Source: Strix aluco (Eukaryota > Chordata > Aves > Strigiformes > Strigidae). Taken from it: a stretch of DNA of 64,000 bases. Positions within the stretch are counted from its first letter, which is position 1; each line of letters begins with the position of its first letter. Where the stretch lies: the NCBI RefSeq assembly GCF_031877795.1, contig NC_133954.1:7841256-7905255 (forward strand). The letters are read 5' to 3'. The notes below the pieces were generated by a model. It did no database searches. It was given only the letters and a program-made list of their open reading frames with translations, and was not told the DNA's origin. The translations under genes were made by a program, and so were the position numbers. This document shows, piece after piece, positions 1 through 64,000 of the stretch.

Positions 1-3000
1 GCCCTCCTGCACTGGAGGCACGAAGAGACGACCCTTGGGATGCCACCAACTGCTGGCGGGACCCGCTGGAGCATCACTGCCACGTCCCAAAACCTGGCTG
101 AATTTTAACCGGGGAGATCAAGGCACAGGCATCCTGGCTCCGCCACTCGAGATGGTTTGACTGCTTCTCTGGTCACATTTTTGGCTTTTCCTAACCTCGC
201 TTTTCCCAAAATAGAAACTCTTTTTTTAATTCCAATGCCAAATTTGCCCCGGGGGTGCTGTCCCCCCACCCGCCCCTCGCCCTGCAGCTGCCGCAGACAG
301 CTGAGAGCGGCCGTGGGCTCGTCCGGCAGCTCCAGCACCGGTGTGGAGCCACGGCACCGCAGCTGTCAGCACCCTGACGTACTGCCAGACACCCCAAGAA
401 CCCCCACCTAAAGGCAGTGACACCTTTAGGTACCCAAGGCTTTGAAAGATGCAGCTTTGTGTGTGCAACCCAGATGTGAACAGTGCCAACCCCCCACGGA
501 TGGCTGGTCCCCCCCTCTTGGCTTCTGTTTTTCAGGAATAACCAAAACCACTGAATTTTAAGATGCCTAAAGAAAAGCAAGATAAATGCCATGACCATGG
601 CAGGCAGCTCAGTGCTGGCAGCACTATATGAGGTAAATACTCTCACACCTGGGCTTCAAATTCAAACTACTTATGAACGCATGAAATAATCCAAAAAAAA
701 GGAGAGAAAATGAGGTTCCAGATTCTTATCTTCTAATTACACAACTTCAGAAGGTGGCTCAGCTCATTTGTCAATGAGAAGAAATCGTCTCAGCACGAAC
801 TGGCCCAAAGCCATGGGTATGATTTAGCCACACAGGTAAGGATTCCTCCTCAGCCCCTTCATCCCGCGAGCTGCCTCGAGCATCCCCTCTGATCCGTGCT
901 GCCGACGCAAACCCACACACATCAAAATCCCTCAAAGGGCTGGCTGAGCCAGTTGTTTCAAACAAAACCAGAAGTGATGTTTCCCAAAGTCACCAAAGAT
1001 TTCCTAAAGATTCAGACTGGAGGGACAGAACAGCCAGATCTGGGGTGTCTCTCCCTTCTAAAAGTCAAAATTAAGCACAAAGAATGAGAGTTTCAGCGTT
1101 CCTGCCAGCTCAGCCACCAGGAATGCTCCAAAACACCAAATGTTGTCACTAATACAGACACAAACTGGATAGATGGGAAAAAAGAAACGAACCCTTAAAA
1201 TCACAGCGTGTCGTGGGGGGGGCTGCAGGAAGCAAAGTCGGGGAGGGCACACTCTGAAACCAGATCTCTCGTTTACATGCTAATCCGCATCCCAAAATGA
1301 ATGGAAGAGAGATTAAGAAATTCAGAATGCGAAGAATGTCACAGCCCAGGGAGGGTCAAAAGGATTTGAAGTGATAGAGGAAACCCCATAGGTCTCCCAC
1401 CGCCCACCCCTGCCACGGAAACTTGTCCGGATAGCTACAAGCATCTGCACGGGCAGAGCATGTGTTCTGCACATACGTGACCAGCATCAAATGTGCTATG
1501 GAGAGAAAAGAGCCATTTATGTCCTCACACCGTAATTCTGCTGGTGGCATCTAATTTTCTGCCCCTAAAAAAAAAAAAAAATTAATGAAAAAAAGAATTG
1601 GATCTCCGTTTCTGAGCTTGCTGGAGTGTCTGCCCAGGCAAAGCATCACCTGCATCCGCGCCGGCCGGGAAAGGTGAGGGGCTGCTCTGCGCCTCACTGG
1701 GGCCACTGTGCTTTTATTAATATGTTAATTAACCGGTAATTCCTCCCATTGCGACCACACCACTTGGATTATTTGCTGCTCCTAACAGCCTCCATCGCTG
1801 ATGGATATTAAATCCCCGCGAGGCCGCGCTCGGAGCGAGAGATGGATCTTTTATCAGCCCAGCCAGGTGAGCTGCACAAAGCACAGCAGGATCCCACAAA
1901 ACCCCGGCACCCCGAATACTTGACTCCTGGCCCATCTCCATGGGTGCTCATGCTGCCCCAGGGAGGGTGGAATCGGGGCCACATCCATCACCCTTCGGTG
2001 AGCTCTGGCTCAACATGGAGTTGCCCCACAGCAAATGGAAACCTCCCCCTCCGATGAGCAGCCCCTGCTCGAATCCAGCTCCATCTGAGCGCTCGGCAAC
2101 GGCTGTGGTTAGAATTACAGAGGAAGTCATGAATAAATAAACCCCACTATTTGCTTTGCTCAAAGCAGGTCCTGCTGTATTTAAATCCTCATCACAAAAT
2201 GCCACTCTTCGCGCCACCGAATGCAACAGCCCGGTTCTGCCCGCTCCCACCTCCATGCCGAGCGGAGCTTTACTCCAAATAAATAACTCCGCGAGACGGC
2301 GATTCCCCGGCTTTTTATTCACGATGTGCCAAAGGCGGGAGCTCCTCCCTCCTGCGCCGCTGAAGGGCTCTCACAACCTCCGCTCGCCCGACCTCGGCTG
2401 CCAGCCAGGACCGGCACTCGTGCCCCTCGGGCGGGCAGGAGCCACGGACCAGCCCCAACATTTCCAGCCTGCGGGAGAAGGCAACAGCTCTCACGGATGC
2501 TGCTCATCTTATGGCAAAGGCAGGAGCCTCCCAGATCCTTGGGGTGAGCCGGAGCGGACTGATCGACCTGGTAAAAAAAATGTCTATTTGCAAATCTGGA
2601 TGGTTTCTGCCCACGTGCTGGTGGCTTTTTTTTTTTTATTTAAAGAGAAAAAAAAAAAACGAAAAAAAAAATGGGGGTGGAGAGAGGAGGGCGAACAGCT
2701 GCAGGGCTGTAAGGGGAGAGGAACCGCGAGTCCCAAGGATGGATCCTGGCGTCGCCCTCCTCCTGCTCCGTCGGTGCTATTTGTGGTAACGGGGTTTTAG
2801 CATCTTGCTACATCCCTCCTTCAGCCCTCAAAAACCTGCCAATGTGCCCGGCAGCCCCGTGCGGACCTGCTGGCTCTCCTGCAGAACCAGGAGGCAAAGC
2901 AAGACCTTTGAAATCTCTTGACGCTCTCAGTAAACCCTCCCCGGCCATGGGTTGGGCTCACTGGGAAAAAAAACCCACCCACCGGGGAAAAAAACACCCA

Positions 3001-4385
3001 CCCTGATGCAGCCAGACTGTAACAAGGGGCTGTGATGGGACCCACATCACGAAGCCATACCACAGATGAGCATCTTGGGTCAGCCCCTCCATACCCCCGA
3101 GCAGTGGAAGCACCAAGATCTGCTCCATCAAAGACTTTCCTCAGGTTTTCCTTCAACTCTTTAAAGAGCTCAACACACCAACAGGTTAAACTTCACTGGG
3201 GGGAAAAGCAAAGAGACAGAGCAAAGTGCCACGGAGGATCCTGCAATATCCAGGTACCATGGAGACTTCCTGCCCTCTCGTGCTGTGCCCATCGATACCG
3301 TGTGGGTCAAACCCAAAGTGCACCAAAAGGAACCTCTTCTCCAGAGGGGAGAAAGGGAGCTGAAATGGGAGAAGGCGGCAGCAAAGGAAAACCTTGTTCA
3401 TTCAGAAAATACTCACTGCTGGTCTCTGACAGCCCTGGAGCCAGCTGGAAACCATTGTGTGTCCCCAACACACCCAGGGCCCTCCCAGCCCACACGGCAT
3501 CGCTGGCGCTCGGTGTCGCGGCCACAACCATGTCCTCGGAGCCGTGCACCCTCGGGTGCCCACGGCACATCGGCAGCACAAATGGACTGGTACCCTCAGC
3601 AACCTTTGCAGAAAACCCTGATCACCCAGGGAGGCAAAATCATCATGAAGAAATCCAAATTAGGTTTTGGGGCTTTTTTGAGTTTGGTTTTTCATTTTTA
3701 AATCCAACAGGGAAACATCCAAACGCAGATTCAGCCGTCAGGCATCCGCCTCCTCTCACCTCTGGATGCATCCCCAGAGATCACCTTCGAGAGGGTGGCC
3801 GGAGCCTCCTGCTTAATTAAGAATCTGCTGGTAATTCCCTGGAGTGGACTGGCACGGTGGTGGCGGTGGCAGAGACCCAAGAAAGGGGCACTAGCTAGTT
3901 AGGAGCAGGCAGCCTGGCCGGGGGCCAGCAGGAGGCTGGGACTGGACGCTGCGAGCCAGAGGCGACGGCAAAGCAGCACCGGCACAGCCCGGCCACACTC
4001 GAGGGTTTTGCACAAGCCCCACGTGGTGTTTTCAAGGTGATACTTTGGGGGAGCAGAGCCAATTCTCACTGCATCACCAGCACGAGCGCATCCCTGCCTC
4101 CCCAGCGAGACTTGCTGTCACCTCCTCCCAATAAAGTTTTGGCCACAGGTCCCAGCTGAGACAAGAGCTGCTCTCCCCCAGCACGGAAAGCTGGAGAGAC
4201 ATTCAGAGAGGAGCATCGCTGCACCCACAGCTGCTGAGCAGGTCGACAGCAGAGCTTGGGATAAAATCTGCCTCTCCCCATCGCACCCCACAGATGCGCC
4301 TCCTTCCCCCACCCTGCGGCACACGGAGCCTCACGGCGCAGGCAGGGGCTCGCTGACAGCCTGGGGTTATTTTGCCACCAGGATT

Positions 4386-4478
4386 TCACAGAATCACCTA
4401 GGTTGGAAAAGACCTTGAAGATCATCTAGTCCAACCATTGACCTCACACTGACCGTTCTCAAAATTTGACCCCAAGCA
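4386..4478 (-). repeat. CR1 LINE 3'-end fragment
   Basis: The plus strand reads like the reverse complement of an avian CR1 3' end: an AGAATCA unit followed by GGTTGGAAAAGACCTTGAAG and ATCATCTAGTCCAACC. The element therefore lies on the minus strand and is 5'-truncated to under 100 bp. Similarity fades after about 4478. It sits in IGF2BP1 intron 1. Confidence 0.8.
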
Positions 4479-7400
4479 TCCCCAGCTCTGGCAGGACAGA
4501 GGCAACTGGAGGGATCGATGTGGTGGGCGCAGAGGGTGCAGGATGCTCAGGTCGCTCCAACTACTGTCTCTGAGCATTTAGCCCCAAACAACGTTCCCTG
4601 TGACCTGCAGGTAACGGACACTCACAACCACCTGCATTACCAGAGCACGATGCTCTCTACAAGGCTCATCTTTAGCGGGTAACAAAAACCCCCTGCACAG
4701 GAGTTACTGCCACGAGCGAAACGGCCCCACGGCGCAGCCATCTCCATGGATTTCCGTCCTCTTCCCCACCTAGTCCAGGTTTTGTCCTGACAGCTTGATT
4801 TCTCTTTAGCCCCAAAGCAAGGGGCTGATTTAGTGAACGTCTGCTAGAGAAAAGGTCAACCCCAAGCACCGTGGCAGGAGCTGCTGGTCCTCTGTCCCCC
4901 ATCACTCTGCACTAGGGTATCAGCAATAGCTCTGCAGTTACCTGGAGCTGCACACACACCAGACACACTTCCCATGGGACGTTGGCTACAGCATCTCCCT
5001 TATATCCAACACCTCCTGGACCTTCTCTGTCCCCCACCATGTATTTCTCAAAGCAGAGGTGACTAAAGGCACCGAGATGCTGAGGGACCAAGCGCTGATG
5101 GCAAAGTACAGCCAAGCTCTGGGCTCTCCCTGACCGCAAGCACCGACCCCATCCTGGCCATCTCCTACTGAAACCATTTATGCAGCTCCTCAGGACAGGA
5201 GGAGGATGGCCAAAGCCAGAGACATGGGGGGACCTACTAGAAGTGAACAACATTAATGATGGCTTTTCAATCAAATGCAAATGTTATGCAAATTTGGGGA
5301 CTGAAAACACAGTGCATCCCTGATTCAATTAACAGCATTTCATTTATCTAGTTAGGCTTTGATTCAGGAAAGCACTTAATCCTGTGCTTAATGTGTTGTT
5401 GTTGTTGTTTTTTAATGTTTTAAACATTTTTAAATAGGAAAATGTGGTTGCTAAGACACAAACGTTGCCAGGGGGACTCACGAGAAAAGTTGTAGCAGAA
5501 ATTACTTGCTTTTCCCTTATAAATTGATAGGCTTTCAATTTGCTGGCATCTCCGTGAAGCAGGAACATTATCCCTAAACCCCCTTCATTGACAAGGAAAC
5601 AAAAGCCCAAAAAAGGAGGTACCTGCTGCTGGAAGCCCAAGCAGATCCCTACCACACCTCCAAGCACAACCCATCGCCGTCCGGCCGCTCAAACAGGATC
5701 TGCCTCCAGGCTTTAGTCACTTCACCTGGGATTTGCCACCTTTTGCGTTGCCCTCCAAGCCAACACAGGTCTCAGCTTCTCCACACACTGGTTGGTTTTT
5801 GTACTATTGAACCCACCGACACATGGACTTCCCAGCAGGACCAGGCACACGAGGTCCTCGCTGGAAGCGCTCACACGCTGGCAAGGCAAGAAAAAAAAAA
5901 AACAACACATACCAAATTCACCAGATGATGCTCAAGCAAGGCCAGCAATCCTAATTCCCTCCTCAAACGCAGCATTACTAAGGTTTGAATCATACTTAAG
6001 CAAAGACAGATATTTGAATTTTTGCCTGAATCCAGACTTCCTGACCCAGCTCCTTACAGAGGTGCAGCAGGTCCAGGTTGAACTTTTGGAGTCTTCGTGG
6101 TTTGGAAGAAAAACCTCAATGTGGGAACGGGGAACAACCATTGAAAAGTCTTCCCCTTAGTTTCCAAAGAGCCTAAAACCAGAGCTCTGAGATTTGGAGG
6201 CACTGCGTTTGTTTCGAGCATTAATGCTGCAATGTCAGACATCAAAAATATTCAATTTGAGCATATACATAAAAAAAGGAAAACTGGGCTAGCATTTCCT
6301 AAAGGTTGGGGGGTGAGCCCTAAATTAAAGGCATTTTTTAAGAGCACTGAATTTTTCTGCTGGAGTTAAGGTCATCACTGCCCTCTCCTGGTCATGCTGC
6401 TTCCCATCACTGGGCCCCCCACTGCAGCACTGCCCAGGTCCCCTGTACCCCTCTTGTGCCTCTTGCCCAAAGCCTGGCTTCACTGCTGAAGCTGCTGATT
6501 GAGGTAGATTTGGACTACGACCTGGGCTGTGATATGGGGCAGGTCATGCATAGTCCCACTGAGGGAAAAAAAAAAAAAAAAGTGGTAGAACCCGATGAAA
6601 AAGCCCCCAAATGTGCTACAATTGAGCAGGATCCAGGAGGAATGGAACGGGCAAAGAAAAGAGCATCCCTGGGTCCTGAAAAGGGGCCCAGCTTGCAGCC
6701 TGCTCAGGAAACACCGATTTAAACAATGACTTTTCTACATTTCCTATAAAGAAAAAGCAAAGGTCTCCCAGAGAACCGCACCCCCGCCTCCAAAACACCT
6801 CCTCAACTTAATGTCATCGGGGCAACAAACTCTGAAACTCCAACACTCTTTCTTCTAAAGGCATCTTGTGTTATTATGAGCTGTTATCCTCCTTCCTTCC
6901 AATCCCAGTGACCTGCTTGCCCTCGTATCCTAAATCTTCACAAAGAAACAACTTCCTTGTAACCACAGACCAGTGAAAAGCCTCCGTGGCCAGTGGTTGC
7001 TGTTCACTGGAGGACCTGGCCAAGGCAAGAGAGGAGAGTCCCAGCTGCGCCTGTGCAACAGCAAAGCCAGAGCTGCAGGGTGGCTGCCAGGAAAGAGATT
7101 TGGGGGTGGAATAAAAGGAAGAGGAGGTTGAGAAAGAAATATGCAAATATGTATAATGACAAGATTAAAGCAGCAGTAGAAGAAAGAAAAGCAGAGAGAA
7201 AATCAGGCTCACCCCTTGAAGAGAAACGATCCAAGAGGCCCCTCCTGAGGAGATCAGGCCAAGCCAACAAAGACATTTGGCTTCTTGCAGTTGGAGGGAC
7301 GCAGAAGTGAACAGGCCGTGGGATTTCAGAGACACACATCATCCACGCAAGAGTCTCATACAGACCCACTCGCCTTGGCCTGTAGTTATCACTGGCAAGC

Positions 7401-10400
7401 AAGCTCAACATGATTAATCCTTTCCATCAATCATCTCAGCAACCAGAATTTGATCTTGGGCTAATAAATCTGTCTAATTGGTTTCTCCCCATTAGCTCTT
7501 TTTCGGAACCACTTTGTACACGGAGAATCACCACCTAATAATTGATGAGATTTTTTCAGGAAGCTGCCAAGAATGAGTTGTCCATGAGCATTCCTTTGAA
7601 AGCCTTGGAGAACTCACTCCTGTTTTTAGAAGAGCTGCTGCATCTGGGGTGCAGAGAGAAGGGACTGGTTGATGCCCAGAGCCAGAAGAATTGTTCTGTC
7701 TTATATTCCCTCCTCTATTAAACTGCTGTGCTACCTTTCCACTCCTCATTTTCCCCACTGATCCCACGTAGATAGTGCTGGCATGGAGCACACACCACAT
7801 CCACCCAGCTAAGTGCCAACCTCTGAGAGAAGCCAATACCTCAGTGCTTCAAAAGATGCAAGAAATCTCAAAAAAAAGTCTCAAAATCCCTTATCCTCAA
7901 CTTGCCCTGAGGAAGACTCTAGTCATCCCCCAGACCTCTGCAGTTAGTCCTTGCCAAAGTCAATACATCAAGTATCTGCAGACAGGACAAGTTTAACAGT
8001 AAGTAATAGAGAGGAAAGATGGATGAGTTTTATACAATGCATCCATTTTGCATTATCTTTCCATTCTAATTTGCTGGCAGGTTGCCATGTATTGAAAGGC
8101 TCTTTCTGATGATCTGAACATGCCCCAAAGCCAAGCCCAGCTAAATTCAGTGGGTTCCCACAACCGGCAACCCAACCCCAAACCTCAGTAGGACATGCTG
8201 CCTCTGACAAACGGGTGGCAGATAACACACCAGTTCCCTCCCAGCTACAGGGCAGCTCAGTCCCACTGCCAGCAAGACACGTTGAGGGATTTTTCATCCC
8301 TTAAGAAAAACCTAAAACTTCAATTCTCAAACTGACAGTAACCAAACTTGACCCCTGAGCTGGCACTGGCTGGACTATGAACACAGCAACAAATGTGATG
8401 TTTAAAGGCAAATTTTCTTGCAGACCATTACACGTGGAGGGGTGGCAGAAGAGGGACTTGTTCCTCACCCCATCTTTTACCCGTGGTCCTCAAAGCACTT
8501 CTGAGACCATCACTTCAGAGCACAGAACAACAAACTCTAAGGTAGGCGGGTAAGGGAGCGCGTCCTCAGAGGGTCGATGGGAGCACTGCCAAGCCCGCAC
8601 GGCCGTTAGCTTCCCTCTATCCCTGATGTCAATACAAAAACCTGAATAAAAGCACACACGAGATGAAGTATATTCCACATTTTGGTGCCTTCTGCACATT
8701 TCAGAGCACCTCCCTTCACCCACCGAGGCTGACTTCGAACCGAAAAGGTCTGAAGTGTGGATTCTCACTCAGCCACCTGCCTCCAGGAGCTACGACATCA
8801 GCCACCGACACAGGAGACGTGTCAGCCCGCCACGTCTCCTGCCATCCTCCCCCAAATCCAACAACGCATCAAATAAAAGCTCAGATGGTGTGAAACCCAC
8901 AGCATGGCCACGCAGACCTCCCGCCCTTCGTTACTGCCTTCGTTAGGGTGCTGGGAATGGGGTTTCAGCAGGCAGTTGGGTGCCACCCATGAACCTCTCT
9001 CACCCACTTCTCCTTGCCACGAGAGGGCACCTCTGCCCTCCTCCAGCATCCCAGTCGCATTTCTAACTGGTTTCCAGCGGCTCTGATGGTGCTACAGGGT
9101 CAGGGATGCTTTGAGATGAGTTCAGGCTTTGCAAAACAGCCAAGAGAAGCTTCATGCAGCTCCCCCGCAGTCAGCATCAACGGGAACCCCAAACCCCCTC
9201 AGCACATGCTCTCAGGTGGGTCTTAGACCACTCTAATTTCTTAATAATTAACCATCATTACCAGGGTGATTGACAGGTGGCACTCAGATGAGTTTCATAT
9301 AATTTTTGCCTACAGAAAGTGGCCAGGGACCTCTTTTTATTCTCTATTTTCATTCTCCCTGGACAGTCTCTTACTGGAGATCTTACAAACCCCGCGGGCT
9401 CAGAGCACCTCAAGCAGGGGAAATAAGGAGGGATTTGTTAAAACCGAGGGGAGCTGCAAGAATTCAGGGCCCCAACAACTTCAGATGCACAAGCACATGC
9501 CAGTGCCAGCACGAGAAAGGAAGAGGAAACAAAACGGCTTGTGACTTCTGAGGGTTTTTCTGATCGAGGTCTGTGTCGGGAGGAGGAGGAGGCAGCAGGC
9601 GAGGCAGCACAGGGACCGGCGGCTTTGAGGGCTGCTCTGTTGGGACGTTACAGTGCTGGAGAGGGGCACAGTGACACAGACCCCCGTGCCTGGCAGGTAC
9701 GGCTTTGTCAAATAAGCCTGGATCAAAAATCGATATAAAAGAGTCTCCATGCTGACCTCTGTGCCAGTGGCACCGAGTCTGTTTTAAGCCAAATCAGGTT
9801 GAACCAGTGCAGCGATTGCACACAGACAAGCCCTCCGAGATCAAAGCAGACTCATAAAGGGAGAATCCAGAAGTTACAACATGGATTATACTATCTTCTG
9901 AATTTAATTCAAGGGTGGAGACCCTTTTGCCAAAACTCAAGTTAAAACCCGTGATGCCGTACTCAGACCTGCCAGTCCTCCCAGTTTGGGTGGGGAGGTG
10001 GCAGGGAGGGGTTTCATAGCTCCAGCAGCCCAGGCTGGGAGCAGCACCCTTGTCCCCATCGTGTCAGGCACAAATCCCAGGCCAGATTCCACCCAGGAGC
10101 TCCCAAAGCCCTTCCCAGCCCTGGCACAGGCGACACGTGGATCTGTGGCAGGTTTGGTGTCGCAGCCGGGGCTGCACCTGAGCCCCAGCTGGGTTACAAC
10201 TGCCACGTATTTTCCACTGACAACTGCAAGTGAAATCAAAATGCTTCCGTTCTTCTGTCTAAGTGAAAGTAAAGACAAAAAAGTAGCCGAGATTAAAAAG
10301 CGAGGCTTTTTCTTCTTCTTCATTTCCAGCACAAATTTTAACTAGAAGAACCAAGTTCTTCACCAAATCTGGTTGAAGTCTTTCTCTTGCATTTCCTCTT

Positions 10401-11828
10401 CAGAAAGAAGAAAAGGGCAAAGCAAAACTCTTCTAAGAAAACACGATCTAGCATTTTCATTGGAAAACGAGAAATTAAGGTTTCTCACACACAGCTCACA
10501 GAGATCACCCTTTGGAGGCAGGAGGAAAGATGTCAACGAACCCACCTCGGACAGCCCAACCGAGGAAGCCAGTGGCACCCACGGAGCCTGCGTGGATGCA
10601 GCCGTGCTCCTCCTCAGGTATCTACTCGGGTTTAGGAGAGGGTTAAACGCCCCCAACTGCTTCCTTCATCCCACCGGAGCTGGACCAGCAGCAGAGGAGA
10701 TGTTAAGTTTCTAGACCAGGGAAGACACCCTATATTTGCTAGTTTGGGGTTGGGTTTGTTTAGGAAGGGGGTCATGAATAAGAGAATAAAAGGTTGAGGC
10801 TCAGGTAGGACAGGGCAGGAGGTGGAAAACAGCAAAGATGGGGCTTTTCTACTCCACTGCTGTTCACCTTGTCACAAAGTAAATAGCGGTGCCAAAGCAA
10901 AGCCACTTAAAGCCCACCGCTGCTTTGGCACCGGCAACATGAAAAGCCAACCCGACAAACGCACACCAAATAAATTCAATGCACCGTTAGGGAAATCCAG
11001 CACAAAGCTGTCTGAATATCTGATCTGGATTTTTTCCGAAGTGAATTCCCTTCAGACATGTTCGTGCCCTCTCTCCTGTCTGCCTTCCATAAACATTCAC
11101 ATCGCCAAGTTTTACTGGCACAAACAGCAGCAGAAAGTAGCTTTCAAAGTTGCATGAACAAGTATTTGGGGAAACTAAATATAAAATTTGTGCTGTGCAA
11201 ATATTCATGCCAGGCATGCAGGGGTGTGCAGCCAGTAAGGCACAGGAACAATATCACGGGGTGGATAAAAGCTCACCAGGGGAAGCTCTTGATTCAAGCC
11301 ATAGTTTTTAAAAAGTCACAAATATTCTCTTCCCCCAATACATATCACATATAAAAGTCACAGCCACTTTGCATCTCTGCCACGAGCAAGAAGAGGCTAC
11401 AGATGTCAGAGAAATTTGTTGCATTATTAGTTCAGCTGTAACTGAACGCTAAACAATGACTATATAAAGTTCATATAAAGTTGTATATTTAGGCTCAAAT
11501 TCAGCACATGCCTCATTTTACCATCCAAGCAGCCCCATTAACTTCAAAAGGATGGCTTCCCTGTTTAAAAGCACGTCCTTAGGAGCCTTGTGAATCCGAG
11601 CCTAAAAGCACAACATTTATACAAGGTTCTTGGCTTCTCATGAAATTACACCCCAACAAACAACTCCATAAAAGCCTATAGCAGCCACAAGCTCTTCTTC
11701 CTTAGAGAGATCACAATTTTCTTTTAGTCTTTGCTCATTTGATCAATTTGTTTGTAAATACTTTTACCCCAGAGGCTCGAACCACAGGAGATCACAAAAG
11801 CGCATGTGAGTGTCTTCATAGCAAAGAA

Positions 11829-11870
11829 AACATATACACTCACACATATATGTGTGTGTGTGTATACACA
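11829..11870. repeat. (AC)n/(TG)n microsatellite
   Basis: Alternating purine-pyrimidine tract ACAC...ATATATGTGTGTG...ACACAC with a short ATAT centre, so it is also self-complementary. It is intronic. Confidence 0.7.
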
Positions 11871-13814
11871 CCCCTGACTACCCACTCGGGTGATCAAGTC
11901 TGCTTGGACGTGACCAGTAATAACCAAGGAATAATGTGGATAAGATTGATAGTCCTGGTTATAAGGCAGAACCACAGAGCTCACCCCACCCCAGCAGAGC
12001 TGCTGTCGAGGATGCAGCATTTCCCACCACCTCGCAGGTAAATGCTGGTATTTCTTGTGGTACCTTAATACAGATATCGAATAATTGCACGCAGTTCTCT
12101 GCACGCAACACACTCAGAAAGTCTGAACCCACAGAATCACACGGGAGTTTAAGCAAAGCCAGGGCTTCGGTGATCAACACCGGAGAAAACGTAGAGCTAG
12201 GAGGGAGAATGGAGCATCGCAGGCATCGCCCCGTCCCCCCCTCACCGTGCAGCAGCTCTGCGCCCGTTATTCTGCACCTCACCCACAGCTCCAGAGCCCT
12301 TGTCCGTGCGCACTCCCAAAACTCTCCAATAGTTTGACAAACCTTTCGCCACGAGCACTAAGCACGGCTCTCAACACAGCCAAGAGCTAGAAAGTGGGGG
12401 GACAAGTAACTCCCCTGGACCTGCCAGCCTGCACCCCACAGCATCAGCCCCTCCTTTGGGGCAGCAGCTGCCTCTGTTGCATCATGAGGGTGAAGGGGCA
12501 GGACCTGGGGGGGGGCCAATAACTGCTAAAACCTCCCGGGTGCGAGCTGGCGGATCCAAATCTCAAGAAATAAGAAGGAATCCCGACAGTCAGATTTTTC
12601 AAAAGTGCTCAGCACATCAGGCGCTAATCGCTTCTGAAAACGGAGCTTTTATTTAGACGCTTAAATGCAAGTTGGAAAAATCTGGCTCCAATTGTGGGTG
12701 AAAATCTGGCCCTGAGAGCCTTTTTTTTTTTTTTTTTTTATTCTCTTCCCTTTTATTTGGCTCTAGATCACAATTCTCCTGTCTCTTTTACACTCCGGTG
12801 CAGGAGGCTGCTCCCCCAGGATCTCCGCTTTTAACCTTGTAAAAAAAGGAAACTGCAGCGGGACCTTCATCGGAATCAAAACTTTCTCCTTTTTGTGCAA
12901 ATCCATTTCCCCGTAATCTCAAGCGCTGTTTACACATCGCAATACGCCCGGACCGTGCGGGATTTGCATCTCGCCGTGCGCTGCGTGGAGCCCTGCCAGC
13001 TCCCAGCGGTTCCTGGTGCACGGGGCTGCTGCTGCTTTTATTATAGGTGGACCGTGTTCATAGCATCTTAAACTCAACCTGGTGGATTACTCTTAAAAAT
13101 AAAGTGTGGACCTAGTTCTGCTGGGTATACCCTGTGGATTAGGGTTGGGTTTTTTTTTTCCTCAAACTGGTTTGCTCCATATGGACCAGACAATTACAGT
13201 AGCCAGAAAAGTGTGAAATTTCAGCTCTGACCATGTCAGGGCTCCCAAGTGTCAGTTACAATAAAATAAATGACCCATTTCCTGACGGATCGCGAGGGCT
13301 CCTCCGAGACGGATGGACAGATTTTTTATGTTTGTTTATTTTCTCTTTTTTTCCCTGACGGGAAGGCTGCGCTCCCCTGCTCCTTCGCAACAGGAGGTGG
13401 GAGCGGAGTAGGGATGCTCTCGCCCCTGTGCCGCTGCCCTGGCAGTGCCCTCCTGGCTGCTCCCATCCCATCCCCAACACCGTCCCCACTGACTCTCCTC
13501 GCTCCCTCCCCACCGAGCTCCACCAGCCCCCTGGCCCCGCACCTCCAGCCAGAATCTCAATAAACAGTCCCCCCGCTTTTTGGATTTTATTAGGCTCCTT
13601 GGGGAAGGCTGTAAAGGCAGCGGGAGCGGGCTCAACCCGAGACAACAGCATGGGGAGGATGAACAGTTTCCCAAAAGCACTTCCCAACGCACACAGATCA
13701 CCCGGGTACCCCAAAGCCTCCCTCAAACAGGCACCAGCACCCAAAAGCCACAGTGATACCAAAACACAGCTTGCTTCGCTGCGGATGCTCCTAAAATGAA
13801 GCCAAACCCCAGGG

Positions 13815-13855
13815 AAGGGGACAAGAGTCGGGAAGGGGACAAGAGTCGGGAAGGG
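13815..13855. repeat. 18-bp tandem repeat, about 2.3 copies
   Basis: The unit AAGGGGACAAGAGTCGGG occurs twice in direct succession and begins a third time (AAGGG). Both full copies are identical, suggesting a recent slippage duplication. Confidence 0.8.
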
Positions 13856-15473
13856 CTGGCAGGAGCCCAACCCTCACGAGACCCTTTCCAGAAAGCCCCA
13901 TCCATTGCTAACTCTGTCTGGAGGAGACAGCCAAGCGGGTTTCAATTAAAGCATGACTTTTTCTTTTAAATCTATATACTTAAAACTGTGAAGACCTCTC
14001 CAGCATCTTCAAGAGCAGGCTATGGACACTGGACATAAACCCACGGGGAACTGGTTTCCACTCCCCTTCAGTGGGTTATTCCATCAGAAGCAGAAAACGC
14101 ACACTGGTTTTAAGAAAACCAGCTTAAAACAACACCTTACTTTAACTTTCCCACAGCTTCCCAGGGGCACTACCAACACACAAGTGGTGTTAAAACCTCG
14201 AGCCTGCTTTGGTCCAAGACATCTGTCCTTGGTTCAGGGCAGGACTCGGGTGGGGAGGGACGTCCCAAGGTCACCTTGGCCAACTCCAAAGTTCTGCCAG
14301 CCCAGCCCCTCTGCAAGGACACAGGTCTCGGTGCTGCCCGGGCAGAACAAGTTCACCAGAAAACATGCAAGAATGAGGACAGACAGACAGAGACACGTAC
14401 GCCCCTCCAGCACCTCTTGCAGAAACGAGGAAAACCTTCCAGCCTAGACCCCTACAAACCCCCCGGCTCCACAACCTCGAGGATAAACTCGCGATTTTCA
14501 GGTAAACCCCAGCAAAGGTTTCTGAGCTCCGTTCCCTGCAGGGTTCACACATTTGCTGGTAATGAGCAGATGACCCGGGAAGGCAGCTGGGATAAACCAC
14601 CACACACATTTCTGGAGTGGACAAACACCCCCGTGGGTCTGGGCTTCTCGTTTCATAAAATATAGGCTAAGAAAAACTTTCCTGGTGAGCAGACTATTCC
14701 CCAAGTGCCTCTGCAACACTCCTCGTGCCTCTCCCTGCAGCAGCTAAAAGCCATCCCAAGAAGATGCAGGACAACGTAGAACATCAGCTCTGGCACTAAT
14801 GTATTTTTCTCCCGTGCCACTTGTTTTCTTACATTTTTTTAAACTTTGCTGGGCAAGAGCATTTGTAACCCCCCAGGCACTCAGTGCAGGACCTTCCCAG
14901 ATCATTTCCACGCTTCAAACTGGACGGAATAAGAATTTAAAGGTGCCCAAAGGCTCAAACCCATCAGTCAGTGAGGAGGACGAGCACCTTGCAAACTATT
15001 TCTTCTGCTGGTTCCTCCCCACTATCCCCTGGTTTATCGGGGTTCATCGGGCAGCTGGGAACCCCTCTCACCCACAAATCCAAAGAGGTAGCCAGCAATG
15101 CTGTTCAGAAGCGGGTGATTTAGGAGTGCACATCCTCACTTAAGCTTTCAAATGCCTCTGGTCACACTGAAAATGAGAGTTTTCACCTAAAAATTTTGAA
15201 AAGATCCTCTCTGGTAAGAAAATACAAAACAACAAAAAAAAACCCCAGAAAAGTCTCTGTGACCTCTTTAAAAGGCTTTCTTTTTAAAAGAAACCTGCTA
15301 CCTCCAGCTTTCAGGCTCCTCAATTTTTCAGTTTTCTCCTACTCCCTGCCTTAATTTTTGGGAAGGGGGAGACACCAGCATCCCCTGGGGCTTCCCTACG
15401 CATTTACTTCAGGCTCCCACTTTTCCCCACCAGAACTGTTCTATAAAACCAGTGGCATCATTTTAAAAAGCAG

Positions 15474-15501
15474 GAAAAAAAACAAACAAACAAACAAACA
15501 A
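15474..15501. repeat. poly-A plus (CAAA)n microsatellite
   Basis: A run of A followed by five CAAA units. No recognisable retroposon body adjoins it, so it need not be a retroposon tail. Confidence 0.75.
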
Positions 15502-15759
15502 CATTCCACCTGCATCGACAGAGGCACCTTCCATTCCTAAATCCAGCAAATGTGGGAGGCAGCGGAAAGGCAGGTGCTGGAGCCGGTGACCCCAGGAGGG
15601 AAAAGGGGCTGGAGATGTTTCCTCCTGCTCCAGCATGGGGCTGCAAACCCCTGGGCCAACCTTGGGCCATCCAGAGCAGCCTGAACTCTCCCCAAAACCC
15701 TCCAGGTAACTCTGGAAAACATTAACATCCCTGGGGGCTTGGGCTGGGGAGGGAGAAAT

Positions 15760-18060
15760 AGCCAGTTTTATTTTTCTTTTAAAATTCTGTAAGGTCTCAA
15801 TTTTCAAAGCAAGTACTTTAACCCCAACTTCCCTTAGCCATATCTCTGTTTGCTTGGGGTTTTTTTAACTTAAAAGGCAAAGATAGAAACAAATTCAACT
15901 GGATTCAGTCCTAGCAATTGCCACCAGAGTTCTCTAGGGAATTCAATTTATTCTCTTCTGAATTTAAAAATCATCAGACTCTTAACAAAGGGCATCTACA
16001 GGGGATGGGCTCCATCTTCTATGGGTTCAAAACTCGAAGCTACAAAGTTTACAGTTAAATTGCAATTTCTTGGTCATATTTGCCAGTTATGGCTCCTACG
16101 TGGAAAGGGGGAAATAAAGTCATTTCTTTCACTCCAGGCTGTAAATTGATAAATACAGTCTTTCTCCCAGATATGTTAAAATTGATTAAATTATCTGTTT
16201 TAAACCTCATGGATGAAATTTACTGACAAATTATTAATGACTAATTTAATGACAAATTATTTCTAGTTTTTCTAGCTGGAAATCATCAAAATGTATTAAT
16301 TTCCAACTGACTACAGTTCTCAGCGATGTAAAATCAGAAAGCTCTGAGCTCAAAGCTGGGGGCTCACAGAAATAAAGCAAAAGACAACTCAAGTTTATTA
16401 CCCTTTTTGGTAATCAAAAAAAGTAGTAACAAACCAAATCCCATTAAACTCGACATCCTCAGAAAGGAGCATTCATCCTGCCTTTCAATTTTCAAGCCCT
16501 GCTGCAAACAAGGGTGTTGCTAATTTTTTTAATGATACTATAACTTACAAACCAGACCTGTTTGAAGGGGAAGACAATGATCTTAAGTCTGGATTAAAAG
16601 CATATTTTACCTCAGCATTCTAGACAGTGCCCTTATTTTACATGGAAAAGAACTACCAAACTTTTTTCAGTTCAGTTTTCAGATAATCCAACCACCATGA
16701 GGGAGAAAGGCACATTTTTTGATTAATGCTGACAAACAAAGAAATCACACTCACTGTTATCAAGAATTTTAAAATATTTCGTTACGAACAATTAATTGCA
16801 TGATTATGCACACACAAAGTGAACGTTTCTCCGGTGTGAAAACATTAATTTGAAACAAAGACTAGGAAAAAAAAGGCAGTTTTAAGATTTCTCCATCCAT
16901 TTCTCTGCACTACACTAAATCCTCACATCATTAACAACATTTAATAATTCCCACCTCCACTCAGGAGCACTCGGACCCTCTAAACTCACGAGTTTCTTGT
17001 GAATTACTTCAGTTTAAAAATACCCTTTTAATTTTAAGTCTATGGGCTGTTATCAACCCAACTCCCTCTTCCCCCCCCAATTACTTGGTTTCATTCTCTC
17101 TGGTCGACTCACTTCCACATTCCTCATATTTGGAATGTCTGCTTGATGGATTCACTTTTTTCCCCCCTCACCCCTCCTCCTCTCTTCATTCATTCATTCT
17201 TTCGACCCCATCAACTTCGGGCTTTTCAGCCTCCCAGTTCCAACCCCCCCCAACCAATCCTTAAGTTTAAGTAGAAAAACTGAATTTTTTTTTTCCTTAA
17301 AGAATCTTTTCTTCTTTAAACTTCTGAAGAATAAAGCATGCAATAATTTTTAAGATTTTTTTTTAAATCCTCTTAAGTTTCTCCAAATTTTTCTACCAGC
17401 AGAGTTAAAGAAAAAATAACTCCCAAACAACGAGATAATTTAAACAAATCTAAACTAACTTTAAAACTCAGGTTTTTTAATGAAACGACATACTGCTCAG
17501 CACTGACTTTTCTTTACAGTCTAATCCATCTAAAATATTTCGTTAAAATGGTTCCCCATGATCATTAACATAATTTGCAACTTTAAGTGTTATTTGAAGA
17601 ATCATTGTAATTAAACAACTCTAAATCAGTTTATCCTTCTTGGGTATTTTGGTGCAGCAGCTACACACGCCAGTCACTTTTTCTTGTGCCATATGAACAC
17701 ATTCAGTATTTTTAAATTAATTTCTATGATGGGTTTAGGGACAGGAGAGATTTAAAGAAGGAAATACACCAGCAGGAATGATTTATTTACAACACGCAAT
17801 TTCACCGGACACATTCATTCTAAAAACACCTAAATCAGTTTTCTGAGCATTCCTATTTGCACTTTCAACGAGAAGAAAACACAACCAAAAAGCCAACTTT
17901 TTTTTTATTTTATAAATTAGCTGGGAAGCGCACCAATGCTCATGACTTGTTTTCCCACATTTCTAAAGAAAAAAAAAAAATAATATCAGGTTGGGGGGGG
18001 GGGGGGGAGGGGGAGGTTGTTTGGTTTAGATCCACCAAACTCATCTGATTTTGTCCTCAT
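15760..18060. other. AT-rich, repeat-poor intronic block; possible conserved non-coding region
   Basis: About 2.3 kb of AT-rich sequence dense in TAAT/ATTA words. It has no open frame of 60 codons on either strand between 15808 and 17856, and no repeat that I recognise. It contrasts strongly with the GC-rich flanks. A direct repeat TGACAAATTATT occurs at 16224 and 16250. No gene is supported; regulatory function is only an inference from composition and position upstream of exon 2. Confidence 0.35.
17993..18007. repeat. 15-nt poly-G tract
   Basis: Uninterrupted run of 15 G followed by AGGGGGAGG. Length may be unreliable in the assembly. Confidence 0.8.
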
Positions 18061-18349
18061 TGCTCACACTTAATTAACCATTTCTGTTCTATGTGCCTTT
18101 TAAACTGGAAAATCCAGTCTTAAAAACAAGCAGAAAGGAAAGAAAGAAGAAAAAAAAAAAAAAGTCGCCTTTGAGGCAGCCCCCCCGCCATCATCTCAGC
18201 CCTTATCCAGGGCGGAGGAGCGGTGGGGGGGAACCAAAATCCACCAAATTACCCCCAAAAGCTCGTTTGGGTGTGAACAACCTGCCAAGTTTACAAGCAG
18301 CTGCCAAAAAGTTGCCTTCTTCCGACCCAGAAACACAAACTACTTCCCC

Positions 18350-19620
18350 AAAGTGAGACAAAGTAACCGCGGCCGCTGCACATCCCCCCCCCCCCCCAGC
18401 CCCCCCCCCCACTTCCCCCTCCCCTCGGCCCCTCCGCGCCCGCGCAGCCCCCGCAGCGCTCAAACAGCGAAAGCGGCTCCTGTCGCTTTAAAAGCAGCAC
18501 CGGGAAAGGGGGAGAGGGGGGGGCGCTCATTTTAACCCCCCCCCCAGCCCCCCAAAAAGGGGTTTTGCACGTTTTAAGGAGATCCAGGAGAAATGCAAAC
18601 CAACCTTCCTTCCACCTATTGTAAAGTTTCCCCCCCCCAGCATTTATTTGAATTACAGACACAAAGAAATATTCCCATTTCTCCACGTGTGCTCTTGGGG
18701 GACGAGATCTGCTCCCCCCAACCTATTGATTATCCAGCAGCACTAAAAAAAAAATAGTGGGTTGTTTTGGGGGGTTTTTTGAGTATTATTATGCTACCCT
18801 TCATAAAGCAATTGCCTCTCCAACAACCCCCTTCGCTCATTGATAATTAAGCCACCGCAAGTCACCCACCGCTGGAACGAGCACTATCGATCACCCCACC
18901 ACGAGGTGCTAAAAAATAAATAATAATAATAAAATCTTGGCTGAGAAATTAGTAAATGGATTTGTTTTTTTGCCTTTGGGATCAGCCCCGGGAAGCCTGT
19001 TCTGCTCTAGCCAGGGCTGCAAAGTTTGGCCAGGACAAGGGGGTGACCCCAAAAATGGGCTCCCACTGCCCAGCCGAGGGGGGTTTCGTCAAGAGACGAA
19101 GGAACTGGGAGAGTTTGGGGAGGAAGAGTTGGCTTCGCCTCCTCCCTCCGCGCCCGGGCGTTGAAGTAACCGCCTCGTCACGTGGCCGACGCGGGTTTTG
19201 GGCTGCACGATCCAACGTGGACTATTTGGGGTTGGGGACTAACTCGCCCTCAGCCCAGGCGGCCTCTCCTTGAGCTGGGGGGGGAAGGTTTCTGCAAAAA
19301 AAAAAAAATACTCTTTATATTTCATATATAACCCCCAACGGGGCTGGGGAACGTGGTGCCCGGGGCTGCTCCAGCGTCCTGCACGCCAGCCCGGCGCGCA
19401 ACAACAAAGGGCCAAGAAGATGGAGAGGGCCGGGCTGGGCAAGGCCGGCGGTGGCGGAGAAGCCGTTTGGCAGGTAGATGGAAACCACCAAGAAACGCAG
19501 TTCTTGCCCCAAAATAAAAGTTGCTGGTGGGTAGGAGCTAGGCCAGCACCCTGCGCTCGCCGGGTTTTAAATCCCTCCCCAGCATGGCACAGTGAGACCA
19601 GCCCCATGGGGTTTTTTTTC
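18350..19620. promoter_or_regulatory. CpG-rich intronic block (possible alternative promoter or enhancer)
   Basis: After the AT-rich block, composition switches to C-rich and CpG-containing sequence (18370-18560 and 19000-19600), with GC boxes, long C runs and an E-box GTCACGTGGC at 19177-19186 that resembles USF/TFEB sites. It lies 1.7-3 kb downstream of IGF2BP1 exon 1, inside intron 1. Whether it starts transcription cannot be told from sequence. Confidence 0.35.
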
Positions 19621-19911
19621 TTTTCTTTAAGTCCTCACCGTCAAATCCCAGCAAATTTAACTTTTTTTAAAAAAAAATGTTTTTCTATTTTTTTGAAATT
19701 TTACAGTTCTCTCAGAAAACAAAAGATATCGCCCATTTCGTAGCAGAGGAACCGAGCAAGGCTGGGAAATTCTTCCAGTGCCACAAGTTTGAAAATCCCA
19801 ACCCAAAACGCCTCAGCCATCCATCACCTTGGGCGAGCTGCTGGATAATTGTTTAACCATTTCTTTAAAAAAAAAAACCCAACTTGCTCACAGAGGAAGT
19901 TTTCTTTTTTT

Positions 19912-20106
19912 AAAAAAAAAAAAAAAAAAAAAGAAATTAAACGTTGATCCTCAAAACTGCCTCTCACCTCGCTAGGGACACATCTAAAGCCAAATCACCA
20001 ACATCTCGAATTTTACATGCACATATTTGGGTATAATTTTTTGCCTCCTTTATCTTACGTTAATTTTTTTTCCCGCAACAGAAATTTAAAAAAAAAAAAA
20101 AAAAAA
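19912..20106. repeat. paired poly-A tracts with similar flanks
   Basis: Two A runs (19912-19932, 21 nt; 20088-20106, 19 nt), each followed by GAAATTAAA. The shared flank suggests either a local duplication or chance in AT-rich DNA. Confidence 0.5.
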
Positions 20107-20433
20107 GAAATTAAAACACTGTATTACCTTTGCTTTTTAGGTACTGAATGTTCAATCTCTAGCTGTTTTCCATGAAGCTCCACTTTCCCTAAAAACAAAA
20201 TGTGTCTGTTTTTTAAAATCTGGGTGGAGTGGTCAGAAAGCTTTGGATAACATACTATCACGTGAAACCTCGCAATTTAATTCAAATTACGACGAACTAC
20301 GCACAAATACATTTTCCGATTCCTTTACAAGTGCATTTTATTAAATATAAGACTGGCTTCAAATGGGAAGCGGTGGGAGGGAGTGGTGAGTTAGCTGTCT
20401 GGACAATGTTCCTTAGGAATATTTAATTCCTTA

Positions 20434-21612
<1,179 letters not shown>

Positions 21613-21756
21613 TTAGGGTGGGGGCTTCTTTTTTTTTTTTAACCCCCCCTCTTTTTTGTTGTTTTTTCCTATTTTTGTCCCCTTTTTTTTTTTAGGTGGG
21701 TTTTTTTTTTTCTTTTTCCTTTGGGGAGGGGGGCGGCGGCTGCTGGAGGAAGGGAA

Positions 21757-21773
21757 GGGGGGGGGGGGGGGGG
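21757..21773. repeat. 17-nt poly-G tract
   Basis: Seventeen consecutive G on the plus strand, in a G-cluster-rich stretch close to the IGF2BP1 start. It has G-quadruplex potential and indel-prone sequence. Confidence 0.85.
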
Positions 21774-22700
21774 TCCTAGGGGAGGGGGCGGCTCCGGCGG
21801 GTGGCGGCGGCGGGCAGGGCGGTGGCGCCGGCTGCGGGGGCCCCCAAGTCGGCGGAGTGGCACTGGAGTGTCACCGGACGCCTCTCGGCAGCCGGGCACC
21901 GCCTCTAAATAAAACCGACCTGGAAAATGAGTGAAAATGTTTGCTGGAGGAAGCCACGTGGTGATGCGGGAGGGCCCGGCCCCCGGGGGGAGGGGCCGGG
22001 GGGGGAGGGGGCGGCCGCCACTTATTTATTTATTTTAATTTAAATACTACGTTATTTACCTCCACGCACACCCCTCTTCCGAGCGGGGGGCGCATCCACT
22101 CCCTGTCCCGTGTGGGTGTCCGCCTCCCCCCCCCCTTCCCATCCCCTCCACCGCCCAACCCCGTCCCGTCGGAGGCACTTTCCCATCTGCTGCAGCCCCC
22201 CGCCCCCACCGCCCCTCCCCCCACCGCGCCCCTCCCCCACCCCTTTCCCCCGGTGCCTCAATGGGATTTTTCTGGGTGTAAAAAACTTCGGCATCAAAGG
22301 GGCCGGGAGGTCCCCTGGCGCCAGGGGATTGGGGATGGGGGGGGTGGGGGGAACGGCCCGCCCGCCCCCCCGGGGCTGGCCCGGCCCGGCGGGGCGGCTG
22401 GGGGAGCCCCCCCGGGGGGGTATTGTCCCCGGCATTGTTTTAAGCCCTTCATGTGCAGCCCCGCGGAAGCCTTCGGGGAAGGGGGCGGGGGGGGGGGGGC
22501 TCCTCCCGGCACAAAAGGGCCCCACGGTGGAGGAGGGTCGGTCCCCGACGGGGCTGAGGCTGGGCTGGGAAGGGGAGGGGGGCGCCCCGTCGGCAAAGCG
22601 GCGTGTGCGGAGCAGCTTCCCCCCCCCCCCTTCCCTCTCCGCCTGCCTTTTCTAGAGACTTTTATTTTTAGGCTCAAGATGGGTTGAAAATAGCAGCGAA

Positions 22701-22718
22701 CCCCCCCCCCCCCCCCCC
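22701..22718. repeat. 18-nt poly-C tract
   Basis: Eighteen consecutive C upstream of IGF2BP1. Further C runs follow at 22735-22744. Confidence 0.85.
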
Positions 22719-23313
22719 GCCCGCCCCCATTCATCCCCCCCCCCTTCCGCCTTCCTGCCTTCCCCGACGGGGCGGGCGGGGGAGCCCCGGTGCGCCGGGG
22801 GCTCGGCCGGGATGCTGCCGGGCGGGGAGGGGCGGGGCGGCCGCGGTCTCCCCGTCCCCCCCCTCCCTCCCCGCTGCGCTGCAAGTAGAGGCACGGTCCG
22901 GCCCCTCCGCGCCTGCAATTAAATGTAACGCTCCCCAGGAAAACTCGCTCCCGCCTGCCCCGCCCGCCGGGCCGGGGGCTCCGCTCTGCCTCCCCCCCTC
23001 CTCCCTTCCCCGGGAAAAATTTAAAAAATTTAAAAAATTCCCCAGCAGAGGAATTTTTGCCCATCGAGGGAAAGGCTCGGCGGAGGGCTTTCCGGGCGCG
23101 GCTCTCCCGGGCAGCTCCGCGCTCCCTGCGCGGGCGCGCAGCCGGCTCCGCGCTTCACCCTCCCCCTCCCTCTTCCCCGCTGCCTTTCGGGGGAACCGCG
23201 CTGCGGGCTGGGCCCCCGGGCTGGGGGGGCGGCCGGGACCCCCAGCTCGCCTGGCAGATTTGGTTGTTCTCTTGCTGCTACACAGATGTGATGTGCTGTG
23301 TTGCATTGCTTTT

Positions 23314-23334
23314 TTATTATTATTATTATTATTA
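23314..23334. repeat. (TTA)n microsatellite
   Basis: About seven TTA units at the right edge of the CpG island. Confidence 0.8.
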
Positions 23335-23399
23335 GCTATTTTTTTTGTTATTATTATTTTTCTCCGGCTGAGGAAGAGCCACGCGGAGAATTTGTTAAT

Positions 23400-26300
23400 A
23401 AATAAATTTGATATCACTCAGGAATCAGAAGTTGTATGAACCTGAAGAAATAGATGCACATGCCCGAGGACATTTGTATGTGCTCTGTGCTACAGCCTCC
23501 TAGGAAACTCATTAAAATGAATGATAAAAATCCTGGAAATAGTCATTTAAAGCAAAAAGCCTTTAGCTTTCCCTCCTGCATCCGATCCATTCTGTTATCC
23601 CGGGATCTTTGCCTTAAAAACATGTAGATGCTGCTCACCAGGGAAAGTTTGGTTCCCATCCTTCCAGCTGCATTACTTGGCTCTCCTGAAAGTACCAAAC
23701 CAAATTAGCCAGAGGAGTCTTTGTAGGAGCACTGCTGCGTCCATGTGCGTGTTTCTGAGGTTTCCAGGGTGTAATCCAAGCTCAAAATTCACAGGTGAAA
23801 AGAAGAGAGCAATGAAATTGGAAATAAATTTCCTGCAGCTCAGAAAGTGCACTTCAAACCTTCCCTGGCTGAAAACTTGAGCGTGCACCTTCCTCCACTG
23901 ATAGTGTCCCCCACAAACACAGCTAAAATCAATGATCCACTATCTGCTTCGGATCTATTTCTAATCTTGCCCAGAATACTTTTGTTGTTGCTTTTATTGG
24001 TTTACCCAGTACCTTCCCCATGTAACATAATCCTTTGCAATAATGAAATGAAGGAAACCAACCTAAAAAAAAAAAAAAAAAAAAGGAAAAAAAAAAAGGA
24101 AAAAAATCCAAACAAAGAGGGAAGTCTTCAATTTAGATCTGAAACAAGAAAGGCTATCAGTCAACCTCCTTCCCCTTGCTGGAGCATTCCAGATGCAAGG
24201 TATTTAGAGAATGCAAACAGCAGAGACTAAATCATTGATCTGCTGGGGGGTGATAGAGCAGCACTCCCCCCTGTGCAGGAGCTGGGGGGAGAGGGCTGCC
24301 CCCCAACCCCAAACTGCCCCTGCCCAGGCTGAGCCAGGGCAAAACCAGCTCTGCAAAATCCCCCCCCCCAAAGGGAAACAGTTCTCCCCTCGCTGATTTA
24401 AATGTTATCAGCAACTGCAACAGAAATCCAGTGGGGATTTCTGGAGCCAGGGAAGGGCTGAGCAACAGTTTGCACCCGGGCACTGCCACTTGTAAAAGCC
24501 TCTGTGGCCTTTTTCCTCCCCCAGGATTTTCTTAAATTGGGTTTTAGTTTTAAAAATCACTCTGAGGAGTTGATTTTTTTTTCGTGTGAGTTTACAAACA
24601 TTTTCAAATTTTTCTGCCCCACTCTCCCATCAACATAAAGCTGCTTCTGATTTAATACATAAAATCTGATTTGCGCAAAAGTTAGGGTTTTTTTAAAGAT
24701 TTAAATCTTTGAATCAGGCAGAAATGGTCTTAATGAGTTTTTACAATTTATCTACAAGTTCAAATAGTTATTGTTGCCACTTAGGAGTTTGGGGAAATTT
24801 CTTAAGGGAGAAGGTTGAAGCTGGGTGGTAAATAATGCAGCTAAAATTTCACTGAAATGGGGGTTTGATACGAAAGGGTGCAATTCCTGCAGGCTGCTGA
24901 AGTGTTGTTGATCTGAGGCAGAACATATCTAAAGTAGAAATATTTTTTATGACAGATTAGCAGTAAACAAGAACAGATTATATTCTGTTATTTTTCTGCC
25001 AGTTATCATTTGAATCTTTAATTTGTTTTTTGCTGTGGTTTTTTTTTTAATCTCTGGTGATATCACTAGTAATTAATTTGGACAACATTAAAGATGCACT
25101 TAGAAGCCCCAGAAACTTTGGAAAAACCTCCATTTTCAAAAGTTTGAAAATATGTTTTAATTACTATCTTTTAAATATGGGCTGAAAGTTTTCAGTAAAA
25201 TACACAGGTTGTGAAGAAAAAAAAATAAAAATTTTGTTTTCATAGAATCTGTTTCAAACAAATCTCAACTAGCAGAAATAATCTGAATCTAGGGGAAGTC
25301 TGTCCTTAAAACATAGGTGAGAATTCAACAGAATAAGAAGAGTGAGGGTTACAGTTGAGAAATATTTCCTTTTACTTAAGTGGAATCCCAGTTTAAACCA
25401 CCTTTTGTTCAGTTTTTATTATGTGGAAAATATTCATGACTGGAAAAAGCAGCTCATATCTAAGAAGATCCAGTTGATTAAAGCTCATGTTGATAAATTT
25501 GTTAAGAAGCAAACTTGCTATGAAATTAACAGTTTGCTTTAAAACAAAATTAAGGTCTGAAGTAGATTATTACTAATCCCCTGGTTCTCTGTGCATTTGA
25601 AACACCATCTTGGCATTTAAATGATGTTTTGTTCGAGCTCAGGATCAGAGGAGCACCCCCAGCCCCCAGGAAGGGGCTGAGCAATGGGAAATGCCCCTCT
25701 GCTCCCTGGAGGGTGAGAGGTTCAGGAGCAGCAGTGCTGAAGATGGAAATGGTTAAACCTGCAACTTGCTCGAAGATCTGCCTATTCCCTAAACATTTTA
25801 GTGCTTCAGTTAAAAACAAAGCAAATACTGCAATAAACTCTGGCTTCAAAATCAACTCCCATCTTGAAAAATCCTTTAGTTCTGGTACTAAAAAGCTGGA
25901 GTCTCTTTAAAACAAACCCAACAGAAAACCACAACCAAACAACTATTTGCTTCTCCTCTACATCTGCTGCTTTGCAGTTTCTGGGCTCTCACCAGGGCAG
26001 GGTGCTCAGCTCCGCTCAGGACTGGGGCTGGTTGCGCTTCCCAGGTCTCCTGGAACAACCACCTGAATTCTCCATTGGGGTTTGCAAACACACAGAGAAC
26101 TGTTCAAATTTCCACCAAACAAAGCTGCTTTGCATAGATTAATTTTTTTCCCCCACAATGGAAATGGTTCTGTTTGGGCTTTTCTGTCCCTTTCTTTGGG
26201 TGAGCGGTAAACTCGAAATGCGAGGAAAGGAAAATGCTTATCAGAAAAAGCCCTGAAATGTTGTTCAGATAGTCCCTTTAAATTTAAATTTTCCCCCCAA

Positions 26301-29300
26301 ATGAATATGCCACCACTTCTTTACAGCAGACCTTTCTAACCTGTCAATTCAGTTTTTCTTCCTCAAAAATCACTGTGAGCAGCTGGACAGATAGCTGGAG
26401 CAGCCATTTCTCCTACGGATGGCTGGAGCGGTGGGGGAACGTTCTGGTCTTGGTACAGTGATAAACTAAACTAACGTGGTGGAGGAAGCATCGTGGGGGA
26501 TGAATCCTGCCGTTGCTGAACTCCCCCTGACCTTATTTCAAGTAGGAGCTGCTCTTTTGAACCCCCCTCCAAACATTTGCAGCACTTATAAGGCACAGAT
26601 TAAATGTTTTCCTTTCAGTAACTGTAGGTATTTGTATCAGATTTCCTCCAGTCTGAAATAAATGCATTTATATCAGATTTATGCTCCGCGAGTACAAATT
26701 TGGGGGCCCTATAATTTCGAGTCACCGTTTAAATCCCCCAAAGAACAGCGGGCTCTCCAGCACTCACTGCTTTTCATACCTCCACTTTTTAAACTCCCTG
26801 TAGCAGAAGGCAACGAAAGGCTGAGCCACTAATACCACTGCATTTTTGCCTAATTCTTTATACCCAAAACAAGTGGATCCCGGGAGGTGGGAAGCTGCAC
26901 AGCAACACGTTCTGTTGTGGGTCACTTTAAAAAATATAGGTCATTTCACAATCGAAACCTTGACCCATACCCCACCGCCTGTGCCGGGGCACCCGCACCG
27001 CTGGGCTGCCGGAAAGGTGGTGTGAGGAGAGCAGCTAGGGCACGAGATAGAAATAATTCCACGTTACTGAACCAGCCACTTGGGCAGGCGCCTTGCCGTG
27101 GACTGGGTTGTCTAGTTTCTCGTCCTGCTGGTACATACTTGGGATTTAGCGGGACTGATTATTTCCTCTCCTTTCCTGCAGCTCCACCACTCTGATCTCC
27201 CCAGCTGGTTAGTTCTGGCTCTATCTTTGCTCAAAAAGGGAATAAAGGATGGTTTTCACATTAAGATAGCTGCCTCAAGGTAAAGTGCTAACAGGGTAAA
27301 GCACAGGTAGTTTTAATGCTAGAGCAAGCCCGGATCATCTCTCCAGCCTATGGAAGCAGTGACAGCGCTCACTACGCAGAGGTAAAAGTTGCAGTTGTGG
27401 GATTTTTTTATACGCAGCTCGGTGGTCCAAATAAATCTTCCCCGCGTGGATGTTACAGGTGCTGTCGTGGGCTTTTTGTTACGGCAGTTACTGTCCTGTA
27501 GGTCCCTGCTCCTGAGGGGTACAACAAGCGTTTAAGAAAAAAGAAACAAGCAGAACATGCAGCAAGGAGAAGTCCATATTCCTCATGTTTTGTGGTTCCC
27601 ATTTTTAGTTGTTGTGGGGGTTTCCCCCCACCCTCCCCCCCAAAGAACTGGCAGTCAGGAAGGCTCTGAGACAGCCACCCCAGTGAGCTTTAATTCATCA
27701 AGAACAACCGCTGGAGCCTTAAAAGGCCCTAGGGTTTGTCTGCAGTTAAAAGGGAATATTGGTGTTTAAAAACATATCTGGTATTTTGCCATTGTGAAAA
27801 AACCTGTTCCATTCCCGCAAGCCCTGGAGAGGGAGGCAGCTCTGAAGCCAGAAGAGAGGATGGAGCGGTGTTTGGCACTTCAAGGATGCCCTAGAAATCC
27901 ATCCAGCCCATCACTCGTGTCCCCAGTGCAGCTTGGTGCGAGCGCTGGGCACAAGGGATGGCGCGAGGAGCCAGGCAAACCCTCGCTGCCTTCAGCTGGA
28001 GCCAAAGCTGCTTTTGCCATGTTTTGGTAAGTCTGAGCTCCCTGGCAGAGTCCTGGCACCCAGGATCGGGTGTGTGGTTTCCCTTCCCGACAGCACCAAC
28101 CTTTGCTGCACGAGACACAGAAGATGCCGTACGGAGCGGAGGCTGTGAGCGGGCAGCGGGACCCCAGGCAGCCCCAGGAAGGGAGGAGAAAGCTGGACAT
28201 GGGCTGTGGGGTCAGGGATTGGGGGAAAGAAGCTCATATTTAGGACTTGTGCTCTGCAAAGGTGTAGCAGGATGAGCGAGAATAAAACATGTGAGAGCAA
28301 CCTCCTCTGTGAGACGTTCGTATTTTAGGGAGAGAAATGAGGTTCCAAGAAAAGCTTTGAGCCTCTATGACTTCGTCAGCAGCAAAGCGGAGTTAAAAAC
28401 AGAATTAGTCCTGAATCAGGACCGAGTTTGAATGATACTCCGAAGCCTGTGATTTCAGGGAGAGGATGGGCGTGAAAAACTTAAAAATCCCTCCTTCCTC
28501 TCTCCCTGTGATTTGAGGAGCAGAGCAAATGCTAATAGTGATCGATCGTAGCTGGATACAATGAGGAATCTCAGATCAGCCTAACGCTTGCACAGAAGAT
28601 GGAGCAGAAAGTGTTACTTTCACCTAGGACACGCAACACCTGGAATCCTTCTCTGGCAGAGCAGAGGTGCCCTGAGCAGTGCCACACAAAACAGCAACCA
28701 AAGAGTGCTGCTCCGGAGGGAAAGGGAAAATCTTATTCACCGCGTCCACTGGGAACAGGAGAGAGGGGTAAATTGTGCCATTGAAGTGAGATGTTAAACA
28801 CTAAGAAATTTCTTGGGAAGTTTTGCAGCATTTCCATTTCTGAAAACTTTCGGGAACGGATCAGACTCGTCCTTTCCGAGCGATTTAAGCGGAGCTGAGG
28901 CTGTCTGGGAGCAGGGGAGGGAATGGATGACCTCTTAAGGTCACTTCAAGCCCTATTTTCCATGATTACAGGGACATCTAATACTTGAAATGCTTTGTAA
29001 TCGAAGTTGCCCTTGAGATGTTTCGGTGTCTCAAAGCAGAGCAGAAGGACCGTTTCAGTAACGCAGCTGTGATCTTCCCAACGCATTCCCAAATTCCTGA
29101 AACACCAACTCCTCGAGTCAGGTCGGCTGCGGAGAGGAGCAGAGCTCGCTCACTAAGCGCTGCCTGGCAGGGGAGCAGGAAGCAGGGCAGCCCCAGCTCT
29201 CCTGTTGAATTTGTGGGGAGACAAATGCCACAGCTGGGTGAACCCTGAAGTGTCCTCTATCCCAAGCTGGGACCCACTGAAGCTTGTGAAATGACTTGTG

Positions 29301-31800
29301 TTATCAGCGAAGGCAGCAGAACACAGATAACACTGCAAGGGCAGCGCTGCTGTGGCTGTGATGGGCTGAGGCTAGAGAAGAGCAAGGTTTGCATCGTTAA
29401 TTAGACCCCCCGTTACCCTGGAAAAAGCAGACGTGGGCACGTGGCCCTTCTCTAGGTCAGGACTTCACTCGTCACCTCTGCGCCTCCCAGACCTGAACTG
29501 GCATGAAGAGGTTCAGCATTTTAGGCAGCGGTTAGTGGATATCACAGACAGAATGAAATGCAGACAGTGTCCTCCTGTCTTTGGAAACAACTTCTGCACA
29601 TCTGGGGGTTTTTTGTTTGATTGTGAGAAATTTTAGAGTGATGCTGCTGTCCAAACTGCATCACGAGCAGATGCCCTGAAATAACCGTAACTGTGAACCC
29701 TGGGTCAACATTTAATGTTGCTGGATATTTATTTCACTCTATTAACTTTATATCCTACAGAGGCACTTAATGAGAGGAAAACAAATAGGTTGCACTTTGG
29801 AGAAACAAGATATCCGAGTTGGCTGGGAGTGAAGTACCCAGAATACATATAATAAAGACACCAGGACAAACTATTCCATTTTATTGATTAGCAACTGTGC
29901 TAGGAGTGTAAATTGGTTACTTGTAACTATTATAGTGCATCATTTATTACAGCAGGCACCATGCTCCTGCATGGGTGAAAAGCTTTGGGAGACCCTGGCA
30001 CGCTTGTGTGCTGCTAGCGAAAGGACTAAGCCACGTGCTAAGTAGTTCCTGTGAAAGTAGTAATTACTCCCTAATAGCACTGAACTCTTAATCTACACTA
30101 ATAACATCCTTCTGAGCCTTTATCTTAATGTCATATAGATGCAAGACTTTTTGCTGGGGATGCTGGTTGTGCCGGGGAGTTGTGTAGCTACAGAGCAGCA
30201 AGAGCTGAGCTCAGCCAGTGCCGGGCTAAGCTGGACGCGGTTCATTCTGCGCCCTACGGTCTCCTGGGGCAGGAATAGAGGGAATGGTTAAAACTAGCCT
30301 GTATCTGACAGTCTGTCCCAGCAGCACTTCTGAGAAGAGCAGAAAAAACACTTTTTAGAAAGGAACTGCAGAATGGATAGCTTTTGCGTGGAGACACGTA
30401 CCTCACCACGCTGGATTTCCGCACGTGTTTGGGACAAGATACAGCGGGGGCACAGTGCCAGCACAGCAAAACCCTCTCCCACGCCAAAACCACCGACACT
30501 TCGATTTTGCCATTATTACTGCAATTCCACTAAGGGCTGTTTCTTGCTCAGCCCTGTCAACCAGAAATCCTAGTTCTTTCCCACACAAATCCCTGATGTA
30601 GCTGAGCCAGCACAAACCTGGGAGGATACACACATACACGCACATCCCTCCTCCATCTAGGTGTGCGGGGTTCCTGCTCCGAGCAGCTCAGCTGAAATCC
30701 ACAGAAAATAAATAAAAAAAAAAAAAAACAGGCTGGCAGACCCGAGGGGATGGTTGTAACTTGGATAACCTCCTGCAAAAGTTCAGGCGGCTCAGGGGAA
30801 TGGAGCTGCGGACGGGACTGTGCTCAGCAAGCCAGCACAGCCACGGGCACTGCTTCACTTTGGTGTTGATGCGAGCAGAGCTCAGCTCCTGGGTTAGGCT
30901 GGTTCCAACATAATCCTGCTCTGCTCCTTCAACAGATTGAAGCTGGGTGTGACAGGGTGTACCTAGAGCAGGGACGCACCTGGTAGCAGTCCCTAAACAG
31001 GATTTCCATGTTAAAATGTGATGGGTCCAGTTCTCCCAGAGAGACCCAGGGGAAGCAGAACAGGTCAGACACCAGGGAAAATATCTTACCAGGCACAGCA
31101 GAGCTGGTGGGAAGCAGATTTACCCCTTGTACTCTGGTGGCATGATTAACATCTGCAGAACATCTGCTCTCCTGGATCCAGCTGTGCAAGGGCAGGGTGA
31201 GGTGGTGGCCTCACTGACCCATGTCCCCAGCAGCTGCAGAGCCACAGGGAAACACTCCATCACTCACTGAGGACAGAAAGAGCCCAAATGGGTGCTTAGG
31301 TCCAGCTGCTACCCCTCACCCCTCATAGGCGACTGCTGTGCCACCAACCTCCACCTCGTTAACCAATGCTGCCTCACCATTTCCTACTAGTTTCCTGTCT
31401 GCCCCTCTCTATCCTAAGTTTTCTTCTCTTAGAATGCCCATTTTGGGGGATAGATGCTGTTTTCAGAATTTGGGGGTTGCACAGAATTGGGGGACTGCAG
31501 CTGGGATACCCTGACTTGATGGTGACAAAAATAACAGTGATGGGAGTTATTGATTTTAGCAAAGTTATTCCTCCTGTAAGAAAGAGAAGGAGCAGATTGA
31601 ATCTCTCAAAGATAATGCTTACACTTGACAAAAGAAAAAGATGGAAATTAAGGAGGTTTTTATCATGGAAGGCGATGCTACGTGTAATTAAGGTTTAGAC
31701 CAATGTCGCATGTATTACGCCCACAATCCATACGCATTCTTGATTTTGTGATATAGTAATGTTTAATTGCCATTAATGTAAACATATTTTAAAAGGTTAT
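23400..31800. other. Intergenic region between IGF2BP1 (5' end) and GIP
   Basis: No coding exon was recognised on either strand. The left part (24490-25560) is AT-rich and repeat-poor. The rest is mixed composition with one CR1 tail (28925). Homopolymers include poly-A near 24066-24083 and 30714-30728. Long open frames here have no familiar content. Because the two genes are transcribed divergently, distal regulatory elements for either may lie here. Confidence 0.6.
28925..28972 (+). repeat. CR1 LINE 3' tail
   Basis: GGATGACCTCTTAAGGTCAC followed by TTCAAGCCCTATTTTCCATG and ATTACAG matches the terminal part of old CR1 elements in the sense orientation (typically GATGACCTCCTGAGGTCCCT ... ATGATT). 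Only about 50 bp is recognisable. Confidence 0.6.
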
Positions 31801-31813
31801 TTTCCTTCTCTGC

Positions 31814-31951
31814 AGGTCAATAGACCTAATGAAGCAGCTCTAAGTGGGTTTGAATTGCTTTGATTAGGTGCTTGATTTCCTGTTTACCTCATGGAAGTGG
31901 GTTTGGTCCTGCCCAGCTAATGTATATAAAAGCCCTGACGGGTCTCATCAG
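31814..31951 (+). promoter_or_regulatory. GIP: GIP proximal promoter with TATA box
   Basis: A TATA box (TATATAAA, 31923-31930) lies about 75 bp before a good splice donor at 32006. Upstream are a perfect inverted repeat AGGTC-AATA-GACCT (31814-31827, nuclear-receptor half-site like), CTTTGAT (31858-31864, TCF/LEF motif) and TGTTTAC (31881-31887, FOX motif). A TATA-driven start fits a cell-specific hormone gene, unlike the CpG-island promoters of its neighbours. Factor assignments are motif matches only. Confidence 0.65.
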
Positions 31952-32005
31952 CACCAGAACTAGCTGAAATCCTCCTGGCAGCTTTAGAGGAGAAGGAGGA
32001 GAAAG
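31952..32005 (+). other. GIP: GIP non-coding exon 1 (5' UTR)
   Basis: The stretch begins about 25 bp after the TATA box (the exact start is estimated) and ends at AAAG|GTAAGAAG. It contains no ATG. Known GIP genes have a non-coding first exon followed by a long intron; the next exon here begins at 34086. Confidence 0.6.
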
Positions 32006-34139
32006 GTAAGAAGCTCTATGTCAGTCTCTCTTTTTTAATTTGTTTTTACGTTGTGGGGTTTTTTTTTTTTTCCCCAAGATAGCAGTGGGAGTGAACAGTG
32101 TTTGAGCGCGTCGGGTTGTGGCTGTAGCAGAGCAGGAATAGCCTGTACCTTTGGCTGAGTTTTTCCCAAAGTGGTACAAGACCGGCCGTTTTCTTGGTAG
32201 CTTTGGCAAAAAAAGACCTGCAGCAGTGTCCGTGTCAGGTTGTAAAGGGAAAGACTGTTATTTCAGAGGAGGATTCAGTACGTGGCAAATATCAGGTTGG
32301 GATCTGCACCTGCGCAGGGAAATAAGGAGAAATTGGTTCTTAGCTGCTTTTTGGGACCTCCCAATTATGGATAAAACAGGGATAATGCTTCTTCCAAAGC
32401 AGATGGTATTGCACAGGGGACTGGAAGACCTTCACGTTGCAAAGATCCCACCAGTTGTTCCTCCTTTTGTGAAGAAGTCAAGTCATAGGATCAAAACAGT
32501 GTAGGTATCGCAGCAAACTCTGTGCCAGACTGGGCTAGGAGAGCTCGACTATTCCAGTTCAGTGTCACACAGGCAAAGGCGTCTTGTACTAATTCAAAAT
32601 GGTTTTTCAAGAGTCTCTGAAAATGTGGATTGCTTTTCCTCCCTGTTTGGGTAAATTCTGCAGAGAAGTCACTGCCCTTTCTTAAAATTAAGGCTACAAG
32701 GCATTTCCTCTCCCAGCGTCATAAATAATTATCCTAAGCAGAACAATATTCTTGCACAACTTATCTGTTTTCAGATCCATCATCACACCCACAGTTATAC
32801 CACCAATACATGAAATGAAAAGCAAATAAGAGGGAAAACCTCAGTTATTTAATCATGACATTTTTTTCTTTTCTCATTTGAAATACTCCTCAGCTTTTTG
32901 TATAATGGAATTTACTTCTGCTGTTAACACTCTGTAACTATTTGTCTTTTATTGCTTTCAGTCTCAGTATTTTAGGGATTTTGCCAGTGTTCAGAATATT
33001 ACACCTTTGCTTTTAAGAGCATTCCTCAGCACTTGGTGTATCTGAGATAATGCGATACATTTAGTATTTTTTTCTCACTTAATAGGAAGGGCTGAAAACA
33101 TTTGTAAAAGATGTCACAATTTTCCAGAGGAAAAAATGTCACAATTACAAACGACATCCAAACTTGCAGATTCTTGCTCTCTCCAAAACAATAATTGGGC
33201 TGTTGTAAGAGTACAAATAACTACTTAGAGGAGTAAAGTTCTACCAATGTGTGAATAAATTTTTGAAGGATGGGATACTTGAGTCCCGATCTTTTTGTTA
33301 CTGTGTTATTCCTGTTGACAGCAGCTCTCCATTGCAATGCAGTTTCCAGAAATAGGTATAACAGAGTGAGGGACAACAAAATATATTTGTGAGCCATGAT
33401 CAAAACCATTTTGGTACAGAGTTTGCAGAGCTGGAATAGTAATTAAAAGAGCTCAGATGTCCAAGGACTACTGAGCTGAACTGTGGATGTGAGGACTAGG
33501 AACAGCTTGAAACTAATAAATCTTGGAATTTGATCCTGTCACTGTCCATGGGGTATTTTTCATAACTGATATTCACTGACTGGCTCCAGTCCCTACATAA
33601 GGCATTATCCATCCCAACAGAAAACCTCCCAGAAATTAGATCAGGCTCCTAAATCCTGCAGAACCACAGTGTGGGATAAGCAGGATGCCATTGCTACTGA
33701 ATTGCCTGATCCGACGTACGTTCCCGTTCACATACTCAAGATTGAATCGACCCTTAAAGCACAATGAGGTACCCACAGGGTCAGCTTGTAAACATGGAGG
33801 AAGACAAAGCCCCTGCCTCCAGGAATGTGCAACCCACAATGAATTTGATGGTTACAATAAAAGTATAAGGAACCAACATTAAAAGACACCACAGTGGGAA
33901 AGAGCGTTGGCATTGAAAAAGTAATTTAACTGGGAGCGGCAGAAGAGGGCTTTGTAGGATGGAGAAGGCTGCTCGAAGCACAAGGACTGAAGGAGCACAT
34001 TTACAAGCACAGGCACGTGCCCAACCACCGCCGCACATGCCTTTGGGTTCGCTGTCCTGCCCCTTATGTGTCCCGTGTGTTACAGGGGCTGGACATCTGG
34101 ACTGCCCTCTGCTTTGGAACAGAGAAACCAGCCAAGAAA

Positions 34140-37100
34140 ATGATGTCTTTCAAAGTTCTCTCTCTGCTCCTCGCTTCTCTGGGTTTTGTTTTGATGGAAG
34201 AAAACATCTCGGGGTAAGTGTTTTGGAAAGCTCACAGTGTGTTTTGAGCCTTTTCCAGCTCCCCACTGGAGGCAAATGGATTTTTTCCATTGGCATCTTG
34301 GTAAGTAGGTGAGAACATGAGTCCTGAGGTAGATCTCAGATAATAGAGACAGCCAAGTGTACAGAGATGAGGGAATGATAAGAGAAATATCAAACTAAAG
34401 CCCTGAGCCTTTGAGATGGAGCCAGGAACTCCCAAGTTTTCCCTACAAATTCATAGCTCTGGGTTAGGAGGAACAAGCTGGAAGTAAACCAGGAAGAGAA
34501 GAAGGTTGGCTGTGAACTAGAAACAAGATGTAATCATCTCACATGAATGAGGTTAGGGGGCATCCAGTATTTGGAAGCCTCTGAAAATATGACCAGTTAC
34601 ATAAAGCAGGTATATAATAAAGACTTTCCCTCTCTTTCCCTGACTCCTGCTACAAAATTTCCAACTACTACCCGAGAAGATCCAAAACAATCCTTATTAG
34701 AGCGGTAGGAGTTGCTGCAATCCCAGCTTGTAGGACTAAAAAACAGTCAGCTTTGAAATCCTTTGCTAACTTAGGTAGCCACCAGCTATGTCTCCACTGT
34801 CAGATCACTGGTCTCAGGGTCAGCCCTTGCCCCCTGCCACCCACCCTGAGCCTCTTGAGGACTCAAGAGGCGGATTCCTTGGCCGTAGGTGTGCAGTTCA
34901 CTGGAGGAGGGAGCCTGAGCATGCTTGGTGCCTTAGCTCGGAGCCAAAGTCCATGTGAATCAGGCTACGGCAGGGAAAACCACGCTGACGCCAGACTATC
35001 AGCAACTATCCTGAGCTCATCTCCTCCCAAATTCTCCAATCTGAGCTGCAATTGTCAGGAGCAAGCGAAATGGCTGAGGAGCATGTTAGCCCCTTCCCCG
35101 GCCATCTCCTTAATGTTACAGTGCAGGAATGGTCACCTGTACCGTTAAAAGTGACCACAAAACCTCGCTGGATAGGGACCGCGAGGGCCACCACGTGCAA
35201 CCCAAGCGAAACTCGCCCCGCGTGTGCTCCCGCTCCGTGCAGGACTCACTCTTGTCTCTGTGCTCCTACCCCAGTGTAAGTACAAGGACTCCCAGTGCCA
35301 GACCAGTGCAAAGACGCTACTCTGAGGCCACCCTGGCAAGCGATTACAGCCGCACGATGGATAACATGCTGAAGAAGAACTTTGTGGAATGGTTGCTAGC
35401 CAGACGGGAGAAGAAAAGCGAGTAAGTGTGTAGACTTTCAAAGCTGCTACGATCCAAACTCACAGCTGTCGTCAGCCAACTGATGGCTACACAAGAATGT
35501 AGAGCCGAGGATATTTTTCTTGGACTGCAGAAGTGATTCTCTAGGGAGTCGGTTTTCTTTTTTTCTTTTATTTTTCTAAGTCCTAGAAATGTTTCTGGTC
35601 TGTCGGCACACAGCACAACTATCCCTCTCCCTGTCCAAGACCGCCTTCTTCTCTGGCTGGTAGATGGAGTGGGAGGGAGCTGGATTTTATGGAAAAGAAG
35701 CATTTTGGCACCCTCTTGTGGCATCTCGGGCTGATATCGTCCCATTTTGCCTTTCCAGCAACATCATCGAGTCGTACAAGCGGGAAGCTGAGCCCCAAGT
35801 ATCAGCTGCGAATGGTCAGAGGTTGGACCTGGGCACTCAGGAAGCCAAAGACTTCTTCGCCTGGCTTCTTAAAGCCAAGAAAAATCAGAGGTGAGATGGG
35901 AGAGTAAAAAGAGAAAGTCTGGTTGCAGGGAGGGATGAGGTCCCCAAGTGTTTAACTTTTGAAGGAATGTTTTGGGGCAGGAACCTATGGTAACGGCTTC
36001 ACATGGGGGGAAATAAAAAGAGGATTTTAATTTCGAAAGGAAACTTCACATTTTGCAATTCTGTCTCAGGAGTGAGGAAAAGAACAAAGACCAAAAAAGC
36101 CTCTCTAATTTTGAAATTTCTCGCAAAATACAAACGCCCAAAATATAGATGATTGGGGTCTTTTTTGGTTTTGCAAAGGTCAGCACAGCCTCATCAAAAT
36201 CCAGCGCTTTGATAAGGTCAAAGCACGGACTTTTGACAGGGCTGAGGCGCATCCAGTCCCCTAACAGCCCAACATCACCCTAATGGAGAAGTCAAAATGA
36301 AGTGTTTTGACCTATTCGGAACAAAACCCTCTCAAAAGAAAACTCTCCAGCAAAAATGATGTGAAATTGATACATTTCTGCAAAACATTTTGATTTGATC
36401 AAATCACCCACACGGGGGGGGGGGGGGGGGGGAATCCTACTCGTTCACACTCTCAGCATGTGGACTAGTTAATTTTTTTTTAAAAAGAAGCAAACCAGTT
36501 ATTTCCTCGTATCGCTGCTCCAAGCTCTTATTATGAAAAGCCTGTCATCTAAGCGTGAAACCAGGCAGGGGGAAACCACGCAGCCTGCCTGACCCAGGAG
36601 GAATTTCCCAGTTGGGTTCTGATCTGAGGGTCCCCAATTGCGCAGATTTTTAAGGTGTAATCACCTTAAAATCATCACGATTGTGGTAACGATGGCGATA
36701 CGAGCTTGCTCGGAACAGGTACCTCTGGGCAAGGTAACCTAGTCCATCTGGAGCTCTCTCCTGCTGCAGCTCGTGCCTTCGTTCCCCGAGCCATCTGGCT
36801 GAGAGCACACTTGTGTATCTCAGCGCTGCGTGGCTTTGTGCTGTGTCAGCATATCCACAGCCTGTCAATAGCCTGTTTCACCTCCCCCAATCTTAGCTTA
36901 TGTCACAAATGTTCAAACAGCAAATTAGACACGAGTCCAAAGAAAAATCTGTTCTCAGGCACTTTCTATATTTAAAAAAAAAAAAAAAAACAAACCACAC
37001 CAACATATGAATGAGGGATACATTTCCTTTCTTTAACATGAAGGGGATTTTACAAAACCTAACAGGTTGCTGCTGCTTAGTCCTAAAATGGTGGCAAAAA

Positions 37101-39149
37101 GGAAAAAAGCACTTACCACACACAGCCCACATCCTTCAGGCGCAATCCTAGTGTCTTCTGGCAAAAAAAAAAAAATGGAATTTCTAACTACAGGGAGTCA
37201 TGGGACAGTCACCCAGAACAAGAATCTGGGGGCATTTGTTGTCTTTTACAGCCTTTGCATGAAAACTGCTTTAGAAACCAGGGTGCGGGGGATGACCCAG
37301 GGTGGGGGAAATGAGCACAGTTATGGTTCACAGAGGTGTCTCAGGCCAAGCACTCAGAAAATCAGACACCGAGAATTGCTAGTCATACGGAAAATACAAA
37401 ATCAAAGAAACAAGGGCTTTGAGGGATCTCAAGAGGTCATTTAGTCTGACCTCTGCTCCGAGGCAGGATCAATGCACCCTAAACTGTTCCTGACAGATGT
37501 TTGTCTAACCTGTTCTGGGGGTGGGGGTGGAGGGGGGAAGGGAAACCTTTGATGCTAGAGATTAATCAGCTTGATTAGCTTCATTTTTAAAAAAATAAAA
37601 TGTTTTCTAGTGTCTCCCTCTATGTCCTTAATTGCAAATAAAAAATGCAACTTGCAGAGGAAAGTCCTCCTTGGAAACAAAGAGTTTCCTTTGTGAGTTT
37701 GAAGCATAGATGCTGCTTCACCCACGCTCTGCTTTTGTTTTGATGCCTGCTGGTTCTGAGAGGAGGTGGAGCGAGGCGGGGGGGGTCACCGGACTGTTCC
37801 TTCTCGTCCCCCAAGCCTGACAGACATGTTCACTGCTGGGCAGCCCAAACGTGCCAAGATCAAGGCACTGTTGTGTGCAAGGAGCTCGCCACGTCAAAAA
37901 GAGGTTAAAGCTTTTTGTGGGTTTATCCGAGTCAAAGATACTAAGACAATGAAAATAAAATATCCCTGTGAACTTGAGGGGATTGGGATAACAGACTGTT
38001 GTACACTGCATCTGAATTATTGCCTCTCCTCTGTCGTTATGGCACGGCACATTTCTTGCAGTTTGACTTCTCTGGAAGGTTCAGAAGGTTTGAAGGATGT
38101 TTTGAGCCAGGATTTTCTGACATGGCTGATGCTGACTGATCTCTGCAGACCGATGTGAGTGGCTGTTCTACCTGTTCCTGTTGTTACAAGCATCCCTACA
38201 GATCCTTTCCCAGCCCTTGTCCCCAGAGGTTCTTGCTGCAGTGCTCAATCAATAAATTTAGGATTTCTTTAGATAAACACTGAGTGCTTACATGGCACAG
38301 CTCAGCTGGATTTGACTGGAGAGGTAAGAGCTCTGGCCAGAATTTGGTTCTGCAAAAGTATCTTCAGACTGTTGATACAACAAAGATGGGGGAAGACAAA
38401 TTTCAAAAAATTACTGTCTAGAGAAGGGAGGATAGTAAATCCTTTTCCCCTCTTTTTAATGAGAAAATGAGGTGTTCATCAAACCACTTACAGGAAATAT
38501 TTTTTTCTGTGCATTGTACACTGCTATGAAAGGCATTCAGAGAGACACACAAGACACTGCGATGCAAAAGGTGCAGGGGAGGGCCCTGAGGAGGCTCAAG
38601 GGAATCACGAGCCCATTCTATGTTTAGTTGAGTAAAATGAAGGCTGAGAGAGACAAAGTCACCATCTATAAAAAAACAGAGCAAGAAAAGAGCTGTTTAT
38701 GCTAATAGCAAAAGTTGGCACAAGAACAAAAAGGGATGAACTGGCCATGAATAAATGTAGGTTGGAAATAAGAGGCAGCTCTGTGCTACAGACAATTCCA
38801 TGCAGCTTGGTCAGACAATGTGAGCCGAGTGGCCAGCCAGCAGGCCAGAGAAAACAAATAACGGTTGAGCTCATACTGCAGCCTTTCCTGCAGAGAAACA
38901 CTTATTTGCATCTCTCTCCTCTAATCAGTTGCTGATTTTTCTCAAAACTTGTAGGTGCTTACTATTAGATACTCACTTTGCTACACGTCTTGCTATCAGA
39001 ATGGATTTGCAAGGTGTCAGAGGGGGCTGCAGCGTGGAGAAGGCCGTGACTTATGTGTTTCCTATAGGAACCAAATGAAAATGGGGTAAGTGCAGTACAC
39101 AGGAATTTATGCTTTTCTCTCCCTCTTCTGCTTTGTCAGGTCTGTGTAA
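34140..39149 (+). CDS. GIP: GIP precursor (glucose-dependent insulinotropic polypeptide), complete
   Basis: Secreted incretin of intestinal K cells, acting through the class B receptor GIPR. Coding exons: 34140-34213, 35275-35421, 35759-35890, 38062-38154, 39140-39149, total 456 nt, giving 151 residues (human 153). Residues 1 to about 20 form a signal peptide (VLSLLLASLGFVL core). RR at 38-39 precedes the hormone, which starts YSEATLASDYS at residue 40 and contains NFVEWLLARR; a KR pair at 81-82 gives a 41-residue product. Residues 83-151 are propeptide. The start could be either of two adjacent ATGs (34140 or 34143). All introns obey GT-AG. The last junction aligns with human (LCRL|RSR versus LCRP|MSV). 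Signal peptide, position between IGF2BP1 and SNF8 and hormone sequence leave little doubt; glucagon is excluded by the Y start and by the locus. Confidence 0.93.
35275..35421 (+). CDS. GIP: GIP exon 3: mature hormone exon
   Basis: Phase 2-2 exon of 147 nt, encoding residues 25 (end) to 74 (start). It contains the RR cleavage site and nearly all of mature GIP: YSEATLASDYSRTMDNMLKK followed by NFVEWLLARREKKS. Compared with human GIP (YAEGTFISDYS), position 2 is Ser rather than Ala, position 4 Ala rather than Gly, and position 6 Leu rather than the usual Phe. Further dibasic sites (RR at hormone 29-30, KK at 32-33) could allow a shorter GIP(1-30)-like form. Confidence 0.9.
35759..35890 (+). CDS. 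GIP: GIP exon 4: hormone C-terminus plus GLP-1-like propeptide module
   Basis: Phase 2-2 exon of 132 nt, encoding residues 74-118. After NIIESY the KR pair ends the hormone. The next 31 residues (83-113) start EAE and end in EAKDFFAWLLKA, followed by KK. The core AKDFFAWLLK matches AKEFIAWLVK of GLP-1 at seven of ten positions, and size and flanking dibasic sites also resemble GLP-1. Human GIP shows no such core here. No His/Tyr1 and no GTFTSD-like N-terminus remain, so it is probably not a GLP-1 receptor agonist. Confidence 0.88.
36414..36432. repeat. 19-nt poly-G tract in GIP intron 4
   Basis: Uninterrupted run of 19 G within otherwise AT-rich intronic DNA. Confidence 0.85.
37405..37660 (-). 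repeat. Old CR1 LINE fragment
   Basis: The plus strand contains GAGGTCATTTAGTCTGACCT, GGCAGGATCAATGCACC and CTGACAGATGTTTGTCTAACC, typical of the reverse complement of older avian CR1 families. Similarity then decays through AT-rich sequence up to about 37660. It is much more diverged than the copies at 57.0 and 63.7 kb, hence older. It lies in GIP intron 4. Confidence 0.75.
38062..38154 (+). CDS. GIP: GIP exon 5: GLP-2-like propeptide module
   Basis: Phase 2-2 exon of 93 nt, encoding residues 118-149 (start). It contains LKDVLSQDFLTWLMLTDLC, comparable with ILDNLAARDFINWLIQTK of GLP-2 (DF, WL and T conserved) and with human GIP LRDLLIQELLACLLDQTNLC. The donor GAT|GTGAGT creates an ATG-TGA stop if the intron is retained, so an unspliced form would differ only by loss of the last two residues. 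Confidence 0.85.
38251..38256 (+). terminator. GIP: Possible alternative GIP poly(A) signal
   Basis: AATAAA about 95 bp after the intron-retention stop at 38156-38158. It would end a transcript that reads through the exon 5 donor. Confidence 0.35.
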
Positions 39150-39261
39150 CTCCAGGACCTTCCCGAGGACCTCTCCTCACCCTATCAAGACACATGAGAA
39201 GGAGGAAGATGTCTTATATTCACTCTGTTCTGTGCATATTGTCTGTTTTGCTAATGCAAGC

Positions 39262-39267
39262 AATAAA
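39262..39267 (+). terminator. GIP: GIP poly(A) signal
   Basis: AATAAA 113 bp after the TAA stop (39147-39149), giving a last exon of roughly 150 bp like the short terminal exon of mammalian GIP. Confidence 0.75.
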
Positions 39268-39499
39268 GAGTTTAGTCTGATGCTGAAATAAGATGCAAAT
39301 AAGACTTGATTTGGGGATGGGCTATAAAAGATTACTAAATTGCCAAAAAAATAAGCATCCTTCCCAAACAAGGATTGTGAGGGTCACAATAACACACCTC
39401 GTGTCAGTGACTTGGGCTACAGCTGACTGAACCCCAACACTGAAAGATCCCGACTGCAGGTTTTCAGGCATTTAGGATCCGCCACTGGGCTCTGAGTTA

Positions 39500-39960
39500 A
39501 AAAATGATGTTGGCATCAGCTGTGGGGGGTGAAGTCCAGCCTAGGCTGCAGGGAAACAAACCCTGGCCGAGGGCTGGCCCCGCTGAAAGCCACCTGGGAG
39601 CCAGCCCACCCTTCCAAAGGGGTCCTGAGGACTCACCCTCCCTCCTGACCCCCCCAAACCGGGGCTCCCCCGCACCCCCCCGAGGAGAACACCATCCCAC
39701 AGAAGGGACCCAGCCCCACAAACAGGGCCAAAAATCTGGGGGGTCACCTTTACCCAAAGCAGGGCTCCCCCCCATCCCGGGGGAGACTGAAGCCCCCTCC
39801 AGTGAGAGCTACCCCCCCCCCACGGAGGGGGGGTCACCCTCCCACAGAGGGGACCGAGACCCCCAGCAGGGCCTCACCCCCCCATAGACACACACAAGGA
39901 CACACACACACACCCCCGCGTGGTCTGAGGCCCCTCAGTGCCCCCCCAGGCCCTCGGGGG
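39500..39960. repeat. C-rich degenerate repeat region between GIP and SNF8
   Basis: Imperfect repetition of GGGTCACC, GGGGCTCCCCC and CCCACAGAGGGGACC-like words, plus an (AC)n tract at 39888-39913. The unit length is irregular, as in a decayed minisatellite. All six frames here look open only because of the biased composition. Confidence 0.5.
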
Positions 39961-40043
39961 GTGACCCCGGGGCGGGATCCCCGTTACACGAGGGGGGGAC
40001 ACCCCACCCCTGCCGTGCGTCGGCACCGCCCGTCGCGGGGTGA

Positions 40044-40051
40044 TGACGTCA
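40044..40051 (+). promoter_or_regulatory. SNF8: Consensus CRE in the SNF8 CpG promoter
   Basis: Perfect palindrome TGACGTCA, 30 bp before the SNF8 ATG, within a CpG-rich segment (about 39960-40400) with no TATA box. CREB/ATF binding is a motif-based inference. Confidence 0.6.
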
Positions 40052-40080
40052 GACGGAGCGCGGCGGGCAGCGGGGCCGGG

Positions 40081-43000
40081 ATGCACCGGCGGGGGGTGGG
40101 CGCGGGCGCCATCGCCAAGAAGAAGCTCGCGGAGGTGAGGGGCGCCGGGACCCTGCTGGGGAGGGGGCGGCCCGGGCTGGGTTGGCGGGGGGGAACGTGT
40201 CAGAGCCAGTGCGAGGCGTGTCAGGCCCGTATGAGGGGACCGGGACCGACGGAGCCCGTGGGGGGAGGTACCGGGCCCGTGTAAGGGGGGGTCAGGCCCC
40301 CCAGTCTCGGGTGGGGGGAGCTGCCAGGCCCCATCGGGCCCGTGTGAGGGGGGCTAGGCCCCTTCTGCCCTGTGGTGGGGGGTGCCAGGCTCGGTGTGGG
40401 GCCATCCCCGGCCTCACATCAGCCATCCCAGCCCGGTGCCAGCCCTGCGCCACGTCCACGGTGCCACGAGCTTCCTGGCAGCCTCCCTGCTTGCCCAGGG
40501 CACGAGGCTCTGTGTCCTCCTGGTTCATCCCTCCTTAAGGAGCATCTCCCTCATCCAGTTCTGGTTTCTGGTCCATCTGCCCTTCAGCACTGTCTCCATC
40601 ATCGTGTTTTCCTCCTGCAGGCGAAGTACAAGGAGCGAGGGACGGTCTTGGCCGAGGACCAGCTGGCCCAGGTGGGAGATTCACGCCTGCCCTGGCAGCA
40701 GGAATAACGGTGGTTGTGAGCCCAGCAAACCTGGGTTTCATTTCCTCCTCTGCTTCAGTGACTGGAGCACTGTCCACGAGAGGTGTGGATAACGACGGCA
40801 CCCATTAGGCTGCCTTGCCATCAGAGAGCTGTGATGTTTGCTACAGGTCTCACTCTGCCTCCCGAGACCTCAGTGACACCTCGTTTTTGTAGAACTGTTT
40901 CTACCCTGTGTACACCACAGAATAACTGCTGCCCCCCTTCACAGCCTGTCTCTTCGATCAGAACAGCCCTTTGCCTTATCTCTGCTGTGGTCTGATACTG
41001 GTTTGAATTCAGTGTTAAAAGCGTGGAGAATTCTCATTTAATCAAGCAATTTTATCTGGTTTCCTTCCTTTTAAGATCACTGGGCAGGCAGCACATCAGA
41101 GCCCTGAGTGTTTCTTGAGGACTCTGCTCGCTTAGTGCCTGTTGGGGGCTGTGTTTATGCAAAAACTGCATAAAATAAGTGCTAAGACAGAAACACTTCT
41201 CTGCGATTCTCTTTCAGATGTCTAAGCAGCTGGACATGTTTAAGACCAACTTAGAAGAGTTTGCCAGCAAACACAAGCAAGAGATCCGTAAAAACCCCGA
41301 GTTCCGGGTCCAGTTCCAGGATATGTGTGCAACAATCGGAGTGGATCCTTTGGCATGTGAGGAACAGGCACTGGGGTTAATGACTAAGGACTCATCGCAC
41401 TGTTCTCATATTGTAAACTGTTTCCTTGAGGAGAGCTGATGGTGTTTTGATTCCTGGGGTTTGTGAATCAGTGTAATGTACTGTTGGGTGTTACTTACTT
41501 AAAAGGGTGGGGGAAAATAGTAACCAAAATGGAGACTCTTCTCCGACAGATCTGAGAGTCCTCACAGCGAGGTTTGTGAGCAGTCTGTGTCACACCAGGA
41601 ACTGTTAAGGAAGGATATTTTTGCCAGTGGTCCAATCACTTTCCTCTTTCTCGCTTCACAGCTGGTAAGGGATTCTGGTCAGAGATGCTGGGAGTTGGAG
41701 ACTTTTACTATGAACTGGGTGTGCAGATCATTGAAGTTTGCCTGGCTCTGAAACACCGGAATGGAGGTGAGGATCCCACCGTGTCTGGTTTCTAGGAGAT
41801 ACAGCTAACGGGAGGATACCTTTCCCTGTGGAAAATGAGGCGCACGGCTCAGCGTAGTGCTCTTTACTAGATTTCACAAATTACTGAATGGCAGTTCAGT
41901 CTTCATTGTCCCCAAAAAGCTTTGTTTTCTTTCTATAACATGTTACAGCTACACCACTGGTAATCACCCAGCTTTATTGGTTCCTGCAGAAATCAGCCAG
42001 CTCTGCCCTGTGTAGGTAACAAAACCATAACTCACAGGATCGCGGGGAAGGAGCAGGGATCCATGACAATCTTGGAGTACAAAGCTGATAAGTTACGGCG
42101 TTGAGCCTGGCAGTAAGATTGTCTCTAAAGGATCACAGCAATATCCCGAAGAGTTGGAATACCAGTGATAAGTGCCTCATGAAAAGATAGTAGATGTTCT
42201 TCACTCCAAAAGGGCAATCTGAGACCAGGAATGGGCTACAGCAAAGCCTGTTGAAACTTGAGTCCGATACATTTGTGGGAGAAGGCAACAGCTGAGCTGC
42301 ATGTTAGTTCTGGGAACAGAAGTGACGATGCTGATCTCACCCGAGGCTGGATACTGGGAACAATGAACAGCCGCTTGTAAAAGGGAAGGCAGGGGTGAGC
42401 CAGCGCCAAACGCACAAAGGATCCTTGACTGCTCTTGCTGGATGACTTTTGTAATGCTCTCCTATCTCCTTTTGTTGACTTCTAGGTCTGATAACACTGG
42501 AAGAACTTCATCAGCAAGTGCTGAAGGGAAGGGGGAAGTTTGCTCAGGATGTCAGCCAGTGAGTGTCTGCATGTTACAGGAAAGGGGAATCAAGTAGCAT
42601 TCAGGGAAGAAAAGGGGGGTGACTGATCTCAGCAGCACTTGTAGGCGCTGCTGTTCATTGGACTTCAAATTTGACTTCTAGCAATGGAGCCACTTAACAC
42701 GTGATCCACTTCAGAAATTGTGACCATTTCAGAAAGCAGCAGCGTGCTTTCTCCAGGAGCCCTGAGGCATAGAGGACTGTTGCCTTGAGCTGGAGACAGT
42801 TCCCTGCAAATCCAGCTCTTTCTGCCCCAGTCTGCTGAAGCTGCTGTGGTCTCCTGAGCTGTAAGGAAGGGGCTGATGGGTGTCACTACAGAAATGGACT
42901 TTAGGACACAACTCACCATGATCACTGATTGGGGCTGAATCTTAAAGAATTTAGCACCTGCAGCTCAGGTGCTACAAGTGTGACTCTACTGCAAGTCTGT

Positions 43001-44155
43001 GCTTCTGAAAGGGGGCACAGATATGCCAACTAATTCTAAATTGCTTTATAAAAAATTTTTTCAGCTGTTGATTACCTGAAACTGCAGCAAGCTCCAAGGA
43101 GCTGTTACTGCTCATAGCTTCTGCACATCGAGTCTTCCTCATTTACAAAATGTAGTGTGTGTTTTGAGAGAGGCTCTCGCTTTAAAGCCTTGTATTGACC
43201 TCTGCTTCTCAGGGATGATCTCCTTCGTGCAATCAAGAAACTGAAGGTCTTGGGGAATGGCTTTGGGATTATCCCTGTTGGTGGAACATATCTGGTCCAG
43301 TCGGTACCAGCTGAACTGAACATGGATCACACTGTCGTCCTGCAGCTGGCAGAGGTATTTTAAAATCTCCTGGCTCGATACAACCACTTTGAAGGAACCT
43401 TATTGCTTCTGTGATGGGAAACTGTGATTAGACCAGGCCCGTAGGCAAAACTATCCACACTCTTCTAAACTACAGACTTAAGTCTTTTTCCTCTTATTTC
43501 AGAAAAAGGGCTATGTAACAGTCAGTGAGATCAGGTCCAGCCTGAAGTGGGAGACAGAACGTGCAAAGCAAGTGCTGGTACGTACGAACGTCTCACGTGC
43601 ACAGTGGAGTTCAGTGACAGCGCAGCGACTGCTCCTGCAGCCGACGCCTGGCTGGGGCCGCGTTATCACGGCATGCACGGGGGATCCTAAGCTCACTGGT
43701 AGACCAGAGGCAGACTACACACTGTGTAAACATAGATTAAGGAAAGCAGAATCTCAGAAGCTGCAGATATTCCTGTGGCTTCACTAATCTCCAGTAAAAC
43801 TTGGATCTTGTTAGCTCAGATCTTACAGAACACGCAGGGCAGACACGGCTGGGTGTCTGAACTATATTTCTCCTGGTCAAGTTGAGTAAAAATTATTGTA
43901 GTCCAAGTTCTACACCCTCCTTTACTCTAGAATAAATGTGGGGTCAGGCCTCACTTGCGAATGGCTTCTCAGCCGTTTAGTTAAGTTTCACTCACAGTTT
44001 CTACTCTGTTTGTACAGGAACACTTGCTGAAGGAAGGAATGGCCTGGCTGGATACGCAGGCAGCAGGAGAACCTCAGTACTGGCTGCCTGCTCTCTTTAC
44101 AGAGCTGTACTCTCAGGAAATCACTCCAGAGGAAGCCAAGGAGGCAATACCTTGA
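40081..44155 (+). CDS. SNF8: SNF8 (VPS22), ESCRT-II subunit, complete
   Basis: Core subunit of ESCRT-II, which works at endosomal membranes in sorting ubiquitinated cargo into multivesicular bodies. Coding exons: 40081-40134, 40621-40671, 41218-41356, 41662-41766, 42486-42558, 43213-43354, 43503-43577, 44018-44155. They total 777 nt and give 258 residues, the human length. The protein starts [18 protein letters not shown] and ends [13 protein letters not shown], nearly identical to the mammalian sequence recalled. It has an N-terminal helical hairpin ([20 protein letters not shown]), then two winged-helix domains (about residues 95-170 and 175-250, with [20 protein letters not shown] and [20 protein letters not shown]). 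All introns are GT-AG and phases match throughout. Confidence 0.97.
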
Positions 44156-44238
44156 CTGCTACGCTTTCTGTGCCTGTATATAATTCTTCTTGTGAGGTTA
44201 TTTGCGTATCACCTGAAACACAGGGACAGTGGACTTCA

Positions 44239-44244
44239 AATAAA
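44239..44244 (+). terminator. SNF8: SNF8 poly(A) signal
   Basis: AATAAA in TTCAAATAAAAGTTTTG, 84 bp after the stop, followed by a T-rich stretch. It implies a very short 3' UTR. Confidence 0.85.
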
Positions 44245-44549
44245 AGTTTTGTAAAAAGTGTCTAGCTTGAAAAGTTTAATAGGACTAATTCATACTTGCT
44301 TACCTCTGAATTTTCTCCTCTGTTGTGGGTGGACATGCCACTTAATACTACAGACAACTGATTACCTTGTCACAGCGAGAGGAAAATTATCTAAGCTGCT
44401 ATTGCAACTGTCTCGGAGGATGCAAATGTGACTCTGTCTAAAGAATTGGCTAAAGAATCTTGGAGCCAGCAGTGACACTGAGAAACTGTTCTCTAGTCCT
44501 CTCTGCTCTGTGAATGAGTCGTTGTTCCACTAAGGAGTACCACAGTCTA

Positions 44550-46945
44550 GATTCTGCCAAAACAAACTTTATTGCACAAAAAAAATCTTATGTACAATAG
44601 TATATAAACAAGGTATCTTAAGAGTGACTCTTGTGCATATATTTTCAACTCAATTAGGTCTAAAAATCTGTTGCTAAAACATCTCTGCCTAGAGCAGTCA
44701 TTTGAGGATTGTCACTTTGAAATGGAAACATTCAGAAATGGTAGGACAGACAACATTAGAGCTATAAAACTAATACTCTTTTACAGCCACATGCTAGTTA
44801 TGTGAATAGTGTCCACAATAAGGCATTTTCTTGTTTCGTTGTATCGGTGGATGGTAACGCCACATGCATCACAAACAGATTTCAGAACCAGCTCTGCCTT
44901 GGGAAGGCAGCAGAGTCACAGCTCTACCCACAATGCTACTGAATGGTGAAAAACAACGTGACATTTACAATGGGATTAAAGAGGCGGTGAAGTAGCACAC
45001 AGCTCATGACTTCTCGGGAGAGCCCACTGCCTCCCCAAGACCTCATTTCAAGGTGAACACCGCTTTAATTTACTCTCATCTGGTGTATGTGTTGAGTGAG
45101 TCCTGTGTAAGTTCAGCTTTCCCTCAAGGGAAGACAGGGTTTAAGTCTAAATCAAGCCAATGACAGACCCAGGGAAGTTTGCTTGCTCAAGGGAAAAAAG
45201 GTTCCCAAGTTGTTAAATGGCACCTTAACAATTCAGAAATGTTTCCACCTTTCAGCTTCTCAGAGCTGCTTAAGCAGCCGCGTGCAGGCTTCTGAGTTCT
45301 GCAAGAGTTGATATAAATCACAGAGACTGAAAATAATTCAGTGACGCATGGGACATTGCCTTTCTGTACAGCGCACGGCGGGGGTCTTTTGGCCCCTCTT
45401 TCTGCGCTTTTTTAGAACAAAGATGACTGCGTTGGAAGTTCTCCCACCACCATCAGGAGTCTGACACAGGGCCGAGCTGGTGGGAAGGTGTTTAAGGAAA
45501 CTGGGAGAGGGCCCAGGACAATGTGCAACTTTGTGCTTAAGCTTTCTATCAAAGCTCCCGTAAAAATAATAACAACAAAAAAAAAAAAAAGTAGATCAAA
45601 CTCTTTATCAACAAAACATACTGCTCCAATCAATCATCACCAGGTTCGTTTACCTGGTGATTTCTGGGTATTTCACCTCCACCCAAGTTACACTGAACAC
45701 GTCTTCAATGTAATGGCACTCGCAGCCAGCAGACACCTCTCCAAGAGGCCGGCCTTCGCTCACAGTAAAAAGCTGCTGTTTATAACGTTCAAAGCACTGA
45801 AGTGTTAAACTTTACAACACTTGGCTAGCTTGCGCTCAGCCAAGTTTGGCAAAGGAATTTGTCAGTAACAAGGCGTACACCTCTGCAGAACTCCACCCAG
45901 AAACAGTGGCTTCCTTAGCTAGAATTGCCCCTTTTTCTAGCGTTTCAATCAATGGATCAAGGTAGCAGTGGGGAGCGAGGTGGCAGGAGGAAGAAGGGAG
46001 GAAAATAAAATATTACACTGACTAGAGAGGTGAAAAGCAAAGAGTACTTCAGTTAAGGAAACAAAACAGCTCCGTTCAGAGCAGCCAGAATAAAATATTT
46101 CTAGAATGCTAAATTCAAATCAACACCTTAAAAAAATAATACACAAACTAGACTTATTTTTAAGTGCTCCCCCCATCTCTGACCAATTATTTTCTCAACC
46201 TCCCTTCCCCAAAATGCCAGGATGAACACACCTGCACTTGATTTATGGATTCTTGCAGTTTCCACTTTTCATCCGCCCCTTCGCGCCTGAAGTCTCAGTG
46301 GACGAAGTCACCCAGGGCTTGAGTAAAGCTTTCAGAAAGGAGCCCAGATTCCACCACTGCTCTTTATCTTTGGTCTGTCTAGAACAGTGTCTAGAAGAAA
46401 GACATCAGGTAGATGGGCTCCCCAGAGCAGAGAGGCTCCCTCTCTCCCAACCCGCACAAAAAGGTTTCGCCTGGGCACACGGTACGTGGGCCCTGTCATA
46501 CCCTGGACTCATCAAAGCGCTCCTACAGCTACAGCTCCACGTTCAGCATGGCCCCAGGGAAGGGCTCACTGTCTAGGAACAGAAAAGCTGTAAAGAGGAT
46601 TCGCAGTCTAGATCTCATTCTTTAATCAAATGGAGGAAAAAAAAAAAAACAAAAAACAAAAAAAACCAACCAGTGTAGGTGTTTCCAAAAATTAACCTGA
46701 TGCCACATGCTCCGGCTTTCTAGCATAGTAAGTACCTTTTAAGAGTAGCCTGTCACAAGCTTGGCTTTGTCTAGCATGAAGTCTTCTCGTTCAGCGTTAT
46801 CCACCAGAGCAGTAAAAGGAGACAGAAGATATCCTGAAGTTTTCTCCGCTCTGGCATTGGTTTGGTTGTCGAGTTTGTCAGGGGTACTCTAGAGTGTGAA
46901 GACAGAACATCCCCACGGCTTGGCCTCTCCACTGTTAACGCAGCT
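44550..46945 (-). other. UBE2Z: UBE2Z 3' UTR
   Basis: Between the UBE2Z stop and the minus-strand AATAAA at 44573-44568 lies about 2.4 kb with no coding exon on either strand, matching the roughly 2 kb 3' UTR of mammalian UBE2Z. It includes poly-A tracts (45579-45592, 46634-46646). The exact cleavage point near 44550 is inferred. Confidence 0.65.
44568..44573 (-). terminator. UBE2Z: UBE2Z poly(A) signal (minus strand)
   Basis: TTTATT on the plus strand (AATAAA on minus). It lies about 325 bp from the SNF8 signal; the two genes converge. Confidence 0.65.
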
Positions 46946-49900
46946 CTAAGCTTTAGAGCAACCTTGAGTGTCTGTCTCTGTCTCGGAGGAGCTGCTCTCA
47001 GAGTCTATTTCTGTATTCTCCTGCTGGTGTTTCTCCTGCACCTTCTGCCGAATTCCTTGCAAACGCACTAATAGGGACTGATAGTCAAAGTGGCCTCGTT
47101 TTTCACCAAAAGGATCCTGGAAGAAAACCATAGATAAGCTCATTAATACAGACCATTATCCTTCCGGCAAGAGGCAGAAAGAAGCAAGCTGCAGAGTAAC
47201 TGGGCAACAAATGGTCAAAGACTTAAGGATTAAATCCCATCTTATGATGAAGAGGGCCCTTAACTTCCCACTGTGGTGGCAGAGGTTGAAGACTGATGAT
47301 AATTTTTGTTTGGAGTCTCTTTTGGGAAACCTTACAAACCCAAACAAACTTTAAAAACAGATGAAAGGCCAAGCAGACATGGGTTGGATTTCTTCTACCA
47401 GTTTTGAGGAAGTAAACTATTTCAGAGATTTGGTCTCAGGACCACTCCAGGGAGGCAGGGAAAACATTACAAATATAAGTCTCTAAAATCCAGAGACCAA
47501 AGGCTTGACCACACTTTTATTAGTGCTACAGAGCCTTTCTAATCAAGGCCTCCAGCTGAGATGTGGCCAAGTCAAAGGCAGAAAGTCTTTGGAGATTATT
47601 TAACATTTGCTGCTTTTATTGCCATCCCAGATCGAAGACACATTGTCAGGGCTATAAGGTGGTGGTAGAGTTTACGCTGTCTTCTCTGATGGGAATCTTT
47701 GGTACAAGTCAACACGTGGCTCTGGAGTTAACAAGACACCACATCTGGCAAACACTCGACTGCTACTGAGCCTGGAGTGACTTCATTTTAAATACAGGTG
47801 AACGAAGACAACAATACCATCTCTCCAGCACACTGTGTTCATGCTTCCTGCACTACCATTTACAAGTGAACAGAAAACCAGCCATGGCAGTCACTGCCTC
47901 TGGGATCCAAGCACAACACACTGATCTTCATAAACCCTGGAGAAAGCAACTGAGCCCTGGCTCCTTGAAGAAGGAACAAGAGTGGGCGATACCTGATAAT
48001 CCTCTAATGTCACCAAACTTCGCTACACAGCCTTCAGTGCAGTACTCTCTGCAGCTGTAAGTCAGGCACAGAAGTTCCTTATGGGAATTTCTCACTCCAA
48101 ACATGAACTCTCCTGCTTTGGGAATGCTTTCTATTTATGAATTACACTGCCAGTGACGGCACTGACAAGAAAAAAGGGTTCAGAGACACCAGATCATTAA
48201 ATCAACCACCTCCATCTTTTCTTAGCAGTGGAATTTCTCAATGAGTCAGACAAGAGGTGGCTGATGAGGGAGGAAGACACATCTGTTCATATGCAAATAG
48301 CTTGGCAATCTATTCTTTAAAGTCTACTTTCCTGCAGAAACAGGCTCCTGTATTCAACCTGTCTAGATGTGTCTGCCATATTTTCAGTGTTCCTCTGTCT
48401 CTTCCTCCCGGAGTAACTTTTGACTCAGTCAGCCACTTTCGATCTCACCTGATAGAACAAGGAGTGTCAGAGAAAAGTTCTTATCTGCTGTATAAGCAAA
48501 GGAAACTCAGAAAAAGAGAAACTCTAGCAGTGACCCAACAGGAAAATACTGCAATGGAGTTCAATTGCCACCAGTATTGGATAACCTGCATGTGCCCTCC
48601 CTGCTTAACATCAAATCCACATGAAAGCAAACTACTGGGTCGACTACTGAAAGAAGTACCTGCTTGCCTGGGGAGTGTCTTGGGTCCAGCACTCAGAAAT
48701 CTAACAGCCTTGAAAATACTGCGTGTGTACTCTGAACTTGGGGACGGTAGGGTTTTATCCACAGGAACGTCTCAGGTCTCAGTTTCATGGTTGATTCAAA
48801 GTTGGAATATACATTTTATAGAAAAAATCCAGATCCACCCCATGTAGATCTAGGTACTGCACATTGTTGATTGTCACTAACCACACACTCTTGTCTAAGG
48901 CAGTGTTTTAGCCACAAGAAAATTGTCTGCCACTCACCTGCATTGTCTGTCCTTGGAGATAAAGTCTCTCTTTACACACCCCTTCATAGAAGTCGTAGTA
49001 CTCCATGAAGGATTTCTCCATTACTCCCCTGAACGCAACGAGAGAGCAAACAATCAACACAAAACGACAGTGTTACAACTGTCACATCACCCAGGGTCAC
49101 CCCATCCCCACGGAACCCCGGTTCATGTAGTCAGCAGGGACACACGTACGGGGCGTCCCAGACAACTAACAGGGTCCAGCGAGGCAGGACACAGAGCGAA
49201 ACAAACTGCAGCATCACTGCAGCTGAAGAGATTCTGCACATGCTTCCACAACAGCTGTGCTCCCCTCCCTCTGAGATTTTTTTTTTTTTTTTCCCCATAA
49301 GACAAGGCACATTTATTCTCAAACACAAGTCAGAGGATGCAGCCATTGTGCACATTAACACAGCCTTTGTCAATGCGCAGCTCCTGGGCGCCGCACAGAT
49401 GCAGCCATCCACTTCAGGGGAATCAAAACGACTCTTCGCTGGACCAGGGAGAGTTTAAGATTTGCTCTTCCCTGAAGCAACTCTCAGGATCTCAGGAACA
49501 GCAACCAGAGAAGTTTATCCTGCTTCCCCACACCCACTTTCTTATACCCCCTCCATGCCTCTTTTCCGTACCGTAACGGTTCAGGACAGGGACACTTTCC
49601 TTCCAGCATGTCGCACACTGCTACTCGGATGGTCTCATGCCGAATGCACTCATTATAGTTCTTGCTGTCCCCGGGGTGCCTCTCCTGGAAACAGAATTTG
49701 GGCCACTGAGTCCACAGGACTGCAATGGCTCTTCGTCTCTCCCTCCTGGGCCCGATAAATTTCACTGGTGCATGAACCCACTACAGCTTTGTCTGTTCTG
49801 TGTATGCTGAGCTAATTTATACTGCAAATGAAAAACTGGCAAGATCTCACACGTCTCCAGAGCCTCGGACTCACACAGCTGTGGAGACAGGTCAACTGAT

Positions 49901-52900
49901 AAAGTTCGCACAGAAATCTGCCTCTCTGCAAGATGCTGGAGACCATGAAAACCTGAGAAGTTTGGTTCCTGCATGGTCGCAAGGAAACCATTTCAGGAGT
50001 CATGTAGCAGAGAAATGAAGAGCCATCCCATCTCCCCGGCAACTTCTCATGTTCTTCTGTTACCTTACACGTACGTGAGCTAAGCAGCCTCTGGTTCAGA
50101 GCTGGCTGGCAGCTCCCCCTCAAGCTCTGACTAGAGGCAGAACAGGCTGGAAAAGAGCCAAGCGACATAACCTACTTTTGTCCCCATTTCCAGAATGTGA
50201 TTTGCCACCAGGAGCAAGGGTGGAGGGAAGAGACAAATAGCTGCAGAACCAGAGATGATCCACCTCAAAACTCTCACCTGCTCAAAGCCGGGTTCATTGT
50301 GATAGGGGTTCTCAGTCATCAGAGACTGGATGGAGATGAGGACTGAAGAGATACTCTGTGCTGGGCTCCATGCAGGCCCGGTCCAAGTGCTGAGGTATTA
50401 AAACAGAAAAGCGTCAATTAACAACAAAGGACTGGCCCAGTGAGCGCCATCCCTCCAACTACCAGAGATCAGAAAGCTTAGGAAAGCACACCTACACCTT
50501 ACAGAAATGCGATGGGAAAAGCAACAGCTGCTGCAGATATAGAAAGCGCTGGACACTGAGAAAGTTTTCAGGGTCAAAGTAGTTTATTCTCCCAACCAAA
50601 TGAGTACTTTGGCTTGAGCAAGACAAGAGAGGTTGGTAAACCTCCCTCCACTGCTACCACACAGAGGGCATCACACATGAGTTGAGGAAATGTAACATTT
50701 CTGAGCATTTTACAGGGAACTTTAAAGCCGTGGCTATCATCTCACACAGCAGCCTGGAGCAACACAAGCTACCAGCACTACCATAAGTCAAACCCAACAA
50801 CTCTTAAGAACTGAAAGCTGATTTTCAAGACTCAAACAAGACCATCACTTGTACCGTCTGTACTGCAGATGCTCAGCCCAAGGGCTGCCATCAAACGCAC
50901 TAACCGATGCTCTGCTACAGGAATAAGGTGCCCGTTTCATACACACAGGGTAGCAAAAACCTTTGCACAGAACGGCATAAGCAGAAAAAAGCTGTTCTGC
51001 TGCTTGCCCTTAATATCCTAGTTCCAGATACAGACTTGTCTCCCTGTGAGCTGAACAAGGATGTGCTGACCCACATATGCTCTTCCTAAATCCTTTCATT
51101 CGCAGCTCCCTCTGCGCTTCCCATTTCTGCTAAGGCCGAGGTTCTTTGTTCACTCTTCAATAATTTAGTTTCCATGCCAGGGCTACAATTGCAACAATGA
51201 GCAACAAGGCAGCTTGCGTGGGAGCTGCTGGGCATTTAGACCCCCGAGATAGACATGCCCTACACATCTCAGGGCTTTGCAGGCATCGGCATCCAGCTCA
51301 CTGGATCAGGAAGGCTCCTGTGCTGAGGAAAGTGTTTCCCAGCACAACCCATCTCTCTACCAGCCCTGGGCCAGTATCCATCAGCTCCTGGGCATCAGCT
51401 ACTTGGACCAACTTTGGTGTAAGAGGCGCATGCACAGCACTGCTGAAACCATCCCAGCAAAAGCTGGTTTATAACCACATCCATGCTCAGACTCATGCTG
51501 GTTGATCAAATCCCTACAGCAATCGTCCCTGCCCCTTCCTCACCCGGCTGTCGCTACTACCTCTCTGCAGCAGAAGGAATCAGGTACTGACAACCCAGCT
51601 GCACCAGTGCAGAGTCTCAGCAAAAGCCTTTCTTTGCTGGCAACTGAAACTGTCACAGCTGGGGTTGGGAATATCACACCAGGGCCAGGGTTCCTCTGGC
51701 AGAGCCGTAAGAGCCATTCAATCAATCGGGGCTCTCACATGTTTAAAAATCAAGCAGGGGAACAACAAGCACTTGCAGCAGTGGAGCCTGTTTGAACAGG
51801 CAGCATGGGAGCAGCGCTTGTAAATCATTACACCCACCGCTCAGCCCCACATACAATGTGTAGGTGGAAGCCCAGAGCAGTCAAATGGCTCTCAAGGAAG
51901 TTCTTAGCGGCTTTTAATTTTATTTATTTATTTTTAAACCCACACAGAGAGAGGAAATTAAAACCACAAAACCCTACGTTCAAACAACATTAAGGATCAG
52001 GCTGCAAAGCGCAAAAGCGGAAGAAACGCAGTGCTTGGTCCGAGGCTTTGCAAAGGGAAGTGGGAGAAAAGGGGCAGTGTCTGCTGGACTCTGCGCTTCC
52101 CCTGCTCCATTCTCAGGTGCTTTTAAAGACAAGCTAGACTCTTATTTCAGTAGAGGGATTTGTGCTGCTTTACGTCTCTTGATTCTGCACATGACTTCAC
52201 AGAAGCATAAAGGTGCATCCAAGCACATGTCTGGGGCAAGATCAGGGCAGAAAGCGCTGAGAAGGATGCGTGAGGCAGAAGACAGCCTGCAGCCACCTCC
52301 TGATTCCCCATAAAACAGCCAAAGTCTCCTCTTACCCTAGAATACTCAGGCAGACTTTCCCATTGCGGTAGAAGTTGGGGTTAAACCTCACTGTGTTATT
52401 TCCCGTTGTCATCAGTTTGACCCTTGGTGGGTGGATGGGATAATCTGGAGGACAGCGAAACAGGAACAAGAAGAAACCCCCTTCATAAGGCGTGTCAAAT
52501 GGGCCTGTGATCAATGCATGAATCTGGAAAACAAAAGCCCGTCTTGCGCACCACTTCAAAATTGTGCAGCACCATCAAATCCTCAACAAAGCCAACCGAA
52601 GGCAAGAAACCTCCACCCAGGCAGCAGCACGGAGGCAGCGTCTTCCCCAAGCACACGCCATGTGCAGGCCATACTTAACCCTCCCTCCTCCCCTCGTCAG
52701 CCAGAGCCACTGCTGCGCACTTCTCTCCCCTCTGCCACACTCAACGTGCAAAGCAGGTTTCCAAGGCGAGGTTTGGCCAGAGTCCACAACAGCTGCCTCC
52801 CATACATCTCTATACAGTCCAAACCAGGCTGAATCACAGTTCAGCTGGTAAGCTCTGCTTAAAAAAAAAAAAAAAAAAAAAGATTTCAAATATGAAAAAA

Positions 52901-55900
52901 TATATCTAATTTTAGAAAGAAAAAAATTCAGAATTTCTGCCAAAACTAGAGCATTCCTCAATTTTATGGTCTCGTGCTGATTCGGTCTTATTAAAACCAA
53001 TCACTCAATTTCCTCTGCCAGGATCCGAAATTAAGACCCTATTCTCTCCATGCTAATTACCCTCATAGATCCCAATTGCATACCAGGAAATCTACTCCCT
53101 CTGGGCTATTAAGGAAGCTTACTCCCCAAGTGATCCAAGCAGTTTCCTTTAATGATCCTCTTACCTCCCCAGGATTTCAGTTAAAAGCCTCAAGGCTGGT
53201 GTTCTACAAACCCGCATTTCCCGTTGAAGGGCATTTTGGCACTTTCAGCTACAGAGGCTGAGGGAAGGCAGAGCTGCAGCTAAGTGCCCCAGGTGGGGGT
53301 TGGCTGTGCAGAGACACTCCCTTTGTGCTACCTCCAAAAACCCAGGGGCCCTAAGTCAGGCAGGTGCTTACATGGAGGGAATTTGGGGGAATCTGGGGAA
53401 TGCCGCATTTGTCAGGGGGGTGGGAGAAGTGTGCAGCAGAGGAAAACCAAAGCAACCTCACACACACTCCCACACAAGTCTCAGAAACCAGCACAACCAG
53501 ACCAGGTGACGCTGGCTGGAGAAAGGGCAGCACCAGCCACAAAACACACTGGGTCAAGAACATGGTTTGAGTCTCCCAACACACTGCATTCTCTCCAACA
53601 TAATCAGAAATTCCCAGTCCTGGAAAACACCAAGAGCCAGGAGGGGAAGAACTGGGGCAGGAGAGGCTGCAGCCGCGCCTGTGTCCCCAGAGAGCGGGTC
53701 TGCTGGAGGCAGCGTGGTGGGAGCAGCTGCCTGGGTCAGACCTGCAACGCAACCCTGGTGCCTGTGAGAATCCGGCGGCAGCTCTACAGGCGGGGGCAGG
53801 GACACATCTCTCTACCAGCTCACAGTTAAACACCCCCAGTTTCCACAGGTGGATTATAGACACTCCAGCACTGCTTGTGGCTAATGGACATTACTCATTT
53901 CCAGCTCCTCTGAGAAGCACCCCATGGCCAACAGCTTTCCATGGGGCTCTCTCTTCTTTGAGCTGCTCTGTTCGTTGTTTTCAACCATCAGTAGGGTGAA
54001 ATGAGCTGGAGCAGCAGCCCACTGGTTCTTCACAGGACCACCAAAGCAGAGATGGCTTTATCTGTGGAAGCTCCTCAGATCCCTGTGATGGTATCTCTCC
54101 ACAGAGCCAGTTTTCTTGAAAGCCTCCTCCCATTTTAAATGCAGCCCATCTCAGTGTCACCAAGAAATGTGGAGCCTCATTATGCTCTTTCAAGACTCAT
54201 CCTGACTTCTCTCAAAACATTAAGGGAATACTCCCACTTGGGCAAACCCTTAAAGCAGCCACCAACAGCAACATACAGAGAAGCGGAAAGTTGAACCAGC
54301 TCCAAATCTTCTCTTACCTTGGTCATGTCGTGGGGATCAGGCACAACAAACATTCCCGGGGGCGGTTCCTTGTAAATGGACATGATATCCCTGAACAAAG
54401 GAAACAGGAATTAGTCAAGATCTCCCTTGGCGTTCATCAGTCCTCGAGGCACAGAACGTTCTAGATGACAAATCTGTGCACAGATGCAAAGGGACAGACT
54501 TTTAAGATGGAAATTTGCAACTCCTAAAGAGCTAGACATTTCTCTTTTGCCTCTGACTTTTCTGGCTGAGCTCTTTCAACTCATCCCCAAGAACAGTTGG
54601 GGCATTTCAAAAGCACAAGCAACATTCAATGAATCAATACACGAGGCATCAGACCAAGTGCACCTTGACTACCTGCTGCCTCATATTTTACCACAGATCA
54701 CCTCCAGTGCATAAAACCTCAACCATAAACTTCCCCAACCATAAGCCCTTCCATAAGATAGTCGTTTAAAAGATGTTCTAGGTGAATTTTGTTGTTCAAA
54801 GGATGTTTTTCCCGCCTCATGTTTTCCTTCTTCACACTCAAGACTATTGACAGCGTCTCTGTCGTATACCCAGTCATTTTTTTTTTCCCAAACATAGCGT
54901 TGAGAACATTACTGATCTGACAAATTTGGGTTTAATCAGATAGCAAGTTCAAGAGTAGTTAGGATGCACACACATACATACAGACTTGATCACAATGGCC
55001 TTGTTTCCTTAGGAATGTGGACTAAATGAACAGAGAAGTAACAAACCACCTACAGCAGTCTACAGATAAACCAAATGGCACCCACTACCTTTCATCACCA
55101 AAAAACCTCCCTCCCATAATCGGAGCTGTGCCAAGCTCCAGCACAAGCTCCCACTCGACCTTCCCATTTGGGAAGCAACCGGAGTTCAGAGAGGTTTCAG
55201 GGCGAGAACAAGTGCGAGAGCAACAGGAGCGCCTCGCCTTCCTGCCTACGGTTACGAAGTCAGTGCTTTTGGCGTTTGGATTGGAAAGTGCCCAAATATC
55301 TGGTGCCATCTTTGGAAGACGTTATACAAGCTCTAGAACAAGGATGAGCAAGAGCCTGGCAGGCAGTGTTACTTGCTCCGAAGGAAGAGGAAGAACTTGT
55401 TGAAACAGTGCCAGCATGTCTAACAATACAAAACCATATTGCTCGTTACATCAAAGGTTATTGACACGCCAGGTTTAACTAAACGATCCTTTAAAGAGCC
55501 TGAGCAGCCAAATGGGTGGGCACCAGCAGGAAGGAGGATGCTACACGCAGGTTTTGGATAAATATCTTAACTCAACCGTTGATGGGGACTGAGAAGCCAG
55601 CTCCCTTCCCCAATTAACAGCACCTCCGAGGAGCAGCCAGCAAACCTGAGGCAGGATTAGCGCCGTGTCCCAAGGAGCTGCCAAATGCCCCAGCGACAGC
55701 AGATGGAGAAAGAGACCCCGGATGGTGGTACAGAGGTCCACGGCCCCTGGGCAGGCAAGGAGCGAGACTCCCTCCTCGCCCAAGCACCTGGGCAAGGTGA
55801 GTCCTGGGGCCTGATGGGGAGCCGGGTCTGTCCCCAGAAAAGCCCTAGGACACAGGGAGGGACCAGGGCCTGTCCCCAGGCCCGAACCCAGCTCTCCAGG

Positions 55901-56538
55901 ACCGCTGGTGAGGGGGTGGTGAGGCCCAGGGGACCGTTACCGCCCCGAGGGTACTGGGGCCGAGCCAAGCGCCTCTGCCGCGTTATGAGCCTCGGCTCCG
56001 AGCCCGCTTTCCGCCCGGGCTGCCCCCCCAACACACGCCGGGGGGCTCCCCGGCCCGCGGCTGGCTAGGCCCGGGGGAGCCCCGCGAGGTCGGCAGAGGC
56101 GAGGACCGGAGCCACCCCCGAGGTCGCTACGGGAACCGGCACCCGGCAGCGCCGCTCAGCCCCCGGGCCCGGGGCGGGGAGGCTCCGCCGCTCACGGGCA
56201 GGGCGGCTCTCTCACCGTTTGATCCGCAGGAGGCAGGCCGGGCTGGGCCGCTCGCTGTCCCAGTCGCCGCTGACCGTGGGGTCCCAGAAGGCGGAGTGCG
56301 TGAGGAGCGCGGCCCCCGCGGCCGCCGCCGCCGCCGCGATGGGGGCCCCGCCGCTCCCCGGGGCGACGCCGGCGCCCGGCGTCGCAGCGCCGAAGCCCGC
56401 CGCCGCCCACAGCTCGGCGGGGATGAAGACGCCGGGGCTCCCCGCGCCGCCGCCCGGGCCGGCCGAAGCGCCGCCGCTACCCGCCGCCGCCAGCACCGCG
56501 GCCGGAGCCGCCTCCTCGGCGGCCGGACTCTCCGCCAT
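46946..56538 (-). CDS. UBE2Z: UBE2Z (USE1), UBA6-specific ubiquitin-conjugating enzyme, complete
   Basis: E2 enzyme charged by UBA6, transferring ubiquitin and also FAT10. Coding exons in order: 56538-56216, 54390-54318, 52523-52336, 50389-50278, 49684-49572, 49028-48938, 47116-46946. They total 1071 nt and give 356 residues (human 354). Residues 1-90 are a low-complexity Ala/Gly/Pro tail (starts [15 protein letters not shown]). The UBC core spans about 100-255: [63 protein letters not shown]. The catalytic Cys is residue 190 and the usual HPN triad region reads FNPN. The C-terminal extension ends in an acidic Ser-rich tail ([12 protein letters not shown]). An in-frame ATG pair 73 codons upstream (56757) could give a longer form; MAESP matches the known start. 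Introns are GT-AG. Confidence 0.97.
52861..52881. repeat. 21-nt poly-A tract in UBE2Z intron 2
   Basis: Pure A run with no retroposon body recognised beside it. Confidence 0.8.
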
Positions 56539-56960
56539 TCCGCGCCCGGCCTCGGGGAACGCCGCTTCCGGGACTCCGCACCAGCGAGTCCGCCGGCCAG
56601 AGCGGCCCCCGCCCCTCGCCTCCACCACCGATCGCCGGCCAGAGCGGCGCCTCCCCCGCTCCCCCCTCCCACTACCGCCACTAACTCCCCCCACCCACCA
56701 TAGAGTCTCGCCCCCCTCCGGCGCCAGAGCGCCCCTTCCATAGAGACGCCTCATCATAGGCTAGAGTGTACGCCGGGAGCAGCGCGCCTCCTGCTGCGGG
56801 GGGGTGTCCCGGGCTGGAAGCAGCAGAAATAACTAGTTTGGGGCTTTTTGGGTGGAAAAAACTCTGTTGGGAAGTGGCTGCTCAACAGCCTCGCTCTCAG
56901 CTCGCCTCGGCCTGCGGAGACGTGGCAGGACAGCGTTACAGAGCGGAGTGAGGCGCAGCC
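55900..56960 (-). promoter_or_regulatory. UBE2Z: UBE2Z CpG-island promoter and 5' UTR
   Basis: Dense CpG sequence over exon 1 and upstream. An ETS-like site (CTTCCGG, 56565-56571; CCGGAAG on minus) lies just before the ATG. The 16-bp word CGCCGGCCAGAGCGGC occurs twice (56591-56606, 56633-56648). No TATA box was found. The start site probably lies within 56570-56760. Confidence 0.6.
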
Positions 56961-57004
56961 GCGGCCTGAGGCAGCACCCAGAGCTCTCCCCAGGGTGCCC
57001 GGCC

Positions 57005-57430
57005 TCAGAATCCCAGAATCATCCAGGTTGGAAAAGCCCTTGAAGCTCCTCCAGTCCAACCGTGAACCTCACCCTGACCGTTCCCAACTCCACCAGATCC
57101 CTCAGCGCTGGCTCAACCCGACTCTTCAACCCCTCCAGGGATGGGGACTCCCCCCCTGCCCTGGGCAGCCCATTCCAACACCCAACAGCCCCTTCTGCAA
57201 AGAAATCCTTCCTAAGAGCCAGTCTGACCCTGCCCTGGCGCAGCTTGAGGCCATTCCCTCTTGTCCTGCCGCTGGTTCCTTGGCTCAAGAGACTCATCCC
57301 CCCTCTCTGCACCCTCCTTTCAGGGAGTTGCAGAGGGCCAGGAGGTCTCCCCTCAGCCTCCTCTTCTCCAGACTAAACCCCCCCAGTTCCCTCAGCTGCT
57401 CCTCATACGACATGTGCTCCAGGCCCTCAG
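57005..57430 (-). repeat. CR1 LINE, 5'-truncated, with end of ORF2
   Basis: The plus strand begins CAGAATCCCAGAATCATCCA (reverse of the CR1 3' end and its short terminal repeats) and continues GGTTGGAAAAGCCCTTGAAG. On the minus strand, 57312-57019 reads as the C-terminal end of CR1 ORF2: RTRGNGLKLRQGR, LRKDFFAEG, WNGLPRAGGESPSLEGLKSR. Similarity stops near 57430, after the region usually read CTCCAGGCCC. It lies between UBE2Z and ATP5MC1 and is nearly identical to the copy at 63747 over their shared central part. Confidence 0.92.
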
Positions 57431-58650
57431 GAAAGGGTCAGGAAGCAAAATGGCCTGTCCGGAGAGGGGAAGCCGTTATTCCAGCTCGCAGAAACCCAGC
57501 AGCTCTGCTTCTGGCCTACATGAACCATCGCACCCTCACACCACCTGCCAGAGCCCCCCAGCAGCGCTCGGTTACTCAGAGCAAGGTACAGCCACACCCG
57601 AGAGATTCCAGTTCCAAGGTCACTTTTGTTTCACCATGGATACAAGAAGATACTTACACACAGTTCCCTGCCTGTAAGGGAGAATAAACAGAGACACATG
57701 GAACAGCGTTGTTTTCCTGGCTGCGGATGTAGGATTTTTCCTCCCTAGCTGAGCCAGCAAGTCTCCCTTGAGCTCTTTTTGGTTTCAGAGCCACATTTCT
57801 CCAAGAAGTCTCAGAGACAGTTTTTCCAAGTCAAAAATCTTCTCAGCCCCTCTTCCCCTCACAGTAAGCAGCTACTACAGAGCAGCTCCTGCACCCCATT
57901 CCTACCCCCAAAGAGGTCACAACCACGCTGCAGAGGTTTTAAGCACACACACAGTAGCTGCATTAATTCAATTACCTAAAGCAGATAACAAGACAAGCTC
58001 CCCCAGTGCTCACCTTCCTACAAGGCACAAGGTCCGAGATTCAGGTCAGATTTTAGCATTTCTCCTCTCTACTATACCCCAATAGCTAAAACAGTTGAAG
58101 CACGTAACTGTTGGGGGAGGGAAGAAATAACGCTGTGGTTCTTTGTGTAAACTGATGCTTTGAGAAGGAGCATGAATAGCGTGACCTTGAAAGCAGCTCT
58201 TTGCTAAGGAAGAAAATTCAGATATGGCAAGTGCATATCCTCATGTCCTTGTAACTTAGTTAAGCAAACTCCATTAACAAATTCTAAGCACCTTCACCTG
58301 TACACATCACCTTTTCTACATAGTCAGATGCAAAAAAAAAAAAAGGCATAGCATTTTCAACAACAGTAAGTTGAAAACACCAACGCTTTGTCAGCTCATC
58401 TGGAAGTATTTGCTTCACTAGGGCAATGCTTGTTGGGATTTTTGCATAGATTTGAGCTGTTCAAGGCCATCCTCTCTTATCTGACTGACTCACATTAGTT
58501 TTCCTCCCCTCCCACCACCACTTCATATTCCTCTTCTCCTTTATTAGTGGGTACCCCCATACCTGGGACATTACCCTCTTCAGCCAATACACCAATTTCC
58601 CCAAGTACTTCCCCACCACTGGACCAGAACATAAAAAAAAAAAAAAAAAA
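57431..58650. other. Intergenic spacer, UBE2Z to ATP5MC1
   Basis: No coding exon or known repeat recognised; a poly-A/T-rich stretch lies at 58632-58660. Both flanking genes are on the minus strand, so this is upstream of UBE2Z and downstream of ATP5MC1. Confidence 0.6.
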
Positions 58651-58670
58651 AGAAAAAATAAAGCCACCAG

Positions 58671-58676
58671 TTTATT
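58671..58676 (-). terminator. ATP5MC1: ATP5MC1 poly(A) signal (minus strand)
   Basis: TTTATT on plus (AATAAA on minus), about 105 bp after the stop at 58783-58781. Confidence 0.8.
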
Positions 58677-58780
58677 TAGAGAAATCTTTTCTTTAATTGT
58701 CAGTCTGGAACGCTCTGATGGAAGCAGACTCAAACCGCAGAGGACAGAGTGATGGAAGCCGCAGCCAGGACCAGAAGTTG

Positions 58781-60601
<1,821 letters not shown>

Positions 60602-61151
60602 TTTGCTTAACCTAATACAAATGAAGAAAAAAAGAAAAGGAATTGGGAACCCCAATGCCATTGCCACCAGCCCACACGCCCCTCCCGGGACTGACACACA
60701 TCTGCCTGGAGCCACGTCCCTGAGGCTTTTCCCCACCGCCCCCACGCATGGCTCCGTGTCTCCCCACCGCCCTCCCTCCATTAATCCTCGTCTTTCCAGG
60801 ACAAAACTCGCAACGGCGCATTTTTGTCCTCCCCAACACAGTCGAAGCCTCCCCTCAAGGGTCAACTGAGCCCGCCCGAGCCCCGGGGGGATGCGTGGGG
60901 CCAGCGGACACGCCGACGCTTATCTCGCCCCCCGCGGCTGCCGCCTCCCAGCGAAGGGCACGGCCGGGCGCCGACCCCACCGGCCGCCCGGGCCCGGTGC
61001 TACCCCGCGGCCGGCAGAGCCCCCCCTCGCCCCGCGCTACTGGTAGGGCCGCAGTGTCCAGGGGGAGCTGCCGGGCCGAGCGGGTCCCACCTCCGCGGGG
61101 CCGCTCAGAGCTGCGGCGGCGAGAGGAACGCGGCGCTCCCGCCCCGCTCAC

Positions 61152-61175
61152 CTTGCCGTGTCCCCCCGCGTCCTC
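61152..61175 (-). other. ATP5MC1: ATP5MC1 non-coding exon 1 (estimated)
   Basis: On the minus strand a consensus donor GGCAAG|GTGAGCGG ends at 61152 in the CpG island. The upstream limit (about 61175) is only inferred from CCAAT-box positions. The intron then runs to the acceptor at 60613-60612. Confidence 0.5.
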
Positions 61176-61182
61176 CGCGCTC

Positions 61183-61375
61183 ATTGGCTGCCGCCACGCA
61201 CGGCGCGATGCATCCTGGGACAACTTCCGCTCTCCCCATTGGCTGCGGCCGAGCGAGCACCGCCCACCAGGATCCGGCAGAGCGTTACGGAGCGCGCGGG
61301 CGGTGTCGCCGCACGGGCCACCATTGGTTCGTTTTTTTCCCTGCGTGCTTGCTGATTGGCTGGAGCGCCGGAAGT
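61183..61375. promoter_or_regulatory. Shared promoter zone of ATP5MC1 and a plus-strand unit
   Basis: Four ATTGG boxes (CCAAT on the minus strand) lie at 61183, 61238, 61323 and 61355, all in one orientation. ETS sites are ACTTCCGC (61223-61230) and CCGGAAGT (61368-61375). The minus strand reads TTGTCCCAGGATGCATC at 61223-61207, a good ZNF143/STAF-like site. CCAAT plus ETS is common in nuclear genes for mitochondrial proteins. The plus-oriented CCGGAAGT may serve a transcript starting near 61390-61430. Confidence 0.6.
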
Positions 61376-61435
61376 CCTCCAGAGGACCATAAGGCGCGCG
61401 GGGCTGCTCCATAGAGTTACCATAGAGGCGGGGGG

Positions 61436-61621
61436 ATGATGGCGGTGGGGTGGGCCCGGCCGCTCTCTCCGGTGTGTCGGTGGCTGCTGCGCCCGCTCCG
61501 GCACCCGCCTCCCTTCCGAGTCTCTCCTAAAAGATCATTTCGAACATTTGAACGTTTTCCCCGTGGTTTGTTAAAGTGCCCGGTTCAGCCGTGGCTGAGC
61601 GTCGCTGGAGCTGAGGTTTAG
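61436..61621 (+). CDS. Unrecognised 61-codon Arg-rich ORF, head-to-head with ATP5MC1
   Basis: A true ATG-started frame (ATG-ATG at 61436), 67 bp after the start of the CCGGAAGT box. The peptide starts MMAVGWARPLSPVCRWLLRP and has many Arg but no acidic residue until position 39, which resembles a mitochondrial presequence. It stops at TAG 61619-61621. It may be the 5' end of an unknown gene, a small protein, or an upstream ORF in a CALCOCO2 leader; a possible donor (TTGG|GTGAGC, 61746) lies after the stop. CpG-island frames often look open by chance, so support is weak. Confidence 0.2.
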   Translation: MMAVGWARPLSPVCRWLLRPLRHPPPFRVSPKRSFRTFERFPRGLLKCPVQPWLSVAGAEV

Positions 61622-62001
61622 TGCCGTCGCCCCGGGGAGGGGCTCGGGCTCCGGAGAGGGGGATCGCCGCCCGGCCGTGGTGCAGGGGCAAGGTCCGGCT
61701 CCGTGCCCTGTTACCGGCAGCCTCAACCGCTGGGGACCGCCGTTGGGTGAGCCGAGGGGAGGTGGGCCCGCCCAAGGTCGCCGGTGTCTCGCCCACCGGG
61801 GTGCCCCGGAGGGGGAGAGCGGTTGGAGGGGCCTCCCCAGGGCCGTAGATCGTTACCGAGACTTTTAATTTCCTGTTTTTCCAAACTCCCTGAGCTTTTA
61901 TCCACCCCCATCCCGAGCCTGCCGGCCCAGGACAACCGTCACTGGTGTCCCCGGTTTTCCCCCACCCCGCCAATGGGGGGGGGGGGGCACTCCCGCACCG
62001 G

Positions 62002-62021
62002 ACTACAAGTCCCAGCAGCGC
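62002..62021 (+). promoter_or_regulatory. CALCOCO2: ZNF143/THAP11-type site at the CALCOCO2 promoter
   Basis: ACTACAAGTCCCAGCAGCGC matches the extended ZNF143 consensus ACTACAATTCCCAGCATGCC at 16 of 20 positions. Such sites usually lie within about 100 bp of a CpG-island start, which fits a start near 62030. Confidence 0.65.
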
Positions 62022-62029
62022 GGCCGGGG

Positions 62030-62121
62030 CCGCCCAGGGGGAGGTGTCCTGGCTGGGCTCTGCCTTTCCTAGTCCTCCACCTCCTCCTCGCAGCCGCGGA
62101 GGTTTCCAGCCGTGCCTCTCG
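62030..62121 (+). other. CALCOCO2: Putative CALCOCO2 non-coding exon 1
   Basis: A strong donor CTCTCG|GTGAGTGAG follows 62121, downstream of the ZNF143-like site. The start is an estimate. The coding exon at 63453 has a good acceptor (TTCCTCTTGTAG) directly before a short 5' UTR, so a leader exon is needed. Confidence 0.45.
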
Positions 62122-62251
62122 GTGAGTGAGGTGGCGGGGGGGCGGTGGTGATGGGGTCCCGTATACCCCTCCCGGAGTCTGATTCCCCCTCCCAGGGCCG
62201 TACGGGAGGCCAGGGGGGGCGGGGGGGGGGGGCGCTGCGAAACGGCGGCGA

Positions 62252-62269
62252 CACTTTCACTTTCGTTTC
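62252..62269. promoter_or_regulatory. CALCOCO2: ISRE-like element by CALCOCO2 exon 1
   Basis: The minus strand reads GAAACGAAAGTGAAAGTG: three GAAA repeats containing the IRF consensus GAAANNGAAA. It lies 130 bp after the putative exon 1 donor. NDP52 is reported to be raised by interferon, so the site is plausible. Confidence 0.6.
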
Positions 62270-63461
62270 TTGGCGGCGAAGTCGAGGGTGCCCGGTCTGG
62301 GGAGGGGGGACAGCCCGGTCCGCTCCCCGCCCTCCGCCGGCAATCCACGCACACGGGGGATGCTAACGGGGACCCCCGTGGCACATGCTGCCGGCGGCGG
62401 GGGAGCTGCCCGGTGCACCCGAGCCACGGTGTCCCGGTGTCCAACCGCGGCTGGCAGTTGGTCTCACTTGAGAAGGGAGAATCCGGGTTTTTCTGCATCT
62501 TCGGGGCGCTGCAGGTTAATGAAAGATGAAACGGCAACAGCGAAAGAAATGGGGGAAAAAAAACCCCAAAAAACCCCAGAAAGTCCCTGGAGAGAGGCTC
62601 GGCGGTGAACACCGGCGGAAACGTTATTTATTCCGCTCTGCTCCGTGTGAGCTGTAACGGGACCTCATTAGCTCGGCTCTGGGCTGGGACTGTCCGATAA
62701 TTACCGACACCCCGAAGGTGTGGTTGTCACCATCCCCTCGGGGGGCAGCAGTGGCCTCGCAGGGCCTCTCCTGCCTTCACTGATGACTTACAGACTGTTC
62801 ACGTAAAAAAATTTCAACGTTAATAAAATGTCTTCCCCACTCTACTTCCTGTCGTCTTTTCCTGGAAGTGAACTGCAGACTTTGCCATCAGCGCACTCTG
62901 CACGGCCTCTGGGTGTGTTTTCCTTCAAGATCGCAAGTATTTTTGCCAAAACCAACATCTTTTTTTTTGCAGCAGAATGCATTGTTCTGCTGCACCCAGG
63001 CACTGACTCTTTCATTTTCTTTGCAAGTTACTTTTAAGCCTTGTGGCAGCAAGGGCTCACATCCTGTCCTGAAGCTTTATTTTCTTTTTTCTGACTGGTG
63101 GCTGTCAAGAGTTCCCTGCCATTTGGGAGCTGTAAATCATAAAGGCACATCAGGGTAGGAAAGTTGGTGAATCGCACGCCGTTTCCTCGCTTTACTGAGG
63201 TAACTAAAAGTGAAACTGCAGCCCTGGGTGTCCTGCACCAGGGACAAGAGATGTTTGTGCCACACCTATTTCTACGGTCTGCCCTGTTTTCCGCTCCCAG
63301 CAGGACAAATTCTCCGTCCTCCCGAGGCAGCCGTTGTCAGTGCCGTTATCACCACTCTTCACAGCTGTGGATACCTTTTCCTTTCTGAGCACAGCCCTGC
63401 AATCTCCATCTAAGCTTCTGCCTGCTTTTCAGGCTATTCTTTCCTCTTGTAGACTTCCACG

Positions 63462-63641
63462 ATGAATGGGACCTCCGATGAGCCTCCCACCTCTGCTGTC
63501 CTCTTAGACAACTGCTACTTCTCTCAGGTCATCTTTAACAACGTGGAGAAGTTTTATGTTCCCGGAGAAGACATAACCTGTTATTACACCCTCACACAGA
63601 ACATTGATCCTCGCGGGAAGGACTGGGTGGGAATCTTCCAG
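63462..63641 (+). CDS. CALCOCO2: CALCOCO2 (NDP52) first coding exon, gene continues beyond window
   Basis: Selective autophagy receptor that recognises galectin-8 or ubiquitin on damaged or bacteria-containing vacuoles and binds LC3C and the ULK/TBK1 machinery. This exon encodes residues 1-60, opening the SKICH domain: EPPTSAVLLDNCYFSQVIFN, VEKFYVPGEDITC and DPRGKDWVGIFQ, matching human DPPTSAVLLDHCHFSQVIFN and KDWIGIF. Start MNGTSDE, acceptor at 63451-63452, donor CAG|GTGAGT at 63642. The LIR, coiled coil and zinc fingers lie outside. TAX1BP1 and CALCOCO1 share the domain, but PPTSAVLLD and the ATP5MC1 neighbour favour CALCOCO2. It is transcribed away from ATP5MC1, unlike human. Confidence 0.93.
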
Positions 63642-63746
63642 GTGAGTGAATACTGTGAAACCGGTTGTGCCAAGTGTGAGGAAGCAGAAGTAGGCAGAAA
63701 CAAATAGCTTGGGCTTTGATAGAACAGGGTTGGGGATTTTTTTTCG

Positions 63747-64000
63747 CAGAATCACAGAATCATCTAGGTTGGAAAGGACCTTGAAGATCATCTAGTCCAA
63801 CCGTTAACCTAGCACTGGCAGTTTCCAACTACACCATATCCCTAAGTGCTATGTCAACCCACCTCTTCAACCCCTCCAGGGATGGGGACTCCCCCCCTGC
63901 CCTGGGCAGCCCATTCCAACGCCCAACAACCCCTTCTGCAAAGAAATCCTTCCTAAGAGCCAGTCTGACCCTGCCCTGGCGCAGCTTGAGGCCATTCCCT
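63747..64000 (-). repeat. CR1 LINE, runs off the window
   Basis: The plus strand opens CAGAATCACAGAATCATCTA, then GGTTGGAAAGGACCTTGAAG, the reverse complement of a CR1 3' end. The last 130 bp or so differ at about two positions from the copy at 57005-57430. It lies in CALCOCO2 intron 2 and extends past base 64000. Confidence 0.92.

What the first reader, a model, noticed from the sequence alone, without database searches (positions are those of the whole stretch)
35275..38154. Bird GIP precursor keeps a proglucagon-like three-module layout (GIP, GLP-1-like, GLP-2-like)
Exons 3, 4 and 5 are 147, 132 and 93 nt, all multiples of three and all phase 2-2. Each encodes an aromatic-Trp core: NFVEWLLARR (exon 3), DFFAWLLKAKK (exon 4), DFLTWLMLTD (exon 5). 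Exon 4 AKDFFAWLLK compares with GLP-1 AKEFIAWLVK; exon 5 DFLTWLMLT compares with GLP-2 DFINWLIQT. Proglucagon carries glucagon, GLP-1 and GLP-2 on its exons 3, 4 and 5. The GIP propeptide, seemingly featureless in human, would then be the remains of two extra hormone modules, with the bird copy as the informative intermediate. I do not know of a description of this, but cannot exclude one.
Basis: partly seen in the sequence, partly recalled or inferred. Interest (0 to 1): 0.85.

Follow-up and report, generated by a model that had tools for sequence, protein, structure and literature searches.

The report
GIP precursor with relic hormone modules
The gene for the gut hormone GIP in this bird carries, after the hormone itself, two worn-down copies of the kind of hormone unit found in the glucagon/GLP-1/GLP-2 gene, which suggests that today's incretin genes share a several-hormone ancestor.

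Summary
The same genome holds proglucagon (GCG), so exons could be compared directly: GCG exons 3-5 are 162, 138 and 144 nt, also phase 2-2, and in both genes the core Trp lies 8-10 codons before each intron. Exon 4 is significantly similar to GCG exons, exon 5 less firmly. A profile made only from exons 4 and 5 finds glucagon-family chains as its ten best PDB hits, best E 1.5e-4. Neither exon is nearest to GIP's own exon 3. Exon 4 leans to GLP-1 (74% of bootstraps); exon 5 is undecided between glucagon and GLP-2. Both lack the receptor-activating N-terminal half: relics, not agonists. The paralogue GCRP has no such modules. Homology is very likely; a shared three-module ancestor is likely but unproven; any function is inferred. 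I found no description in the open-access library; key subscription papers could not be read. Unexpectedly, the genome seems to keep a GIP receptor gene, reported as lost in birds.

The parts
34140..39267 (+). GIP gene from start codon (exon 2) to polyA signal AATAAA (39262-39267); exon 6 coding part 39140-39149 with stop TAA 39147-39149
   Evidence: Open spliced frame of 151 aa; 39 of 41 hormone residues as in chicken GIP. Flanking ORFs that I read as IGF2BP1 (20431-21612, minus), SNF8 (39649-40284, plus) and UBE2Z (56212-56760, minus) (gene names and human gene order recalled)
34140..34213 (+). Exon 2 coding part: signal peptide region, ends in phase 2
   Evidence: Reading; GT donor at 34214
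35275..35421 (+). Exon 3, module 1: GIP hormone, preceded by RR 35312-35317; Trp codon 35390; split codon at W+10
   Evidence: Pfam Hormone_2 E 1.1e-10
35759..35890 (+). Exon 4, module 2 (GLP-1-like relic): KR 35778-35783, core LGTQEAKDFFAWLLKA, Trp codon 35862, KK 35877-35882; split codon at W+9
   Evidence: Second of 2,090 pieces; shuffle tests; nearest to GLP-1; donor-anchored scan
35784..35876 (+). 31-residue stretch between KR and KK of exon 4 that prohormone convertase could in principle release (inferred)
   Evidence: Codon positions; cleavage itself not shown
38062..38154 (+). Exon 5, module 3 (relic, GLP-2-like or glucagon-like): core LKDVLSQDFLTWLMLT, Trp codon 38123; split codon at W+10
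   Evidence: Third of 2,090 pieces, narrowly; shuffle tests

Best explanation
Exons 4 and 5 of the GIP gene are decayed glucagon-type hormone modules. The simplest history is that GIP and GCG descend from one precursor gene with three tandem module exons, each phase 2-2. GCG kept all three as hormones; GIP kept the first as GIP and let the other two lose their N-terminal, receptor-activating halves while keeping the C-terminal F..WL half. In this bird the precursor is probably cut at RR and KR to free GIP, and the rest (module 2 between KR and KK, module 3 to the C terminus) is by-product. The F..WL halves may have been kept because that motif helps the prohormone pack in acidic granules. Likelihoods: homology of exons 4 and 5 to proglucagon modules about 0.9 (shown by sequence and gene structure); one shared three-module ancestor about 0.65 (inferred); granule-packing role about 0.35 (inferred from a published property of the motif).
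For: GIP-free family profile ranks exons 3, 4, 5 as 1, 2, 3 of 2,090 pieces. Shuffle tests: exon 4 to GCG exons 3, 4, 5 p 5e-5, 1.5e-4, 3.5e-4; exon 5 p 1.5e-4, 4.5e-3, 3.5e-4. Profile of exons 4+5 alone against 177,635 PDB sequences: ten best hits are glucagon/GLP peptides or analogues as I read their names (one, gluc_A04_0005, is less clear), best E 1.5e-4. Same phase in GIP and GCG of one genome and Trp-to-intron spacing +10, +9, +10 against +8, +9, +9. Neither exon is nearest to GIP exon 3. Storage role of xFxxWL: PMC10394066, passages.
Against: Pfam Hormone_2 misses both exons. Alone against the PDB, exon 4 gives only E 0.44-0.97 and exon 5 one unrelated hit, E 0.11. In the GLP-2 profile a chance piece beats exons 4 and 5; in the GLP-1+2 profile exon 5 is sixth, behind three chance pieces; in 222.5 kb one chance piece beats exon 5. 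GCRP, reported as an ohnologue, has no modules 2 and 3, so an early triplication needs losses there. Exon 4 core not detected in recalled human and mouse GIP (p 0.45 and 0.41). No second bird was available, so constraint on exons 4 and 5 is untested.
Confidence: 0.68

Rival explanations
1. Independent duplication: exons 4 and 5 arose inside the GIP lineage by copying GIP's own hormone exon, and the likeness to GLP-1 and GLP-2 comes only from the shared family core.
For: GCRP lacks the modules. Exon 5 against GIP exon 3 is also above shuffles, score 34, p 0.0013, and GIP is the best group in 574 of 5,000 bootstraps for exon 5. Exon gain in this family is known: GLP-1 exon triplicated in Xenopus (PMC8312260, passages).
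Against: Exon 4 is far nearer GLP-1 (BLOSUM 46) than GIP exon 3 (24), exon 5 nearer glucagon and GLP-2 (39-41) than GIP exon 3 (30); exon 4 to GIP exon 3 only p 0.017; GIP is best group for exon 4 in 18 of 5,000 bootstraps.
Confidence: 0.22
2. Chance: an ordinary propeptide that happens to hold two F..WL helices.
For: The core is short. Exon 5 barely beats chance pieces, and 3 of 10 donor-anchored cores in 222.5 kb are chance.
Against: Two exons of one gene show it at the family's intron spacing; shuffle p-values 5e-5 to 4.5e-3 over the six comparisons with GCG exons; the two-exon PDB search is significant.
Confidence: 0.05
3. Live extra peptide: the KR/KK-bounded module 2 is released and docks through its GLP-1-type F..WL end on a glucagon-family receptor without activating it, a natural antagonist or modulator; module 3 may be a further peptide.
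For: Dibasic sites on both sides of the 31-residue stretch; the kept half is the segment that contacts receptor extracellular domains (PMC10394066, passages); GLP1R and a GIPR-like gene are present in this genome.
Against: No peptide, transcript or conservation data; dibasic sites are common; recalled mammals lack the exon 4 core; a common human allele is said to remove exons 5 and 6 (PMC11931254, passage).
Confidence: 0.1

Closest known systems
Proglucagon (GCG) of the same genome, C6:19934216-19939282
   Same: Three consecutive module exons, all phase 2-2, F..WL core with the split codon at W+8, +9, +9 (GIP +10, +9, +10); KR early in exon 4
   Different: All three GCG modules are complete hormones with an intact HxxG N-terminal half; in GIP only the first is, and exon 5 is 93 nt against 144
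GCRP (glucagon-related peptide) of the same genome, C27:2354418
   Same: Hormone exon with phase-2 donor at W+8; by eye, exon 4 starts with a short linker and KR
   Different: One hormone only; by eye the frame stops in exon 4, and the profile scan of 20 kb finds no further module
Human and mouse GIP precursors (recalled)
   Same: Exon 5 part aligns (p 1.2e-3 human, 2e-4 mouse); mouse keeps the Trp
   Different: Exon 4 core not detected (p 0.45 and 0.41)

Membership tests
GIP gene | GIP hormone sequence, precursor layout and neighbouring genes | tested here: met
   39 of 41 residues as in chicken; flanking ORFs read as IGF2BP1, SNF8, UBE2Z (names recalled)
Glucagon/secretin hormone module (exons 4 and 5) | Match to Pfam Hormone_2 | tested here: not met
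   Exon 3 only, E 1.1e-10; exons 4 and 5 no match at E up to 10
Glucagon/secretin hormone module (exons 4 and 5) | C-terminal F..WL half related to GCG, GLP-1, GLP-2 | tested here: met
   firm for exon 4, weaker for exon 5
Glucagon/secretin hormone module (exons 4 and 5) | N-terminal activating half (H/Y-x-E/D-G-T-F-T-S-D type) | tested here: not met
   Positions 1-13 read EPQVSAANGQRLD in exon 4; exon 5 has only SLTSLEGSEG before its core
Glucagon/secretin hormone module (exons 4 and 5) | Own exon, phase 2-2, core at fixed distance from the donor | tested here: met
   phase alone is not specific, since by eye the seven hormone exons of L010, L011, L013 and L014 also end in phase 2
Glucagon/secretin hormone module (exons 4 and 5) | Release by prohormone cleavage and receptor activity | not testable with these tools
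   Dibasic sites only: KR and KK around module 2
Proglucagon-like three-module precursor | Modules correspond one to one with glucagon, GLP-1, GLP-2 | tested here: inconclusive
   Exon 4 to GLP-1 3,679 of 5,000 bootstraps; exon 5 glucagon 2,251, GLP-2 2,061
Proglucagon-like three-module precursor | Layout shared by GIP of other vertebrate classes | not tested
   No other vertebrate GIP gene was available; only recalled human and mouse proteins

The most novel reading that the evidence does not exclude
The bird GIP gene still makes three peptides: GIP, plus a KR/KK-bounded module 2 peptide that keeps the GLP-1-type receptor-docking end without the activating head and so acts as a natural antagonist or modulator of a glucagon-family receptor, plus a C-terminal module 3 peptide. 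The incretin genes would then descend from a three-hormone precursor older than the GIP/GCG split.
Probability: 0.1. Interest if true: 0.87.

Novelty: new variant of a known kind. Interest (0 to 1): 0.62.

Why it matters
GIP and GLP-1 are the two incretins and both are drug targets. If the GIP propeptide is the remains of two further hormone modules, the exon triplication of proglucagon is older than the split of GIP from GCG, the otherwise featureless human C-terminal propeptide has an explanation, and there are specific sequences to look for in peptidomics. It makes a relation that one study called inconclusive, that of GIP to the GCG exons (PMC2880984, passages), testable exon by exon.

Tried and rejected
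Chance resemblance: judged unlikely from shuffles, six-frame background, donor-anchored scan and PDB search. NCBIfam on a typed precursor: one weak, irrelevant hit, E 0.17. Single-exon PDB searches: exon 4 weak, exon 5 unrelated. Whole-genome protein searches with exon 4 or exon 5 (E up to 10): each found only itself. Extra modules in GCRP: none found. Relatives of GIP in viral contigs: none. Hydrophobic moment: uninformative, the true hormones did not stand out either. The idea that the propeptide might matter because birds lack a GIP receptor: dropped, because this genome seems to have one. Prior description: ten paper searches, none found in the open-access library; the papers most likely to hold one (Irwin 2002, Irwin and Zhang 2006, Irwin 2009, Irwin and Prentice 2011, Irwin 2020) were seen only as citations or in reference lists.

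Full report
WHAT IS THERE. The window carries a complete-looking GIP gene on the + strand. I read each exon boundary directly: coding part of exon 2 34140-34213, exon 3 35275-35421, exon 4 35759-35890, exon 5 38062-38154, exon 6 from 39140 with TAA at 39147-39149. The four coding introns are phase 2. The precursor is 151 aa. The hormone part differs from chicken GIP, as printed in PMC3679108, at 2 of 41 positions. Flanking ORFs that I recognise as IGF2BP1 (20431-21612, minus), SNF8 (39649-40284, plus) and UBE2Z (56212-56760, minus) give the neighbourhood of GIP; names and human order are recalled. No transcript was seen; exon 6 rests on frame, splice sites and a polyA signal at 39262-39267.

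SAME-GENOME COMPARISON. The window's assembly could be searched (window is G000:C24:7841256-7905255, 1.41 Gb, 202 contigs). Its GCG gene lies on C6 (L009). GCG exons 3, 4, 5 are 162, 138, 144 nt and phase 2-2. Counted from the core Trp, the split codon lies at +8, +9, +9 in GCG and +10, +9, +10 in GIP. For mammals, Irwin 2021 states that GCG exon 6 has only 4 coding bases (PMC8312260, passages), which also means phase 2 there. By eye, the seven hormone exons of L010, L011, L013 and L014 also end in phase 2, so phase alone is a superfamily trait and not proof.

STATISTICS. (a) A profile of 13 GCG, GLP-1, GLP-2 and GCRP peptides, no GIP, run on the 2,090 six-frame pieces of at least 20 aa in the window, puts exons 3, 4, 5 first, second, third (E 1.8e-5, 0.0085, 0.22; next, a chance piece, 0.28). 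With the two GIP peptides added, exon 5 scores 10.3 bits against 7.7 for the next chance piece. The GLP-1 profile puts exon 4 first (11.7 bits) and exon 3 fifth. The GLP-2 profile puts exon 3 first, a chance piece second, exon 4 third, exon 5 fourth. The GLP-1+2 profile puts exon 4 first, exon 3 second and exon 5 sixth, behind three chance pieces. (b) Over 18 sources, 222.5 kb and 6,789 pieces, the GIP-free profile ranks exon 4 tenth, with only hormone exons of the superfamily above it, and exon 5 fifteenth, with one chance piece above it; the 15-peptide profile ranks them 9 and 12 with no chance piece above either (18 of the 30 sources held, that is the window and 17 of 29 loci; the other 12 repeat or overlap these, L018 only in part). 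(c) Donor-anchored cores F..W[LIVM], 7-11 codons before a phase-2 donor: 4 donors among 4,234 candidate exons in the window, 3 of them GIP exons 3-5; in 222.5 kb 10 donors among 16,543 candidates, namely GIP three, GCG three, GCRP one, chance three. (d) Smith-Waterman against 20,000 shuffles: exon 4 to GCG exons 3, 4, 5 scores 52, 46, 42 (p 5e-5, 1.5e-4, 3.5e-4); exon 5 scores 41, 29, 40 (p 1.5e-4, 4.5e-3, 3.5e-4); exon 4 to GIP exon 3 31 (p 0.017); exon 5 to GIP exon 3 34 (p 0.0013). (e) A profile of the C-terminal halves of exons 4 and 5 alone (24 residues each, cut around the Trp by me; alignment A1) against 177,635 PDB sequences: the ten best are glucagon or GLP peptides or analogues as I read their names (one, gluc_A04_0005, less clear), best E 1.5e-4; 27 of 58 hits at E up to 10 are of that family by the same reading, several being drug analogues whose family I recall; the first unrelated chain has E 0.074. 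Alone, exon 4 gave three hits, all of that family, at E 0.44-0.97, and exon 5 one unrelated hit, E 0.11.

WHICH MODULE IS WHICH. Anchored on the Trp and compared with 20 family peptides, exon 4 LGTQEAKDFFAWLLKA is nearest human GLP-1 (9 of 16 identical, BLOSUM 46), then this genome's and chicken GLP-1 (8 of 16, 41); GIP exon 3 is low (24). Exon 5 LKDVLSQDFLTWLMLT is nearest medaka glucagon (41), this genome's GLP-2 (40) and glucagon (39); GIP exon 3 has 30 and GLP-1 24-25. In 5,000 column bootstraps exon 4 goes to GLP-1 3,679, GCRP 786, glucagon 400, GLP-2 117, GIP 18 times; exon 5 to glucagon 2,251, GLP-2 2,061, GIP 574, GLP-1 110, GCRP 4 times. So exon 4 as GLP-1-like is moderately supported, and exon 5 as GLP-2-like is possible but undecided. 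Exon 4 also aligns beyond the core: its KR at 35778-35783 meets the KR before glucagon and the KR of GCG exon 4 in the local alignments.

WHAT IS LOST. The activating N-terminal half is gone in both exons, Pfam Hormone_2 matches neither, and searching the genome with either exon peptide finds only itself. These are worn modules. GCRP, described as a paralogue of GCG and GIP from early vertebrate genome duplications (PMC3679108, passages), has no module 2 or 3 in the 20 kb scanned; by eye its frame ends in exon 4 soon after a KR. In recalled human and mouse GIP the exon 5 part aligns (p 1.2e-3 and 2e-4) and mouse keeps the Trp, but exon 4 does not align (p 0.45 and 0.41).

HOW IT PROBABLY WORKS. 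Shown: gene structure, homology signal, dibasic sites. Inferred: cleavage at RR and KR frees GIP; module 2 (KR to KK) and module 3 are by-products. Why the core survives is open. The motif xFxxWL is reported as both the receptor-docking segment and the aggregation-prone core for granule storage (PMC10394066, passages), so I favour granule packing (about 0.35) over an active antagonist peptide (about 0.1); simple slow decay is not excluded. A common human variant is said to truncate GIP by loss of exons 5 and 6 (PMC11931254, passage), so exon 5 seems dispensable in people.

RECEPTOR SIDE NOTE. Irwin 2021 says Gipr was lost on the bird lineage. Recalled human GIPR finds its best match in this genome at C33:2592196-2592387, with further exons at C33:2590466-2592029 and no stops inside any of the four listed C33 matches. 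On L020 eight tblastn pieces from the extracellular domain to the tail are 35-81% identical; the 35% one runs through introns with stops. Summed scores do not separate GIPR (412) from GCGR (425) at this locus, but about 3-7 kb downstream lie an F-box ORF that I read as FBXO46 and an M28 peptidase ORF that I read as QPCTL, neighbours of GIPR in human (names and order recalled). SNRPD2, expected next door, was not found in the 25 kb of C33 fetched, and the genome-wide search for it did not complete. I take this as a probably retained GIPR on a small contig with 66-70% GC in the flanks, to be confirmed.

PRIOR WORK. PMC2880984 (passages) says GIP is encoded by a single exon in a gene of similar organisation to GCG and calls the sequence relation inconclusive. 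PMC9277503 (passages) says GIP(1-42) was long held to be the only hormone of its gene, until an N-terminal peptide was found. PMC3500760 (passages) cites Irwin 2002 and Irwin and Prentice 2011 for genome duplication as the source of GCG, GIP and exendin genes. PMC12714231 (passages) reports zebrafish gut peptides; I saw none from pro-GIP in the passages shown. Ten searches found no statement that GIP exons 4 and 5 are glucagon-like modules. Subscription papers were not readable, so priority is not established.

Noticed in passing
L020 (G000:C33:2588001-2597000), pieces at C33:2590466-2594161; neighbours in L029 (C33:2597001-2605000): A GIPR-like receptor gene beside ORFs that read as FBXO46 and QPCTL, on a small GC-rich contig, although PMC8312260 (passage) says birds lost Gipr. 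Summed scores alone do not separate it from GCGR (412 against 425) and SNRPD2 was not found nearby.
   Followed up: partly
L022 (G000:C15:5093001-5103000): A further glucagon-subfamily receptor gene with no clear best human match (GCGR 401, GLP1R 374, GIPR 373), possibly the GCRP receptor.
   Followed up: no
L016/L017, after C27:2354418: GCRP exon 4 reads, by eye, SSSTKRYLKEEPRSVPFPAAFPPLA and a stop: an early KR as in GIP and GCG exon 4 but no hormone module, perhaps a further stage of loss.
   Followed up: partly
L010 (C16:11543673-11543756 and 11544064-11544147): Two adjacent secretin-like hormone exons (HADGLFHSELSK..., HSDGLFTSEYSK...) about 0.3 kb apart, which look like secretin and a secretin-like peptide in one gene (identity recalled).
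   Followed up: no
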